A DNA stretch of 64,000 nt from Closterium sp. NIES-65. Lineage: Eukaryota > Streptophyta > Zygnematophyceae > Desmidiales > Closteriaceae. The notes below the pieces were generated by a model. It ran no database searches and was not told the origin of the DNA. It saw nothing but the letters and a program-made list of their open reading frames with translations. The position numbers and the translations under genes were made by a program. The stretch spans positions 372,001 through 436,000 of the forward strand of contig CANXME010002549.1 in NCBI GenBank assembly GCA_948144175.1, in the 5' to 3' direction. This document shows positions 1 to 64,000 of this stretch, piece after piece (within the stretch, counting starts at the first letter, position 1; each line of letters starts with the position of its first letter).

Positions 1-218
1 GTGTGGTGACTTTGTGATCCACCCTGAGCTTGCTTTGCTTTGCTTGACTGGTCTTGTGACCCCTTGTTCTCCCCCACTTTGCCTATGGGGGTGTGTTAGA
101 TTTATATGACATAGCTACTGTAGGCTATAGTGGGGTAGCACATATCGGGTACAGCTTTCTAGGTTTTGTACTTGCACCCAACTGTTTCATAGTTCATTCA
201 TTCTCGTTCAGTTTCTCA
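1..218 (+). mobile_element. 3' end of a Ty1/copia element (element M)
   Basis: Only the 3' untranslated tail, the polypurine tract and the 3' LTR are inside the window. Positions 1-93 match the tail that follows the RNase H domain in elements I (about 3530-3623) and H (about 29898-29990). The polypurine tract CTATGGGGGTG precedes the LTR at 94-218, which starts TGTTAG and ends CTCA. The LTR closely resembles the two LTRs of element E, so M belongs to that short-LTR family. The next five bases, TGTCT, should be the target duplication, but its partner is left of the window. M interrupts the minus-strand gypsy gag that resumes at 219. Confidence 0.85.
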
Positions 219-1044
219 TGTCTACCGTAGTACCCTCCTTATTCGGCCGGGTGTGGTCGGTCGCGTGAACCGGCACAATCACTCGGTGAGGGTCGGTTGG
301 ATCGGGCGAGTGGCGTGAGTTGTCAGTAGAGGGCCCGTCTGCTCCGGACTATCAGCGTTTCCCTGTTGCTTGTTCTGTTTCTGCTGCTCAGCTTCCCCCT
401 TTCCCTTATCGTTTTCTGGGCATTCGCTCTTACGGTGTCCCGGGCGATTGCACGCAAAGCGATGCCCTTAAAACGGTGCGGCACCGGCATTCACGGCGAC
501 AGCACGTATCGTAGCGCCCTGGTTTATACCACGAGACCTATGTCTCGAGTTACTGCTTTTGTAGGACCCCGGTCTCGGTCGACGGAAGAAATCAAGCATT
601 TCCGCCATAGCGAGAATTTCTTGAAAATCGGTGATGCCGTGAAGCTGGATTTCCTGAGCGATGTAGTGCTTTAGGTCGGCGATGTAGCAGTCGATGCGCT
701 CGCCCTCGTGCATATAACCCACTTGCTCACATAGAGCCAGAAACCCGCTGGTGTAGTCCTGGACGGAACCGAGTTGGCGCCAAGTGCGGAACTTGTGTCG
801 CGCCGCCATCGAAGCCGCAATTGGCTCAAATCGAGCGCGCAGACCTGCTCACCACGCGTCCCACGTGCGATGCTTGGGCACCTCCACGAAATACGACAGC
901 GCCCAGGGTCCGGTTTGTCCTTCCCGTGTCAGTAGAGTCGCGTAGTCGTTCGGCTTCGTGACGATGACGTGCCACCTGCTGCGGGTCCTCGCAGAAGCGA
1001 CAAGGCGTAATTGATTTTCGCCATATCCTCCGAGACGTAGTTGG

Positions 1045-1169
1045 TGTCAAACTCATATCATATAGCTTGTCTAGGCTATAGTGGGGTAGACACTATGGGG
1101 TACAGTTTCCTAGGGTTTCCTATTTGTACCCAACCTTGTGCTAGTTCATTCATTCCTCATTTCTTCACA
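1045..1169 (+). repeat. 5' LTR of element I
   Basis: A 125-bp LTR beginning TGTCAAACTC and ending TTCTTCACA, followed directly by the primer-binding site at 1170. A hairpin with arms GTTCCC (1183-1188) and GGGAAC (1193-1198) lies just downstream of the primer site. Confidence 0.93.
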
Positions 1170-1198
1170 TGGTATAGAGCAGGTTCCCTAGTGGGAAC

Positions 1199-2165
1199 GC
1201 TTCCTTGGGCCCACCACTGAAACATTTTTTTTCTGACCGGAGCGCCGGTCGCTCCTACCCGAGGCGCGCCTTGAGGGCCGCCCTTCTGTCGAGCACTCTT
1301 AGAGGCCCCTCTCACGGCCCCTCGCGCCACCCTTAGCGGCCCCATCGCCGCCCCTAGCGGCCCCGTCACCGCCCTTCCAGGCCCCTCGCAACCCCTAGTG
1401 GCCCCGTCGCCGCCCCTACGCGGCCCCGTCGCCGCCCCTAGCGGCCCTGTCGCCGCCCCTACCGGCCCCGTCGCCGCCTCTCTCCATATGCGGCCCCGTT
1501 GCCGCCCCTTCGCGGCCTCGTCGCCGCCTTTAGCGGCCCCATCGCCGCCCCTACGCGGCCCCGTCGCCGCCCCTAGCTGCCCCGTTGCCGCCTCCCTCCC
1601 TACGCGGCCCCGTCGCCGCCCCTACGCGGCCCTGTCGCCGCCCCTAGCGGCCCCGTCGCCGCTCCCCTCCCTACGCTGCCCCGTCGCCGCCCCTAGCGGC
1701 CCCATCGCCGCCTCCCTCCCTACGCGGCCCCGTCGTCGCCCCTACGCGGCCCTGTCGCCGCCCCTAGCGGCCCCGTCGCCGCTCCCCTCCCTACGCGGCC
1801 CAGTCGCCACCCCTAGCGGCCCCGTCGCCGCTCCCCTCCCTACACGGCCCAGTTCCCGCCCCTAGCGGCCCCGTCGCCGCCCCTACCCGGCCCCATCGCC
1901 GCCCCTAGCGAGCAGCCAAGCCGCCGAGCAACCGAGCCACCGACCCGCCCAGCAGCCGAGTTGCCCAGCAGTCGAGCCGTCCCAGGAGCAGCTGCCACTG
2001 CAGCAGCCACCCTTGGAGCAGCCACCACTACAGCAGCCGCCCCTACAGCAGACGCCCCTGGAGCAGCCGCCCCAGGAGCAGCCGCCCCTACAACTGCCAC
2101 CCCTGGAGCAGCCACCCCTGCAGCTGCCGCGGAGCTCTCGCCCTACAGTGGTAGCGGCCTCGCCC
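1199..2165 (+). repeat. GC-rich repetitive leader of element I
   Basis: This non-coding leader between the primer-binding site and pol is built from degenerate repeats around GCGGCCCCGTCGCCGCCCCT, followed by a CAG/GCC-rich part (1910-2140). Open frames in it (for example 1398-1865 plus and 1840-2115 minus) are compositional and carry no recognisable domain. Confidence 0.75.
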
Positions 2166-2169
2166 CTAC

Positions 2170-3426
2170 GAGCTTCACTCTCTTGACTTCAGCACAGCTT
2201 TCTTGCATGGCAGCCTGCACGAGGTGATCTGGCTGCGCCACCCACCTGGCTTCATTGGGTCGTTTCCCCCTGGTACCCAGTGGAGCCTCCGGCGGCCAGT
2301 CTACGGTCTCCGCCAGGCGCCCCGTAAGTGGCACGACACACTGAGGAGTACACTTGCGGCTCTTGGGTTTGCTCCTTCTACAGCCGGCCCATCGCTGTTT
2401 CTGCGCACCGACACCTCTTTGCCGCCGTTCTACATCCTCGTGTACGTCGACGACTTGGTCTTTGCCACTGCTGACACTGCTGGACTCGCCCACGTGAAGT
2501 CCGAGCTGCAGAAGAGACACACGTGCACAGACCTGGGTGAAATGCGCAGCTACCTTGGCTTGCAGATCACCCGGGACAGAGCACAGCGCACCATTACCCT
2601 GACTCAGTCACACATGGTGCAGCAGGTCCTTCAGCGCTTCGACTTCACGTACTCCTCGCCTCAGGCCACTCCTCTGTCTACTCGCCACTCACTCTCAGAT
2701 CTGCCTTCGGATGAGTCTGTAGAGCCGAGTGGCCCATACCCAGAGCTCGTTGGCTGCCTCATGATCCTGATGACCTGCACACGACCTGACTTTGCATACC
2801 CTCTTAGCATCTTGGCACGTTATGTTGCTCCTGGGAGACACCGACCAGATCACATGGCTGCAGCGAAGAGGGTGTTGCGCTACTTGTGCAGTACGTCGGG
2901 CATGGGGCTAGTGCTTGGAGGGCGACGTCGAGTGGTCCTCACACGTCACGCAGACGCTTCTTGGGCTGACGACCAGGCTACGCAGCGGTCGTCACAGGGT
3001 TACACCTTCAGCCTTGGCTCGGGCTCTGTTTCGTGGCGGTCTACCCCCTCGTCTTTTGTTCTCGGCTCCAGCTATGAGGCTGAGATCTACGCGGGGGCCA
3101 TGGCTGCACAGGAGCTACGCTGGCTCACCTACTTGCTGACTTACCTAGGAGAGTCGCCTCGTTCTGCTCCAGTTCTGTACGTAGACAACAAGGCCATGCT
3201 GGCCTTTTGTTGGGAGCACAGACTGGAGCACAGAACGAAGCACATTGCTCTTCGCTACTTCCTTGCTCATGAGCTGCAGCAGCGTGGTCAGCTGCGCCTT
3301 GCTTACGTGGCCTCTGAGGCCAACACTGCTGATATCTTTACCAAGGCACTTCCGTCTGGTGATCATCAACGCTTCTGTACGATGCTAGGTCTTGTGCCTA
3401 CTTGGCCTCACTTGCTCACTTCTTGA
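2170..3426 (+). pseudogene. copia reverse transcriptase C-half and RNase H fragment
   Basis: A 3' pol fragment in one frame. It starts within the reverse transcriptase at the segment reading ELHSLDFSTAFL (about 2170-2205). It includes VYGLRQAPRKWH, the catalytic LVYVDDLVF (about 2435-2461) and a complete RNase H (HADASWADD, SYEAEIYAGAM, YVDNKAMLAF, LEHRTKHIALRYF). It ends with a stop at 3424-3426. No ATG precedes it in frame; the frame is open from the leader junction because roughly the first two-thirds of gag-pol is missing. Local substitutions versus element H (for instance CLMIL for CLMYL) fit decay. It cannot encode a complete enzyme. Confidence 0.88.
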
Positions 3427-3623
3427 CCTTGCTTGTACTGTGATCTTTCTATAGCTGCATTTGCCTGTTTACCTTTATATATGATCTTGCATGTGAACTG
3501 GCCTTTTGGCCTTGCTCTTGTGCTCGGATTGTGTGGTGACGTTGTGATCCACCCTGAGCTTGCTTTGCTTTGCTTGACTGGTCTTGTGACCTCTTGTTCT
3601 CCCCCACTTTTCCTATGGGGGTG

Positions 3624-3748
3624 TGTCAAACTCATATCATATAGCTTGTCTAGGCTATAGCGGGGTAGACACTATGGGGTATAGTTTCCTAGGGTTTCCT
3701 ACTTGTACCCAACCTTGTGCTAGTTCATTCATTCCTCATTTCTTCACA
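3624..3748 (+). repeat. 3' LTR of element I
   Basis: A 125-bp LTR preceded by the polypurine tract TCCTATGGGGGTG. It differs from the 5' LTR by three C/T changes, about 2.4 percent, consistent with a fairly young insertion. Confidence 0.93.
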
Positions 3749-4064
3749 GTTGGCGTCGAAGAAGACATTCATCGTGAACAGCCACGACTGAACAATAGGA
3801 CCACCCCGTTGACTCGGGTGAAAGCATGGCGGACGCTGTGGCTTCAGCGGCATCGGTGACGGCAGCGCCGAATCGTTGATCAGGGCCGAAATCGTGACGC
3901 GCGGTTGGTTTGGGGCCGCATTCGTCGCTTCGGGATGTGTCACGCCGTGGTCGTCGTCTACGTCATGGCGGACGACGCCATCACTGGCCGCGCTCACGGG
4001 TTTCCCCACGCTTCCGTGGTGCGGGCTGTACCAGAGTGCAAGGTGCTTGAGGTTGTGCGTGCTG

Positions 4065-4239
4065 TGAGAGAATAGTTAGCATAGTGAGGAGCCATAGCTA
4101 GGGCTTAGCTAGCTAGGCAAGAGAGAAATGAACAAAGGAGGGTTTCACTAGCAGCAGCTGGGATACATATAGCAAACCCTAACAGGGTTGTACTCGCTAT
4201 AGAGCACCCCACTACAGGCTAGATAATAACATTCTGACA
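4065..4239 (-). repeat. 3' LTR of N1
   Basis: A 175-bp LTR on the minus strand, running from TGTCAGAATG (4239) to TCTCA (4065). The adjoining CACCCCCATAG is the reverse complement of the polypurine tract. Confidence 0.88.
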
Positions 4240-5422
4240 CACCCCCATAGCCAAAGTGGGGTGTAATCAGCGGAGCACGCAGTCATAGAGCAGGTTCACA
4301 AATGCAAGCAAAGATAGATGCTATTACAGAGGGCAAGTGAGGAGGAGGAGGAACTGTGGAAGGAGAGAAGATGGGAGGCAACGACTAAAGCTGCAGAGGC
4401 ACGGGCACAAGAGCGGCTGACTCAGTGGCTACCGAAGCAAGGGCGACGGAATACTGGAGTGACTGGCTCCGCGGCTAAGACGAGCCGCAAGAGCAACGGA
4501 CCCACTGGCGACTGGTGCAACAGGCTCACTGGCTACCGAAGCAAGGGTGACGGATTACATGCGCTGCAGGCGACACGACAGCTACCTCCACACAACCTCC
4601 TCCAACTGACCCACACCCTTGATACACACCCCCTGCTGAACCCCTAACTCTACTCCCACGTCATCCCCTTAGCACCAATCCTTCGGCTCCCACACACCCA
4701 CCCCCCTGAGCGGCAGCTGCAGTAGCGGGAGACGGAGGAGGAGGAGAACTAGTGGAACGGCGCACAGAAACTGCACCCCCATACCCCCCACCCCCAAACC
4801 CTAATTCAAGAGAACGGGCAGGAGCAGGGGTGGGGCACCGTCAGAAGCACGGGGGACAGCGAGCAGCTGAGGGGCAGAGAGGAACGGGCCGCCCACGGGC
4901 CTGGCACAGCCCGACGAACCGCGCGCAGGCGGCCCAAGCCGTGCGCGGGCCTGGCGCAGCCCGTACGGGCCGCGCGCGGGCTTGGCGCAGCCCGTACGGG
5001 CCGCGCGCGGGCCTGGCGCAGCCCGTACGGGCCGCGCGCGGGCCGGGCGCAGCCCGTACGGGCCGCACTCGGGGCTAGCGCAGCCCGCGCTGGCCGGGAC
5101 GGGCGACGGGGGACGACGGGCTGGTCCCCGTCGTCCGTCGAAGCGCCCCCCGGGGGCGACGCGCGGACTGACGAGGTAGAAGGCCGCCGCGCGCCTCGGG
5201 GCGCACGGCGGGCAGAGAAGCGCCGCACGCCCCGGGGCGCACGGCGGGCAGAAAACCGCCGCGCGCCTCGGGGCGCACGGCGGGCAGAAAACCGCCGCAT
5301 GCTCCGAGCGCGCGGCGGGAAGAAAAATCCGTCGCACGCCACGGGGTGTGCAACACACAGAGTAGCAGCGGAAGCAGTTAGGTGGGCCCACAGGCCATGA
5401 GCGTAGATGCTCTGATAGCATG

Positions 5423-5595
5423 TGAGAATAGTAAGCACAGTTAGGAGCCATAGCTAGGGTTTAGCTAGCTAGGCAAGAGAGATATGAACAAAGGAGGGTT
5501 TCACTAGCAGCAGTTGGGATACTTATAGCAAACTCTAACAGGGTTGTTCTCGCTATAGAGCACCCCACTACATGCTAGAAAATAACATTCTGACA
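5423..5595 (-). repeat. 5' LTR of N1
   Basis: A 173-bp LTR similar to 4065-4239 with scattered differences, followed on the minus strand by CA and the primer site TGCTATCAGAGC. Confidence 0.88.
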
Positions 5596-5632
5596 TGCTG
5601 TGCACGTGCGATGTCATTTTGCAGGGACGTGC

Positions 5633-5762
5633 TATGAAGAAATGAGGAATGAAGAAGAGAGGGGGTTTCACTAGCAGCAATGAGGATACATATAGCAAAC
5701 CCTTGATGGGTTGTACTCGGTATAGAGCACCCCACTACAGGCTAGAGAATAACATTCTGACA
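5633..5762 (-). mobile_element. solo LTR, N/copia family
   Basis: A single 130-bp LTR (TGTCAGAATG at 5762 to TTCATA at 5633) flanked by the 5-bp duplication CGTGC at 5628-5632 and 5763-5767. It resembles the N1 LTR in its first half. The intact target duplication with no interior indicates LTR-LTR recombination after insertion. It lies within the N-terminal coding part of the gypsy gag. Confidence 0.87.
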
Positions 5763-6057
5763 CGTGCGTTCTGCCGCCAGTGCCGCGATTTTTTTAGAGC
5801 TTTCGCGAAGTTGCTGTAGCAGTTCGTTCAAACGCTCCTGCGTGAGGGTGGTGACGTCAATATGCTCAACCATTTTGAAGGGGTCGGCCCGTCTTAGTTC
5901 TAGGCGCAGTCGTGGCTGCATGCGTTTACGAGGGAACGCGAGGACAGCAGCTCCTAGGGGCTAAGGTGCGTCAGTTCCTTCGAGTGAAAAATCAAAAGTT
6001 GTTTTCCTGGGGTGCGGAGATGCGCTGTCCAAAAAAGAAAGAGGCTCTGATACCAAG

Positions 6058-6553
6058 TGTTACGAGTGCAATGAATCGATGTAGCGAGGATTGCACTAAG
6101 TGTCAAACGAGCACAAAATGTGAGAGAAGGTATGAGCGAACATTTACACGTGAAACATGCAAACGGTAACGCAGTGCATGCGAGCTAGCTAGTGCTATGC
6201 TGGCAGTGAGGTTCGGGCTAGCCCCGAAGCGTAGGCCGACACGGCCGGACCAGCAGTGTGAGGTTTGGTGAATCAGTGCGCGCGAAGTCGGCGAAGCCCC
6301 GTTTGGCAGTAACGGGCAAACAACGGCTGCTGCTGTACGCGATGTTGCAGGGCGCACTAAGGAATGTCGAGAAAATTCCTTACACGCATCAACATTACAC
6401 CAAACATTCACCGTTCTATAATAGTTTTAATAATATATGTACCGAACCGAGCCAGCTCAAACCTATCCAAAAAGCCGACCAAGACTGTAGCGAGGGGAAG
6501 ATAACCCAAAAACCATTTAACATCATTTGGTCAGAGTCATTCTCGTTCTAACA
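6058..6553 (-). repeat. 5' LTR of the Ty3/gypsy element
   Basis: On the minus strand this 496-bp LTR begins TGTTAGAACGAG (6553) and ends GTAACA (6058). Two bases later comes the primer-binding site TGGTATCAGAGC (6055-6044), complementary to initiator-methionine tRNA, then a leader of about 170 bp and the gag ATG at 5873. The outer boundary is inferred from the TG...CA ends; the second LTR is outside the window, so the target duplication cannot be checked. Confidence 0.7.
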
Positions 6554-7170
6554 CCATCGCCTAGCGCAGCACGCAAGGGGCGGGAGCCAACCCACCTAGC
6601 CCGCCCGAAAAGATCCCCGCCGCCTTTGGATTGACGCGAGCTGCTCCCCCCACAGTCCCAATTCCCGCCTACAGTCGGTGCTCATTTCAAGAACACCAGG
6701 TAGGCGGGCGGCATGTGTGTGAAACGTGTTGTAGGCATTTCGCCACATTTGCCCTTGTCGTCACGGGCAAAAATATGGCTGTATTATGAAATTGCATTGT
6801 GAATCGAGTCAAGGGCTTTAACTTTGTAACCACCTAAACTTTTCAGATGACGGGCACCGTTGTTCATGAACTATAGATGTTTTTCTTCCTCAACTTGGTG
6901 ACTGTACCCCGAAATCGGCACAATGGTCAATTTAGTCACTCACGGGCAAAATGTTCGCGAGTGACTAAAGCAAATGTTTTGTGATAGGCTTAGCATCGGC
7001 TGTAATCGCAAAAACAGGAGGGTTGAGGGGTGGGGAAGATATCGGCGGGATCCTTAGACATCCTGCCGCAGAAGCAGTAGGATATCAGCGGGACCCCTAC
7101 GGACGGAATTACAAGGGTCGAAGGGCCGGGCCTCGGTTTTCTCGCCAGGAGGGTCGGGCGAGGTGGCAGC
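6554..7170. other. unassigned interval, possibly host DNA
   Basis: No coding region is recognised between the gypsy LTR and element G. It contains a perfect inverted repeat TTTAGTCACTC/GAGTGACTAAA (6931-6941 and 6959-6969) and the recurring phrase CACGGGCAAA (about 6757 and 6941). This segment joins 14982 onward when element G is removed. Confidence 0.5.
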
Positions 7171-7544
7171 TGTTAAGATTGTAAAGTGAATCATTAGTTT
7201 GATCAGGGAAAATGTGGGCATACATAGGATGCAAGAAGAGCTTGGAAAGGAAGGGGGAGTGTTGGGTGGTTGTGTAGTCCCTATGGCAACTTGCAAGGAG
7301 GGGGCACCCAAATTGCAACCAGGACCATGTGGGTTGCAAGGAGGGGGCACCCAACTTGTGGGTTGCAAAAAGGGGGTACGCAACTTGCACTTGGGGGCTC
7401 CAGCACTTGTGGGTTGGATTGACACCCCAACTTGCAAGTCTACACCCCAAAGTTGGGTGTAGTCCTACAAAGCAAGCTACACCCAAAGTTGGGTGTAGCC
7501 TCAACCCCTTATAAACTTAGCATGCTATACACACATTTCTAACA
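7171..7544 (-). repeat. 3' LTR of element G
   Basis: A 374-bp LTR. It is longer than its partner because of an extra segment of about 43 bp (near 7308-7350) that duplicates the neighbouring GGGTTGCAAGGAGGGGGCAC motif. The LTR is itself rich in short repeats of the type ACTTGTGGGTTGCAA and CAAAGTTGGGTGTAG. Confidence 0.9.
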
Positions 7545-7587
7545 CAACCCCTTAGCATGCTAAGACAAGAAGGGGACAACCCCTGAA

Positions 7588-9473
7588 TCAAGGGTCGCCC
7601 GGGCGAGCAAGGCCGATGAGGCGGAGGAGAGCAGAGTGCGCAGGGCGGAGGAGGGCCTTGGTGAAGATGTCGGCCAAGTTGGCCCCAGCAGCAATCTTGC
7701 GTACAGCAATAAGGCCGCGCTGGACGAGCTCGCGGATGAAGAAATAGCAAAGTTCGGTGTGCTTGGAGCGGGCGTGGTAGACAGGGTCCTAAGTGAGGTG
7801 GATCGTGCTAGCATTGTCACACCAGAGGGTGGGGCAGGGCTGAGGGGCACCAAGCTCAGCAAGAAGAAAGCAGAGCCAGCGGGATTCCTGAGCGGCGATG
7901 GTGCCAGCGTAGAGCTCGGCCTCGCAGGTGGAGAGGGAAATGGAGGAGGAGCGCGTGGAGCGCCAGCTGACAAGGCCGCTGCCGAGGGTGAAGCTGTAGC
8001 CCTGAGAGGAGCGGCGGTCCGGCTGCGTGTCGGCACAGGAGGAGTCGGTGAAGCCCGAGAGCAGGGGAGGGGAGGGGCCATCAAGAGTGAGGGCGTGGTC
8101 CTTGGTGCCGCGAAGGTAGCGGAGGACCCTCTTAGCAGCTTTCCAGTGCACCTTTGTGTGGCGACCAGTGCCAACAAAGTGAGCGAGCACGCTGATGGGG
8201 TAGGTGAGGTCGGGGCTGGTGCACATCATAGCGTACATTAGCGACCCAACGAACTCAGCATAGGGGCGAGTGGAGGAGGAGGGAGAAGTGGGTGGGGCAA
8301 GCTGGTGGCCAAAGGGGAGGGGGGTGGCAATAGGACTGGCCTGCGCCATCTCGAACTTCTAAAAGACCTGTCAAATGTAATGGGACTGGGAGAGGGTGAT
8401 GGTGCGAGCAGGACGGTCGCGAGTGATAGCCATGCCTAGGTAGTGCGTGAGGTCGCCCAGATCCTTGCACTTGAGGCGCTGCTGCAGCTGTTGCGTCATC
8501 TGCTCCATGTCAGTCTTGGAGTCAGCAAGCAGGATCATGTCATCCACATACACCAGAATGAAGAAGCGGAGAGGTGAGGAGCGAAGGAAGAGACTGGCGT
8601 CAGAATGCGAGGCAGAGAAGCCGAGGGACCCCAAGGTGGCAGACAGCTTCTCGTGCCACTCCCTTGGCGCCTGCTTTAGCCCGTAGACAGGCTGACGCAG
8701 CTGCCACACAATGTTGTCTGGAAAGGTGGCGTGGAACCCGGGGGGGCACCGGAGGAAGATGCGCTCGTGCAGGTTCCCTTGCATGAATGCGTTGGAGACG
8801 TCCATGGAGCATATCTCCATGCCGTCTAGCGTACCAACGTCGAGGAGGGTGCGGAGGGTGGGCGGCTTGGCGGAGGGGGCGTAAGTGAACCAGCAATCCT
8901 CAGCCCAGGTCTGGGTGAAGCCCTTAGCGCAGTAGTGGGCCTTGTAGACCGGATCCTCACCCGGCAGCTGCTTCACCCGAAAGACCCACTTGCCCTTAAC
9001 AAGGCTGGCTTCGGCCGGGAGGGGGACATCAACGAAGGAGTTGTTACGAATGCATGCCTCACACTCCATGAAGATTGCTGTGATCCACTTGTCCGCATCA
9101 GGGCAGGTGATGGCTTCTTGGAAGGTGGAGGGAGTGAAGATGGTCGGGGTGGAGGTGGCGCCAAGGACGGGGAGGCCAAGGAAGTCAAGGAAGATGGAGG
9201 CAAGAAAAGGAGTGTGGTGCCGAATGTTGAGGAACTCCTCATGGGAGTCCTCAAGGAGCTAGATGGAGGTGGGAGGAGGGGCTCCAAGGATTTTGTCCAC
9301 GGAGTGGGTATGCATACGAGGGAGGAGGAACGGGGAGGAGCGGGAAGTTGCTCGGTGCTGCTGCCGCTGCTGCTGCTGCTGCTGCTGCAACTGCTACTGC
9401 TGCTACTGCCCTCGCTGGTGCTGCCGCTGCTACTGCTGCTGCTGCTGGTGCTGCTGCCCCTGCTGCAGACCCG

Positions 9474-9515
<42 letters not shown>

Positions 9516-12500
9516 ATTGCTGCTGCTGCTGCTACTGCTGCTGCTGGCCCGGCCGCTGCAGAGAAGGGGGGGAGAGAGAGGAGGAGGGAGAGGGGGGAGG
9601 GGGCGCAGCTGAGTGGGCCGGGGAGGCGGATGAGGCGGGTTCGTAGACGTTGGCAAAGGAGGACGAAGGGAGTGAAGGAGAGGAGCGGGAGGGAGGAGAG
9701 GTGGGAGGACAGTGTCGGTCCAGGCGAGGGGGCAAGAGGGAGGAGGGAGAGGGTCAGGAGGAGGAGTGGAGTAGTAGGGAACAGACTCATCGAAGATGAC
9801 GTCAATGCTGCGGATGAGGCAATTGGTGGGAGGGTGGAGGAAGAGGTAGCCTGGTGAGTCACGATTGTGCCCGAGGTAGACGCACTCCCGGGCACGAGGG
9901 GCTAGCTTGCCAGCAGCGTGGGAGCGATCGGCCGATGGGATGAGGACGAAGGCCGGCAGCGTCAGGCTTGGCCTTAGACCAGAGTTCTGTGGGGGAGGAG
10001 GAGGGATGCTGAGGGTGGGAGTGGAGATTGAGGAGGAGGGCGGCATGGAGGAGGGCATAGCTCCAGAGGGAAGGAGGGGTGGAGGCGTGAGAAATGAGGC
10101 AACGGGCAATTTTGGTGATTTCACAAATGCGACTTTCAGCAATGCCATTTTGCTGAGGGGAGTGGGGGAGGGTGGAGGTTTGCTGAATGCCATGAGTTTT
10201 GCAGAAGGTGGCAAGGGTGTTGTTGATGAACTCACCCCCACCGTCAGAGTGAAGGCGGCAAATGGGGCGTTTGAAGTGAGTGCGGCATTGCTCAGCCCAG
10301 GTGATGACCACAGCCGGCACCTGGTCTTTGGTGTGAAGGAAAAAGACAGTGGAGTACCGACTGTGGTCGTCGACGAGGATGAGCATGTATCGGTGCCCCT
10401 GACGGGAGCGGATAGGATAGGGACCCGAGAGATCCATGTGGACGAGGTCGATGGGAGCGGCAGCAAAGATGGGATGGCTGTGATGGGGGGACTGTTTGAG
10501 CTTGCCATGAATGCATGATGGGCATGGGGGAGCAGGGGAGGGGAGGTAAGGTGGGAGGGAGGCTATGAAGGAGGCGAGAGGTGACAGTGGTGCGAACTGC
10601 AGCGAAGTTGGGATGGCCAAGTCGGTGATGCAAGATGACTGCTGGGTGGGAGAGGGCAGTAGAGGAGGAGGGGGATGGGGTGGGAGAAGAGGTGGGGAGG
10701 GAGGAGGAGGGGGGTGAAGTGGGGGAGGAGGATACCTGAGGGGGAGGGAGAGGGGGAGGAGGACCGGTGGAAGTACCAGCACGAGTGGTAACATGACAGA
10801 AAGAGGGACGGGGTGTGCGGAGCGTGTAAAGGCGAGTGCGAGGACAGAGGGGAATGCGCAAAAGGAAGCGACCACAGGCGGTGTGATAGAGATCACAGTA
10901 AGTAGCAAAACCAGGGTAAATGGCGGTAATACCGTCACCTTGGAGTTCTTGGTGAGAGAGGAGGTTATTGCGAAGGGTAGGGATGTGGACACCTGTGACC
11001 CTACCGGAGGGGAAAGCGGTGCAAGGGAGGGTGGAGAGGTGAGTGCATGGGATGGAGAAGTTGGAGTCAGCACCGTGAACCTGAGTGGGAAGTGGAAGGG
11101 GGGTGAGGGTGCCAGCGTCTTTGAGTGCAGTTTCTGTGGCCCCACTGTCAAGGACAAAGTCCAAGGTGGGGGAGGAAAGAGGGGGAGGTGACACGGGGTA
11201 CTGGAAAGACGTCTCATTGATAGCAGAGGGATACATGGAAGCGACGGATGGTGCAACAGCAACATGACCAAGGAAACTGCCCTGAGAGTCAGGGACACTG
11301 GGAGGGGCAGAGGGGATGGAACCCCAGGGAGGGGGGCAAGGGAGGCATGAGAGGCCATGGCCGCTGTGCCGAAGGTCATCGGTTGCTGCTGCCACTGCGG
11401 TTGAAGGTACTGCGGCGGGTGCTGCTGCTGGAAGAACTGCTGCTGCGGTGGCTGCTGCGGCTGGAGAAACTGCGGCTGCTGCGGCTGGAGAAACTGCTGC
11501 TGGTGGTGCTGCTGAAACTGCTGCTGCTGCTGGTGGTGCTGCTGAAACAGCTGCAGTTGGGAAGGGGGGGAGGGGGTGAACAGGCGGAGGTGAGCGGGGA
11601 GGAAGGAGGGGAGGGATTGAATGTCCACGAGGGAGGGGCGAGGGGTAACACTGTTCCAGCGAGGAGGGTTACCAGTGTTGCCGCGGTCAAACCAGGCGTC
11701 ATCGAGCGCCTTGAAGCATGTGGCAGGGGGGTGGTTGGTCTGCCCACACGGCGTGCCGGCGCGGGGACCATGGCGGCGAACGTATGTGCAGGCTGGGAGA
11801 GTCCCACGGCGACCTCCACGGATCACAGCTCCACCAGCTCCCAAGGGACCTCTAGGAGTGGTACCACCAGGACCACCACCACCACCACCACCACGGCCAC
11901 CACATCCACCACGGCCACCACCCCGACCACCACCACCACCCCCGCCCCCTCCACGACCTCCTCCGCCGCCGTTGCGACCACCCGAGTTGCGCGGCTGCGT
12001 GGCATTGAGGGAGGTGGAGGAGGAAGGAGTGGTGGTGAGGTTGACAATGGGGGTGCGGAGCTTGACTTCAGTGTCAATGATCCACTGAGTCACCTCGGTG
12101 AGGCCAGCCAAGGGGTTAGCCTCGATGAAGGCGTGCAGGCGGGACTCGTAGTCTGGCGTGAGGTTGAAGAACAGACGATGAATCTGCAGGGGCTCGGAGA
12201 GGGCAGCCTGTTGAGCGGCAAGGCGATTAGCGACCTCCTGCATGCGCCCCACGTAGTCGTCAGCACCGTCGCAGGTGGCGAGGGTGATGGTGAAGTACTC
12301 CTGGAAGAGAACACCGACGGAGCTGATGTCGCGACGCTCGAACATAGACTGGAGCTCGGTCCAGATGAGGTGAGCTCGCATTTCACGAGCTTAGAAGTGG
12401 CGCATGAGGGTGTCAGGGAGGGCACCGAGGAGGATGGTGCAGGCGCGGTTGTCGGCAGCGGCCCAGGCGATGCTATTGGGGACGTAAGTCGCCATGGAGG

Positions 12501-12939
12501 TGTTGTACTCTGCAGTCAGCGCCAGGCGAGTGGCACGCTCCGACGTCACAAACTCGTAGTTGAGTACAGCAACCTCTTGGTCGGCTTTGCGGATGAGGTA
12601 CTCGCGGCAGTCATGGAGGAAGGTGGCGTCAGCAGCGACCTGAAGCTCGGTGGTATTGGCCACGCCCAGGCTAGGCTCTAGAGGAGGGGGGCCTGGAGCG
12701 GGAGGGAGAGTGGGAGGTTCGCCAAGGTGATTGGGTGCAGTCAGCTGGAGAGCCTGTGGATGGCGAAGGAGAACGTTGAGGACGCAGTAGGGTCCGACAA
12801 AGGTGTCCTGAAGGACGCGGCGAATGCTGCCAACAAACAAGTGCCAGTTGATGGCAAATCGATCAGCAGCAAGTTGCAGCTTGTCGACCGAGGAGGCGTC
12901 GATGGGAGGGGGGAGAGGGGCAGGAAAGGTGGTAGCCAT
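7588..12939 (-). pseudogene. copia gag-pol of element G
   Basis: Gag begins at the ATG at 12939 (MATTFPAPLPPPIDASS). A TAA at about 12388-12390 interrupts it after 182 codons, and the same frame continues as MRAHLIWTELQSMFERRD to 9859. Gag contains a Gly/Arg-rich tract and the atypical zinc-knuckle CTYVRRHGPRAGTPC followed by x4-H-x4-C. Protease (FVLDSGATET) and the HHCC segment (HHRLGHPN) lie in a shifted frame near 11100 and 10620. The integrase core keeps HMDLSGPYP, LHSDGGGEF and GIAESR. A CTG/CAG-rich low-complexity linker (9348-9560) precedes reverse transcriptase (9069-8371, catalytic LVYVDDMIL) and RNase H (8349-7789). The frame ends near 7588. Several stops and frameshifts, for example near 8350 and 7790, show it is inactive. 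Confidence 0.87.
9348..9560. repeat. CTG/CAG-rich microsatellite in the integrase-RT linker of G
   Basis: About 210 bp made mostly of CTG triplets on the plus strand (CAG on the minus strand), interrupted by CTA, CCG and TTG variants. On the coding strand it gives Ser-, Ala- or Gln-rich reading depending on frame. Long open frames across it on both strands are compositional. Confidence 0.85.
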
Positions 12940-13747
12940 GAGGGGCGGCGGCGGGTGGATCCGGGGCGGCCAAGGAGGAGACGACGGCGGGTGGACCCGC
13001 GGCGGTCAGGGGGGAGGCGACGGCGGGTGGACCCGCGGCGGCCAGGAGTGGGGGGGGGGGGACTGCTCCTGCTTGGGCTACTGCACTCCTCTGGCTGCTG
13101 CTGCTGCTGGACCCCTCCGGCTGCGGGTGCTGATGCTGTTGCTGCTGCTGCTGCTGATGCCGCTGTTGCCAGTGCTGTAGCCGTTTCTGCCGCTTCCGCC
13201 GCTGCTGCCGCTGATACCGCTGCTGCGGCTGCTGCTGCTGCGGCCAAGGAGAGGAGGGAGAGAGAGAGGAGGAGGGAGAGAGGGGGGAGGGGGAGAGGGG
13301 GGGGGGAGGGAAAGGAGGATGTAGTCGCAGGTGCCACTGCTGCCGCTGCTACTGCTGTTGCTGCGAAGAGAGGGGAGAGGGAGAGGAGGAGGGGGAGGGG
13401 GGGGGGGGGGGGGGGGGGAAAGGAGGATGCAGGCACGGATGCGGGTGCCGCTGCTGCCGCTGTTGCCGCTGATGCCGCTGAGGAGGAGGGGGGGGAGAGG
13501 GAGAGGAGGTGGGAGAGGGGGAAGGGAGGGTGCAGCTGCTGCTGCGGGGGGGTGGGGGAGAGGGAGAGGAGGAGGGAGAGGGGGAAGGGAGGATGCAACT
13601 GCTACGGCTGGTGCTGCCGCTGCTGCTGGTGAGGGGGGGAGAGGGAGAGGAGGAGGGAGAGGGGGAAGGGGGGGGAGGGCTGGATGGCCCGTAGGAGGAG
13701 GAAGCGAGGGGGGGAGGGGGGGGGGGAAAGGGGGGAGGGGGGGGGGC
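12940..13747 (-). repeat. purine-rich part of the element G leader
   Basis: Untranslated leader next to gag. On the plus strand it is dominated by GGAGGGAGAGGGGGAGG runs, GCTGCTGCTG blocks and poly-G tracts (up to about 20 G near 13398-13420). No domain is recognisable in its many open frames. Confidence 0.7.
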
Positions 13748-14525
13748 GGAACGCCCATGGGAGCGGATCGGATAGGCGAAACGCCCGTGGGAGCAGAACG
13801 GATAGGCGAAATGCCCGTGGGAGCAGAACAGACGGGCAAATGTTCCGCGGGAGCAGGACGGGCGAAATGCCCGCGGGAGCACAACGGACGGGCGAAATGC
13901 CCGCGGGAGCAGAACTCACGGGCGAAATGCCTGCGAGAGCAGAACTGACGGGCGAAATGCCCGCGGAAGCTGAACTGGCAGGCAAAATGCCCGCGGGAGT
14001 AGAATTGCCGGGCGAAATGCCCGTGGGAGCAGAACGGATGGGCGAAACGCCTGCGGGAGCAGAAATGGCGGGCGAAACGCCCGCGGGAGCAGAACTGACG
14101 GGCGAAAGGCCCGCGGGAGCAGAACTGATGGGCGAAATGCCCGCTGGAGCAGAACTGACGGGTGAAATGCCCGCGGGAGCAGAAGTGACGGGCGAAATGC
14201 CCGCGGGAGCAAAACTGACGGGCGAAATGCCCACGAGAGCAGAAGTGACGGGCGAAATGCCCACGGGAGCAGAAGTGACGGGCGAAATGCCCGCGGGAGC
14301 AGAACTGACGGGCCAAATGCCCGCGGGAGCAGAACTGACGGGCGAAATGCCCGCGGGAGCAGATTTGGCGGGTGAAATGCCCGCGGGAGCAGAAGTGACG
14401 GACGAAATGCCCGCGAGAGTAGACTTGACGGGCGAAATGCCCGCAGGAGCAGAACTGGCGGGCGAAATGCCCGCGGGAGCAGAACTGACGGGTGAAATGC
14501 CCGCGGGAGAAGAACTGGTGGGCGA
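13748..14525. repeat. 30-bp tandem array in the element G leader
   Basis: About 26 head-to-tail units of 30 bp built on GGGCGAAATGCCCGCGGGAG then CAGAACTGAC, with point variants. Each unit contains GGGC-GAAAT-GCCC, able to form a small hairpin, and the palindrome CCCGCGGG. Because 30 is divisible by three, frames stay open on both strands (for example a decapeptide repeat GEMPAGAELT on the plus strand). I treat these as non-coding. The units abut without unique spacers, so this is not CRISPR. Confidence 0.92.
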
Positions 14526-14645
14526 TTGGGGGCGTCGGCGGCGGTCTAGGCTACGGCGATTAAGTGGGGAAGGGTGGGCCCATGGAAGAAAAAAAAACTG
14601 GAGGGAGGGGAGAGGTAAGGCCTAGGAAAAATTAGCTATATACCA

Positions 14646-14976
14646 TGTTAAGATTGTTAAGTGAATCATTAGTTTGATTAGGGAAAAGGTGGGCATACAT
14701 AGGATGCAAGAGGAGCTTGGAAGGGAAGGGGGAATGTTGGGTGGTTGGGTAGTCCCTAAAGCAACTTGCAAGGAGGGGGCACCCAACTTGTGGGTTGCAA
14801 AAAGGGGGTACCCAACTTGCACTTGGGGGCTCCAACACTTGTGGGTTGGATTGACACCCCAACTTGCAAGTCTACACCCCAAAGTTGGGTGTAGTCCTAC
14901 AAAGCAAGCTACACCCAAAGTTGGGTGTAGCCTCAACCCCTTTTATACTTAGCATGCTATACACACATTTCTAACA
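14646..14976 (-). repeat. 5' LTR of element G
   Basis: A 331-bp LTR beginning TGTTAGAAATG at 14976 and ending TTAACA at 14646, followed on the minus strand by the primer-binding site. It matches 7171-7544 apart from scattered substitutions and the missing 43-bp segment. Confidence 0.9.
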
Positions 14977-14981
14977 GCAGC

Positions 14982-15812
14982 GCCACCCCCCGGGGGTGCC
15001 AGATTGGTTTCCCTCAGGGCCACGTGGGCCGGGTCACGATGGCGAGGGCATCGGGCCTCCTCTCCGCCCTTTCCTAGCAGGGAATGGGACGTCCTCGACC
15101 CGAATAGAGTGATGCCACTGCCTAATCACAAAAACAGGGGGGTTGGAGGGGTTCTAGGTTGGAGCTTGCGTCAAGTCATACCTCTAGTAAAACCCCTCTC
15201 CCTCGTCTATCCTTCCTCTCGTTCATCTCGCTTCCTACCTCAGATCAGAATTGCTGGCGAGGGCGCCCCCACTAACCACCTTCGTTGGCGGCGTTGCTTG
15301 ATTACTGATTCAGAAAATTGCGGGAACGCGCTGTATGAATATCCTGGATTTCAGAGCACTCGAATCGCGGAAGCCTGAGCGGCTTCAGCCGTGGGAGCGT
15401 CAACATGGTGAGCGTCAACATGGTGAGCGTCGCACACAACTTTGGTCCTTCCAGAGTTAATTCTGGATGCGGTATACAAAATTCGAGCGAGTTGGTACCT
15501 TAGCTCTGGTTTTCTTGATCGTCCATCCAACGCGCTGAATCTTGCTTCCTTTGGAAGACAGACACGAAGGCTGCCTTGATTGTCATCCAAACCTTCCATA
15601 CTGTTCCCTAGGTGACTTTTGAGTCGACTCAAAAGTCACCGTCATCGTTTATCCAACACGCTGAATCTTGCTTCTGTTGGAACACAGACACGAAGGTTGG
15701 CTTGATTGTCTTCCAAAACTTCCTTGTTCCCTTCGCTCCAAAGTTTTCTCCCTACTCTTCTCTGACCTTTCCTGCTCTGTTCATCTGCTAGGGTTTCAAC
15801 AAGGAGCCGCCA
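14982..15812. other. host-like interval with a local duplication and a palindrome
   Basis: No gene is identified here. A segment of about 82 bp (about 15516-15597) is repeated at about 15643-15723 with about 85 percent identity by eye. A perfect 30-bp palindrome centred on GAGTCGACTC lies between the copies at 15611-15640. The sequence upstream of 15813 is pyrimidine-rich and could be a 5' untranslated region. Confidence 0.5.
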
Positions 15813-16310
15813 ATGAGCGGCCAAGGCCAAAGCTCAGATCGCGCTCCTCTGCTCGCCACCTCCACCGCCTCCTACTCCTCTTTTAGTCCTCATCATCCCA
15901 CTCCGCCGAATCCTCCTCCTGCTTCTCCTGCTGCCGCTACTCCTACTCAAGCAGCAGCAAAATCAGCAGCAAGGGGGCCAGCAGCAACAGGGGGGGGAAC
16001 AAGGGGGCCAGCAGCAACAGGGGGGGCAGCAACAGGAGCGGCAGCAACAGGGGGGGCAGCAAGGGGGGTGGCAGCAATAGGGCGGGCAGCAGGGGGAGCA
16101 GCAGGAGGGGTGGCGGAGGGAATGCCACTCATGTATCCTGGCCTTGTCCAGCCCGTGGGAACAGGAAGTACTCGTCTCCCGCTCACCCACGCTCCTCCAG
16201 ATCACCATCCCTCCCCAGCAACTCACCTTTACAGCCCTCGTCGGAATCGTCTTCGTCCTGGTGAGCTCGTGCCAGTCGGGCAACGCCATCCCTGCCATTA
16301 CAGTCCTTGA
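15813..16310 (+). CDS. hypothetical Pro/Ala/Gln-rich protein, possible first exon
   Basis: I do not recognise this protein. An ATG in a favourable context (GCCGCCAATGAGC) opens a 165-codon frame: MSGQGQSSDRAPLLATS, a Pro/Ser-rich stretch, then a low-complexity block (about 15943-16130) made of imperfect CAGCAGCAACAGGGGGG repeats. In this frame the block reads Ala/Gly/Thr, and in another frame Gln/Gly. A donor-like CCTGGTGAGC at about 16257 could end an exon. The 16.3-18.0 kb sequence downstream has exon-like duplicated pieces. It may be the 5' end of a broken or intron-rich host gene, or an accidental open frame. Confidence 0.3.
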   Translation: MSGQGQSSDRAPLLATSTASYSSFSPHHPTPPNPPPASPAAATPTQAAAKSAARGPAATGGGTRGPAATGGAATGAAATGGAARGVAAIGRAAGGAAGGVAEGMPLMYPGLVQPVGTGSTRLPLTHAPPDHHPSPATHLYSPRRNRLRPGELVPVGQRHPCHYSP

Positions 16311-17963
16311 TGGCGGTTGTTGCCTACTTGTCAACCATAGCAACCAGCAAGCATGCTGGCCCAATTCCTCCCTCCTTGCCTTCGAATCAATCAATCAGTC
16401 CGATTCTTTCCCTCCCAGTCTCCCCCTCCCACCACACACCATTTCTGCCATTAAATTCCTTGATGGCGGTTGTCGCCTACTTGTAAACCATAGCAGTAGT
16501 AAACTATGGAGTTCCCCTCCTCCAACTTTATTACACCATTCCCCTCTGGGTTGCTTGTATCTGGTGGGTGTCTTTTTCCAGGCTTTCCAGGCTTCTTGTG
16601 CGTTCGCGTGCTATCTTTGGCACATCACGGCCCAAGTTGTTATGATGTGTCCCTGGTGTGACTATCACGAGTCACGGCTTGCGTTGACTTTTGAGTCGAC
16701 GTAAAAGTCAAGTTGTTATAATGTGCCATGGTGTGAATGTCACGAGTCATGACTCGCGACCGTGTAAATATTGCCACCTTCCCCCACCTCCCCCACTTCA
16801 CTTTCGCTTCCCCTTCCCCTTCCTCCCCGCCAGCCTGCTCGCCTACTTGCTACTGCGGCACATCATGGTTGAGACAGTGTCACGTCTTCCACCCCCTTCC
16901 CCTTCTCCTCCTCTCCTCCTTGTCCCTGCCAGCCTGCTCGCCCAATTGCTAGTGCCATGCATCATAGGCGAAACAGTGACTGTTGACTCCGCCATGTGTC
17001 AGCTGACCATTCGTTGATAGGTGATGGGTCTGACTCGGCCTTGCGTGTCCACGGCTCGCACTGATCGCATCACTGGCTCTGGAGTCAACTTCACCACGCA
17101 GGTATTGTTCCGTTCTCGTTTTGTTCTCGTACTCTTGTGCCTTCAAGAAACAGATTCTGCATTCCTCTCTGTGGCCCGTCCACGGCTCGCACTGATTGCA
17201 TCAGTGGCTCTGGAGTCAACTACGCTGTGCAGGTATGATCTCTTTGCAGTTTATACACTCAAGGAACCATGCAGGCCCTTCTCTTGTGCTTTCTCTCTGT
17301 GGCTCTCCGTGGCTCTATTCCACTACCGCCACCACCTCTCTATTCCGTTCAACTCCTCGCCTTGCAGGACAATGAAACTACTACGTTCTGCCAGCTCATC
17401 ATGGCGGGCAGCAGAACTCTCTCCTTTGGCTCCCCCCCAAGCCTCCCCCCCCTGCATATTCCTTCTATTCCGTCCAATTCCACACCTCGCAGGACGATGA
17501 CACTACCACGTTTTGCCAGCTCACCATGGCGGGCGGCAGGACTCTCTCCTTCAGCTATCACTTGTCGCTACCAGAGCAGCGCTGGCTCTCCCTCCTCATC
17601 GCATCCTTCCTGCAAGTGCCCTGGTTTTAACCACCATTTCTACAGTCCTACTGACTCAACACTGTTAGCGCCTGTACAGTGTTGCTCGGAGCAGTGCTGG
17701 CTTTCCCTTCATATTGCCTCCTTCCTGGAAGTGCCCTGAATTCAACCATCCTTCCTACGATCTTACTGACACGACATAGTCGGTCGGCGTTCCTAATTTT
17801 TATTTATCCTAGCCGACTCAGCACTACTGCTCGTGTTACGTGTATCATAATAGTGCTCGTTCTCTTCTCTCCACTTCATTGCGGAGCAAAGTTGGCTCTC
17901 CCTCCACATCGCATCATTCTTGCAAGTACCTTGGTTCCAGCCATCATCTCAACAATCTTTCTC
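16293..17963 (+). repeat. series of side-by-side imperfect duplications
   Basis: Six successive short segments each occur twice, or three times, close together. Approximate copies: 16293-16349 and 16445-16500; 16631-16700 and 16708-16761; 16809-16882 and 16905-16980; 17044-17103 and 17177-17234; 17341-17428 and 17466-17552; and the triplet 17574-17654, 17689-17770, 17883-17963. Copies are 55-90 bp, about 80-90 percent alike by eye and spaced about 75-195 bp. Several contain CAGGT or CAGGA, which resemble splice junctions. No single protein frame runs through them. This could be an intron-rich host gene or its relic. Confidence 0.7.
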
Positions 17964-18589
17964 AATTTAGAATGATACCGTCACCCCCCAGATAAGCCCC
18001 CATGGGGGGGTATAATAATTACATGTTTTTTTAGGGGGGTGGGCATATAATGTAGCAAATTTATAAGCGCCGAGGCTTATATAATGACATGTATGAAATT
18101 CACTGGTTTTGACATCAGAGTGTTCATCTCGTTCTTGCAATTTGAATAGAGTCAAAATTAGCGAGGGGTGTGAATGAAATCTCGCGTAAGTTGGCAGGGA
18201 TAGATTTCGTGCCAACACACATAGTCAAAATGAGTCATGTGTTCCCCATGACATGTCATTTCGACTAGACACTCACGAAGTGAGTCGCGCGAGGGTGAAG
18301 GCCATCGAAATTCGGGACGCAAAATGTGTGTTTCGTTACAGATGTTTCATTAAAAATATAAAAAACAATACAGATACCGTCATACCCCGGATATACCCCC
18401 ATGGGGGGCACTAATAAAACATGTTTTTTTTAGGGGGTGGGCTTATAACATAGTAAAATTATAAGCGCCAGCGTTTATGTTATGTCAAAAATGAAATTTG
18501 TTTTTTAATATACCAAATCGAAGCATTCTCAAAGGCGGATTCACCTGAGTCGAGAACGTTCGACTCTGTGCATGCTTTGCGCGTGAAAC

Positions 18590-18850
18590 GGCCAACAAGG
18601 CGTGGCATCACGCCTTCCACGCCTTGTTGGCCAGGCCAGGTTTATCGGACGTGAACCTGGCCCATGCCAGGGCACACGTACTTCGCATCACAGTGGCCCA
18701 ATCAGGGTTGCATGCGATCGTGGGCACGTCGTGGTTCAGCCACGACGTGCCCATCAACAGCAAGATTCCCTGCCACTGAGGCAAAGAGCTGTCCCTTTCA
18801 GCTCCTCTGCGGGGAATCTTGACTGTGGCCACACTTTCCCCGCAGAGGAG
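18590..18850. promoter_or_regulatory. cluster of strong inverted repeats upstream of the transposase
   Basis: Five hairpins in 260 bp. Arms: 18590-18605/18617-18632 (16 bp perfect), 18636-18642/18654-18660 (7 bp), 18721-18734/18740-18753 (14 bp perfect), 18761-18770/18812-18821 (10 bp perfect) and 18802-18816/18836-18850 (15 bp perfect). The last two share 18812-18816, so they exclude each other. The position between the left terminal repeat and the start codon suggests transposase binding or control of expression, which is inference. Confidence 0.6.
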
Positions 18851-20901
18851 GCCGGGCCGCAAAACTGAAGGGGTCTCGGGCGAGGGCTTCATACGGCCCT
18901 CATTCCCAACTTTTGGTTCAGTTTTCTTCATTCGTTTGGCCTGCCGTGGCCATGGCGGGCCTTCCAGGCACGCATTTCTTGTTCCGCCGCCAACCTGCTG
19001 CAAGAGAAAATACTCGCAGAGACACTCGTGACTACTCTCAATGGCAAACGTGCCCTGCGCCCGTCCCTCCACCACAACCAGTAGTGCCTCCCGTTCCTCC
19101 CACGCCTCCTACACCTCCTACCCCTCCCGCTCCCCCGGTGCCTCCTATTCCTCCCGTTCCTCTGGCCCCTCCTGACCCGCCTGCTGTTGGTGTTCCGCGA
19201 CAAGGGCTTCTGCAGCTTCTCCTCCCCCCTGGCTACTCGGCGTTCGACGCCTTCCTGTCCGAGCCTGAACGCAGCGGCGGCGAAGGATCTTCCTCCGCAC
19301 CGGAGCCACGATGGGGAGCGCCGACTGATTGCTCGTTGGACGAATCCGTTGCCGGTGCGGACGACGACGTGGAGTTCTGGGCTGCTGACGGTCTCCCCGA
19401 GCACCTTCCAATTCCCTCCTTTCCCCCTTCAAATAAAAAAAGGCCCCACCCATCTCGCGATAATCGTGATGCCCGTCCTCCCTCCCCCAGGCACAAGCCG
19501 ACAAAGCACAGGCGCAATTCCTACACCTCGCATGAGAAGCTGCAATGGATTCTGAAGCTCGAAGCCGGAGAGATGAGTCTGCGGCGCATGTCTCGCGAAT
19601 CTGACATCTCCCGGAGGTGCCTCACGGAGTGGAAGAACTGCAAGGGTGAGCTTGAGGGCGCGCACGGTGCACGCTGTCGCCTGCACGGCCGCGGAAGGAG
19701 CTCGTGGTATCGCGACATGGAAGCGGAGGTGTATCGGAGGTTTCTCGCCCACCGCAAGAAGTGCCTCGCCGTCTCGATCGCATGACTGCAGAAGTGGTCG
19801 CACGAGGTGATGAAAGAGTTACACCTAGGTGAAAAGTGGGCCGGCTCTCAGCGGTGGACTCAGCGCTTTCGCCGCCGCTGGAACCTGACGACCAGAGCGA
19901 AGACCTGGGTCGGCCAGAAGCTCTCGTCCAGTGAGTTGTTATTTGGTGGTATTGTTGTTTGTCTGTTCCCGTCTATTCACGGCTCTCACTCTGTGTTTGT
20001 GCTTTCTGTTCCTCCCATCCCGTGTCCCAGACTGCGAGACTGATGTCAAGAACTTCTGGACGTACGTGTGTCACTCACACCGGCAGTACAAGATCGACCT
20101 GCCGTGGATTCTAAACGCGGACCAGACGCCCCTCTGGCTTGAGATGCCATCCGAACGCACCGTTGAAGAGGTTGGCTCGCGCTCCGTGCCCGTCTGCAGC
20201 GGCGGCTACCAATAAGAGCGGGTTACAGTGATGCTCGCCTGCACCGCCAGCGGGGAGAAGTTGAAGCCTTGGGTCTTCTTCAAAAGGAAGACTGTCCCCA
20301 AAGGACATTTCCCTTCAGGTATGCACCACACGTCGATTACGCGGTGGCATGTTGATGTCAGTCAAAAAAATTAACTAACATCGTGGTTTTGTTGCTGTGC
20401 AGATATCCACGTGGGGGTCCATCCCAATGGGTGGATGGACGCGGACAGTGTCATCGAGTGGCTGGACGGGGCGGTGAAGCCGTACATCAACCCCAAGTTC
20501 GGAGTCCGCCCCCACAAAGCTCTTCTCGTCCTTGATTCGTACCGCGGGCACCTGACCCCGTAGGTGAAGAAGTTTGGCGAGCTGAACCTGGTCCCTGCGG
20601 TTATCCCTGCTGGCTGCACCTCGAAGATTCAACCCCTCGACGTCGTGGTTAACCGCTCCTTCAAGGCCGCCGTTCGCCAGCTCTACCATGAGTGGTTTGA
20701 GCGTGAGGGGGTCGACACCTTGACGAAGAAAGGTGAGAGGTGCAGCTCTTCTGTTTATGTTTATTTCTTTAACCCGTGCTGACCCGGTTTGTGGATTTGC
20801 GTGGCACACAACATCAAGAAGCCTCCTGTTGAGCTGATGCTCAAGTGGATCTCAGCGGCCTGGAAGTCCGTGCCCAAGGAGCTCATTCAACGGGCGTTCC
20901 T

Positions 20902-21039
20902 TGTCAGAATATTATGTTTCTCTAGTCTGCAGTGGGGTACTCTATAGTGAGTACAACCCTTTAGGGTTTTACTATATGTATCCCAATGTTTGCTAGTGAA
21001 CCCCCTCTTCTCTCATTTCTCATTCTCGTTCATTTCACA
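20902..21039 (+). repeat. 5' LTR of N2
   Basis: A 138-bp LTR, TGTCAGAATA to ATTTCACA, followed by the primer site and by leader sequence shared with N1 and N3 (GGCCTGTGGGCCCACC). Confidence 0.92.
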
Positions 21040-22559
21040 TACTATCAGAGCGACTACGCTCTTGGCCTGTGGGCCCACCCAACTGCTTCCGCTGCTACTC
21101 TGTGTGCTGCACGCCCTGTGGTGTGCCCCTCGCACTACTCTTCGCGGCCCCGTCGCCGCCCTTCTCGGCCCCTCGCGGCCCCTTCGCGGCCCGTCGCTGC
21201 CCTTCCAGGCCCCTCGCGGCCCGTCGCCGCGCCTCTCGTCGGCCCCGCGCGCCGCCCTTGCGGCCCCTCACGCCTCTCGTCGGCCCCGCGCGCCGCCCCT
21301 GCGGCCCCTCGCGCCACCCGTCGGCCCCGTGCGCCTCTCGTCGGCCCCGCGCACCGCCCTTGCGGCCCCGAGCGCCTCCAGCGGCCCAGTCGCCGCCACT
21401 TGCGGCCCCGTCGCCGCCCCTTTCGGCCCTTCCTCGACCCTGCCCCGGCCTCGTCCCGGCCATGCTGCGTCGCCAGTCGCGGCGCACCGAGGGCACGTGC
21501 ACCGCCCCCCCCCCCCCCCCCCCCCCCCCCCTTTTCCCGTCGCCTGTCGAGGCGACCCTCGGGGGCCGCGTGCGGCCCAGTCACCGCCACTTGCGGCCCC
21601 GTCGCCGCCCCTTTCGGCCCTTCCTCGACCCTGCCCCGGCCTCGCCCCGGCCATGCTGCGTCGCCACTCGCGGCGCACCGAGGGCACGTGCACCGCCCCC
21701 CCCCCCCCCTTTTCCCGTCGCCCGTCGCGGCTCCCTCGGGGGCCGCGATCTGGGGGAGGGGGGCGAGCGCCGCCCCTTCTGCCGCCTGTTTTGGCGCCCT
21801 GGGAGGCCGCGCGTCGGTCCCCCCCCCCCCCCCTCCCCTCCCCCCCCGTAACCTCCCTACCCGCCATCCCGCCCTGCCCTGTGTTAGGGTTTGGGGGTGG
21901 CGAGTAGGGGGTGGCGGGTGTGTGGTCTCCCCTGCTCCTCCTCCTCCTCTGTCTCCCACTACTGCAGCTGTCGCTGAGGGGGGTGGGTGTGTGGGAGTCG
22001 ACGGAGTCGTGTTAGGGGGTGGGGTGTGAGAGAACCTAGGGGTGCAGTAGGGGGTGTGTGAAATGGGGGTGGGATAGTTTGGGGAGGTTGAAGGGGGTGG
22101 CCGCCGTGAAGCCAGCAGCTACAGTTGCCAGTGAGACCGTTGCGCCAGTCGCCCGTGAGCCCGTTGCGCCAGTCGCCCGTGAGCCCGTTGCTCCAGTCGC
22201 CCATGAGTCCGTTGCTCGTCTGCCGCTACTTTTAGCCGCGGAGCCAGTTACTCCAGTAGCCCGTGTGCCAGTTGCTCCAGTTGCCAGTGTGCCAGTTGCT
22301 CCAATTGCCCGTGTGCCAGTTGCTCCAGTTGCACTGTGTGCCAGCAGCTTTAGCTGCCGCCCACTACCTCCTCTCCTCTCATAGTCCCTCCTCCTCCACA
22401 CTTGCCCTCTGCGATAGCCTCTAGCTTTGCTTACATTTGTGAACTTTAAACTATTGCTTCTTGTACTTGTGCTCAGAATGTGTGGTGACATTGTGATCCA
22501 CCCTGAGCTTGTTCTGCTTTGCTTGCTGTGCTGATAACACCCCACTTTGACTATGGGGG

Positions 22560-22699
22560 TGTATCAAAATATCATGTTTCTCTAGTCTGCAGTGGGGTAC
22601 TCTATAGTGAGTATAACCCTTTAGGGTTTTACTATATGTATCCCAATGTTTGCTAGTGAACCCCCTCTTCTCTCATTTCTCATTCTCGTTCATTTCACA
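22560..22699 (+). repeat. 3' LTR of N2
   Basis: A 140-bp LTR preceded by CTATGGGGG. It is nearly identical to the 5' LTR except for its first 15 or so bases (TGTATCAAAATATC against TGTCAGAATATT) and one C/T change. Confidence 0.9.
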
Positions 22700-23113
22700 T
22701 TCCTCATCTGCGGCATCAGCAACGCCTTGGATGGGTCCCAGGACAAGCTCTGCCTGCAGCACAGGCGAGACGAGCTCGAGGGCGAGGAGGTTGACATGGA
22801 TGATGAAATTGCAGCAGACGGTTTCTTCTGCAACAACGTAGAGGAACCTGAGTCGGACTCTGAGGCTGACCCAGATGACCCCACTGCAGCTGATGATTAG
22901 AGTAGGGTAGATTAACTAGTGTAGAAAATGGTGAAGCCTGTGTGAGGCTCGTAGGTAGGAGTAGATTAACTAGTTGTAGAGTAATTAACATGATGTTCTA
23001 GTATACTAATTATGTAAATGGTCTTCAAATGAAAAAAAAAAAAAAGGGTGGTAGTTATAAAATGTAAGGCACAGGTATGCGGTTATAATCCATAAGCCTT
23101 TTAGGTATGCGCT

Positions 23114-23246
23114 TGTCAAACATTATATATGTTATGCTTGTGTAGGCTACAGTGGGTTAGCCTATAGGGGGTACACAATTCTAGGGTTTCCTACTTGTAC
23201 TCATTTTCACTGCTAGTTCATCCATTCCTGTTCGCTTATTCTCACA
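23114..23246 (+). repeat. 5' LTR of element H
   Basis: A 133-bp LTR, TGTCAAACAT to TTCTCACA. The hairpin GGTCC (23259-23263)/GGACC (23270-23274) follows the primer site, and two further stems follow it (GCGCC...GGCGC type and GCGACC...GGTCGC). Confidence 0.94.
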
Positions 23247-23339
23247 TGGTATAGAGCGGGTCCTTCTACGGACCGTTTTTTTTGGACCCACCGAAGCGCC
23301 CCCCGAGGCGCGATCTTTTTTTTAGCGACCCCTCGGGTC

Positions 23340-24450
23340 GCCATTTCCCCTGCGGCCCCGCCGCCTTCACTGACGCGGCCCCGCCGCCCTCTCTGTCGCG
23401 GCCCCGCCGCCTGCTCTCACGCGGCCCCGCCCCGGCTCCTTCGCGGCCCCGCTCCCTGCTCTCGCGCGGCCCCGCCCCGGCTTCTACGCGGCCCCGCCCC
23501 GGCTTTCACGCGGCCCCGCCGACGGCTTTGTCGCGGCCCCGCCCAGGCCCTTACGCGGCTCCGCCGCCTGCTCTCACGCGGCCCCGCCCCAGCTCCTTCG
23601 CGGCCCCGCCGCCTGCTCTCGCGCGGCCCCGCCCCGGCTTCTACGCGGCCCCGCCCCGGCTTTCACGCGGCCCCGCCGACGGCTTTGTCGCGGCCCCGCC
23701 CAGGCCCTTACGCGGCTCCGCCGCCTGCTCTCACGCGGCCCCGCCCCGGCTCCTTCGCGGCCCCGCCGCCTGCTCTCGCGCGGCCCCGCCCCGGCTTCTA
23801 CGCGGCCCCGCCCCGGCTTTCACGCGGCCCCGCCGACGACTCTGTCGCGGCCCCGCCCAGGCCCTTACGCGGCCCCGCCGCCTGCCCCCGTCGCGGCCCG
23901 GTCACCTCCTGACGGCCCCGCCGTCCCTTCCTGACGGCCCCGCCGTCCCCTCCTGACGGCTCCTGCCGTCCCCTTCTACCGGCCCCGCAACTGCACCTGC
24001 TGGCCCCGCCGCTGCACCTACCGGCCCCCACCACCCACCCCCCCTTTTCCCGTCGCCCGTCGCGGCTCCTTCGGGGGCCGCAAGCGGCCCCCTCAGGTCG
24101 CCTCAACAGGCGACCTGAGAGGCCAGCAGAGGGGTGGCAGGTGTGTGGCCTCCCCTGCTTCTCCTCCTCCTTCATCTCCCACTGCAGCAGCCGAGCCGCC
24201 CCACTGCCGAGCCGCCCTGCACCCGAGCCGCCCAGCAGCCGAGCCGCCCTGCCGCCGAGCCGCCGGGTCGCTGAGCTGCTGAGCTGCAGTTGCTGCCGAG
24301 CCGCCCTGCCGCCGAGCCGCCGAGTCACCGAGCTGCTGAGCTGCAGTTGCTGCCGAGCCGCCTTGCCGCCGAGCCGCCCGAGTCGCCCGAGCCGCCGAGC
24401 CGCCGAGCTGCCGAGCCGCTGAGTCGCCGAGCCTACTCTTCCCACCATTG
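23340..24450 (+). repeat. GC-rich repetitive leader of element H
   Basis: Degenerate GCGGCCCCGCC units organised into a higher-order repeat of about 157 bp (copies near 23481, 23638 and 23794), then GAGCCGCCGAGCTGC-type units (about 24180-24430). The frame at 23282-23956 is a by-product of the repeats. Confidence 0.75.
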
Positions 24451-24573
24451 GTGAGCTCTTGCCCTGCTAGCACGCTGCGCGTCGCCTGCTTGCCTGCCTG
24501 CCTGCCTTTTGGCTTGCCTGGCTGCCTGCCTCCCTGCTGCTAGTCCTGCTCCTGCTTCTACTTGCGGAGCCAA

Positions 24574-27500
24574 ATGCAGCCACAGCGACGCCGGCGTGAG
24601 TCCCTCACGCCCCAGCAGCTGCGTGAGTGGTACGCTGGTTGGGGCTGTAGGGGTGGCGACGCTACTCCTACTACCACTCCTGCTGCTTCTACTCGTGGTG
24701 GCGGCCAGATGCAGCTCCCGCGACCCTCTCGCGTGTCTCTAACGCCTCGCCAGCTTCGTGAGTGGTACGCTCAGAGTGGAGGGTCTCTCAGTGCTGTTCG
24801 CTGCTCTTACGTGATTCGCACTGGTACTCGGACTGGTCAGCCTTGTGGGACACGTAGTCATACACCGTCCCGCTGCTTCGCCCGTCTGAGCGACGCCTGG
24901 CGTACCGTGTTTGGCGACGAGGCTGAGCTTCCCGACTGGGTGGAGTTGCTTAGGCAGAGGGTAGATATATATGCTCTTGACTATGATGCTATTCTCACTG
25001 CCATGTATGAATTGCCTACTAGTGCTGACCGTGCCGGTCACCTGTGCGTCCCGCCTGACCCAGGTATAGGACCTGCTGCTCTAGCTACTGGTGAGGCTGC
25101 TGCTCTGGGTGCTAGTGAGTCTCCTGCTCCAGGTACAGGTGCGGCTGCTGCTCTAGGTGCTAGTGAGTCTGCTTCCTCAGGTGCGGGTGAGGCTGCGCTC
25201 TCAGGTACCGCGTTGGCTTCGGCCTCCCTCACCTTTACACTTGACTCTGGGGCTTCTCGCTCCTTCTTTCGGGACCGCACCACACTCACGCCGCTTGGTC
25301 GGCCGGTTGCAGTCTCCCTGGCTGACCCCTCTGGGGGTCCTGTCCTCGCTCACTTCTCCACTGTCCTCCCGTGTCCGGCTGCCCCCTCGGGCACCCTGTC
25401 TGGCCTGTACCTCCCCTCGTTCTCGACGAACTTGGTGAGTGGTGCAGACCTACAGGATGCGGGGGTTCACCAGTTCACTCCTGCGAGTCAGCGGGTGACC
25501 CACTGCACGGACGCACGCACAGGCCGGCACATGGCCACGTTCTCGCGTCGGCCGGGGTCGAGCCTCTACACCCTGACCACTGAGTCTCCTCCTGTCCCCG
25601 CGTCCGGTCAGGTAGCAGCGTCGGGTCAGGTGTTTGCTGCTGCGTCCAGGTCTGGTCCTGAGTCTGCCCCCTGTTCGTGTCGCCTCCTGTCTCACGAGAC
25701 TCTTCTGTGGCACCACCGTCTAGGCCACCCCTCCTTGCCCCGTCTTCGGGGCATGGCTTCTCGTGTCCTTGTCTCTGGTCTTCCCCAGTCTCTCCCTCCC
25801 CTTCCTTCGGGACCAGGACCTTCCTGGGTCCCCTGTGTCGAGGGGCGCCTCAGGGCTGCTCCTCACTCCTCCCAGTTTCCCTCGACAGAGGCTCCTCTGC
25901 AGACGCTTCACATGGACGTGTGGGGCCCGGCCCCCGTCCGTGGGCAGGGTCACGAGCGCTACTTCCTGTTGGTGGTTGACGACTACTCGCGTTACACCTC
26001 AGTCTTCCCCTTGCGCAGCAAGGGTGCTGTCACTGAGGTGCTGATCGACTGGATCCGCGAGGCTCGTCTCCAGCTCAGGAGGAGCTTCGGCTCGGACTTT
26101 CCTGTTCTGCGTCTGCACTCTGACCGAGGTGGGGAGTTCTCCTCTCGCCTTCTGCGAGACTACTGTCGTGCACAGGGGATCCGCCAGACCTTTACGCTTC
26201 CGGACTCTCCACAGCAAAATGGGATTGCTGAGCGCCGCATTGGCATGGTCATGGATGTCGCTCGTACGTCCATGATGCATGCGGCTGCCCCCCATTTTCT
26301 GTGGCCGTTTGCGGTTCGGTACGCGGCGCATCAGCTCAACCTTCACCCCAGGGTCTCTCGGCCCGCGATGTCCCCAGTGTTACTGTGGACGGGGAAGGTC
26401 GGCGATGCGTCTGCGTTCCGTGTCTGGGGATCTCGGGCGTTTGTCCGCGACTTGTCTGCGGACAAGCTGTCCCCCCGTGCTGCTCCCTGTGTCTTCCTTG
26501 GCTTCCCCCCTGACGCTCCAGGGTGGCAGTTCTACCACCCCTCCTCTCGTCGTGTTCTGTCCTCCCAGGACGTCACGTTCGACGAGTCAGTCCCCTTCTA
26601 CCGCCTCTTCCCCTACCGTACTCCTTCCCTTCCCCCCCCACCGGACTTCCTGGTACCAGTTCCCCCCCCGGTAGACCCCCTCCCCCCTCAGGTTCCTGCC
26701 CCTTCGGGTGTGTCCCAGGTAGACACGGTCGAGCCAGTCGAGGTTGCTGCTGAGTCTGGTGCTGCTGCTGGGGGTGCTGAGCCTGGGGGTGCTGAGCCTG
26801 GGGGTGCGAGGCCGGGGGGTGCTGAGTTTGGGGGTGCTGAGCCGGGGGGTGCTGAGCCGGAGGGTGCTACGTCAAGAGCTGCTGAGCCTGGGGGTGCTGG
26901 GCCTGGAGGTGCGGAGCCTGCGCCCGCTGGACCTGGGGGCTCTCCGGTTCTTCCGTCTCGGCGGGAGCCGCTCTCTCCACAGGAGCTACGCGAGTGGTTT
27001 GCTCGCCGCTGGAGGCGTGCTGCTGGAGCTGGAGCTTCTTCGCCTGCTGCGGGTGCTGCCGGTCCCGGAGCTGCTGGGCCTGCGGGTCCTACTGGAGCTG
27101 GAGCTACTGAGCCTGGGGGTGCTGAGTCTGGAGCTGCTGAGCCTGGAGGTGCTGAGTCTGGAGCTGCTGAGCCTGGGGGTGCTACGTCTGGAGCTGCTGT
27201 GCCTGGGGGTGCTGAGTCTGGAGCTGCTGAGCCTGGGGTTTCTCCTGCTGCTGCGTCTCGCCGGGAGCCCCTCTCTCCACAGGAGCTGCGCGAGTGGTTT
27301 GCTCGCCGCTGGAGGAGTGCTGCTGGAGCTGGAGCTTCGTCGACCGTCGAGGGTGCTGGTGCTGCCGGTCCCGGAGCTGCTGGGCCTGCGGGTCCTACTA
27401 GAGCTGGAGCTGCTGAGGGTGTTGGTGCTGAGACTACTGCTGTCTGTCCTGGCGGTGGTTCTGCTGTTGGTGCTGCTGGAGGTCCTGCCGCTGGAGGTGT

Positions 27501-29784
27501 TGGTGGCGCTGGTGCTGTCGCTGAGGGTGCTGGTGCTGTCCCTGCTGAGTCTGGAGCTGCCGCGCGGCCTCGGCCGTACTTCGTTCCGCTCCTACAGCAG
27601 GTTCTTGGTCTTTCTCCTTCGGTAGAGTGTCCACAGCCTGTCCAGTCGCAGTCACTGTTGGAGCCTTCCTCTCCTCTGCCTGCTCCCTCTCCTTACACTG
27701 GTCCTACTGGAGGTCTTGCTGAGCGTCGTGAGCCTGCGTCTCGTCCCGCGTCGCCTGTTCGTGCTGCTCGCGCTAGTGGTCGCGGTTCGCGTCAGCGTCC
27801 TCCTCCTGTCCCTGGCACGCACCGGATGTCTCTGCGTCCGTCCACTGCTCCTCTGCGTGCCCCTTAACCTTCTCCTCCTGAGTCCTCTCTTCCTGCGCTT
27901 GCCGACCCTGAGTCGGACTCTTTTCGCGCTGCCAGTCCTACTGTCACGCGTCTGCTTGCTACTGTCGTCACTGACCCCTCTTTTGAGTCCACTGCTGCGT
28001 CTGCTCTAGTCGCTGAGCTCGTTGACTTTGCTGCTCGCTGTCGTCTCGACTACGCTGCTAGTCTTGTTGCTGAGTCTGCGTCTGTCTGTCCTCCGTCCGT
28101 CGGGGGTGAGTGTGCTCTTGGCACGGACGTCCTAGAGGACAGACAGGAGGAGTTATAGTGTCTAGCGGCTGCTTCACCTCATCTCGCGTCTGTACTGCTT
28201 GCCCCTGAGGGAGACCCGGATGCACTAGACATCCCGACTCCGCGTTCTTACGCGGAGGCCGTAGAGGGTCCCTACTCCTCTCAGTGGCAGGCAGCTATGG
28301 ATGCAGAGATGGCTTCCTGGAAGTCCACAGGCACCTACGTTAACGCAGTTCCCCCTCCTGGGGCGAACATCGTCAGTGGCATGTGGATCTTCCGGGTGAA
28401 GCGGCCGCCGGGCTCTCCACCTGTCTTCAAGGCGCGGTACGTTGCTCGTGGCTTCAGTCAGCGGCAGGGAGTTGACTACTTTCAGACCTTCTCTCCCACC
28501 CCGAAGATGACCACTCTTCGGGTGCTGCTGCACATAGCCGCTCAGCGCGACTACGAGCTTCACTCTCTCGACTTCAGCACTGCGTTCCTGCAGGGTAGCC
28601 TGCACGAGGAGATCTGGCTGCGCCGTCCACCTGGCTTCACTGGGACTTTCCCTCCTGGCACCCAGTGGAGCCTCCGACGGCCAGTCTACGGTCTCCGCCA
28701 GGCACCGCGTGAGTGGCACGACACACTGAGGACTACGCTTGCGGCTCTTGGGTTTGCTCCTTCTACTGCTGACCCGTCGCTGTTTCTGCGCACAGACACT
28801 TCACTGCCGCCGTTCTACATCCTCGTGTACGTCGACGACTTGGTCTTTGCCACAGCGGACACTGCTGGACTCGCCTACGTGAAGTCCGAACTGCTGAAGA
28901 GACACACGTGCACAGACCTGGGTGAACTGCGCAGCTACCTTGGCTTGCAGATCACTCGGGACAGAGCACGCCGCACCATTACCTTGACTCAGTCACACAT
29001 GGTGCAGCAGGTCCTTCAGCGCTTCGGCTTCACGTACTCCTCGCCTCAGGCCACTCCTCTGCCTTCGGATGAGTCCGTAGAGTCGAGTGGTCCGTATGCA
29101 GAGCTTGTTGGCTGCCTCATGTACCTGATGACCTGCACACGACCTGACCTTGCATACCCTCTGAGCATTCTTGCACGCTATGTTGCTCCTGGGAGACACA
29201 GACCAGAGCACATGGCTGCAGCGAAGAGGGGATTGCGCTACCTGTGCAGTACGTCGGGCATGGGGCTTGTGCTTGGAGGGCGGAGTCCAGTGGTCCTTAC
29301 CGGCCACGCGGACGCTTCTTGGGCTGACGACCAGGCTACGCAGCGGTCGTCACAGGGTTACACCTTCAGCCTTGGTTCCGGCTCTGTCTCGTGGCGGTCT
29401 ACTCGCTCGTCTTCGGTTCTCGGCTCCAGTTGTGAGGCTGAGATCTACGCCGGGGCCATGGCTGCACAGGAGCTTCGCTGGCTCACCTACCTGCTGACTG
29501 ACCTTGGAGAGCCGCCTCGTTCTCCTCCAGTGCTGTACGTAGACAACAAGGCCATGCTGGCCTTGTGTCGAGAGCAGCGCTTGGAGCACAGAACGAAGCA
29601 CATTGCTCTCCGCTACTTCCTTGCTCGTGAGCTGCAGCAGCGTGGTCAGTTGCGACTTGCGTACGTGGCCTCTGAGGCCAACACTGCTGATGTGTTCACC
29701 AATGCACTCGCGCCTTGTGACCATCAGCGCTTTTGCACCCAGCTGGGTCTTGTACCTGTCTTGCCTCACTTGCTCTCCTCTTGA
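24574..29784 (+). pseudogene. copia gag(partial)-pol of element H, one frame with two stops
   Basis: The first in-frame ATG is 24574. The frame opens at the C-terminal part of Gag: two QLREWYA modules, then the atypical zinc-knuckle CSYVIRTGTRTGQPC-x4-H-x4-CF. Protease has TFTLDSGASRSFF (about 25235). The integrase shows HHRLGHPSLP, HMDVWGPAP, LHSDRGGEF and GIAERRIG. A long Gly/Ala/Glu/Pro linker (about 26745-27560) has two SPQELREWFARRW modules. Reverse transcriptase has LVYVDDLVF and RNase H has HADASWADD, CEAEIYAG and YVDNKAM. Stops TAA at 27865-27867 and TAG at 28156-28158 fall in the integrase-RT linker, and the same frame continues after both. The capsid region seen in elements E and J is absent. 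Confidence 0.9.
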
Positions 29785-29990
29785 CTTCACTTGTACTGTG
29801 ACATATATATATACCTGCTCTTGCTTGTCTAGTTTTATATATATGTCTGTACTCCTGCATGTGAACTGGCCTCTGGCCCTGCTCTTGTGCTCGGACTGTG
29901 TGGTGACTTTGTGATCCACCCTGAGCTTGCTTTGCTTTGCTTGACTGGTCTTGTGACCCCTTGTTCTCCCCCACTTTGCCTATGGGGGTG

Positions 29991-30123
29991 TGTCAAACAT
30001 TATATATGTTATGCTTGTGTAGGCTACAGTGGGTTAGCCTATAGGGGGTACACAATTCTAGGGTTTCCTACTTGTACTCATTTTCACTGCTAGTTCATCC
30101 ATTCCTGTTCGCTTATTCTCACA
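29991..30123 (+). repeat. 3' LTR of element H
   Basis: A 133-bp LTR identical by eye to 23114-23246, preceded by the polypurine tract GCCTATGGGGGTG. The tract's TGGGGG can pair with CCCCCA about nine bases upstream. Confidence 0.94.
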
Positions 30124-30370
30124 GCGCTTATAATCGAGCACCGGATATAAGTGTCACACGCCAATTAAAAGCGCCAGGCGCTTATCCGCGGGTGGCGCTT
30201 ATATCCGGGGTATGACGGTAAAAGCGCTTAGGGCATGTTCCTACAGCCCCTTATCAGGCGACCTCTTGTCAGACTTGTGCGGTTCAATGCGATTCGATGC
30301 GATCGAATGTCATTTTGCGCGTTTCAGTGCGGTGCGACGCGAATCTGACAAGAGGTTCGCCTGATAAGAG

Positions 30371-30480
30371 TGTCAATAATAGAAGTGTTGATGTCATTGA
30401 TGTGAGTTGGGGTACATATGACAAACCCTAACCTCTGTACCCCCTAAGACAAACCTCACTACAGGCTACAACATTTGGCA
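30371..30480 (-). repeat. 3' LTR of element J
   Basis: A 110-bp LTR beginning TGCCAAATG at 30480 and ending TTGACA at 30371. The adjoining CACCCCCATAG is the polypurine tract complement. Confidence 0.88.
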
Positions 30481-30681
30481 CACCCCCATAGCCTAAGTGA
30501 GAGGTGTCTAGCAAAACCAAAAGTGTACGGTCACAAGACCAGTCACAAAGATACAAAGCTCAGGGTGGATCACAATGTCACCACACATTCTGAGCACAAG
30601 CAACAATGGCCACAAGGCCAGTCCAAGAGTTCACAAGTGTGTATAGCTAGAGTACAAGAAAAGGAAACAGTAAACTCAAGC

Positions 30682-33600
30682 CTATACATGACTAGAACCT
30701 GTGTCAACAAGGCCTAACTGCACACAACACCTCTGGTGGTCACAAGGCGGAAGCGCCTTGGTCAAGATGTTTGCAGTGTTGGCCTCGGACTCCACAAACT
30801 CGAAGCGAGCCTGTCCACGTCTCTACAACTCTCGCAGAAGGAAGTACCTGACGTGAATGTGCTTCACTCTGCTCTCTAGTCGCGGCTCACGATAGAGGAA
30901 AATCGACGCCTTGTTGTCAGTAAACAAGGTCGGTGCAGAGCTCGGCCGCTCACCAAGGTTAGCGAGCAAAAACGTCAACCAACGCAGCTCCTGTGCCGCC
31001 ATGGCACCAGCGTAGATCTCAGCCTCAGCTGTAGAGGTCGAGACCGAAGAACCCAAGCTGAAACAGTACCTCTGAGAAGACATGTGAGTCTCAGCGTCGT
31101 CGGCGTAAGAAGAGTCACAGTGACCAGTAAGTACGACAGGCTGCTGCCCTCCAAGAACTAGCCCCACGCCTGATGTCGTCGCTAGGTACTTTGCCACCCT
31201 CACAACTGCCGTCCAGTGAACAGGTCGGTGCCTCCCTGGCGCAACAAAGTGATCAAGGACGCTGAGAGGGAAGGCGAGGTCCGGGCGAGTACAAGTCATA
31301 AGGTACATGAGGCAGCCCACTAGCTCTGCGTAGGGACCACTGGACTCAAACGACTCGTCAGGAAAGGGTCCAGTGAGTCTGTGGTCAACAGCAAGAGGTG
31401 TGCGCTGTACTGTGGAGTGCTGAAGCTCGAACCGCTGAAGGACCTGCTGCACCATGTGTGACTGTGAGAGTGTAATGGTGCGATTAGCTCTGTCCCTGGT
31501 GATCTGCAGGCCAAGGTAGTGACGCAGCTCAACAAGGTCAGTGCACGTGTGTCTCTTCTGCAGTTCAGACTTCACGTCTGCCAAGGCAACCCTGTCAGCA
31601 GTGGCGAAAACCAGGTCGTCGACGTAAACTAGAACAAAGAACGGTGTGGAGCCACGACGAACGAACAGTGACGGGTCGGCAGACGACGGTTGAAAACCAA
31701 GGTCAGCGAGGGTAGAACAAAGGGTGTCGTGCCACTCACGAGGAGCCTGACGGAGACCGTAGACCGGTCGCCTCAGCCTCCACTGGATCCCAGGAGGGAA
31801 AGTGCCAGTGAAGGCAGAGGGACGACGCAGCCAGACTTCCTCGTGTAGGCTACCCTGAAGAAACGCAGTAGAGAAGTCGAGAGAGTGTAACTCGTAGTCT
31901 CTCTGTGCCGCTACGTGCAGTAACACCCGAAGAGTGGTCATCTTCGGGGTGGGCGCGAAGGTCTGAAAGAAGTCAGCTCCCTCGCGCTGACTGAAACCTC
32001 TAGCCACGTAGCGCGCCTTGAAGACCGGAGGAGATCCCGGTGGCCGCTTCACCCTGTAGATCCATATGCCATCGACTACGTTCGCCCCAAGGGGGGGAAC
32101 CTCGTTGACGTAGGTGCCTGTGGATCTGTAGGAGGCCATCTCTGCATCCATGGCAGCTCTCCACTGAGAGGCCCAAAGGCGTAAGTGCGAGGAGTCGGTA
32201 TGTCAAAGGCGTCGGGGTCTCCCCCAGGGGCAATCAGCATGGCACAGAGATGAGGGGAAGCGGCTGCCAGGAACTCTAGCTCAAACTGCCTATCCTCTAG
32301 GGCGTCATAGCCAAGGGCAGACACACCCCCAGCGGCCAGAGGATTGGAAGGAGGAGCAGCCACAAGACTGGTGGCGAAGTCAAGGCGGCGAGTAGAGGCA
32401 AACTCAGTGACTGCGGCAGTAAGAGCGGAGACAGAGGACACAGAGGCACGAGGGTGGGTAACAAGAGAGGCGAGAACAGAAGAGAGAACAGGACGGTACG
32501 TGCGGTAGTAGTCAGTGACAGGAGTAGAAAGCGAAGCAGTGAGGACCGACTCAGGAGGAGACGGAAGCACAGACGGAGACGGACGAGGCAGACTAGAACG
32601 AAGTAAGGCAGTACGAAGGTCAGTGAAGGGAACAGGGGACGAGGGACGAGCACGAGGGGAGCGACGAGAGGCCCATGTCTGAGAAGGAGGAGGGGACAAC
32701 GAAGACTAAGAACGATGGAAAACAGCTGGAGAGGGGTCTGGAGGAGGAAGCGGAGGACCGGAGACTGGAGGAGAGGGGGAGGAGGAAGGAGAGCGGGAGG
32801 GGAGACCGAGGGCCCAAAGACCGGAGAGAGGAGGAGGAGGTGGTGGCTGCTGCTGCTGCTGCGGCGGTGGCGGCGGCGGCGGCTGCTGCTGCTGCGGCGG
32901 CGGCTGCTGCTGCTGCGGCGGCGGCTGCTGCTGCTGCGGCGGCGGCTGCTGTTCCTCCTGCTGCTGTGGCGGCTCCAACTCCTGCGCCTCCTGCTGCTGC
33001 ACCGGCTCCAGCTGCGGCTGCTTCAGCTGCTCTTGCTGCTGTCGCTGCTCCATCAGCTGCTGCAACTCTCTCTCCTCTCTCTCCAACTCCAGCTGCTCCT
33101 CACGGGCACGGCGAACACGAGCCTGGTGCCAGGTCGGGTAGGGGTGGGGGGGAGGAGTAGTGTCGGGGGCTGCGGCAGCCCCGGGACCGCCCTCCAAAGC
33201 ACTTGGCGCACCACCCCCAGAGTTAGCACCACCAACAGAAACACGACCAGGCTCACCAGGACCCGAAGAGGGTGCACCCGCACCCCCAAACGTAGCACCC
33301 CCAAAGTCAGCAGGACCAGCACCAGCTCCCAGAAGACAAGAGTCTCCTGCAACCACGGGCTCAGCTCCAACTCCAACACCCCCATAGCTAGCACCTGTAG
33401 GGCCCTCTCCACGAGCAGCGGCTCCCACAGGGTCTGCAGCAGGCTGCGAGGAGGACTGCGGGGAAGGAGGTTGCACGTGAGGGACTACCGAGGGGGGAGG
33501 GGTAGCCTGAGACACACTTGACGGGGCGGGACCAGGGGGGGGAGGCTGTACCGGGGGAGCAGGAGGGGGAGCGGAAGTCAGGAAGAGAGGGGGAGGAGGA

Positions 33601-36572
33601 ACCGGGAGACCTCGACTGGGGTACCTGACGTAGTAGGGGGTGGACTCCTCGAAACGGACGTCACGGGAGTCAAAGAACCGGTGAGAGGGAGTGTAGTAAA
33701 AGGTGAAGTCAGAGGAGTCCTCAGGGAAACCAAGGAAGACACAGGGAACGGCGCGAGGCGAGAGCTTGTCCGCGGAAGTGTCGCGGACAAGAGCAAAGCA
33801 ACCCCAGACACGAAACCTCGATGCAACATCAGGGGACCCGGTCCAAAGACTGGTCGGTGAAGCCTCCGGCCGAGAGACGCGTGGCCGGAGGTTCAGCTGG
33901 TGAGCGGCGTACCTAACCGCGTAGGGCCACAGAAAATGGGGGGCACGGGCGTGAGTCAAAGAGGTGCGGGCGATCTCCATGACCAAGCCTATGCGGCGCT
34001 CAGCAACCCCATTCTGCTGTGGGGACTCTGGAAGCGTCCAGGACTGACGAATGCCCTGCTCGCGACAGAATCCAGCGAGAATGCCGGAACAAAACTCACC
34101 CCCACGGTCAGAGTGAAGACAGCTGACACGACGACCATGAGTGCCCTCAGTGGTAAGCAACCACCTGATCAGCGTAGAAGTCACCTCAGACTTCTTTGCC
34201 AGGGGGAACACTGTGGTGTAGCGGGAGTAGTCGTCAACGACCACCAAAAAGAAACGCTCGCGCTCAGGGCCAAGGCGAGGGGCGGGGCCCCAGACATCCA
34301 AGTGGAGCGTCTCAAAAGGCTCGGTGGCCGGACAAAGGGAGGAGGAGTGAGGGGTGGCGTGCAGCCGACCCTCGACGCAGGGACCGCATGGGGGTGCAAG
34401 CAAAGGCGGCAGCGACGGCAAGACACGCGGGAGGCCTAAGACAAGACGCTGCCAAGACATAGCGCGCAGACGAGGGAGGGACGGGTGCCCCGTCTGGTGG
34501 TGCCACAGAACAGTGGGGTGTGCAAGCGACCGGCAGGAGCACGACGCAGCAATTGGACCAAACACGGGAACCTGACCAAACACAGCTACCTGGGGGGACG
34601 CAGCAACCTGGTGAGACGCAGGGACAAGACTGGGGGAAGTAACCGGGGCCGGGGGCAGGGGTGGCTGCTGCTGCTGCACACCAGGGTAAGTGTGAAGTGT
34701 CTAGAGACCTGAGCCCGGCTCCGCCGTAAAGGTGGCAAGAGGCGAGTAAGTGTCGCCGTCAACACAAACCACCGTCTCACCAGAGGGCTCAATCCACACA
34801 CCCACGTGCTGGCTCACAAGCGGCCTCACGCCCACCAAGTTCCTCGAGAACGAGGGGACGTGGAAGCCAGTCAGAGACCCAGAGGGAACAGCAGGGCACG
34901 GAAGAGTAATAGTGTAGCAAGCAGTGACTGGTCCCGAGGTGGGATCAGCCAGCGCTACAGAGACTGGTGCAGGAAGTGGAGTAAGTGTCGTGTGGTCGCG
35001 GAAGAAGCAGTGCGAAGCCCCGGAGTCCAAAGTGAAAGACAGCGAAGCTTCCTCCGAAGTAGCACCTGGACTAGTGTCTACACAAGTGCCTACACTAGCA
35101 ACAGGCAACTCAGTAAGACTAGTACCTAAGCTAACAACACTCGAGTAAACAGAGTCAGAAGCACTAGAGTCAACAACAGCATACATAGCATGAGGAGTTC
35201 CTAAGAGATCGAGCAACTGAGAAGCAGTCATGCCCCAAAGAGTGGAGCCGTACGTGTGAACAAGAGGAAACCAGTCAGGGGCAGGGCCGCCAACGCCGAA
35301 GGCCAAGCGAACCGTGTCAGTGAGCTGAGAAAAGCACTGACCAGGAGGGTGGGTGCGGCCACAAGGCTGGCCTTGGCGAGCACCTGTCAGAACCTGATAG
35401 GTGCACGAAGGGTGAACAACACCTCGCTGGGGCTGACGCTGTCCTGGCCCCGAAACCTGGTGCTGCCGCTGCTGCTGCGAGGGCTGCTGCAAGGGGAGGG
35501 GTTGCTGCTGCTGCTGCTGCCGCTGGGCCAGGTACCACGCCGTTGCTCCACCCACCGCAGCCGGCAGACCAGGAGGAGGCTGACGAGTCCGGGTGTCGCC
35601 TCCACCAGCTGCAGTAGGGGAGTCACTGGCCGCTGCACGAGACGCCTCTCCAGGCCCTGCGCTCCCGCCGCCACCGGTCGGCACGCCACCCCCACCACCT
35701 CCGCCGCCAACGCCGCCACCGCCGCCGCCGCCTACACCCTGACCGCCCCTCCTGCCACCCCTACCTCGAGACCGCGACGAAGTCGTAACAGCAGCTGCGG
35801 TCACGTCAGTAGTGGCAGTGGCTAGTGAGGCAGTAAAAGTGGGCAGCTGAGGGACAGTGCACCCGTGAAACAGTGGAGGGGGCACAGCACCAGAGGCGGA
35901 GGCTACGGAGCGGAGGTTGCTCTCGACGTCCTCGAGTGCAGACTCAAGGATCTCGATAGTGAGCTCACTAGGGTGCTTCAGAAGAAGCGTGTCACGAACC
36001 GAGGCAAGGTGGTCAGGGAGGCTAGTGGCAATGAAGTAAATAGTAATCGCCATGGGAGGGGGAATTAGTGCAAGCTGTGTGTCAGTGCAAGCAGCGCGGT
36101 AGCTAGAATCGAGCGAGCCGAGGTGAGCAATCAAGTCAGCAGAGCACTCAAACGAGGCGAGGTCAGGGAACAAGAACGGTAGGAAGAGACGGCCAAGAGA
36201 GACAGTGGTGGGAGTAGCGTAGCGGGCCTTGATCGCAGTTAGGAACTCACTAGCAGTGCGAACCTGAGTGAAGTGGGCCTCCTCAGACTCAGGGAGGAGG
36301 CTGCTAAGAGCGATGCAGGCAGCAGCATCACGCGACTTCCACGCCGTCAGGTCAGCACGCTAGCGGGTAAAGCGGTCTCTGGCGTCGTCGTCAGGGGCAG
36401 GGCCTAAAGGCGTAGGGTCGTTGGGCGCAGGTCGGTCACCAGTAGCGTGCGCCCAGAGGGACTCACCCGCCTGGACCTGACTCTCTAAAAGGCGACGCGC
36501 GCGTAGGAGTCAGACTGGAAACTCGAGCGGTCTACCGTCAGCATCAAAACGAAGAACCCTAGGGGTCGCCAT
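30682..36572 (-). pseudogene. copia gag-pol of element J
   Basis: Gag starts at ATG 36572 (MATPRVLRFDADGRPLEF) but meets a stop within about 21 codons. The long open part resumes at 36173 (MFPDLASFECSADLIAHL) and runs 490 codons to 34701. It contains a Gly-rich tract, a Gln-rich tract, the atypical zinc-knuckle CTYQVLTGARQGQPC-x3-H-x4-CF and protease TLDSGASHCFF. After a stop, integrase runs 34679-32706 (HHQTGHPSLP, HLDVWGPAP, LHSDRGGEF, GVAERRIG) and ends in a Gln/Pro-rich linker. Reverse transcriptase and RNase H run from 32151 (LVYVDDLVF near 31620) with a stop at 30821-30823 (LREL then stop then RRGQ). The end is near 30682. Confidence 0.88.
32840..33080. repeat. CTG/CGG-rich low-complexity tract in the element J linker
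   Basis: Imperfect GGCGGCGGCTGCTGCTGCT repeats that encode Gln- and Pro-rich sequence on the minus strand between integrase and reverse transcriptase. It parallels the CTG tract in element G. Confidence 0.8.
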
Positions 36573-37551
36573 AGCGTAAGCGGAAACGACAAGTCCGGCT
36601 GCAGACGACATTGGTAGGGCGGCTAGGGCAAGTCCGTGGCAGGTGCAAAACGCAGGCGCGATAGGCGCAAGGGGTGTGGACTGAACGAGTAGGCGCAGTA
36701 GTGTGAAGGGAGGGCCAAACTAGCGGGCCCGTAGCGGTCCTAACGAGGAGGCGCGGCGGCTGAAAGGTAGGGCCCGTGGCGGCTAGAAGGGAGGGTCCGC
36801 GGCGGCAGTACGGGCAGGCGCAGCGGCGGGACAAGCGAGCCCACGGTGGGCCTAACTAGGAGGCGCGACGGCGGGCAGGAGGGGTAGGCGCGGCGGTAGG
36901 ACGAGCGGGCCCACGGCGGGCCTACCTAGGAGGCGCGACGGCGGGCAGGAGGGGTAGGCGCGGCGGCGGGACTAGCAGGCCCGCGGCAGGCCGAACGGGC
37001 AGGCGCGGCGCGCGAACGGGCGTGTAGGGCAGCGGGGGGAGGGCACGTCGCGACGAACAGCAGGGGAGGGGACGACGGGACGGGAAGAGGGGGAGAGCGC
37101 CACGCGACGGGGGGCAGGGGAAGGCGCGACGCGACAGGCAGCGGGGGGAAGGCGCGAAGTGACGCACAGCGGGGGGAAAGCGCGACTCGACGGGCAGCAG
37201 GGGGGAGGCGCGAAGTGACGGGCAGCGGGGGGAAAGCGCGACTCGACGGGCAGCAGGGGGGAGGCGCAACGCGACGGGCAGCGGGGGGGGGGGGGGGAGG
37301 GCGCTACGCTACCGGGAAAGTGGGTCGGCGGAACGGGCGGTAACAAACGAACAGGACTAGATCGCGCGGGCGGTAATGAACGAACGGAACTAGATCGGGC
37401 CGGCGGTAACGAACGAATGGGACTAGATCGGGCCGGCGCTAGGCTCGGGCAAGACGGGCGCAACTAGTACGGCTGTGTGAGACAGGCTCGGGCGAGACGA
37501 ACGAGGACGGGAGGAACGGGATCCCACAGGATCCTAACCTAGGTGATACCA
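36573..37551 (-). repeat. GC-rich repetitive leader of element J
   Basis: About 980 bp between the primer site and gag with no supported gene. On the plus strand it contains GGAGGCGCGACGGCGGGCAG-type units (36850-36990), a unit of about 65 bp (GAAGTGACGGGCAGCGGGGG plus AAAGCGCGACTCGACGG) repeated at about 37150-37290, and a G run near 37282-37297. Confidence 0.72.
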
Positions 37552-37641
37552 TGTCAAGTAGAAGTGTTGATGTCATTGATGTGAGTTGGGGTACATATGA
37601 CAAACCCTAACCTCTGTACCCCCTAAGACAAACATTTGACA
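37552..37641 (-). repeat. 5' LTR of element J
   Basis: A 90-bp LTR. Relative to the 3' LTR it lacks about 20 bp in the segment reading CCTCACTACAGGCTACAA in the plus-strand sequence. Confidence 0.86.
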
Positions 37642-37790
37642 AAGAGGCTGTAGGAACACGCCCTTATACTCTATAAGGCATCAGGGGTGCGCGTATAATC
37701 GAGGACCGAATATGAGCACCATATGCCACTTATAAGCGCCTGGCGCTAATCCTAGGGTGGCGCTTACGGTATATCCGGGGGGTGACGGTA

Positions 37791-38336
37791 CCAGTAAGAG
37801 TTCTAAAAGCATGTATATATAGCTAATAAGTGTTGACTGCTGCTTGCTGTCCTGTGCTAGAGCAGAGCAGTAATCGCGCTCACTCGAAGTGTTCGTGCCG
37901 GAATCAAAATACCTTAGTGTTTCTGGCTGCTGTGCTGTGCGGGGGTGATCATTTGCTGAATTGACACCCATCAAACTTGCAGTGCTAGCTATGACCTCTA
38001 CCTGTAGTTTCTATCTGCTTGCCATATGAATCTGGATTTGTAAGCTTTACAGTGGTTTAAACTGTAACAGAAACCTCAACATCATCCCCCCCAGTCAAAC
38101 TGCTGCATGGTGCTGCATCCTCGCTGAAAGCAGCTGGCACGGGCAGCAGCAGGCGTGGAGAGTGTGCCTCGAATACGCGGAGGGAAACAGATTCGTGAAT
38201 ATACCGTACAAGAGGACATGGATTTTACCTCTCATGTATTTGCTACAAAGGTGCATCTACTCCAGTAGCAAGCCGTACACCTCTATTTCTGGTAAATATG
38301 TACAGGGGCAAGTCTTGAGGAAAATTAGGGTGAGCA
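37791..38336 (-). other. displaced 3' flank of the glutathione S-transferase gene
   Basis: No gene is seen here. With element K excised, the base left of 38332 continues the minus-strand coding sequence: the original last codons read CSP followed by TAA just left of the insertion. The remaining 500 bp are therefore the ancestral 3' untranslated and downstream region, now 6 kb from the gene. Confidence 0.7.
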
Positions 38337-38766
38337 TGTTGGAAACAATAAGTCCTAAGTGCGCTTCTGTCGTATCAAAATCCAAGGTACCAAGCGAAGC
38401 AGTCCCAATCGAAGCATCGAGTCAACCTCGGAGGTTAGGGTAACCGCCTGGAGGTTACGAGAAAGTCAAAGGTCGCTGACCTTTGACTCGACAATTACAG
38501 CGCGACAGTTAAGGACACACAACTGACTCGTTACAGAGCAGTTGCCCGAGTCGCGCTATATCGAACCGCAACAGCAATACAGTTATCTATCTATTCCCTG
38601 TACTCTTATATAAATCCTTGTATTTGCTTGTTTAATTCAATCAACTTTGCTCTCACACACCAGTGCAAGGTCGGTTCAAATTCTTCACTAAACGCTTCCG
38701 CTATTACAACTACTTCACCTAGAGTTATCCCTTGCAAAGATCCTAAGGGGCTATCTCAGCCCAACA
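38337..38766 (+). repeat. 5' LTR of element K
   Basis: 430 bp, TGTTGGAAAC to CAGCCCAACA. A TATA-like CTTATATAAATC lies at about 38604-38615. A perfect inverted repeat GTCAAAGGTC-GCT-GACCTTTGAC (38465-38487) contains W-box-like TTGAC cores. The same inverted repeat, with a changed loop, is kept in the diverged solo LTR at 49082-49515, which suggests it matters for LTR function. Confidence 0.95.
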
Positions 38767-38770
38767 TGGT

Positions 38771-41700
38771 ATGAGAGCAGACAAGGGAAACTCTACTCTT
38801 TTTTCAATATCATTACAAGACATGGCAACAAACAAGGAAAGGAGCTCCCCTAATGGCTCCTCGGGCACTACTCCTACTCCACCGCCAGCCTCTGGCCTGC
38901 AGACAGAAGAAGGCACGGCAACAAGACCAAGAGGAACGTCAACCGAGACCCCCATGAACCACCCTTCGGACTTTGACCAGAACATGATGGAGAAATTTTT
39001 CTCCTTCATGTCCTTCTACGAACAACACCAGCAGTCGGGACCTGCACAAACACACAACAACAACAACGGAGCGACACCCATGAGTCTTGATGGGTCGTCA
39101 TATGCGCGAGGAAACCAGCAGCAGCAACCTACCTTTGCTCCGTACGAGCGCGGGTCAATCAGCTTCGTGCCCCACCCGCAACCTTCACCTGGACAAGAAA
39201 GACCACTGGACGCACTTCAAGTTCAGTCGCAGTTTGCACACGTCTTAAAACTGCAAACGTCAAGACCCTTCGACGGCAAAGAATTCTTTACCTGGTCCTT
39301 TGAATTCGAGCTGATGATGGAGGGCGCGCAGATACTCGGCTTCTTCGACGGGTCCCTGCAGTATCCAGCCAACGGGACACAATATGAAAGGCAGCAGTAT
39401 ACGTATCAATCAATGATGGCGTATACAATCCTATTGAGGAACGTGACACCAACTCAGCAGCAGAACATTCGCTCTTACCGGACCTTCGGCAACTCGGCGG
39501 AGCTCGCGTACAGCCATCTGAAGAACCTGTATCAAGCAACAGACAGTGTAAACCAGAGCAGGTTAATGGCGCAGTTGACGACAGTCGAAATGAAACCAGG
39601 AGAAAAAGGGCTGGCGTATATCAGCCGATGTCGCGAACTGCGCGACAAGCTGCTTCGATGCGGAGGGTCAATCTCTGAAGACGCCTTCGTGACAGTCATC
39701 ATTGGTGGGCTTGGTCCTCAGTGGCGCGCCACCAAAGCCATTCTTCGAGCCCACGGAAGAATCTCTGAAGCTGCACTCTGCGCCGAAATACATGCCGAGC
39801 AGCAAGATATGGACCTGCAGGAAGAACGACACAGGAAGAAAACGACAGTATCAGAGTTCGCATTCCACACTCAACGACGACACAGCAATTATAACAACCG
39901 ACAGCAGCAACCGAAGATAGTACCTCCCTTCTGCCACATCTGCAAGACTTCAGGGCACCCGCGCACACACTGCCCGAATCGTCAGCAATCAACGGCACCA
40001 CAGCGACAACTTCGACCTTCAAGCTCCCAAATGGCTTCAACACAAGCAAGTGCGACGACCACTATTCAAGCTTCAACGACTTCACCCGGACAACCTGCAC
40101 AAGGAGCAAGAAATATAATCAACTGCATGACGAAGATAACCGATTCATGTACAACCGAATCACCACCACACTACTCACCGGAAGAAGAGCTTGACAACAG
40201 AACGCCTCGCCGTGAGCTACTCCAGCCGAATCCAACGTACGCCGCCATCGCTCAAAGTGAACCGTCCGGCCAAGACACCTGGTTCTTGGACAGTTGCTGC
40301 GGGCAACACATGTGCTCGTCCGGGCGTTTCGTACAACGCGAACATCGACTCCAACGGGAAGTGATCATCACGGTTGCCAACAACCAAAACCTGCGCACAC
40401 GAAGACAAGGAGTGGTACAGCTTCAGTCAAGAGAAACAAATGTCATACTGCACATGTCTAAGGTACTCATCGCTGAAGGACTCGGCTACAACTTACTGAG
40501 CGTTAGCCAGTTGATGGCGAAAGGAATTCATCTGGAAGCCGACAGCACGACCCAGGAGTTCAAACTTTACCACGGGAGAGGCGGTCTCTACATCGGGAAA
40601 GCAGTGCTGAAGAACAACGTCTTCGTCCTCGACTTCGTTCCTGACCTGGGCACTGCAGACAGCGACGCCATCGTGAATTTCACTGACTGGACACACCCTC
40701 CGGATCTCGACCCCGACTTCAGCCCAGGAGGCTTCTGGTACTCGCACACCATTCCTGAAGCAGAACGAACACGAGCATTAGCAACAATTCGACAATCGGC
40801 AGCAGTAACAACATCGGCAGCAGCAACAACATCGGCAGCAGCAACAACATCAGCAGCAGCAGGAACAACGACACCAGTCACAGTCGACGAAGCACCACCA
40901 ACACCCGCGAAACAGCTGAATCCGACTCAACGTGAAGTCCACCGAAGCGCCAACCTCGTCGCCAGCTTTTACTCCAACTCCGACGCATATCAGCGTTCAC
41001 CTGGACACCGCGCCTCTGAAGAGATCTGGCACGCACGAACAGGACATCCAAGCAACACGGTTTTGAATAACACGATAAGAGCAGGAGTCCTTGACAAAGA
41101 TTCTCTACTTCTACCCGATGGCAGAGAACTCCAGAAGGCACGAGGGACTTGCCTTATATGTCCCGAAGCTGACTTACCTCATCGACCGTTTGCTTCACAT
41201 CACAACCCGAGCGCTCCAGCGTACGCACCACTCGAAAAAGTCTACAGCGACATCCTCTACAATCGCGAGCCAGGACAAGTCAACTACAACTACACCATCA
41301 CCTTCATCGACGCCGCCACTCGATACGTCTGGCATCGCAACCTACCCAGCCGCGACATGGCGCTCGCAGCATTCGCCGCCTGGCTACCGATAGCAGAGAG
41401 AGAGTCTGGAACACAACTGAAAAATTTCCAGTCAGACGGAGGTGGCGAGTACACCTCTCACCGCTTCAAGCAGTTCTTGGCGGAAAGGGGGATCAAGCAA
41501 CTCCTCTCCCTTCCCTACGCACATCAGCAGCAAGGTGTTGCAGAACGACTGAACAGGACCCTGCAGAACAGCATGCGCAAACTATTACGTGGCATGCGGC
41601 TACCCAACCACCAGTGGCCAGCAGCAATGGACCACGCTGTCATGCTACACAACTTGTTGTCGTCGTCGTCACTCCCGAACAACGCATCACCGCATCTGCT

Positions 41701-43945
41701 GTGGACAGGGAAGCAGGGCAGCACGAAAATGTTACGAGTTTTCGGGTGCATGGTACAGTACAGACCCCCAGAAGCACGAGCGGGAAGATTTTCGCAACGG
41801 GCACAGTGGGGACTACACCTCGGCATCGAGAAAAATTACAACGCATGGAAAATCTTCGACGTCCACACAAAGGAAACAGTAGCAGCACGTGACGTGATCT
41901 TCTACGAAAGACTCACCCTTCAGACGTACCTCGCCAACTTGCACGAGAATCGGGACCTCACCAGTGGTTTTCGTGGTGACCGAGCCTTCGCGTCAGCAGT
42001 GGACGAAGCAGACTGGGATGAACAGAACGTCGACAACGCCTCAGAAGAAGCCGGACCTCTCCCATACTGCTCCGTCGACGTGCCCATGGATGAGGATAAT
42101 CCTCGCGACAGTAACAACGCCGAAATCTTCTACCGTTTCGCCGACGATGGTTACGTAACACCTGTGACAGTCAACACCAACGAAGCAGAAAGGGTAGGGC
42201 CAAACTTCATGCCCAACCCAGAAACGGGAGACGAAGCAGCTTATCCCGAGGATCCAGAACTCCCTCGATACTCACAGACTGGGCTGCAAATCCTCGGCCT
42301 CGTCACCGCAGTCCACGGGAACACACGCAGCTCGCTTCCTAAGGAGCCTGCAACGGTTCAGCAAGCTCTGGGGGGGGAACACAGGGAGAAATGGCGTGAA
42401 GCCATGGATAGAGAACTGAAGGCATTAGAGGAACGCAACACTTGGAAGGTTGTTCCCGTAAGCGTGGCACGGAACAAAACCATCCTTACCGGGAAATGGG
42501 TCTTCCGCATCAAGACGAAAGCAGACGGCACGATCGAAAAATTCAAAGCACGCTGGGTCGTACGTGGATTCGACCAAGAGCAAGGACGAGACTTCACCGA
42601 GACCTTTGCTCCAGTCAGCCGCTACACGTCACTCCGAATTCTCCTCGCCATTGCCGCCATGAAGAAGAAGAAGTTACGGCAGATCGACGTCGCGAATGCC
42701 TTCCTCTACGCACCTGTGGATGCAGAAATCTACGTCGAGCTCCCGCACGGTTCCCACGGCGAACCCAACCGAATCTGTCAACTACTTAAGTCGCTCTACG
42801 GGATCAAGCAGGCACCGCGACTGTGGCAGCAGTACCTGCACGCCCGTCTCATCCGCATCGGCTTTAGTCAACTACCTCACGACCAAGGCATGTACCGCCT
42901 CACTAAGGGAAGCGACTACGTTCTCCTGATCGTCTACGTGGACGATCTCCTCTACATTGGGTCAACCGACGGCATCGCCACGTGGTTCGAAGGAGAGCTC
43001 CAGAAAGACCTCACGCTCACGGTCTCCTCCACCGTTACACAGTACCTCGGGCTCAACATCCGCGAAGAAGAAAACGCCATCTATCTAAGCGCCGAGAAAT
43101 ACGCCGACACCATCGCGAAACGCTTCAGCCTCACACCAAGCGCCATCTCCACGCCCTACCGCTACACATCAGGAACCGAGAAGGAACGAACTACTCTACT
43201 AAAGCCCGCCGGCATACGCGACTATCAGAAGAAGCTCGGATGCCTGCTATTCGCCGCCGTCACCTGCCGTCCTGACTTATCCTACTCCGCAAGTCAGCTC
43301 GCCACCTATCTCAAGAAGCCTGAAGCTGAACACCTGGCGGAACTTGATCGCGCTCTCCACTACTTCGTCAGCACCGCGACGATCGGGCTAACCTACCACA
43401 AGAGCGCAGCTACACCGACTAAGCTAATCGGCTACGTCGACGCCGATCACGCCGGCGACACCGACAACAGGCGCTCACGCACCGGCTATGTTTACCGCCT
43501 TGAGCCTATCGGTCCTATCTCCTGGCAGTCGAGCAAGCAGGAGTTAATCGCACTATCTTCAGCAGAAGCAGAATATATTGCACTCTGCTCAGCCACCAAG
43601 GAGGGACTTTACCTTCGCGAACTACTGGAAGAAGCGAAGCTAGCCGAGTTACCCAGCTTCACCGTGTTCTGCGACAACCAGTCAGCAATTCGCATCGCCA
43701 ACAAAAACGGCTTCGCAAACAGGACGAAACACATCGCCCTGCGCTATTTCTTCGTGAAGGACGAGATAGAAAAAGGGAAACTCGATCTGTCATACTGTCC
43801 AACATCCGAGATGGCAGCCGATTACTTGACCAAGAAACTCGGCAAGCAGAAGTTCGAATACTGCATGATGCTGACTGGACAAGGCCACGTCACCAGCAGT
43901 AACACTCCAGAAGCGAAGGGGAGTGTTGGAAACAATAAGTCCTAA
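38771..43945 (+). CDS. copia Gag-Pol polyprotein of element K
   Basis: A 1,724-codon frame without a stop. The first ATG (38771) overlaps the primer-binding site; the in-frame ATG at 38822 (MATNKERSS) is a likelier start. Numbering from 38771, a Gag domain (about 150-330) leads to a classical CCHC knuckle CHICKTSGHPRTHC (388-401). The protease motif WFLDSCCGQHM (Asp507) has Cys where Gly is usual. The HHCC region has WHARTGHPS near 753. Integrase has Asp827, Asp889 (SDGGGEY) and Glu925 (VAERLN). Reverse transcriptase has YVDD at Asp1391-1392. RNase H has DADHAGD, SSAEAEYIA and FCDNQSA. The C-terminus reads through the polypurine tract and stops 22 bp inside the 3' LTR. All catalytic residues I looked for are present. 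Confidence 0.96.
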   Translation: MRADKGNSTLFSISLQDMATNKERSSPNGSSGTTPTPPPASGLQTEEGTATRPRGTSTETPMNHPSDFDQNMMEKFFSFMSFYEQHQQSGPAQTHNNNNGATPMSLDGSSYARGNQQQQPTFAPYERGSISFVPHPQPSPGQERPLDALQVQSQFAHVLKLQTSRPFDGKEFFTWSFEFELMMEGAQILGFFDGSLQYPANGTQYERQQYTYQSMMAYTILLRNVTPTQQQNIRSYRTFGNSAELAYSHLKNLYQATDSVNQSRLMAQLTTVEMKPGEKGLAYISRCRELRDKLLRCGGSISEDAFVTVIIGGLGPQWRATKAILRAHGRISEAALCAEIHAEQQDMDLQEERHRKKTTVSEFAFHTQRRHSNYNNRQQQPKIVPPFCHICKTSGHPRTHCPNRQQSTAPQRQLRPSSSQMASTQASATTTIQASTTSPGQPAQGARNIINCMTKITDSCTTESPPHYSPEEELDNRTPRRELLQPNPTYAAIAQSEPSGQDTWFLDSCCGQHMCSSGRFVQREHRLQREVIITVANNQNLRTRRQGVVQLQSRETNVILHMSKVLIAEGLGYNLLSVSQLMAKGIHLEADSTTQEFKLYHGRGGLYIGKAVLKNNVFVLDFVPDLGTADSDAIVNFTDWTHPPDLDPDFSPGGFWYSHTIPEAERTRALATIRQSAAVTTSAAATTSAAATTSAAAGTTTPVTVDEAPPTPAKQLNPTQREVHRSANLVASFYSNSDAYQRSPGHRASEEIWHARTGHPSNTVLNNTIRAGVLDKDSLLLPDGRELQKARGTCLICPEADLPHRPFASHHNPSAPAYAPLEKVYSDILYNREPGQVNYNYTITFIDAATRYVWHRNLPSRDMALAAFAAWLPIAERESGTQLKNFQSDGGGEYTSHRFKQFLAERGIKQLLSLPYAHQQQGVAERLNRTLQNSMRKLLRGMRLPNHQWPAAMDHAVMLHNLLSSSSLPNNASPHLLWTGKQGSTKMLRVFGCMVQYRPPEARAGRFSQRAQWGLHLGIEKNYNAWKIFDVHTKETVAARDVIFYERLTLQTYLANLHENRDLTSGFRGDRAFASAVDEADWDEQNVDNASEEAGPLPYCSVDVPMDEDNPRDSNNAEIFYRFADDGYVTPVTVNTNEAERVGPNFMPNPETGDEAAYPEDPELPRYSQTGLQILGLVTAVHGNTRSSLPKEPATVQQALGGEHREKWREAMDRELKALEERNTWKVVPVSVARNKTILTGKWVFRIKTKADGTIEKFKARWVVRGFDQEQGRDFTETFAPVSRYTSLRILLAIAAMKKKKLRQIDVANAFLYAPVDAEIYVELPHGSHGEPNRICQLLKSLYGIKQAPRLWQQYLHARLIRIGFSQLPHDQGMYRLTKGSDYVLLIVYVDDLLYIGSTDGIATWFEGELQKDLTLTVSSTVTQYLGLNIREEENAIYLSAEKYADTIAKRFSLTPSAISTPYRYTSGTEKERTTLLKPAGIRDYQKKLGCLLFAAVTCRPDLSYSASQLATYLKKPEAEHLAELDRALHYFVSTATIGLTYHKSAATPTKLIGYVDADHAGDTDNRRSRTGYVYRLEPIGPISWQSSKQELIALSSAEAEYIALCSATKEGLYLRELLEEAKLAELPSFTVFCDNQSAIRIANKNGFANRTKHIALRYFFVKDEIEKGKLDLSYCPTSEMAADYLTKKLGKQKFEYCMMLTGQGHVTSSNTPEAKGSVGNNKS

Positions 43946-44353
43946 GTGCGCTTCTGTCGTATCAAAATCCAAGGTACCAAGCGAAGCAGTCCCAATCGAA
44001 GCATCGAGTCAACCTCGGAGGTTAGGGTAACCGCCTGGAGGTTACGAGAAAGTCAAAGGTCGCTGACCTTTGACTCGACAATTACAGCGCGACAGTTAAG
44101 GACACACAACTGACTCGTTACAGAGCAGTTGCCCGAGTCGCGCTATATCGAACCGCAACAGCAATACAGTTATCTATCTATTCCCTGTACTCTTATATAA
44201 ATCCTTGTATTTGCTTGTTTAATTCAATCAACTTTGCTCTCACACACCAGTGCAAGGTCGGTTCAAATTCTTCACTAAACGCTTCCGCTATTACAACTAC
44301 TTCACCTAGAGTTATCCCTTGCAAAGATCCTAAGGGGCTATCTCAGCCCAACA
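43924..44353 (+). repeat. 3' LTR of element K
   Basis: 430 bp, indistinguishable by eye from the 5' LTR, preceded by GAAGCGAAGGGGAG as the polypurine tract. Both strands are coding at its edges: the gag-pol stop is at 43943-43945, and on the opposite strand the glutathione S-transferase frame ends at 44338-44340. Confidence 0.95.
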
Positions 44354-47300
44354 GAGCAGACGAGCATGCCCTTGGCTGTGAGAGGGCGCGCCATGCAACG
44401 ATCCTTCCACTCCAAAACCCGAGGATAGGACGACAGATGCAGCTGGTCATCCGCTTTGTAAAACACCTGAAGAAAAACACAAGCAGTACATTATCAAGTA
44501 TTACTGCATTTAACATAGTACATGCCTTAGTCAAGAGACAATGTACCATAAGCCTGGAGTCGCAGCAAAACTAGCTGTGAGAACAGCCCACCACCAGCGA
44601 ACTAGCCACAAAAGCCACCCACCCTGCCAAACCCACCCACCCACCTGCAGCGAGTTGACCCAGGGGAAGATGGCCATGTCAGCGATGGTGTGCCCCGCAT
44701 CGATGAGGATCTCCCTCCCCTCCAGCCGCATTCTCCAGTCGCAACCACAAGCATACCAACTGAACCACCCACCCACCCAGAGCAAGCTGATAACCAAGTA
44801 ACGCACCCACCCGGCCCACACCCACGCACCTGCAGCGAGTTGACCCAGGGGAAGGTGGCCATGTCAGCAATGGTGTACCCCGCATCCACCAGGAACTCCC
44901 TCCCCTCCAGCCGCTTCTCCAGCACCCCCAGCAGCCGCCGCGTCTCCTCCGTGTAGCGCTGCAGGGGGTACGGGTGGTCGCACTGCTCCCGTGCAAACTT
45001 GTAAAACATGCCGAACTGGAGGAGAGGGGAAAGAGAGGAAGAAGGGGATGTGGAAGAGGGGGGGAGGGGGGAGGAGAAGGTAAAAATTGGCAAGGTCAAA
45101 GTACACTAGAGAGAATATGGGTGGTCACATTACGTCAATTTCGCTTGGAGAGGTTTGCGGAGTACGGGAAGTGGAGAATGCAACGCTCATCGTAAAACCA
45201 GCGACCGGTTGATCCATGCGTTTTTTGAGAGACCAGCTTGAACGTCATCACCGCAAAGCTTATGAACCGGCTGGTCGCTGGTTCCACGATTACCGCAGCA
45301 TCCTCCACTTCTCCATAATTCGCAAACCTCTTGATTTTGTTATCACTATCTATCCTCATGTTTTGCTCTTCGGGTTCACACTCCTAGCAAGCGAACTTGT
45401 ACTTAATGCCAAACTGTCAAAGAGGAGAGGGAAAAAAAAAGGAGGAAGTTGATGGAGGAAAAGGCACGAAGGAGGAAGAGTTGAGTATTATTTAAACGAA
45501 TTCCATATGCTGAAGAGCGTACGGATGGTTGCAGTAATTGGACAACGGCCTCCCACTTTGAGTAACTTTCTCTTACCAGACCCTCGCTTACCGAACCTCA
45601 CATCACCTGACCAGCTCTTATCTTACCTGCTCTTACCGAACCGGAATCACCCTGGCCCTCTCTTACCGAACCTGCACTCACCTGACCTGCTCTTCAACGG
45701 TGCTTTCACTCGACCTCTTGACTGTAAAACGATAGGCCCAAGGCATTGTGTGGTGAAAGGTGTGTTCAGCATCTGCAGTGGTCCCAGCGTCTCCAGAAGT
45801 TTCAGCATTTACCACGCAAGTTGGACAAATAGAGACGAGAGCTTACGAGGAAATTCTTGGCACATCAGATAAAACACCTCACATGGCCGAACATGGTTCA
45901 CACAACAGGCATCTCACCCAACCAGACATGATTCCCACATCAGACATCCTTCCTGGTCAAAGATACGTCCGCCTAATATCCCTCACCTGGCCGAACAGGA
46001 AACACACACCTGGCCGAACATGGGTTCAACACTGAACACCCCACCTGGCCGAACATGGGTTCAACACTGAACACCCCATCTGGCCGAACATGGGTTCAAC
46101 ACTGAACACCCCACCTGGCCGAACATGGGTTCAACACTGAACACCCCACCTGGCCGAACATGGGTTCAACACTGAACACCCCACCTGGCCGAACATGGGT
46201 TCAACACTGAACACCCCACCTGGCCGAACATGGGTTCAACACTGAACACCCCACCTGGCCGAACATGGGTTCAACACTGAACACTCCACCTGGCCGAACA
46301 TGGGTTCAACACTGAACACCCCACCTGGCCGAACATGGGTTCAACACTGAATATTTCACCTGGCCGAACATGGGTTCAACACTGAACACCCCACCTGGCC
46401 GAACATGGGTTCAACACTGAACACCCCACCTGGCCGAACATGGGTTCAACACTGAACACCCCACCTGGCCTAACATGGGTTCAACACTGAACACCCCACC
46501 TGGCCGAACATGGGTTCAACACTGAACACCCCACCTGGCCGAACATGGGTTCAACACTGAACACCCCACCTGGCCGAACATGGGTTCAACACTGAACACC
46601 CCACCTGGCCGAACATGGGTTCAACACTGAACACCCCACCTGGCCGAACATGGGTTCAACACTGAACACCCCACCTGGCCGAACATGGGTTCAACACTGA
46701 ACACCCCACCTGGCCGAACATGGGTTCAACACTGAACACCCCACCTGGCCGAACATGGGTTCAACACTGAACACCCCACCTGGCCGAACATGGGTTCAAC
46801 ACTGAACACCCCACCTGCCCGAACATGGGTTCAACACTGAACACCCCACCTGGCCGAACATGGGTTCAACACTGAACACCCCACCTGGCCGAACATGGGT
46901 TCAACACTGAACACCCCACCTGGCCTAACATGGGTTCAACACTGAACACCCCACCTGGCCGAACATGGGACCAACGCCGCCCACTTGGAAGAAGAGCCAG
47001 GAAATGGTCTCCCATCGCTGCACGGCATCCTGCGGCAGAAACTTGCCCGACTTCTCCGCCAGATACAGCAGGATCGCCCCGCTCTCAAATATCTTCAAAG
47101 GGGTGCCACCTGGTGGGAGGGCAAACAGGAAAATCTATTAATATTCGGGTGTCGAGATGTCTCGAACCTTCTCCGCCAGATACAGCAGGATGGCGCCACT
47201 CTCAAATACCTTCAATGGGATGCCGCCTGGTGGGAGGGCGAACAGGAAAACACATATGTAATCCGGTGTTGAGATGCAGAATGAGAATAGTGAACTGCGC

Positions 47301-48546
47301 CAGAAGCAATCACTGATCCTACATTGAGCAACCCAGATCGAGATAAAACTATAAGCATCGGACAGAGACTGCGGTACCGCTGTCTCTTGACACATTACAT
47401 ACAATCGCGTCACCTGGGCCTGCCTTGGGATCCACGATGGCAGGGATCTTGTTGTTGGGGTTGATTGCAATGAATTCCCGGTTGAACTGCTCGCCCTTCA
47501 TTATGTTCACCATGTGCGCGTCGTATGGCAGCTGCATCTCCTCCAGAGCGATGCTCACCTGAAGGGTGAGGGAGAGAGGGAGAGAAGGAGAGAGTGATAA
47601 GCAATACAAGATCTTCAGACGCACATACACTGCCGTGTGTGCGTCGTTTGACAGCTGCATCTCCTCCTGAAGGGAGAGCGAGAGGGAAATAGAGGGGGAG
47701 TGATAGGTGATACACAGTCTTCAAAAACAAACACAATTATAATTCACAGTGTGTGCATCGTTTGACAGCTGCATCTCCTCCAGCGATGCTCACCTGAAGA
47801 GAGAGGGAGAGGGAAAGCGACAGAAAGAGAGGGAGATAGATACGCGATAAGATCTTCAGACACAGAAACAATCACCGTGTGCGCGTCGCATGGTAACTGC
47901 ATCTTCTCCAGATGCAAAGCTCACGTGAAGGGAGGGGAAGAGAGAAAGAGGAAGTGAGATAGGTGAGACAAGATACTGTATCACGGTGAGAGCATACGAA
48001 GGGTGGATGCAAACTCAAGGCGAGGGACGAAACGAACGAGAGACATGGAGTGTGGCGAAAGCCATAGATCGTGAATACCGTTACACGCACCTTCATGCCA
48101 TTGGGAGTGGCGAAAGAGTAGAGCTGGATGCGCGACGACGCGTCATCGCCAAGGCTGACACGATCGTCCGCAATACCCGCAACTTGCTGCCCTTGCGCCA
48201 TGGAGGAAAATACTCTTGTACCCGAGAAGCAAGAAACACCTCGCTTTCTTTCTGCTCCTCTGGTAGCGCTTAACCTGCCTGACACCCGCACGCCTGGATT
48301 CTTGCGCGAGAACGAAAGGCACGTTCTAAGGGATGGAGAAGCAAGAGCAGCGACGACAAACGGAATACGAGGATTATGGATAGGTGCGGTTCGGATCATG
48401 CTGGCTGGTACGGGTTCGCAAAATTCGCTCAAAACGGACGACGACGACAGAAAACGGCTGTGCTGAAAGACAGGAAGTGGCTTCAGAGACCTAACCAATC
48501 CAACTGGCGAGAAATTTCGAGAAACGAAACCTTGAGCTCCGACCAT
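44338..48546 (-). CDS. glutathione S-transferase, YghU/Ure2p-like, five exons
   Basis: The predicted exons are 48546-48091, 47558-47414, 47109-46955, 45015-44830 and 44466-44338, all with GT-AG introns and matching phases, giving 356 residues. Residues 1-135 are Ser/Arg-rich and resemble an organelle transit peptide. The thioredoxin-like domain begins at [13 protein letters not shown] and includes [30 protein letters not shown] (cis-Pro loop) and [19 protein letters not shown]. The helical domain has [41 protein letters not shown] and [17 protein letters not shown]. Members of this family use glutathione, often as disulfide reductases; the plastid or mitochondrial site is inferred. Element K replaced the original ending (CSP then stop) with CSVGLR then stop. 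The start is the ATG at 48546. Splicing is predicted, not observed. Confidence 0.85.
44645..44742 (-). repeat. extra copy of exon 4 end plus donor in intron 4
   Basis: This region reads [19 protein letters not shown] then IFPWVNSLQ and ends CTGCAG followed by GTGGGTGGG. It duplicates the last third of exon 4 (ending at 44830, CTGCAG then GTGCGTGGG) including the splice donor, displaced by 185 bp. Its start is not preceded by a clear acceptor in phase, so it is probably not used as a full exon. Confidence 0.8.
45151..45315. repeat. inverted repeat made of RRM-coding fragments in intron 3
   Basis: Two arms of about 55-65 bp (about 45151-45205 and 45255-45315) are inverted copies, about 75-80 percent alike by eye. 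The minus-strand arm translates as [20 protein letters not shown] followed by [10 protein letters not shown], the pattern of an RNA-recognition motif. The plus-strand arm reads RFAEYG then, after a one-base shift, [13 protein letters not shown]. This is a fragment of an RRM gene, not a functional gene here. The loop is about 50 bp. Confidence 0.6.
46003..46969 (-). repeat. 35-bp minisatellite spanning the exon 3 donor, about 27 units
   Basis: Head-to-tail units of 35 bp run from about 46003 up to the exon 3 splice donor at 46954-46955, with few variants (for instance GGCCTAACA at about 46470 and 46924 and CTGCCCGAACA near 46816). On the gene's strand each unit contains CCATGTTCGGCCAG then GTGGGGTG, the last bases of exon 3 and the start of intron 3. 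The array is thus a serial copy of the exon-intron junction. More degenerate relatives lie at 45880-46000. Confidence 0.95.
47168..47226 (-). repeat. extra copy of exon 3 start plus acceptor in intron 2
   Basis: This region reads [20 protein letters not shown] and is preceded by CCCTCCCACCAG, as is the true exon 3 start at 47109 ([20 protein letters not shown]). The copies are 117 bp apart. It ends AAG then GTTCGAG. Splicing it ahead of exon 3 would break the reading frame, because it ends in phase 0 and exon 3 begins in phase 1. Confidence 0.85.
47626..47926 (-). repeat. three extra copies of exon 2 start in intron 1
   Basis: Degenerate copies of the acceptor and first 45 or so bases of exon 2 (CTTCAG then GTGAGCATCGCTCTGGAG) start near 47926, 47794 and 47669, at steps of about 111-132 bp to the true exon at 47558. 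The first has CAC instead of CAG, the others keep CAG, and the third lacks the first 15 or so exon bases. Each is followed by a related TCTTCAGACGCA stretch. Confidence 0.82.
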
Positions 48547-49047
48547 GGCTGACAGTGCTATGCTCTTATGATCGTTTCCTCCTGCCACTGCTTCACCGTC
48601 GCTACGCTTCTCTAAGGTTGCTTCCTCGAAATCATCGCCTTCCTCGTGCTCGCCTTTCGTCGATCCCCATGGAGTCGTCCACCTCGGAGAAACAGCACAA
48701 CAGAACTGGCGGCGCGACAGTCATGGCAGTGACACATTCAGTAGCTAACCGTCAGACCTCCATGCCTCAGGTCTTCGGGTGCTGATGCTGGCAAATAAAG
48801 ATTCGCCAAGAGGACCCGAGCCGGTAAGAAACAAGAGAAACAAAACACATATCACGAATATCATGCCACCTTATTCGGATACAAGCACATATCTCACAGT
48901 TTTCCATGCAACCCCTTACCCCTTCCTCTCAACTCAGGTAAACATAGGATATTCGACTCATCGTACGACAAAATGCAGCAGAATAATTTGTTAGAGTATG
49001 TTTTTGTGCATATGTTAATAAGTAGCAGCGTTGGGGTTTGCGAGCAC
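48547..49047 (-). promoter_or_regulatory. probable promoter region of the glutathione S-transferase gene
   Basis: About 500 bp between the start codon and the MITE. I see no coding region, no convincing TATA box and no strong repeat. It is assigned as promoter and 5' untranslated region by position only. Confidence 0.35.
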
Positions 49048-49050
49048 TTA

Positions 49051-49674
49051 GGGTACATTCCACTATGGACACTGACCCAATTGTTGGGAACAATAAGTCG
49101 TAAACGCCTCTGTCTTGTCGAAACTCAGGATACAAGCGAAGCAGCTCAAATCGAAGCGCAACGAGTCAACCCTCGGAGGTTAGGGTAACCGCTGGAGGTT
49201 ACGAGAAGGTCAAAGGTCAGCGACCTTTGACTTGACAAATGCAGCGCGACAGCAAGGACACACAACTGACTCGACATTGAGCAATTGCCCGAGTCGCACT
49301 GTATCGAATCGCAACAGTAAAATAGTTTAATTATATCTATTCGTATTCCCTGCACTATTATATAAATCTTTGTATTTGCTTGTTTTAATCAACTTACTTT
49401 GCCCTCACATACTAGCGCAAGGTGGTTCAAAGACCTTTTATTCAACGCTTCCGCTATTACATCATCCTACTCAGACTTTAACTCTACAAAGATCCTAGGG
49501 CACTTCAGCCCAACACCAATCGATGTGTCCCAATCAAGTGTATCGCTCCGAACCGAACTAAACCAGAGACGAGAAAATTTAAAAACTAGGGTGCAATGTG
49601 GTGTAATACGATGCAATGCGGTAGAAACGATTGAGACACTTTCGATAGGGACATGTCCAGCGCGGAATGTACCC
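49051..49674. mobile_element. second PIF/Harbinger-like MITE, holding a solo LTR
   Basis: Inverted ends GGGTACATTCCACTATGGAC (left) and, inverted, GGGTACATTCCGCGCTGGAC (right) are flanked by TTA at 49048-49050 and 49675-49677. Without the solo LTR and its duplication it is about 185 bp. TTA target sites and GGG termini match the MITE at 30231-37663, although the terminal sequence differs. Confidence 0.78.
49082..49515 (+). mobile_element. solo LTR of the element K family
   Basis: 434 bp, TGTTGGGAAC to CAGCCCAACA, clearly homologous to the K LTR but diverged by many substitutions and small indels. It is flanked by CCAAT at 49077-49081 and 49516-49520. It keeps the 10-bp-arm inverted repeat and the TATATAAATC motif. 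It is an older insertion, reduced by LTR recombination. Confidence 0.93.
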
Positions 49675-49964
49675 TTAATTCATTAAAAACGCGACATCTC
49701 CAGCACGTGAAATTTCATTATCCAAAGTTATGGCCTTTTGTTGAGGTATGAATTTCACGAGTAAACATTCATGAACGCTACATGAACAGACCTTACCGAG
49801 TGCAAAGACGAGGTGTCAGAAGTGTCAGTATGTTATATTTGTCTAGTCTGCAGTGGGGTACTCTATAGTGAGTACAGCCCTGCTACGGTTTGCTATATGT
49901 ATCCTAGTGAAACCCCCCTTCTGCTGTTCTCTTTCTGCTTGCTATCTTCACATGCTATCAGAGC

Positions 49965-50090
49965 TGAGAAAACTAGAACGAGAATGAATGGACTATGAAA
50001 CAATTGGGTACAAGTACAAACCTAGAAAGCTATACCCCATATGTGCTACCCCACTATAGCCTACAGTAGCTATGTAATATAAATCTGACA
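49965..50090 (-). repeat. 3' LTR of element E
   Basis: 126 bp, TGTCAGATTT at 50090 to TTCTCA at 49965, next to CACCCCCATAGG (polypurine tract complement). Nearly the same sequence as the LTR at 94-218. Confidence 0.92.
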
Positions 50091-50299
50091 CACCCCCATA
50101 GGCAAAGTGGGGGAGAACAAGGGGTCACAAGACCAGTCAAGCAAAGCAAAGCAAGCTCAGGGTGGATCACAAAGTCACGACACATTCCGAGCACAAGTTC
50201 AAGGCCACAAGGCCAGTTCACATGCAGGAGTACATGTATATAAAAGGCTAGACAAGCAAGAGCAGGCGTATATATATATATGTAACAGTAAAAACAAGG

Positions 50300-53200
50300 T
50301 CAAGAGGTGAGCAAGTGAGGTAAGGCAGACACAAGACCCAACTGAGTACAGAAGCGCTGATGATCACAAGGCGCAAGCGCCTTGGTGAAGATATCAGCAG
50401 TGTTGGCCTCAGAGGCCACGTATGCAAGGCGCAACTAACCACGCTGCTGCAACTCACGAGCAAGAAAGTAGCGGAGAGCAATGTGCTTCGTTCTGTGCTC
50501 CAGTCGCTCCTCTCGACACAAGGCCAGCATGGCCTTGTTGTCTACGTACAGCACTGGAGGAGAACGGGGCGGCTCTCCGAGGTCAGTCGGCAGGTAGGTG
50601 AGCCAGCGAAGCTCCTGTGCAGCCATGGCTCCTGCGTAGATCTCAGCCTCACAACTGGAGCCGAGAACAGAAGACGAGCGGGTAGCCCGCCACGAAACAG
50701 AGCCGGAACCAAGGCTGAAGGTGTAACCCTGTGACGACCGCTGCGTAGCCTGGTCGTCAGCCCAAGAAGCGTCTTCGTGTCCAGCGAGGACCACTGGACT
50801 CTGCCCTCCAAGCACAAGCCCCATGCCCAACGTACTGCACAAGTAGCGCAACACCCTCTTCGCTGCAGCCATGTGCTCCGGTCTGTGTCTCCCTTGAGCA
50901 ACATAGCGTGCGAGAATGCTAAGAGGGTATGCAAGGTCAGGTTGTGTGCAGGTCATCAGGTACATGAGGCAGCCAACAAGCTCTGGGTACGGGCCACTCG
51001 ACTCTACGGACTCATCCGAAGGCAGAGCTGAGAGCGAGTGGCGAGTAGGCAGAGGAGTGGCCTGAGGCGAGGAGTACGTGAAGCCGAAGCGCTGAAGGAC
51101 CTGCTGCACCATGTGTGACAGAGTCAGGGTAATGGTGCGGCATGCTCTGTCCCGGGTGATGTGCAAGCCAAGGTAGGTGCGCAGTTCACCCAGGTGTGTG
51201 CATGTGTGTCTCTTCTGCAGCTCGGACTTCACGTGGGCGAGACCAGCAGTGTCAACAGTGGCAAAGACCAGGGCGTCGACGTACACGAGGATGTAGAGCG
51301 GCGGCAGAGAGGTGTCGGTGCGCAGAAACAGCGACGGTCGGCAGTAGAGGGAGCAAACCCAAGAGCCGCAAGTGTAGTCCTCAGTGTGTCGTGCCACTCA
51401 CGTAGTGCCTGGCGGAGACCGTAGACTGGCCGCCAGAGGCTCCACTGGGTGCCAGGAGGAAAAGTCCCAGTGAAGCCAGGTGGGGGGCGCAGCCAGATCT
51501 CCTCGTGCAGGCTGCCCTGCAAGAAAGCAGTGCTGAAGTCAAGAGAGTGTAGCTCGTAGTCACGGTGAGTAGTTATGTGCAGCAGCACCCGAAGAGTGGT
51601 CATCTTCGGGGTGGGAGAGAAGGTCTGAAAGTAGTCAACTCCCTGCCGCTGACTGAAGCCACGAGCCACGTAACGCGCCTTGAAGACAGGCGGAGAACCC
51701 GGCGGCCGCTTCACCCTGAAGATCCACATGCCACTGACGATGTTCGCCCCAGGAGGGGGGATAGCGTCAACGTAGGTGCTTGTGGACTTCCAGGAAGCCA
51801 TCTCTGCATCCATAGCTGCCTGCCACTAAGAGGAGTAGGGACCCTCTATCGCCTCCGCGTAAGAGCGCGGAGTCGGGATGTCAAGTGCATCCGGGTCTCC
51901 CTCAGGGGTAAGCAGTACGGACGAGAGATGAGGTGAAGCAGCTGCCAGACACTGGAACTCCTCCTGCCTGTCCTCAAGGACGTCCGTGCCAAGGGCACAC
52001 TCACCCCCGACGGACGGAGGACAGACAGACACAGACTCAGCAACAAGACTGGCAGCTTAGTCTAGACGACAGCGAGCAGCAAAGTCGACGAGCTCAGCAA
52101 CTAAGGCAGACGCAGTAGTGGACTCGAAGAAAGGGTCAGTGACAACAGTGGCAAGGAGACGCGTGACAGTAGGACTGGCAGCACGAAGAGAGTCCGACTC
52201 GGGGTCGGCAAGAGCAGGAAGAGAAGACTGAGGAGGAGAAGGCAAAGAGGCACGCAGAGGAGCAGTGGGCGGACGCAGAGACATCCGGTGCGTGCCAGGG
52301 ACAGGAGGAGGACGCTGACGCGAACCACGACCACTAGTGCGAGCAGCACGGACAGGCGACGCAGGGCGAGACGCAGGCTTACGACGCTCAGTTAGACCTC
52401 CAGTAGGACTAGTGTAGGGAGAAGGAGCAGGCAGTGGGGAAGCCGGCTGTAACTGTAACTGTGATGGGACAGGCTGTGGACACTCTAAGGGAGGAGGAGG
52501 ACTAGTAGAAGACGGGAGACCAAGAACCTGCTGAAGGAGCGGAACGAAGTACGGCCGAGGCCGCGCGGCGACTCCAGACACAGCAGGAACAGCACCAGTA
52601 CCCCCAGTGGTAGCACCAGCGCCAGCAGCACCTCCAGCTCCAGTACCTCCAGCAGCACAAGAAGCACCCCCAGCAGGACCGCCTCCAGGACCGACAGCGC
52701 CAACACCCTCATCAGCTCCAGCTCCTGAAGTACCCGCAGGCCCAGCAGCTCCAGGACTCCCAGTATGAGCACCTCCGGGACCCGTGGCACCAGCACCCTC
52801 AGCAGCCTAAGAAACTCCAGCTCCAGCAGCACGCCTCCAGCGCCGGGCAAACCACTCGCGCAGCTCCTGTGGAGAGAGTGGCTCCCGCCGAGACGAAGCA
52901 CCCGGAGAACCGCCAGGCACAGCACCACCAGAAGCCAAACGAGCAGGCCCAGCTCCCTCAGGCTCCGCACCCCCAGGCTTTGCACCTCCATGCGAAGGAC
53001 CCCCAGGCTCAGCACCCCCAGGCGTAGCACCCCCATGCTTAGCACCCCCAGGCTCAGCACCCCAAGGCTCAGCACCCCCAGGCGTAGCACCCACACGCTC
53101 AGCACCCCCAGAGTCAGCACCCCCAGGCTCAGCACCCTCATCAGCACCAGAGTCACCAGTGACCTCGACAGGCTCAACTGTGTCTAACTGGGACACACTT

Positions 53201-55135
53201 GAAGGGGCAGGACCTTGAGGGGGAAGGGGGTCTACCAAGGGGGGACCTAGCACAAGAAAGAGCGGTGGGGGGGGGAGGGACGGAGTGCGGTAGGGGAAGA
53301 GACGGTAGTAGGGGACCGACTCGTCAAACGTGACGTCCTGGGAGAACAGAACACGGCGAGAGGTGGGGTGGTAGAACTGCCACCCTGGCGCGTCAGGGGG
53401 GAAGCCAAGGAAGACGCAAGGAGCAGCACGAGGGGACAACTTGTCTGCAGACAAGTCGCGGACAAACGCCCGAGATCCCCAGATACGGAACGCAGACGCA
53501 TCGCCAACCTTCCCCGTCCACAGCAAAGCTGGGGAGGTCTCCGGCATGGAGACCCTGGGCTGAAGGTTGATCTGATGCGCCGCATACCGAACCGCAAACG
53601 GCCACAGAAAATGGGGGGCAGCCGCATGCATCATGGACGTACGGGCGACGTCCATGACCATGCCAATGCGGTGCTCTGCAATCCCATTTTGCTGTGGAGA
53701 GTCCGGAAGCGTGAAGGTATGGCAGATGCCTCGTACACGACAGTAGGCTCACAGAAGGCCAGAGGAGAACTCTCCGCCTCTGTCAGAGTACAGACGCAAA
53801 ACAGGAAAGTCCGAGCCGAAGCTCTGCCTGAGCTGGAGACGAGCTGCGCGGATCCAGTCGATCAACACCTCAGTGACGTCACCCTTGCTGCGCAAGGGGA
53901 AGACTGTGGTGTAACGCGAGTAGTCGTCAACCACCAGCAGGAAGTAGCGCTCGTGACCCTGTCCACGGACGCGGGTTGGGCCCCACACGTCCATGTGAAG
54001 CGTCTGCAGCGGGGCCTCTGTCGGAGGAAACTAGGAGGAGTGAGGGGCAGCCCGCTGCCGCCCCTCGACACAGGGGACGCAGGTAGGGCCAGGCCCCGGA
54101 GGAAGGGGAGGGAGGGACCGGGGAAGACCAGAGACAAGAACACGGGAGGCCATGCTTCGGAGACGAAGCAGGGAGGGGTGACCAAGGCGGTGGTGCCAGA
54201 GGAGAGTCTTGTGAGAGAGGAGGCGACACGAGCAAGGGGCAGACTCAGGACCAGACTTGGACGCTGCAGCAAACACCTGACCAAACGCAGTGACAGGAGG
54301 AGACTCAGTGGTCAGTGTGTACAGGCTCGATCCCGGCCGACGTGTAAACGTGGCCAGGTGTCGGCCTGTCCGAGCGTCCGTGCAGTGGGTCACTTGCTAA
54401 CGTGCAAGAGTGAATTGGTGAGCCCCCGCATCTTGTAGGTCAGCACCACTCACTAAGTTCGTAGAGAACGAGGGGAGGTAAAGACCAGACAGGGTGCCAG
54501 TGGGGGCCGCCGGACACGGGAGGACAGTGGAGAAGTGCGCAAGGACAGGACCCCCAGAGGGGTCTGCCAGAGAGACTGCAACTGGCCGACCAAGCGGCGT
54601 GAGTGTGGTGCGGTTTCGAAAGAAGGAGCGGGAAGCCCTCGAGTCAAGGGTGAAGGTGAGGGAGGCCAAAGCCGACGTGGTACCTGAGAGCGCAGACTCA
54701 CCAGCACCTGAGGAAGCAGACGCACTGGCACCTAGAGCAGCAGCCTCGCTAGCACCTAGAGCAGTAGCCTCACCGGTACCTAGAGCAGCAGTCTCAATGC
54801 CCGGGTCGTGCGTAAAACACCGGTAACAGTCACCCTCATCACTAATAGTGGCAGCATACATGGCAGCAAGAATAGCATCAAAGTCAAGGTCAAAGATAGC
54901 TACTCCCGCCCTAGACAGCTCACCCCAGCGGGGGATCTCAGTGGCCTCCGGGAACTGGTGACGCCAAGCGTCCGTCAGGCGGCCAAAGTAGCGCTGGGTG
55001 GAGTGCGCACCCCCACACTGCTCACCTGCGCGGTCGCCGGTTCGTAGGACGTAGGTGCACGGACCAGTACCCCCACCCCGCTGACGTGCAGCGTACCACT
55101 CACGGAGCTGCTAAGGGGGGGGGATGTCACGAGTG

Positions 55136-55167
<32 letters not shown>

Positions 55168-56207
55168 CGGACCACCACCAGAGCTGACCCTCTGCGCAGC
55201 GCCACCCCGACCAGCTCCACCTCCTCCGCCACCGCCTCCTCCACCGCCGCCACCTCCTCCACCACCGCTCCCACCGCCACCGCCGCCGCCGCCTCCGCCT
55301 CCACTGCCACCACCGTCACCGCCACCCCCGCCACCACTCCAACCGCCACCCCCACTCCCTCCGCCGCCTCCACCGTCGCCTCCACCGCCCCCGCTAGCTC
55401 CTCCAGCGCCCCTGCCCCCCTTGCCCTTGCCAGGGCGGCGTCTCCCGCTAGGGGTAGACGCCGCAGTGACCGACTCAAGCCCAACTAGGTCGGCCGCAAC
55501 AGCAGAGGCAACAGAGGGCAAAAGGGGGGAGGGGGAACACCCCAACAAAGATGGGGGTGCGAGGGTCACCACGGGAGGCTCCTACAGCGACTATGCTCTT
55601 CTCTGCTGCTAGGAGGGCCTTCTCGAGGAGGTCAACAGTGAGATTGGTGGGGCAAACTGAGAGGAAGTGGTCCCGGACTACGCGAAGAGAGTCATGGAGC
55701 CGGGTGACTATGTAGTAGAGGGTGATGTACATGGGGGGGGGGGGGGTTCTTGGCGCAGAACTCAGCAGGAAGCGCAGCGCGGTAGCGAGTGTCACTAGTG
55801 CGGAGGTGCGTAATGAGGTCAGCGACTGTGGGAAATGTAGCAAGGTCAGGGAAGAGGTAGGGTAGCATGAGGCGGCTCAGTGCAGCAGTGGCAGGGGAGG
55901 AGTAGCGTGCAACTACAGCGTCGTACAAGGTCTGAGCACCCTTGTACTGGCTAAAGTGCGCACGCTCAGAGGTAGGCAGGTGGCGACGCACAGCAAGACG
56001 TGCAGCAGCATCGCGTGTGGCCCATTGTGAGCGAACAATGGCATCAGCATCAGCAGCAGGGGCAGGAGAGGCACCAGAGGTGAGGTCAAAGAGGGTGAGA
56101 CCGTCCGCCCTATCGCACTGTAGGAAAAGCTGCAGGTCATCTATCCAGACGTCAAAGTCAATGGCCTGACCCTCAGCGTCAAAAGCGAGGACTCTAGGGG
56201 TAGCCAT
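50300..56207 (-). pseudogene. copia gag-pol of element E
   Basis: Gag starts at ATG 56207 (MATPRVLAFDAEGQAIDF) and contains the capsid-like region to about 55700, where a G-run (55735-55748) shifts the frame. A Gly-rich tract follows, then the atypical zinc knuckle with its last Cys changed to Tyr (QCGGAHSTQRYF, about 55020). Protease reads LDSRASRSFF with Arg in place of the catalytic-loop Gly. Integrase lies at 53994-52807 in pieces. The linker has GGAEP-type repeats (52960-53130). Reverse transcriptase spans 51813-50900 with a shift near 51360 and the catalytic motif altered to YVDA. RNase H ends at about 50300. Multiple stops and shifts make it a clear pseudogene. Confidence 0.87.
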
Positions 56208-56253
56208 GACAGTAGTAGACTAGTAGCGCGAACAGTGGGGTAAGGGCAGTGTA

Positions 56254-57175
56254 GTGGTAGAGGCGCTACTCTTACCGGACAGGGCGGCCCGGGTGGCTCG
56301 GCGGCTCGGCGGCTCGGCAGGAACTGCAGCTCGGCGTGCGGCGCCCCGGCGGCTCGGGCGGTTCAGGTGGCGCGGCGGCTCGGGCGGCTCGGGTGGCGCT
56401 GTCGGCTCGGTGGGGACGGCGGGGCCGCGTGAAGGCGGGGCCGGGGCCGGGAAGGGCGGGCGACGGGGCGTGTAGCGGCTGGGCCGGGGCCGGGAAGGGT
56501 AGCGCCGGGGCCGAGAAGGGCGGCTCGGGGCCGCAGGGGTAGGTGACGGGGCCAGCAGAGGCTGGGCCGGGGCCGGGAAGGGCAGCGCCGGGGCCGAGAA
56601 GGGCGGCTCAGGGCCGCAGGAGTAGGCGACGGGGCCAGCAGAGGCGGGGCCGGGTCGGGAAGGGCGGCGTCGGGGCCGGGAACGGGCGGCGCCGGGGCCG
56701 TGGGGTAGGCGACGGGGCCAGCAGAGGCTGGGCCGGGTCGGGAAGGGCGGCGCCGGGGCCGCGGGGTAGGCGACGGGGCCGCAGGGCGGCGGATCGGGGC
56801 CGGGAAGGGCGGCGCCGGGTCCGGGAAGGGCGGCGCCGGGGCCACAGGGCTAGGCGACGGGGCCAGCAGAGGCGGGGCCGGGTCGGGAAGGGCGGCGTCG
56901 GGGCCGGGAAGGGCAGCGCCGGGGCCGCAGGAGTAGGCGACGGGGCCGCTAGGGTGGCGGATTGGGGCCGCGAGGGCGGCGCGACGCAGCCGCTAGGGCG
57001 GCGCGACGGGATGGGCCCGTAAGGGCGACGCGACGGGGCCGCTAAGGCGGCGGGACAGGGTAGAGAGAGGTGAGCGCGACTCGGGCAGGGGCTGAGCGCG
57101 CTCCGGGCAGTAAAAAAAAAAATCGAATCGGTGGGCCCTAGGAACAGTTCCCACGAGGGAACCTGCTCAATACCA
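56254..57175 (-). repeat. GC-rich repetitive leader of element E
   Basis: Degenerate GGGAAGGGCGGCGCCGGGGC units and GGCGACGGGGCCAGCAGAGG units dominate about 56450-56950. No gene is supported. Confidence 0.72.
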
Positions 57176-57300
57176 TGAGAAAACTAGAACGAGAATGAAT
57201 GGACTATGAAACAGTTGGGTACAATACAAACCTAGAAAGCTGTACCCCATATGTGCTACCCCACTATAGCCTACAGCAGCTATGTCATATAAATCTAACA
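57176..57300 (-). repeat. 5' LTR of element E
   Basis: 125 bp, TGTTAGATTT at 57300 to TTCTCA at 57176. It differs from the 3' LTR at about six positions, so it is older than the insertions of H and K. Confidence 0.92.
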
Positions 57301-58182
57301 AGAGCATCTACGCTCCTGGCCTGTAGGCCCACCTGCTTTCGCTGCTGTACTGTCTGTCGCGTGCCTCGTGGCGCGCGGCGTTTTTTTTTTTCCTGCCATG
57401 CGCCCCAAACGCGTGGCGGTTTCCTGCCCACCGCGCGCCCCGGCGTGCGGCGGTTTTTTGCTTGGTGCGTCGCCCCACCTGACCCGCGCCCCGCCCCGTG
57501 GGACCCGCGCCTCGCCCCCGCTGGACCCGCGCGACGCCCTGCGGGACCCGCGCGCTGCCCTGCTGGACCCGCACGCCGCCTCCGCCTGACGCGCGCGATG
57601 CCCTGCGGGGCTCGCGCGCTGCCTCGCTGGACCCGCACGACGCCTTGCGGGGCTCGCGCGTTGCCCCGCTGGACCCGCGCGACGCCCTGCGGGACCCGCG
57701 CGCCGCCCCTGCTGGACCCGTACGCTTCCCCGCTGGACCCGAGCGCCGCCCTTGGGGACCCGCGCGCCGCCCCACTTGGACCCGCATGCCGCTCGCGCCC
57801 TGCTCGTTGCGAGCGCCCCAGAGCCCGCCCGCGCCCTGCACGTCGCGACGCCGCGCGCCCTCCCCCCTCCTCCTTCGACTTCCTGCTGCTCGTGCAGCCG
57901 TGTGGAGGGTATGGGGGTGGCGGAGGTAAGGGGGGGTATGGGGGTGGTGGGAGTGCGTGACCAGCTGCCCCTCCTCCTCTCTCTCCCACTTCTGCAGCTA
58001 CCGCTAAGGGGGGGATGGAGTGGGTGAGGTTGGGGAGTGGCGCTAGCCGGGGGGGATGTGAGAGAGGGGTTGGGGGCAATGGGGGGAGGTTGAAAGGAGA
58101 TAGCTGCTGTGGAGGCAGCAGCGCAAGTAGTCCGGATGCCTTTGCTCCGGTAGCCAGCGAGCCCATTGCGCCAGTCACCCGT

Positions 58183-58945
58183 TGTGAGAGTACGACGACT
58201 TATGCCAGCTATGCTTGCTTGCCTTTACTTTATTATGCTATTTCTAGCATAGGATTATTTTATGCATGCATGAATTGCTTGATTTCCTAGGCTTGGTGCT
58301 TTCCTATATCTTATTATAGTTATCGCACCCAGCTAGGTTGCGCGCATCGAATTCTGGGCTTTTCGGTTGCCACCGAATTGCCTTCTCCCGAATTCGGGAA
58401 GGGTCTGTTCGGGACGCTTCGCGACCCTCGGAACCTTAGCGTAACACCTGGTTACTGGGCCTTGTGTTGAGCCCATATATAGCCTCGTGTTGTACCCAGG
58501 TGATCATTCAGTTCACATTCTCTTTTCTGAGCTCGATCCTAGATCCTCACTCTTCGTAATCAAAGCCGTTTACACGCGAAGTTTTTTCGACCGCTAAAAC
58601 CGAGTCTTAAAAAACCGTGGGGGCGATGACTTTTAAACAACGACTTCATATACGTAAAACCGGTTCCCTGTTTTTCACTCCCCCTCGATTTCGGTTTTCG
58701 AACGCGCAATGTCAGCCATGGAGGGTCAAGGCGAGAAATACGCGATGACGAGCGACATCGCCAGACTTTGCACTGACGTAGAACAGACGCAGGCGGCGAT
58801 TCGGCAAATTGAGGCCCTTCTGACAAACCAATCCGCAGCCGCCACCGCAGCAGTCAATGCAGCAGCGAACGTCGCAGCGATAGAACCAGCTGCGGCAGCA
58901 ACATTGACATTTCATGGACCGATGGCACCACCTTCGTCGAACCTC
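58183..58945 (+). mobile_element. 5' fragment of another LTR-type element (tentative)
   Basis: The sequence changes abruptly at 58183 (TGTGAGAGTACG) from N3 leader to AT-richer DNA with LTR-like traits, such as a TG start and CCCATATATAGCC near 58470. It is followed by a short frame from 58709. It ends where copia fragment F begins, near 58945. No second LTR or target duplication is visible, so the boundaries are uncertain. Confidence 0.4.
58709..58945 (+). pseudogene. possible gag N-terminus, truncated
   Basis: The ATG at 58709 opens MSAMEGQGEKYAMTSDIARL followed by a short predicted coiled coil (DVEQTQAAIRQIEALL) and an Ala-rich stretch. A coiled-coil start resembles the gag of the gypsy element at 5873, but I cannot align the two. 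The frame runs into sequence antisense to RNase H of element F and is therefore truncated. A chance frame cannot be excluded. Confidence 0.3.
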
Positions 58946-61900
58946 AAAGTAGCTGCGTGTAGAACGCCAAGAAATTGAACCAGAGCCAAGGCTAAAGGTG
59001 TAACCCTGTGACGACCGCTAAGTAGCCTGGTCGTCAACCCAAGAAGCGTCTGAGTGCCCAGTGAGAACAACTGAGCTCCTCCCTCCAAGCACGAGCCTCA
59101 TGCCTGATGTACTGCACAAGTAGCGCAGTACCCTCTTAGCAGCATCCATGTGCACCTTTCGGTGCCGACCAGGAGCCAAATAGCGAGCCAGAAGGCCAAG
59201 AGGGTACGAGAGGTCAGCACAAGTGCAAGTCATCAGATACATGAGGCAGCCAACTAGCTTTGTGTAAGCACCACTCGGCTCTACGGACTCGTCCAAAGGT
59301 GGAGCTGAGAGCGAGTGACCTGTAGCCAGAGGAGTGGCCTGTGCCGAGGACCAAGTGAAGCCGAAGCGCTGAAGGACCTGCTGCACCATGTGTGACTGAG
59401 TCTGTGTGATGGTGCGGCGTGCTCTGTCCCGGGTGATATGCAAGACAAGGTAGCTGCGCAGTTCACCCAGGTCTGTGCACGTGTGTCTCTTCTGCAGCTC
59501 CGACTTCACCACGGGGAGAGCCTCAGTGTCAGCAGTGGCAAATACCAAGTCGTCGACGTACACGAGGATGTAGAACGGCGGCAGCGAAGTGTCGGTGCGT
59601 AGAAACAGCGACGGGTCACCAGTAGAAGGCGCGAACCCAAGAGCCGCAAGTGTAGTCCTCAGTGTGTCGTGCCACTCACGTGGCGCCTGGCGGAGACCGT
59701 AGACTGGCCGCCGGAGGCTCCACTGGGTACCAGGAGGGAACGACCCAGTGAAGCCAAGAGGGCGGCGCAGCCAGATCTCCTCGTGCAGGCTGCCCTGCAA
59801 GAAAGCTGTGCTGAAGTCAAGAGAGTGAAGCTCGTAGTCACGCTGAGCGGCAACGTGCAGTAGCACCCAAAGAGTGGTCATCTTCGGGGTGGGGGAGAAG
59901 GTCTGGAAGAAGTCAACTCCCTCTCGCTGACAGAAGCCTCGAGCAACGTAACGAGCCTTGAAGACAGGCGGAGAACCTGGCGGCCGCTTCACCCTGAAAA
60001 TCCACATGCCACTGACGATGTTCGCCCCAGAAGGGGGAACCTCGTTGACGTAAGTGCCAATGGACTTCTAGGATGCCATCTTTGCGTCCATGGCTGACTG
60101 CCACTGAGAGGAGTACTCACCCGCGATCACCTCAGCGTAAGAGCGCGGGGTCGGGATGTCTCGTGCATCAGGGTCTCCCTTAGGTGCAATCAGCATGGAC
60201 ACGAGATGAGGTACAGCGGCGGCAAAGCACTCAAACTCCTCCTACCTGTCCTCAAGGACGTCCGTGCCAAGATCACACTCACCCCCGATGGACGGAGGAT
60301 AGACAGACTCAGACTCAGCAAAAAGACTGGCAGCGTAGTCTAGACGATAGTGAGCAGCAAAGTCGACAAGCTCAGCAACCAAGGCAGACGCAGCAGCTGA
60401 CTCAAAGTAAGGGTCAGTGACAGCAGTGGCCAGGAGACGCGTGACAGTAGGACTAGCAGTACAAAGAGAGTCAGACTTTGGGTCGGCAAGGGCTGGAAGA
60501 GAGGACGCAGGAGGAGAAGGCAGCGGGACACGCTGTGGAGCAGTGGAAGGACGAAGCGCCATGTGGTGAGTGCCTGGGACAGCAGGAGGACGCTGACGCG
60601 GGACACGACGACCAGTGCGAGCAGCACGAACAGGTGACGCAGAACAAGACTCAGGCGACACAGGACGAGACTCAGGCTCACGACGCTCCGTAAGACCTCT
60701 TGTCGGACCAGTGTAGGGAGAAGGACTAGGAAGTGGCGAGGCAGGCTGTAACTGTAACTGCGACTGGACAGGCGGAGGACACTCTAAGGAGGGAGCAAGA
60801 CAAGGAGGAGGCGGCTGACCAAGAACTTGCTGAAGGAGGGAAACGAAGTACGGCTCTGGCCGTGAAGCGCCCCTAGAACCAGCAGAGACCGCACCAGAAC
60901 CTTTAGCAGCAGCTCCAACTCCCTCAGCACCACCAGCAGCTCCAGTACCTCCAGCAGCACCAGCAGCACCTCCAGCAGGACCAGCACCAGCAGCACCTCC
61001 AGCAGCACCAGTACCTCCAGCAGCACCAGCCCCAGTACCAGTAGCACCACTAGCAGCTCCAGCAGTTCCAGTACCTCTAGCAGCACCAGCACCACCTCCA
61101 GCAGGACCAGCTCCAGCACCTCCAGTAGCACCCCCAGTCCCAGCAGCTCCAGTACCGCCAGTACGAGCACCTCCAGGACCAGTGGCTCCAGCACCTCCAG
61201 CGCCAACCCCAGGGTCAGCAGCAACACCAAATCCAGTAGGCTCAACGCCCTCAGCTCCAGCTCCAGTAGCACCTCCAGCTCCCACAGCACCACGGCGGCG
61301 GAGACAGTACCAAGAGTACCACTCACGCAGCTGCTGGGAAGAGAGAACGCCCCTTGGCGCAGCACCCCCAGGCTCAGGACCTCCAGACTCAGCACCCCCA
61401 GGGACAGCACCCCCAGTCTCAGCACCCCCAGGCTCAGCACCCGCAGTCTCCGCACCCCCAGGCTCAGCACCCCCAGTCTCCGCACCCCCAGGCTCAGCAC
61501 CCCCAGCCGCAGTACCCCAAGACCCAGCACCACCAGGCTCAACCCGCTCAGGCTCAGCATGCTCAGGCTCAGCACGCTCAGTTCCTCGCGCAAGACCAAC
61601 GTCCACAGCTACCTCGACAGGCTCGACCGTGTCTACCTGGGAAACACCTGAGGGAGCAGGACCCTGGGGAGGCAGGGGGTCTATTGAAGCAGCACCTGGC
61701 GTGAGGAAGAGCGGCGGAGGGGGGAGCGGGGCAGTGTGGTAGGGGAAGAGACGGTAAAAGGGGACCGACTCGTCAAACGTGACGTCCTGAGAGGGGAAGA
61801 CACGGCGCGAGGTGGGGTGGTAAAACTGCCACCCAGGCGCATCAGAGACAAAGCCCAGGAAGACACAAGGAGCGGCACGAGAGGAGAGCTTGTCTGCGGA

Positions 61901-62084
61901 CGTATCGCGGACAAAGGCACGAGATCCCTAGACTGGGAACACAGACGCATCGCCAACCGCTCCCGTCCAACGCAGTGTCAGCGAGGTCTCCGGAATGGAG
62001 ACATGGGGCCAGAGGTTGAGCTGATGCACGGCGTACCGGACCGCAAACGGCCATAGAAAATGGGGGGCAGCCGCATGGATCAAG
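58945..62084 (-). pseudogene. copia pol fragment (element F)
   Basis: Minus-strand pol fragments of the E/H type, from integrase (HAAAPHFLWPFAVRYAVHQL at 62080-62020) to RNase H. Integrase C-terminal part: 61956-61681. Gly/Ala/Pro linker with GGAEPGGAETGGAEP-type repeats and one QLREWYSWY module: 61606-60242. Reverse transcriptase with LVYVDDLVF: 60007-59018. It ends inside RNase H near 58945 (GSGSISWRS), without tail or LTR. Its upstream part is cut by element L at 62085. Stops and shifts occur near 61930, 61650, 60240 and 60070. Confidence 0.83.
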
Positions 62085-62213
62085 TGTCAGATTTATATGA
62101 CATAGTTGCTGTAGGCTATAGTGGGGTAGCACATATGGGGTACAGGTTTTCTAGGGTTGTATTTGTACCCAATCTTTCCTTAGTCATTTCATTCCTGTTT
62201 TCTTTATTTCACA
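62085..62213 (+). repeat. 5' LTR of element L
   Basis: 129 bp, TGTCAGATTT to ATTTCACA. The hairpin GGTCCTA (62226-62232)/TAGGACC (62236-62242) follows the primer site, then GCGCGCC-CCGA-GGCGCGC and GCGACCC-CTC-GGGTCGC stems. Confidence 0.9.
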
Positions 62214-62329
62214 TGGTATAGAGCGGGTCCTACCTTAGGACCGTTTTTTTTAAGGCCCACCGAAGCGCGCCCCGAGGCGCGCCTTTTTTTTAGCGACCCC
62301 CTCGGGTCGCCTTTTCCCTCGCGGCCCCG

Positions 62330-63035
62330 CTGTCCCTCAGACGCGGCCCCGCCACCTCTCCTGATCGCGGCCCCGCCGCCTGTTTGACGCGGCTCCGCCG
62401 CCTCCCCTGACGCGGCCTCGCCGCCTCCCCTGACGCGGCTCCGCCGCCTCTCCTGACGCGGCCCCGCCGCCTGTCTGACGCGGCCCCGCCGCCTCCCCTG
62501 ACGCGGCCCTGCCGCCTCCCCTGACGCGGCTCCCCCGCCTCCCCTGACGCGGCACCGCCGCCTCCCCTGACGCGGCTCCCCCGCCTCCCCTGACGCGGCC
62601 CTGCCGCCTCCCCTGACGCGGCCCTGCCGCCTCTCCTGCCGGCCCGCCACTGCACCTGCCGGCCTGCCGCTGCACCTGCCGGCCCGCCACTGCACCCTAC
62701 GGCCCGCCGCTGCACCTGCCGGCCCGCCACTGCACCTGCCGGCCTCGCCGCTGCACCTGCCGGCCTTGCTGCTGCACCTGCCGGCCCGCCGCTGCACCCT
62801 ACGGCCCGCCACTGCACCCTACGGCCCGTCGCTGCACCTGCCGGCCCGCCACTGCACCTGCCGGCCCGCCTCTGCACCTGCCGGCCCGCCACTGCACCGG
62901 TCAACCCGCCGCTGCACCTGACGGCCCCGCCCCTGCATCTCCTGGCCGAGCCGCCTCAGCAGCCGAACCGCCCGTGAGCCGAGCCGCCCGACGCCGAGCC
63001 GCCCGGGACCCGAGCCGCCCTGCCGCCGAGCTGCC
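62330..63035 (+). repeat. GC-rich repetitive leader of element L
   Basis: Two successive repeat types: about 24-bp units of GCCGCCTCCCCTGACGCGGC (62380-62630), then about 22-bp units of GCACCTGCCGGCCCGCCACT (62640-62930). No gene is supported here. Confidence 0.8.
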
Positions 63036-63053
63036 CGGGAGCTGAGCCGTCTC

Positions 63054-64000
63054 ATGCTTCCCTACCTCTTTCCTGACCTCTCTGCCTTTCCCACTGTCGC
63101 TGACCTCATTACGCACCTCCGCACTAGTGACACTCGCTACCGCGCCGCCCTTCCTGCTGAGTTCTGCGCTAAGAACCCCCCCCCCATGTACATCGCTCTC
63201 TACTACGTAGTCGCGCGCCTCCCTGACTCCCTTCGAGTCGTCAGGGACCACTTTCTCGCAGTCTGTCCCACCACCCTCTCCGTCGACCTCCTCGAGAAGG
63301 CCCTCCTCGCAGCGGAGAAGAGCATCGTCGCTGTAGGTGCTTCTCGTGGTGACCCTCGCACCCCCATCTTTGAGGGGTGCTCTCCTTCCCCCTTGCTGCC
63401 CTCTGTTGCCTCTGCTGCTGCTGCCGACCTGCTTGGTCTAGAGTCGGTCGGCGCGGCGTCTGCCCGTAGTGGGAGACGTCGCTCCAGCAAGGGCAAGGGG
63501 GGCAAGGGCGCGGGTGGAGCTAGAGGGGGCGGTGGCGGTGGCGGCGGTGGCAGCGGAGGGAGTGGGGGTGGCGGCGGGACTAGTGGCGGGGGTGGTGGTG
63601 GTGGTGGCAGCAGCGGCGGAGACGGTGGTGGTGGTGCCAGCGGTGGTGGTGGAGGCAGCGGCGGAGGTGGAGGCGGCGGAGGTGGAGGCGGTGGAGGCGG
63701 CAGCGGAGGAGGCAGTGGTGGTGGAGGGGGTGGATCTGGTCGGGGTGGTACCCAGCAGCGTAGCGGCGGTGGTGGTGGCCAGCGCTCGCAGCGGCAGCAG
63801 CAGCAGCGCTCTCGGGACATCCCTTCGCCTCAGCAGCTTCGTGAGTGGTACGCTGGGCGTCAGAGGGGTGGGGGTACTGGTCCCTGCACCTACGTTCTTC
63901 GTTCCGGCGACCGCGCGGGTGAGCAGTGTGGGGGTGCCCACGCGACCCAGCGCTGCTTTGGCCGCCTGACGGACGCCTGGCGTCAGCAGTTCCCTGGGGC
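63054..64000 (+). CDS. copia Gag of element L, N-terminally truncated, runs off the window
   Basis: An uninterrupted frame from ATG 63054 (MLPYLFPDLSAFPTVADL) to the window end, 315 codons seen. It matches the element E Gag from about its codon 115 onward, so the first part of Gag is missing. The codons just before the ATG read ELSRL, as in E (ALSRL), so the leader is fused to gag in mid-gene at about 63036. A Gly-rich tract (63520-63760) is followed by RDIPSPQQLREWYAG and the atypical zinc knuckle CTYVLRSGDRAGEQC-x3-H-x4-CF (63889-63960). Unlike E, this part has no stop or frameshift. Confidence 0.8.
   Translation, partial: MLPYLFPDLSAFPTVADLITHLRTSDTRYRAALPAEFCAKNPPPMYIALYYVVARLPDSLRVVRDHFLAVCPTTLSVDLLEKALLAAEKSIVAVGASRGDPRTPIFEGCSPSPLLPSVASAAAADLLGLESVGAASARSGRRRSSKGKGGKGAGGARGGGGGGGGGSGGSGGGGGTSGGGGGGGGSSGGDGGGGASGGGGGSGGGGGGGGGGGGGGSGGGSGGGGGGSGRGGTQQRSGGGGGQRSQRQQQQRSRDIPSPQQLREWYAGRQRGGGTGPCTYVLRSGDRAGEQCGGAHATQRCFGRLTDAWRQQFPG

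What the first reader, a model, noticed from the sequence alone, without database searches (positions are those of the whole stretch)
44645..47930. Every intron of the glutathione S-transferase gene carries extra copies of a neighbouring splice junction
Intron 1 has three decoy copies of the acceptor plus exon 2 start, intron 2 one decoy of the acceptor plus exon 3 start, intron 3 a 27-unit array of exon 3 end plus donor, and intron 4 a decoy of exon 4 end plus donor. All duplications cross an exon-intron boundary and sit beside the true site, in steps of 35 bp or about 110-185 bp. The only in-frame path I find skips every decoy. Tandem duplication of AGGT-containing segments is a known route to new introns; four separate cases in one gene suggest that route is unusually active here, or that decoys tune splicing.
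Basis: partly seen in the sequence, partly recalled or inferred. Interest (0 to 1): 0.82.

Follow-up and report, generated by a model that had tools for sequence, protein, structure and literature searches.

The report
Exon-edge copies crowd this genome's introns
The glutathione transferase gene's introns really are littered with extra copies of the neighbouring exon edges, but so are the introns of the unrelated genes examined in the same genome, which points to frequent short tandem duplications that splicing hides rather than to anything special about this gene.

Summary
All four introns of the minus-strand Ure2p/YfcG-type GST gene (44338-48201) carry copies of an adjacent exon edge, far above shuffled introns; the intron 3 array has 27 units of 35 bp. 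It is not gene-specific: a paralogue, a diverged copy at the matching place of a second contig, and chaperonin and proteasome genes of the same 874 Mb genome show it. In seven annotated genes or gene stretches, 38 of 78 intron sides hold a copy of the adjacent exon edge (controls 0 of 78 and 0 of 400). Upstream copies never reach the exon end (0 of 38). Splice-site crossing is in moderate excess over intron-only duplication at 85% identity but not significantly at 90%, so survivorship (splicing removes the extra copy) may explain most of the siting. Little suggests that decoys tune splicing. One result does not fit simple drift: exon and copy differ about 5 times more at 4-fold than at 0-fold sites (95% interval 4.2-6.1); a free decoy allows about 2-2.5. 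The copies probably diverged as coding sequence before being joined, as if exchanged between diverged homologues. The mechanism is inferred; there are no transcripts. A single case of boundary-crossing tandem duplication is in print; my searches listed none at this scale.

The parts
48091..48201 (-). GST exon 1 (from the inner ATG; the open frame runs further up, possible start near 48546)
47414..47558 (-). GST exon 2 (begins GTGAGC right after CAG)
46955..47109 (-). GST exon 3
44830..45015 (-). GST exon 4
44338..44466 (-). GST exon 5
47872..47924 (-). intron 1 decoy 1: copy of exon 2 start, acceptor changed to CAC
   Evidence: 45/53
47736..47793 (-). intron 1 decoy 2: acceptor intact, 2-nt deletion (by eye) shifts the frame
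   Evidence: 50/60
47633..47670 (-). intron 1 decoy 3: exon 2 positions 12-49
   Evidence: 33/38
47168..47224 (-). intron 2 decoy: copy of exon 3 start, reading frame open
   Evidence: 51/57
46007..46969 (-). intron 3 array, 27 units of 35 bp, each repeating exon 3 end plus donor
44645..44738 (-). intron 4 decoy: copy of exon 4 end plus donor
   Evidence: 86/94
45168..45311 (.). imperfect inverted repeat in intron 3 (57-nt arms, 74% complementary), foldback-like, not exon-derived

Best explanation
Genes of this genome suffer frequent short tandem duplications (copy-to-copy offsets mostly about 100-250 bp). A duplication that crosses one splice site leaves one intact exon with its splice site, and the extra exon edge ends up inside the intron, where splicing removes it; duplications inside exons change the protein and are lost. 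Introns therefore fill with exon-start copies upstream and exon-end copies downstream of each exon. SHOWN: the copies, their polarity, their presence in other genes, controls of zero, and a silent-site excess over what a free decoy allows. INFERRED: that splicing ignores them; that survivorship explains most of their siting; and that many were made by unequal exchange or template switching between two already diverged functional copies (alleles or paralogues such as A and A'), so that exon and decoy differed at silent sites from the start.
For: Seven genes or gene stretches, 39 introns: 18 of 39 acceptor sides and 20 of 39 donor sides hold a copy; controls 0 of 78 (reverse complement) and 0 of 400 (wrong exon). 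Polarity: of 38 upstream copies 32 hold the exon start and 0 the exon end; of 35 downstream copies 27 hold the exon end and 3 the exon start. Profile searches show partial duplicates in 3 of 11 CCT/cpn60 clusters and 4 of 17 proteasome clusters, clusters counted by eye with haplotype contigs merged; four CCT/cpn60 genes with none visible there still had copies on 25 of 54 intron sides. Six of those seven clusters show the duplicate on two contigs (C170/C1865 on one only), which speaks against assembly error. 4-fold 245/915 against 0-fold 191/3544, ratio 4.97 (4.15-6.09); 245 changes against 170.8 expected, largest of 2000 simulations 205; ratio 10.2, 5.3, 4.0 from most to least similar copies. 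The excess was noticed in the first 51 copies (ratio 4.64) and recurs in the 22 added later (6.44). Diverged functional pairs exist here: A and A' differ at 23 of 117 4-fold and 11 of 465 0-fold sites. Exon exchange happens: A-B dS is 1.24, 1.33, 0.157, 0.416 and about 3 for exons 1-5.
Against: In 21 of 36 copies that I listed by hand, the intron side of the junction shows no significant homology, which plain tandem duplication predicts only if intron flanks turn over fast. Inner ends of left and right copies of one exon tend to meet (17 exons, median gap 33 nt, permutation p 0.007), which independent duplications do not predict; but of the 7 exons added after I had the idea only 1 lies within 30 nt. 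GT is kept in 15 of 15 donor copies (p about 0.008). The two contigs' copies of gene B look nearly identical by eye, so the diverged partners must often be past alleles or lost paralogues. Grouping copies by identity partly builds in the trend of the ratio.
Confidence: 0.5

Rival explanations
1. Plain slippage or break repair within one DNA molecule: exact tandem duplication, then the decoy drifts freely while the exon stays constrained.
For: Intron-side homology of 40 nt or more in several copies (for example A intron 1 and intron 2, L040 exon 2); duplications of 90% identity or more are not significantly off uniform placement; array length differs (27, 5, 2, 0 units).
Confidence: 0.2
2. Duplication aimed at splice sites, for example through RNA or through CAGGTG microhomology, so breakpoints fall at exon ends.
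For: A' intron 2 holds a copy of the whole of exon 2 fused CAG to GTGAGC with no intron between; homology stops at the junction in young copies such as L041 exon 3, L041 exon 4 and L040 exon 1; excess of crossing duplications at 85% identity.
Against: 15 of 36 copies carry intron homology past the junction; no significant excess at 90% identity (p 0.14 or 0.07); polypyrimidine tracts align poorly even when related.
Confidence: 0.17
3. Decoys are kept because they tune splicing.
For: GT kept in 15 of 15 donor copies, 11.0 expected; decoy acceptors often keep pyrimidine tracts (by eye).
Against: AG retention 13 of 16, as expected by drift; frame distances 10 of 31 multiples of 3; decoy number and place differ between A, A' and B.
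Confidence: 0.07
4. Intron gain by tandem duplication of AGGT segments is under way.
For: Known route (PMC3443670 passages); exon 2 starts CAG|GTGAGC, a possible donor and acceptor.
Against: Exon structure is the same in A, A' and B; the 73 copies lie beside existing introns by the way they were sought, and I did not search systematically for introns made of a duplicated exon segment.
Confidence: 0.05
5. Assembly artefact.
For: Large repetitive assembly of 2400 contigs.
Against: Duplicates recur on two contigs in six of seven clusters, and copies differ from their exons, mostly by 5-20%.
Confidence: 0.01

Closest known systems
Boundary-crossing tandem duplication in the potato RdRp gene (PMC4974935; abstract and section 5 read)
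   Same: Tandem copy of intron 3' end plus exon start, with acceptor and pyrimidine tract carried along.
   Different: There one event gave a new intron, confirmed by RNA reads; here tens of copies, no new intron seen, no RNA.
[quoted passage not shown] passages read)
   Same: Short tandem duplications with AG|GT at junctions.
   Different: The model duplicates exon interior and splices between the copies; here copies sit in existing introns and appear to be skipped.
Tandem duplication after paired nicks or patched breaks in plants (Schiml and co-workers; Vaughn and Bennetzen: recalled, not held in the library)
   Same: Short duplications, sometimes with filler between copies (recalled).
   Different: Not tested here; silent-site divergence of copies is not part of that picture as I recall it.
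Introners (PMC9860276; two passages read)
   Same: Genome-wide change in introns.
   Different: Introners are similar introns in many genes; among 41 introns compared here, those of different genes share only a short palindrome.

Membership tests
[quoted passage not shown]
[quoted passage not shown]
   A, A' and B have the same five exons; no outside orthologue was available
Introner elements | Near-identical introns across unrelated genes | tested here: not met
   41 introns compared; cross-gene hits at E 1e-5 are only the short palindrome
Mutually exclusive duplicated exons | Whole exon copies with both splice sites, in frame | tested here: not met
   0 of 38 upstream copies reach the exon end; of 35 downstream copies one is a whole exon with gaps (A' exon 2) and two are nearly whole copies of a 69-nt exon (L042 exon 7)
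Mutually exclusive duplicated exons | Alternative use in transcripts | not testable with these tools
   no RNA data
Recursive splicing sites | CAG|GTRAG in the intron used as successive splice points | tested here: inconclusive
   motif present in intron 1 decoys of A, A' and B because exon 2 begins GTGAGC; use not testable
Minisatellite | Homogeneous short tandem array with variable copy number | tested here: met
   intron 3 array: 27 units in A, 5 in B, 2 in the second copy of B, 0 in A'

The most novel reading that the evidence does not exclude
Exons of this genome are replaced one by one. A break in the middle of an exon is patched with a segment carrying a complete copy of the same exon and its splice signals, taken from a diverged homologue; the two halves of the old exon remain on either side as decoys, and introns become a stratified record of past alleles. 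(Probability lowered from my first 0.2 because the meeting of left and right copies did not hold well in the 7 exons added later.)
Probability: 0.13. Interest if true: 0.92.

Novelty: new variant of a known kind. Interest (0 to 1): 0.74.

Why it matters
If about half of the splice junctions in a genome sit beside a copy of their own exon edge, the spliceosome must pick the right one many times per gene, introns grow from exon-derived sequence, and gene annotation by homology will be misled. The copies form a natural experiment on how tandem duplication, splicing and selection shape introns, and dated copies would make rates of duplication and exon exchange measurable.

Tried and rejected
Functional decoys in GST alone: dropped as the main reading once other genes showed the same. 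Copies as remains of full duplicated exons: rejected by polarity. Repeated exon-decoy gene conversion as the source of the silent excess: rejected by reasoning only, since it would lower rather than raise silent divergence. Random sampling: 20 stretches of 10 kb asked for, 19 obtained, mostly retrotransposon-like; used only for a rough duplicate density. Rfam found nothing at gathering score in 44200-48700. The Ras family search gave, by eye, one clear partial duplicate (C1697/C1981) among 114 rows. Ten paper searches listed no paper that by title or start of abstract describes this pattern; two searches showed only 10 of 65 and 10 of 35 papers, so this is not proof of absence. The organism was not identified.

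The complementarity idea came from 10 exons (6 of 10 within 30 nt, permutation p 0.01); with 7 more exons it is 7 of 17 (p 0.044) and median gap 33 (p 0.007), so only 1 of the 7 new ones fits. In one search three of the 11 intron-only pairs turned out to join two exon-derived copies; the recount is.

Errors corrected on the way: exon 2 of gene B was one base off (fixed); exon 2 of L040 was one base off (fixed); the script stopped on an exon end of L044 (fixed). In one search exon 5 of A and A' was compared position by position although their last codons differ. Rows left out of the silent-site counts: the 35-bp arrays of A and B; the second copy of B (L010) was not used. L037-L039, L043, L045 and L046 were fetched because a duplicate was visible, so they enter the silent-site and complementarity tests but not the 38 of 78 count. 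Of the 11 CCT/cpn60 clusters four were fetched nearly whole and three in part; four were not fetched.

Full report
The finding. The gene is on the - strand; five exons give a 241-residue protein with GST_N and GST_C domains, closest in the PDB to bacterial Ure2p/YfcG-type transferases (4mf7, E 1e-75). No exon scored above the shuffles in a non-adjacent intron there.

Related genes. The 35-bp unit gave 17 matches at three places of the own genome (whose counts are lower bounds): gene A (the window), gene B 220 kb away on the same contig (L009), and a copy of B on contig C1702 that looks nearly identical (L010). A search with exon 1, intron 1 and exon 2 found a diverged copy A' on C1702 (80% over about 900 nt; L036). 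B carries two copies of exon 2 start in intron 1, an array of 5 units, a piece of exon 4 upstream of exon 4, and a copy of exon 4 end in intron 4, but nothing in intron 2. A' carries two copies of exon 2 start, a copy of the whole of exon 2 fused to exon 2 at CAG|GTGAGC, a decayed copy of exon 3 start shared with A, a longer copy of exon 3 end, two clean copies of exon 4 start that A lacks in that form, a shortened copy of exon 4 end, and no 35-bp array. So several of these events are younger than the A/A' split, and the same junctions were hit in more than one gene.

Beyond GST. A profile search for Cpn60_TCP1 showed partial repeats of one exon's profile range beside the exon in 3 of 11 gene clusters; proteasome subunits showed it in 4 of 17; clusters were counted by eye. 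Three such CCT exons were read and each is flanked on both sides. Four CCT/cpn60 genes with no visible repeat were then fetched nearly whole and annotated by open frame and GT-AG: L040 has copies on 9 of 14 intron sides, L041 on 6 of 10, L042 on 7 of 18, L044 on 3 of 12 (25 of 54); with A (4 of 8), A' (6 of 8) and B (3 of 8) this makes 38 of 78. The same alignment threshold gave 0 of 78 with introns reversed and complemented and 0 of 400 for exons of the gene that do not border the intron.

Rules. Among 73 copies from 13 loci, upstream copies hold the exon start (32 of 38) and never the exon end; downstream copies hold the exon end (27 of 35). This polarity is what a tandem duplication across one boundary gives. 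Exon-side homology is strong in all but one of 36 hand-listed copies, while intron-side homology is significant in 15, so part of the units include 40 nt or more of intron and part seem to stop at the junction. For 17 exons with copies on both sides the inner ends tend to meet (median gap 33 nt, p 0.007), most exactly in L041 exon 3 (1-101 and 93-204 of 204) and L040 exon 6 (1-60 and 63-152 of 152); L040 exon 5 is a clear exception (gap 278), and only 1 of the 7 exons added after the idea arose lies within 30 nt.

Is it aimed at splice sites? Uniform placement of duplications over the seven genes predicts 38-42% crossing a boundary. Observed: 27 of 38 at 85% identity or more (p 0.0003) and 11 of 21 at 90% or more (p 0.14); leaving out intron pairs that are both exon-derived, 27 of 35 (p 0.00003) and 11 of 19 (p 0.07). 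An exon-anchored copy stays recognisable longer, because only one side drifts; allowing a factor of two gives p 0.09 and 0.69 or 0.02 and 0.51. A moderate preference for splice sites is thus possible.

Silent sites. They differ 4.97 times as often, 4.35 times with base and CpG matched on the first 51 copies, and the most similar copies show the highest ratio, 10.2. The excess recurs in the 22 copies added later (6.44). 57 of 73 copies have no gap. Copies therefore behave as if both had been coding while they diverged. I read this as exchange between diverged homologous copies, before or at the duplication. A and A' are such a pair (4-fold 23/117, 0-fold 11/465), and exon 3, next to the array, has a dS of 0.157 between A and B where exons 1 and 2 exceed 1.2, a sign of recent conversion. 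The route is inference.

Function. Distances from decoy to true junction are multiples of three in 10 of 31 copies; acceptor AG is kept as drift predicts (13 of 16, 12.8 expected); donor GT is kept more than predicted (15 of 15, p about 0.008), one test among several. No RNA data were available.

Literature. Boundary-crossing tandem duplication has been shown in detail in a potato gene (PMC4974935, abstract and section 5 read), and tandem duplication is a recognised route to new introns (PMC3443670, passages read). My ten searches listed no description of exon-edge copies at this density (limits in Tried and rejected). Hence a new variant of a known kind.

Noticed in passing
L040 1793-1826, 2874-2976; L041 2093-2114; L042 2194-2239; window 15611-15640: Short palindromes TTTGAG-NNNN-CTCAAA (11 in 325 kb of sequence held, 9 of them in introns of L040-L042), with a variable core; 4 of 11 have exact direct repeats of 26-30 nt within 60 nt on both sides. 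They are the only sequence that introns of different genes shared.
   Followed up: partly
window 46955-47109 and L009 3728-3882: GST exon 3 beside the array has A-B dS 0.157 against more than 1.2 for exons 1 and 2, a sign of recent gene conversion between paralogues 220 kb apart.
   Followed up: partly
G000 C2251 about 419 kb and C1702 about 285 kb (L036): A and A' lie on two contigs that share nearly identical copies of gene B, yet differ at about 20% of 4-fold sites: a strongly diverged allele or a paralogue whose partner is lost.
   Followed up: partly
L009 3728 and L010 3973: Gene B exon 3 appears to use a GC donor (CAG|GCGAGT), followed by copies with GT.
   Followed up: no
window 45168-45311: Imperfect 57-nt inverted repeat in GST intron 3; the surrounding stretch aligns in part to A'.
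   Followed up: no
window 45572-45667: Five GGTAAG motifs within about 100 nt on the gene strand, distal to the array: perhaps old, diverged donor copies.
   Followed up: no
window 48202-48546: Open frame upstream of the inner ATG looks like an organelle transit peptide (by eye).
   Followed up: no
L024 (C1702:500001-510000): Twenty near-tandem duplicate pairs in 10 kb and no multi-copy open frames; a dense patch of local duplication.
   Followed up: no
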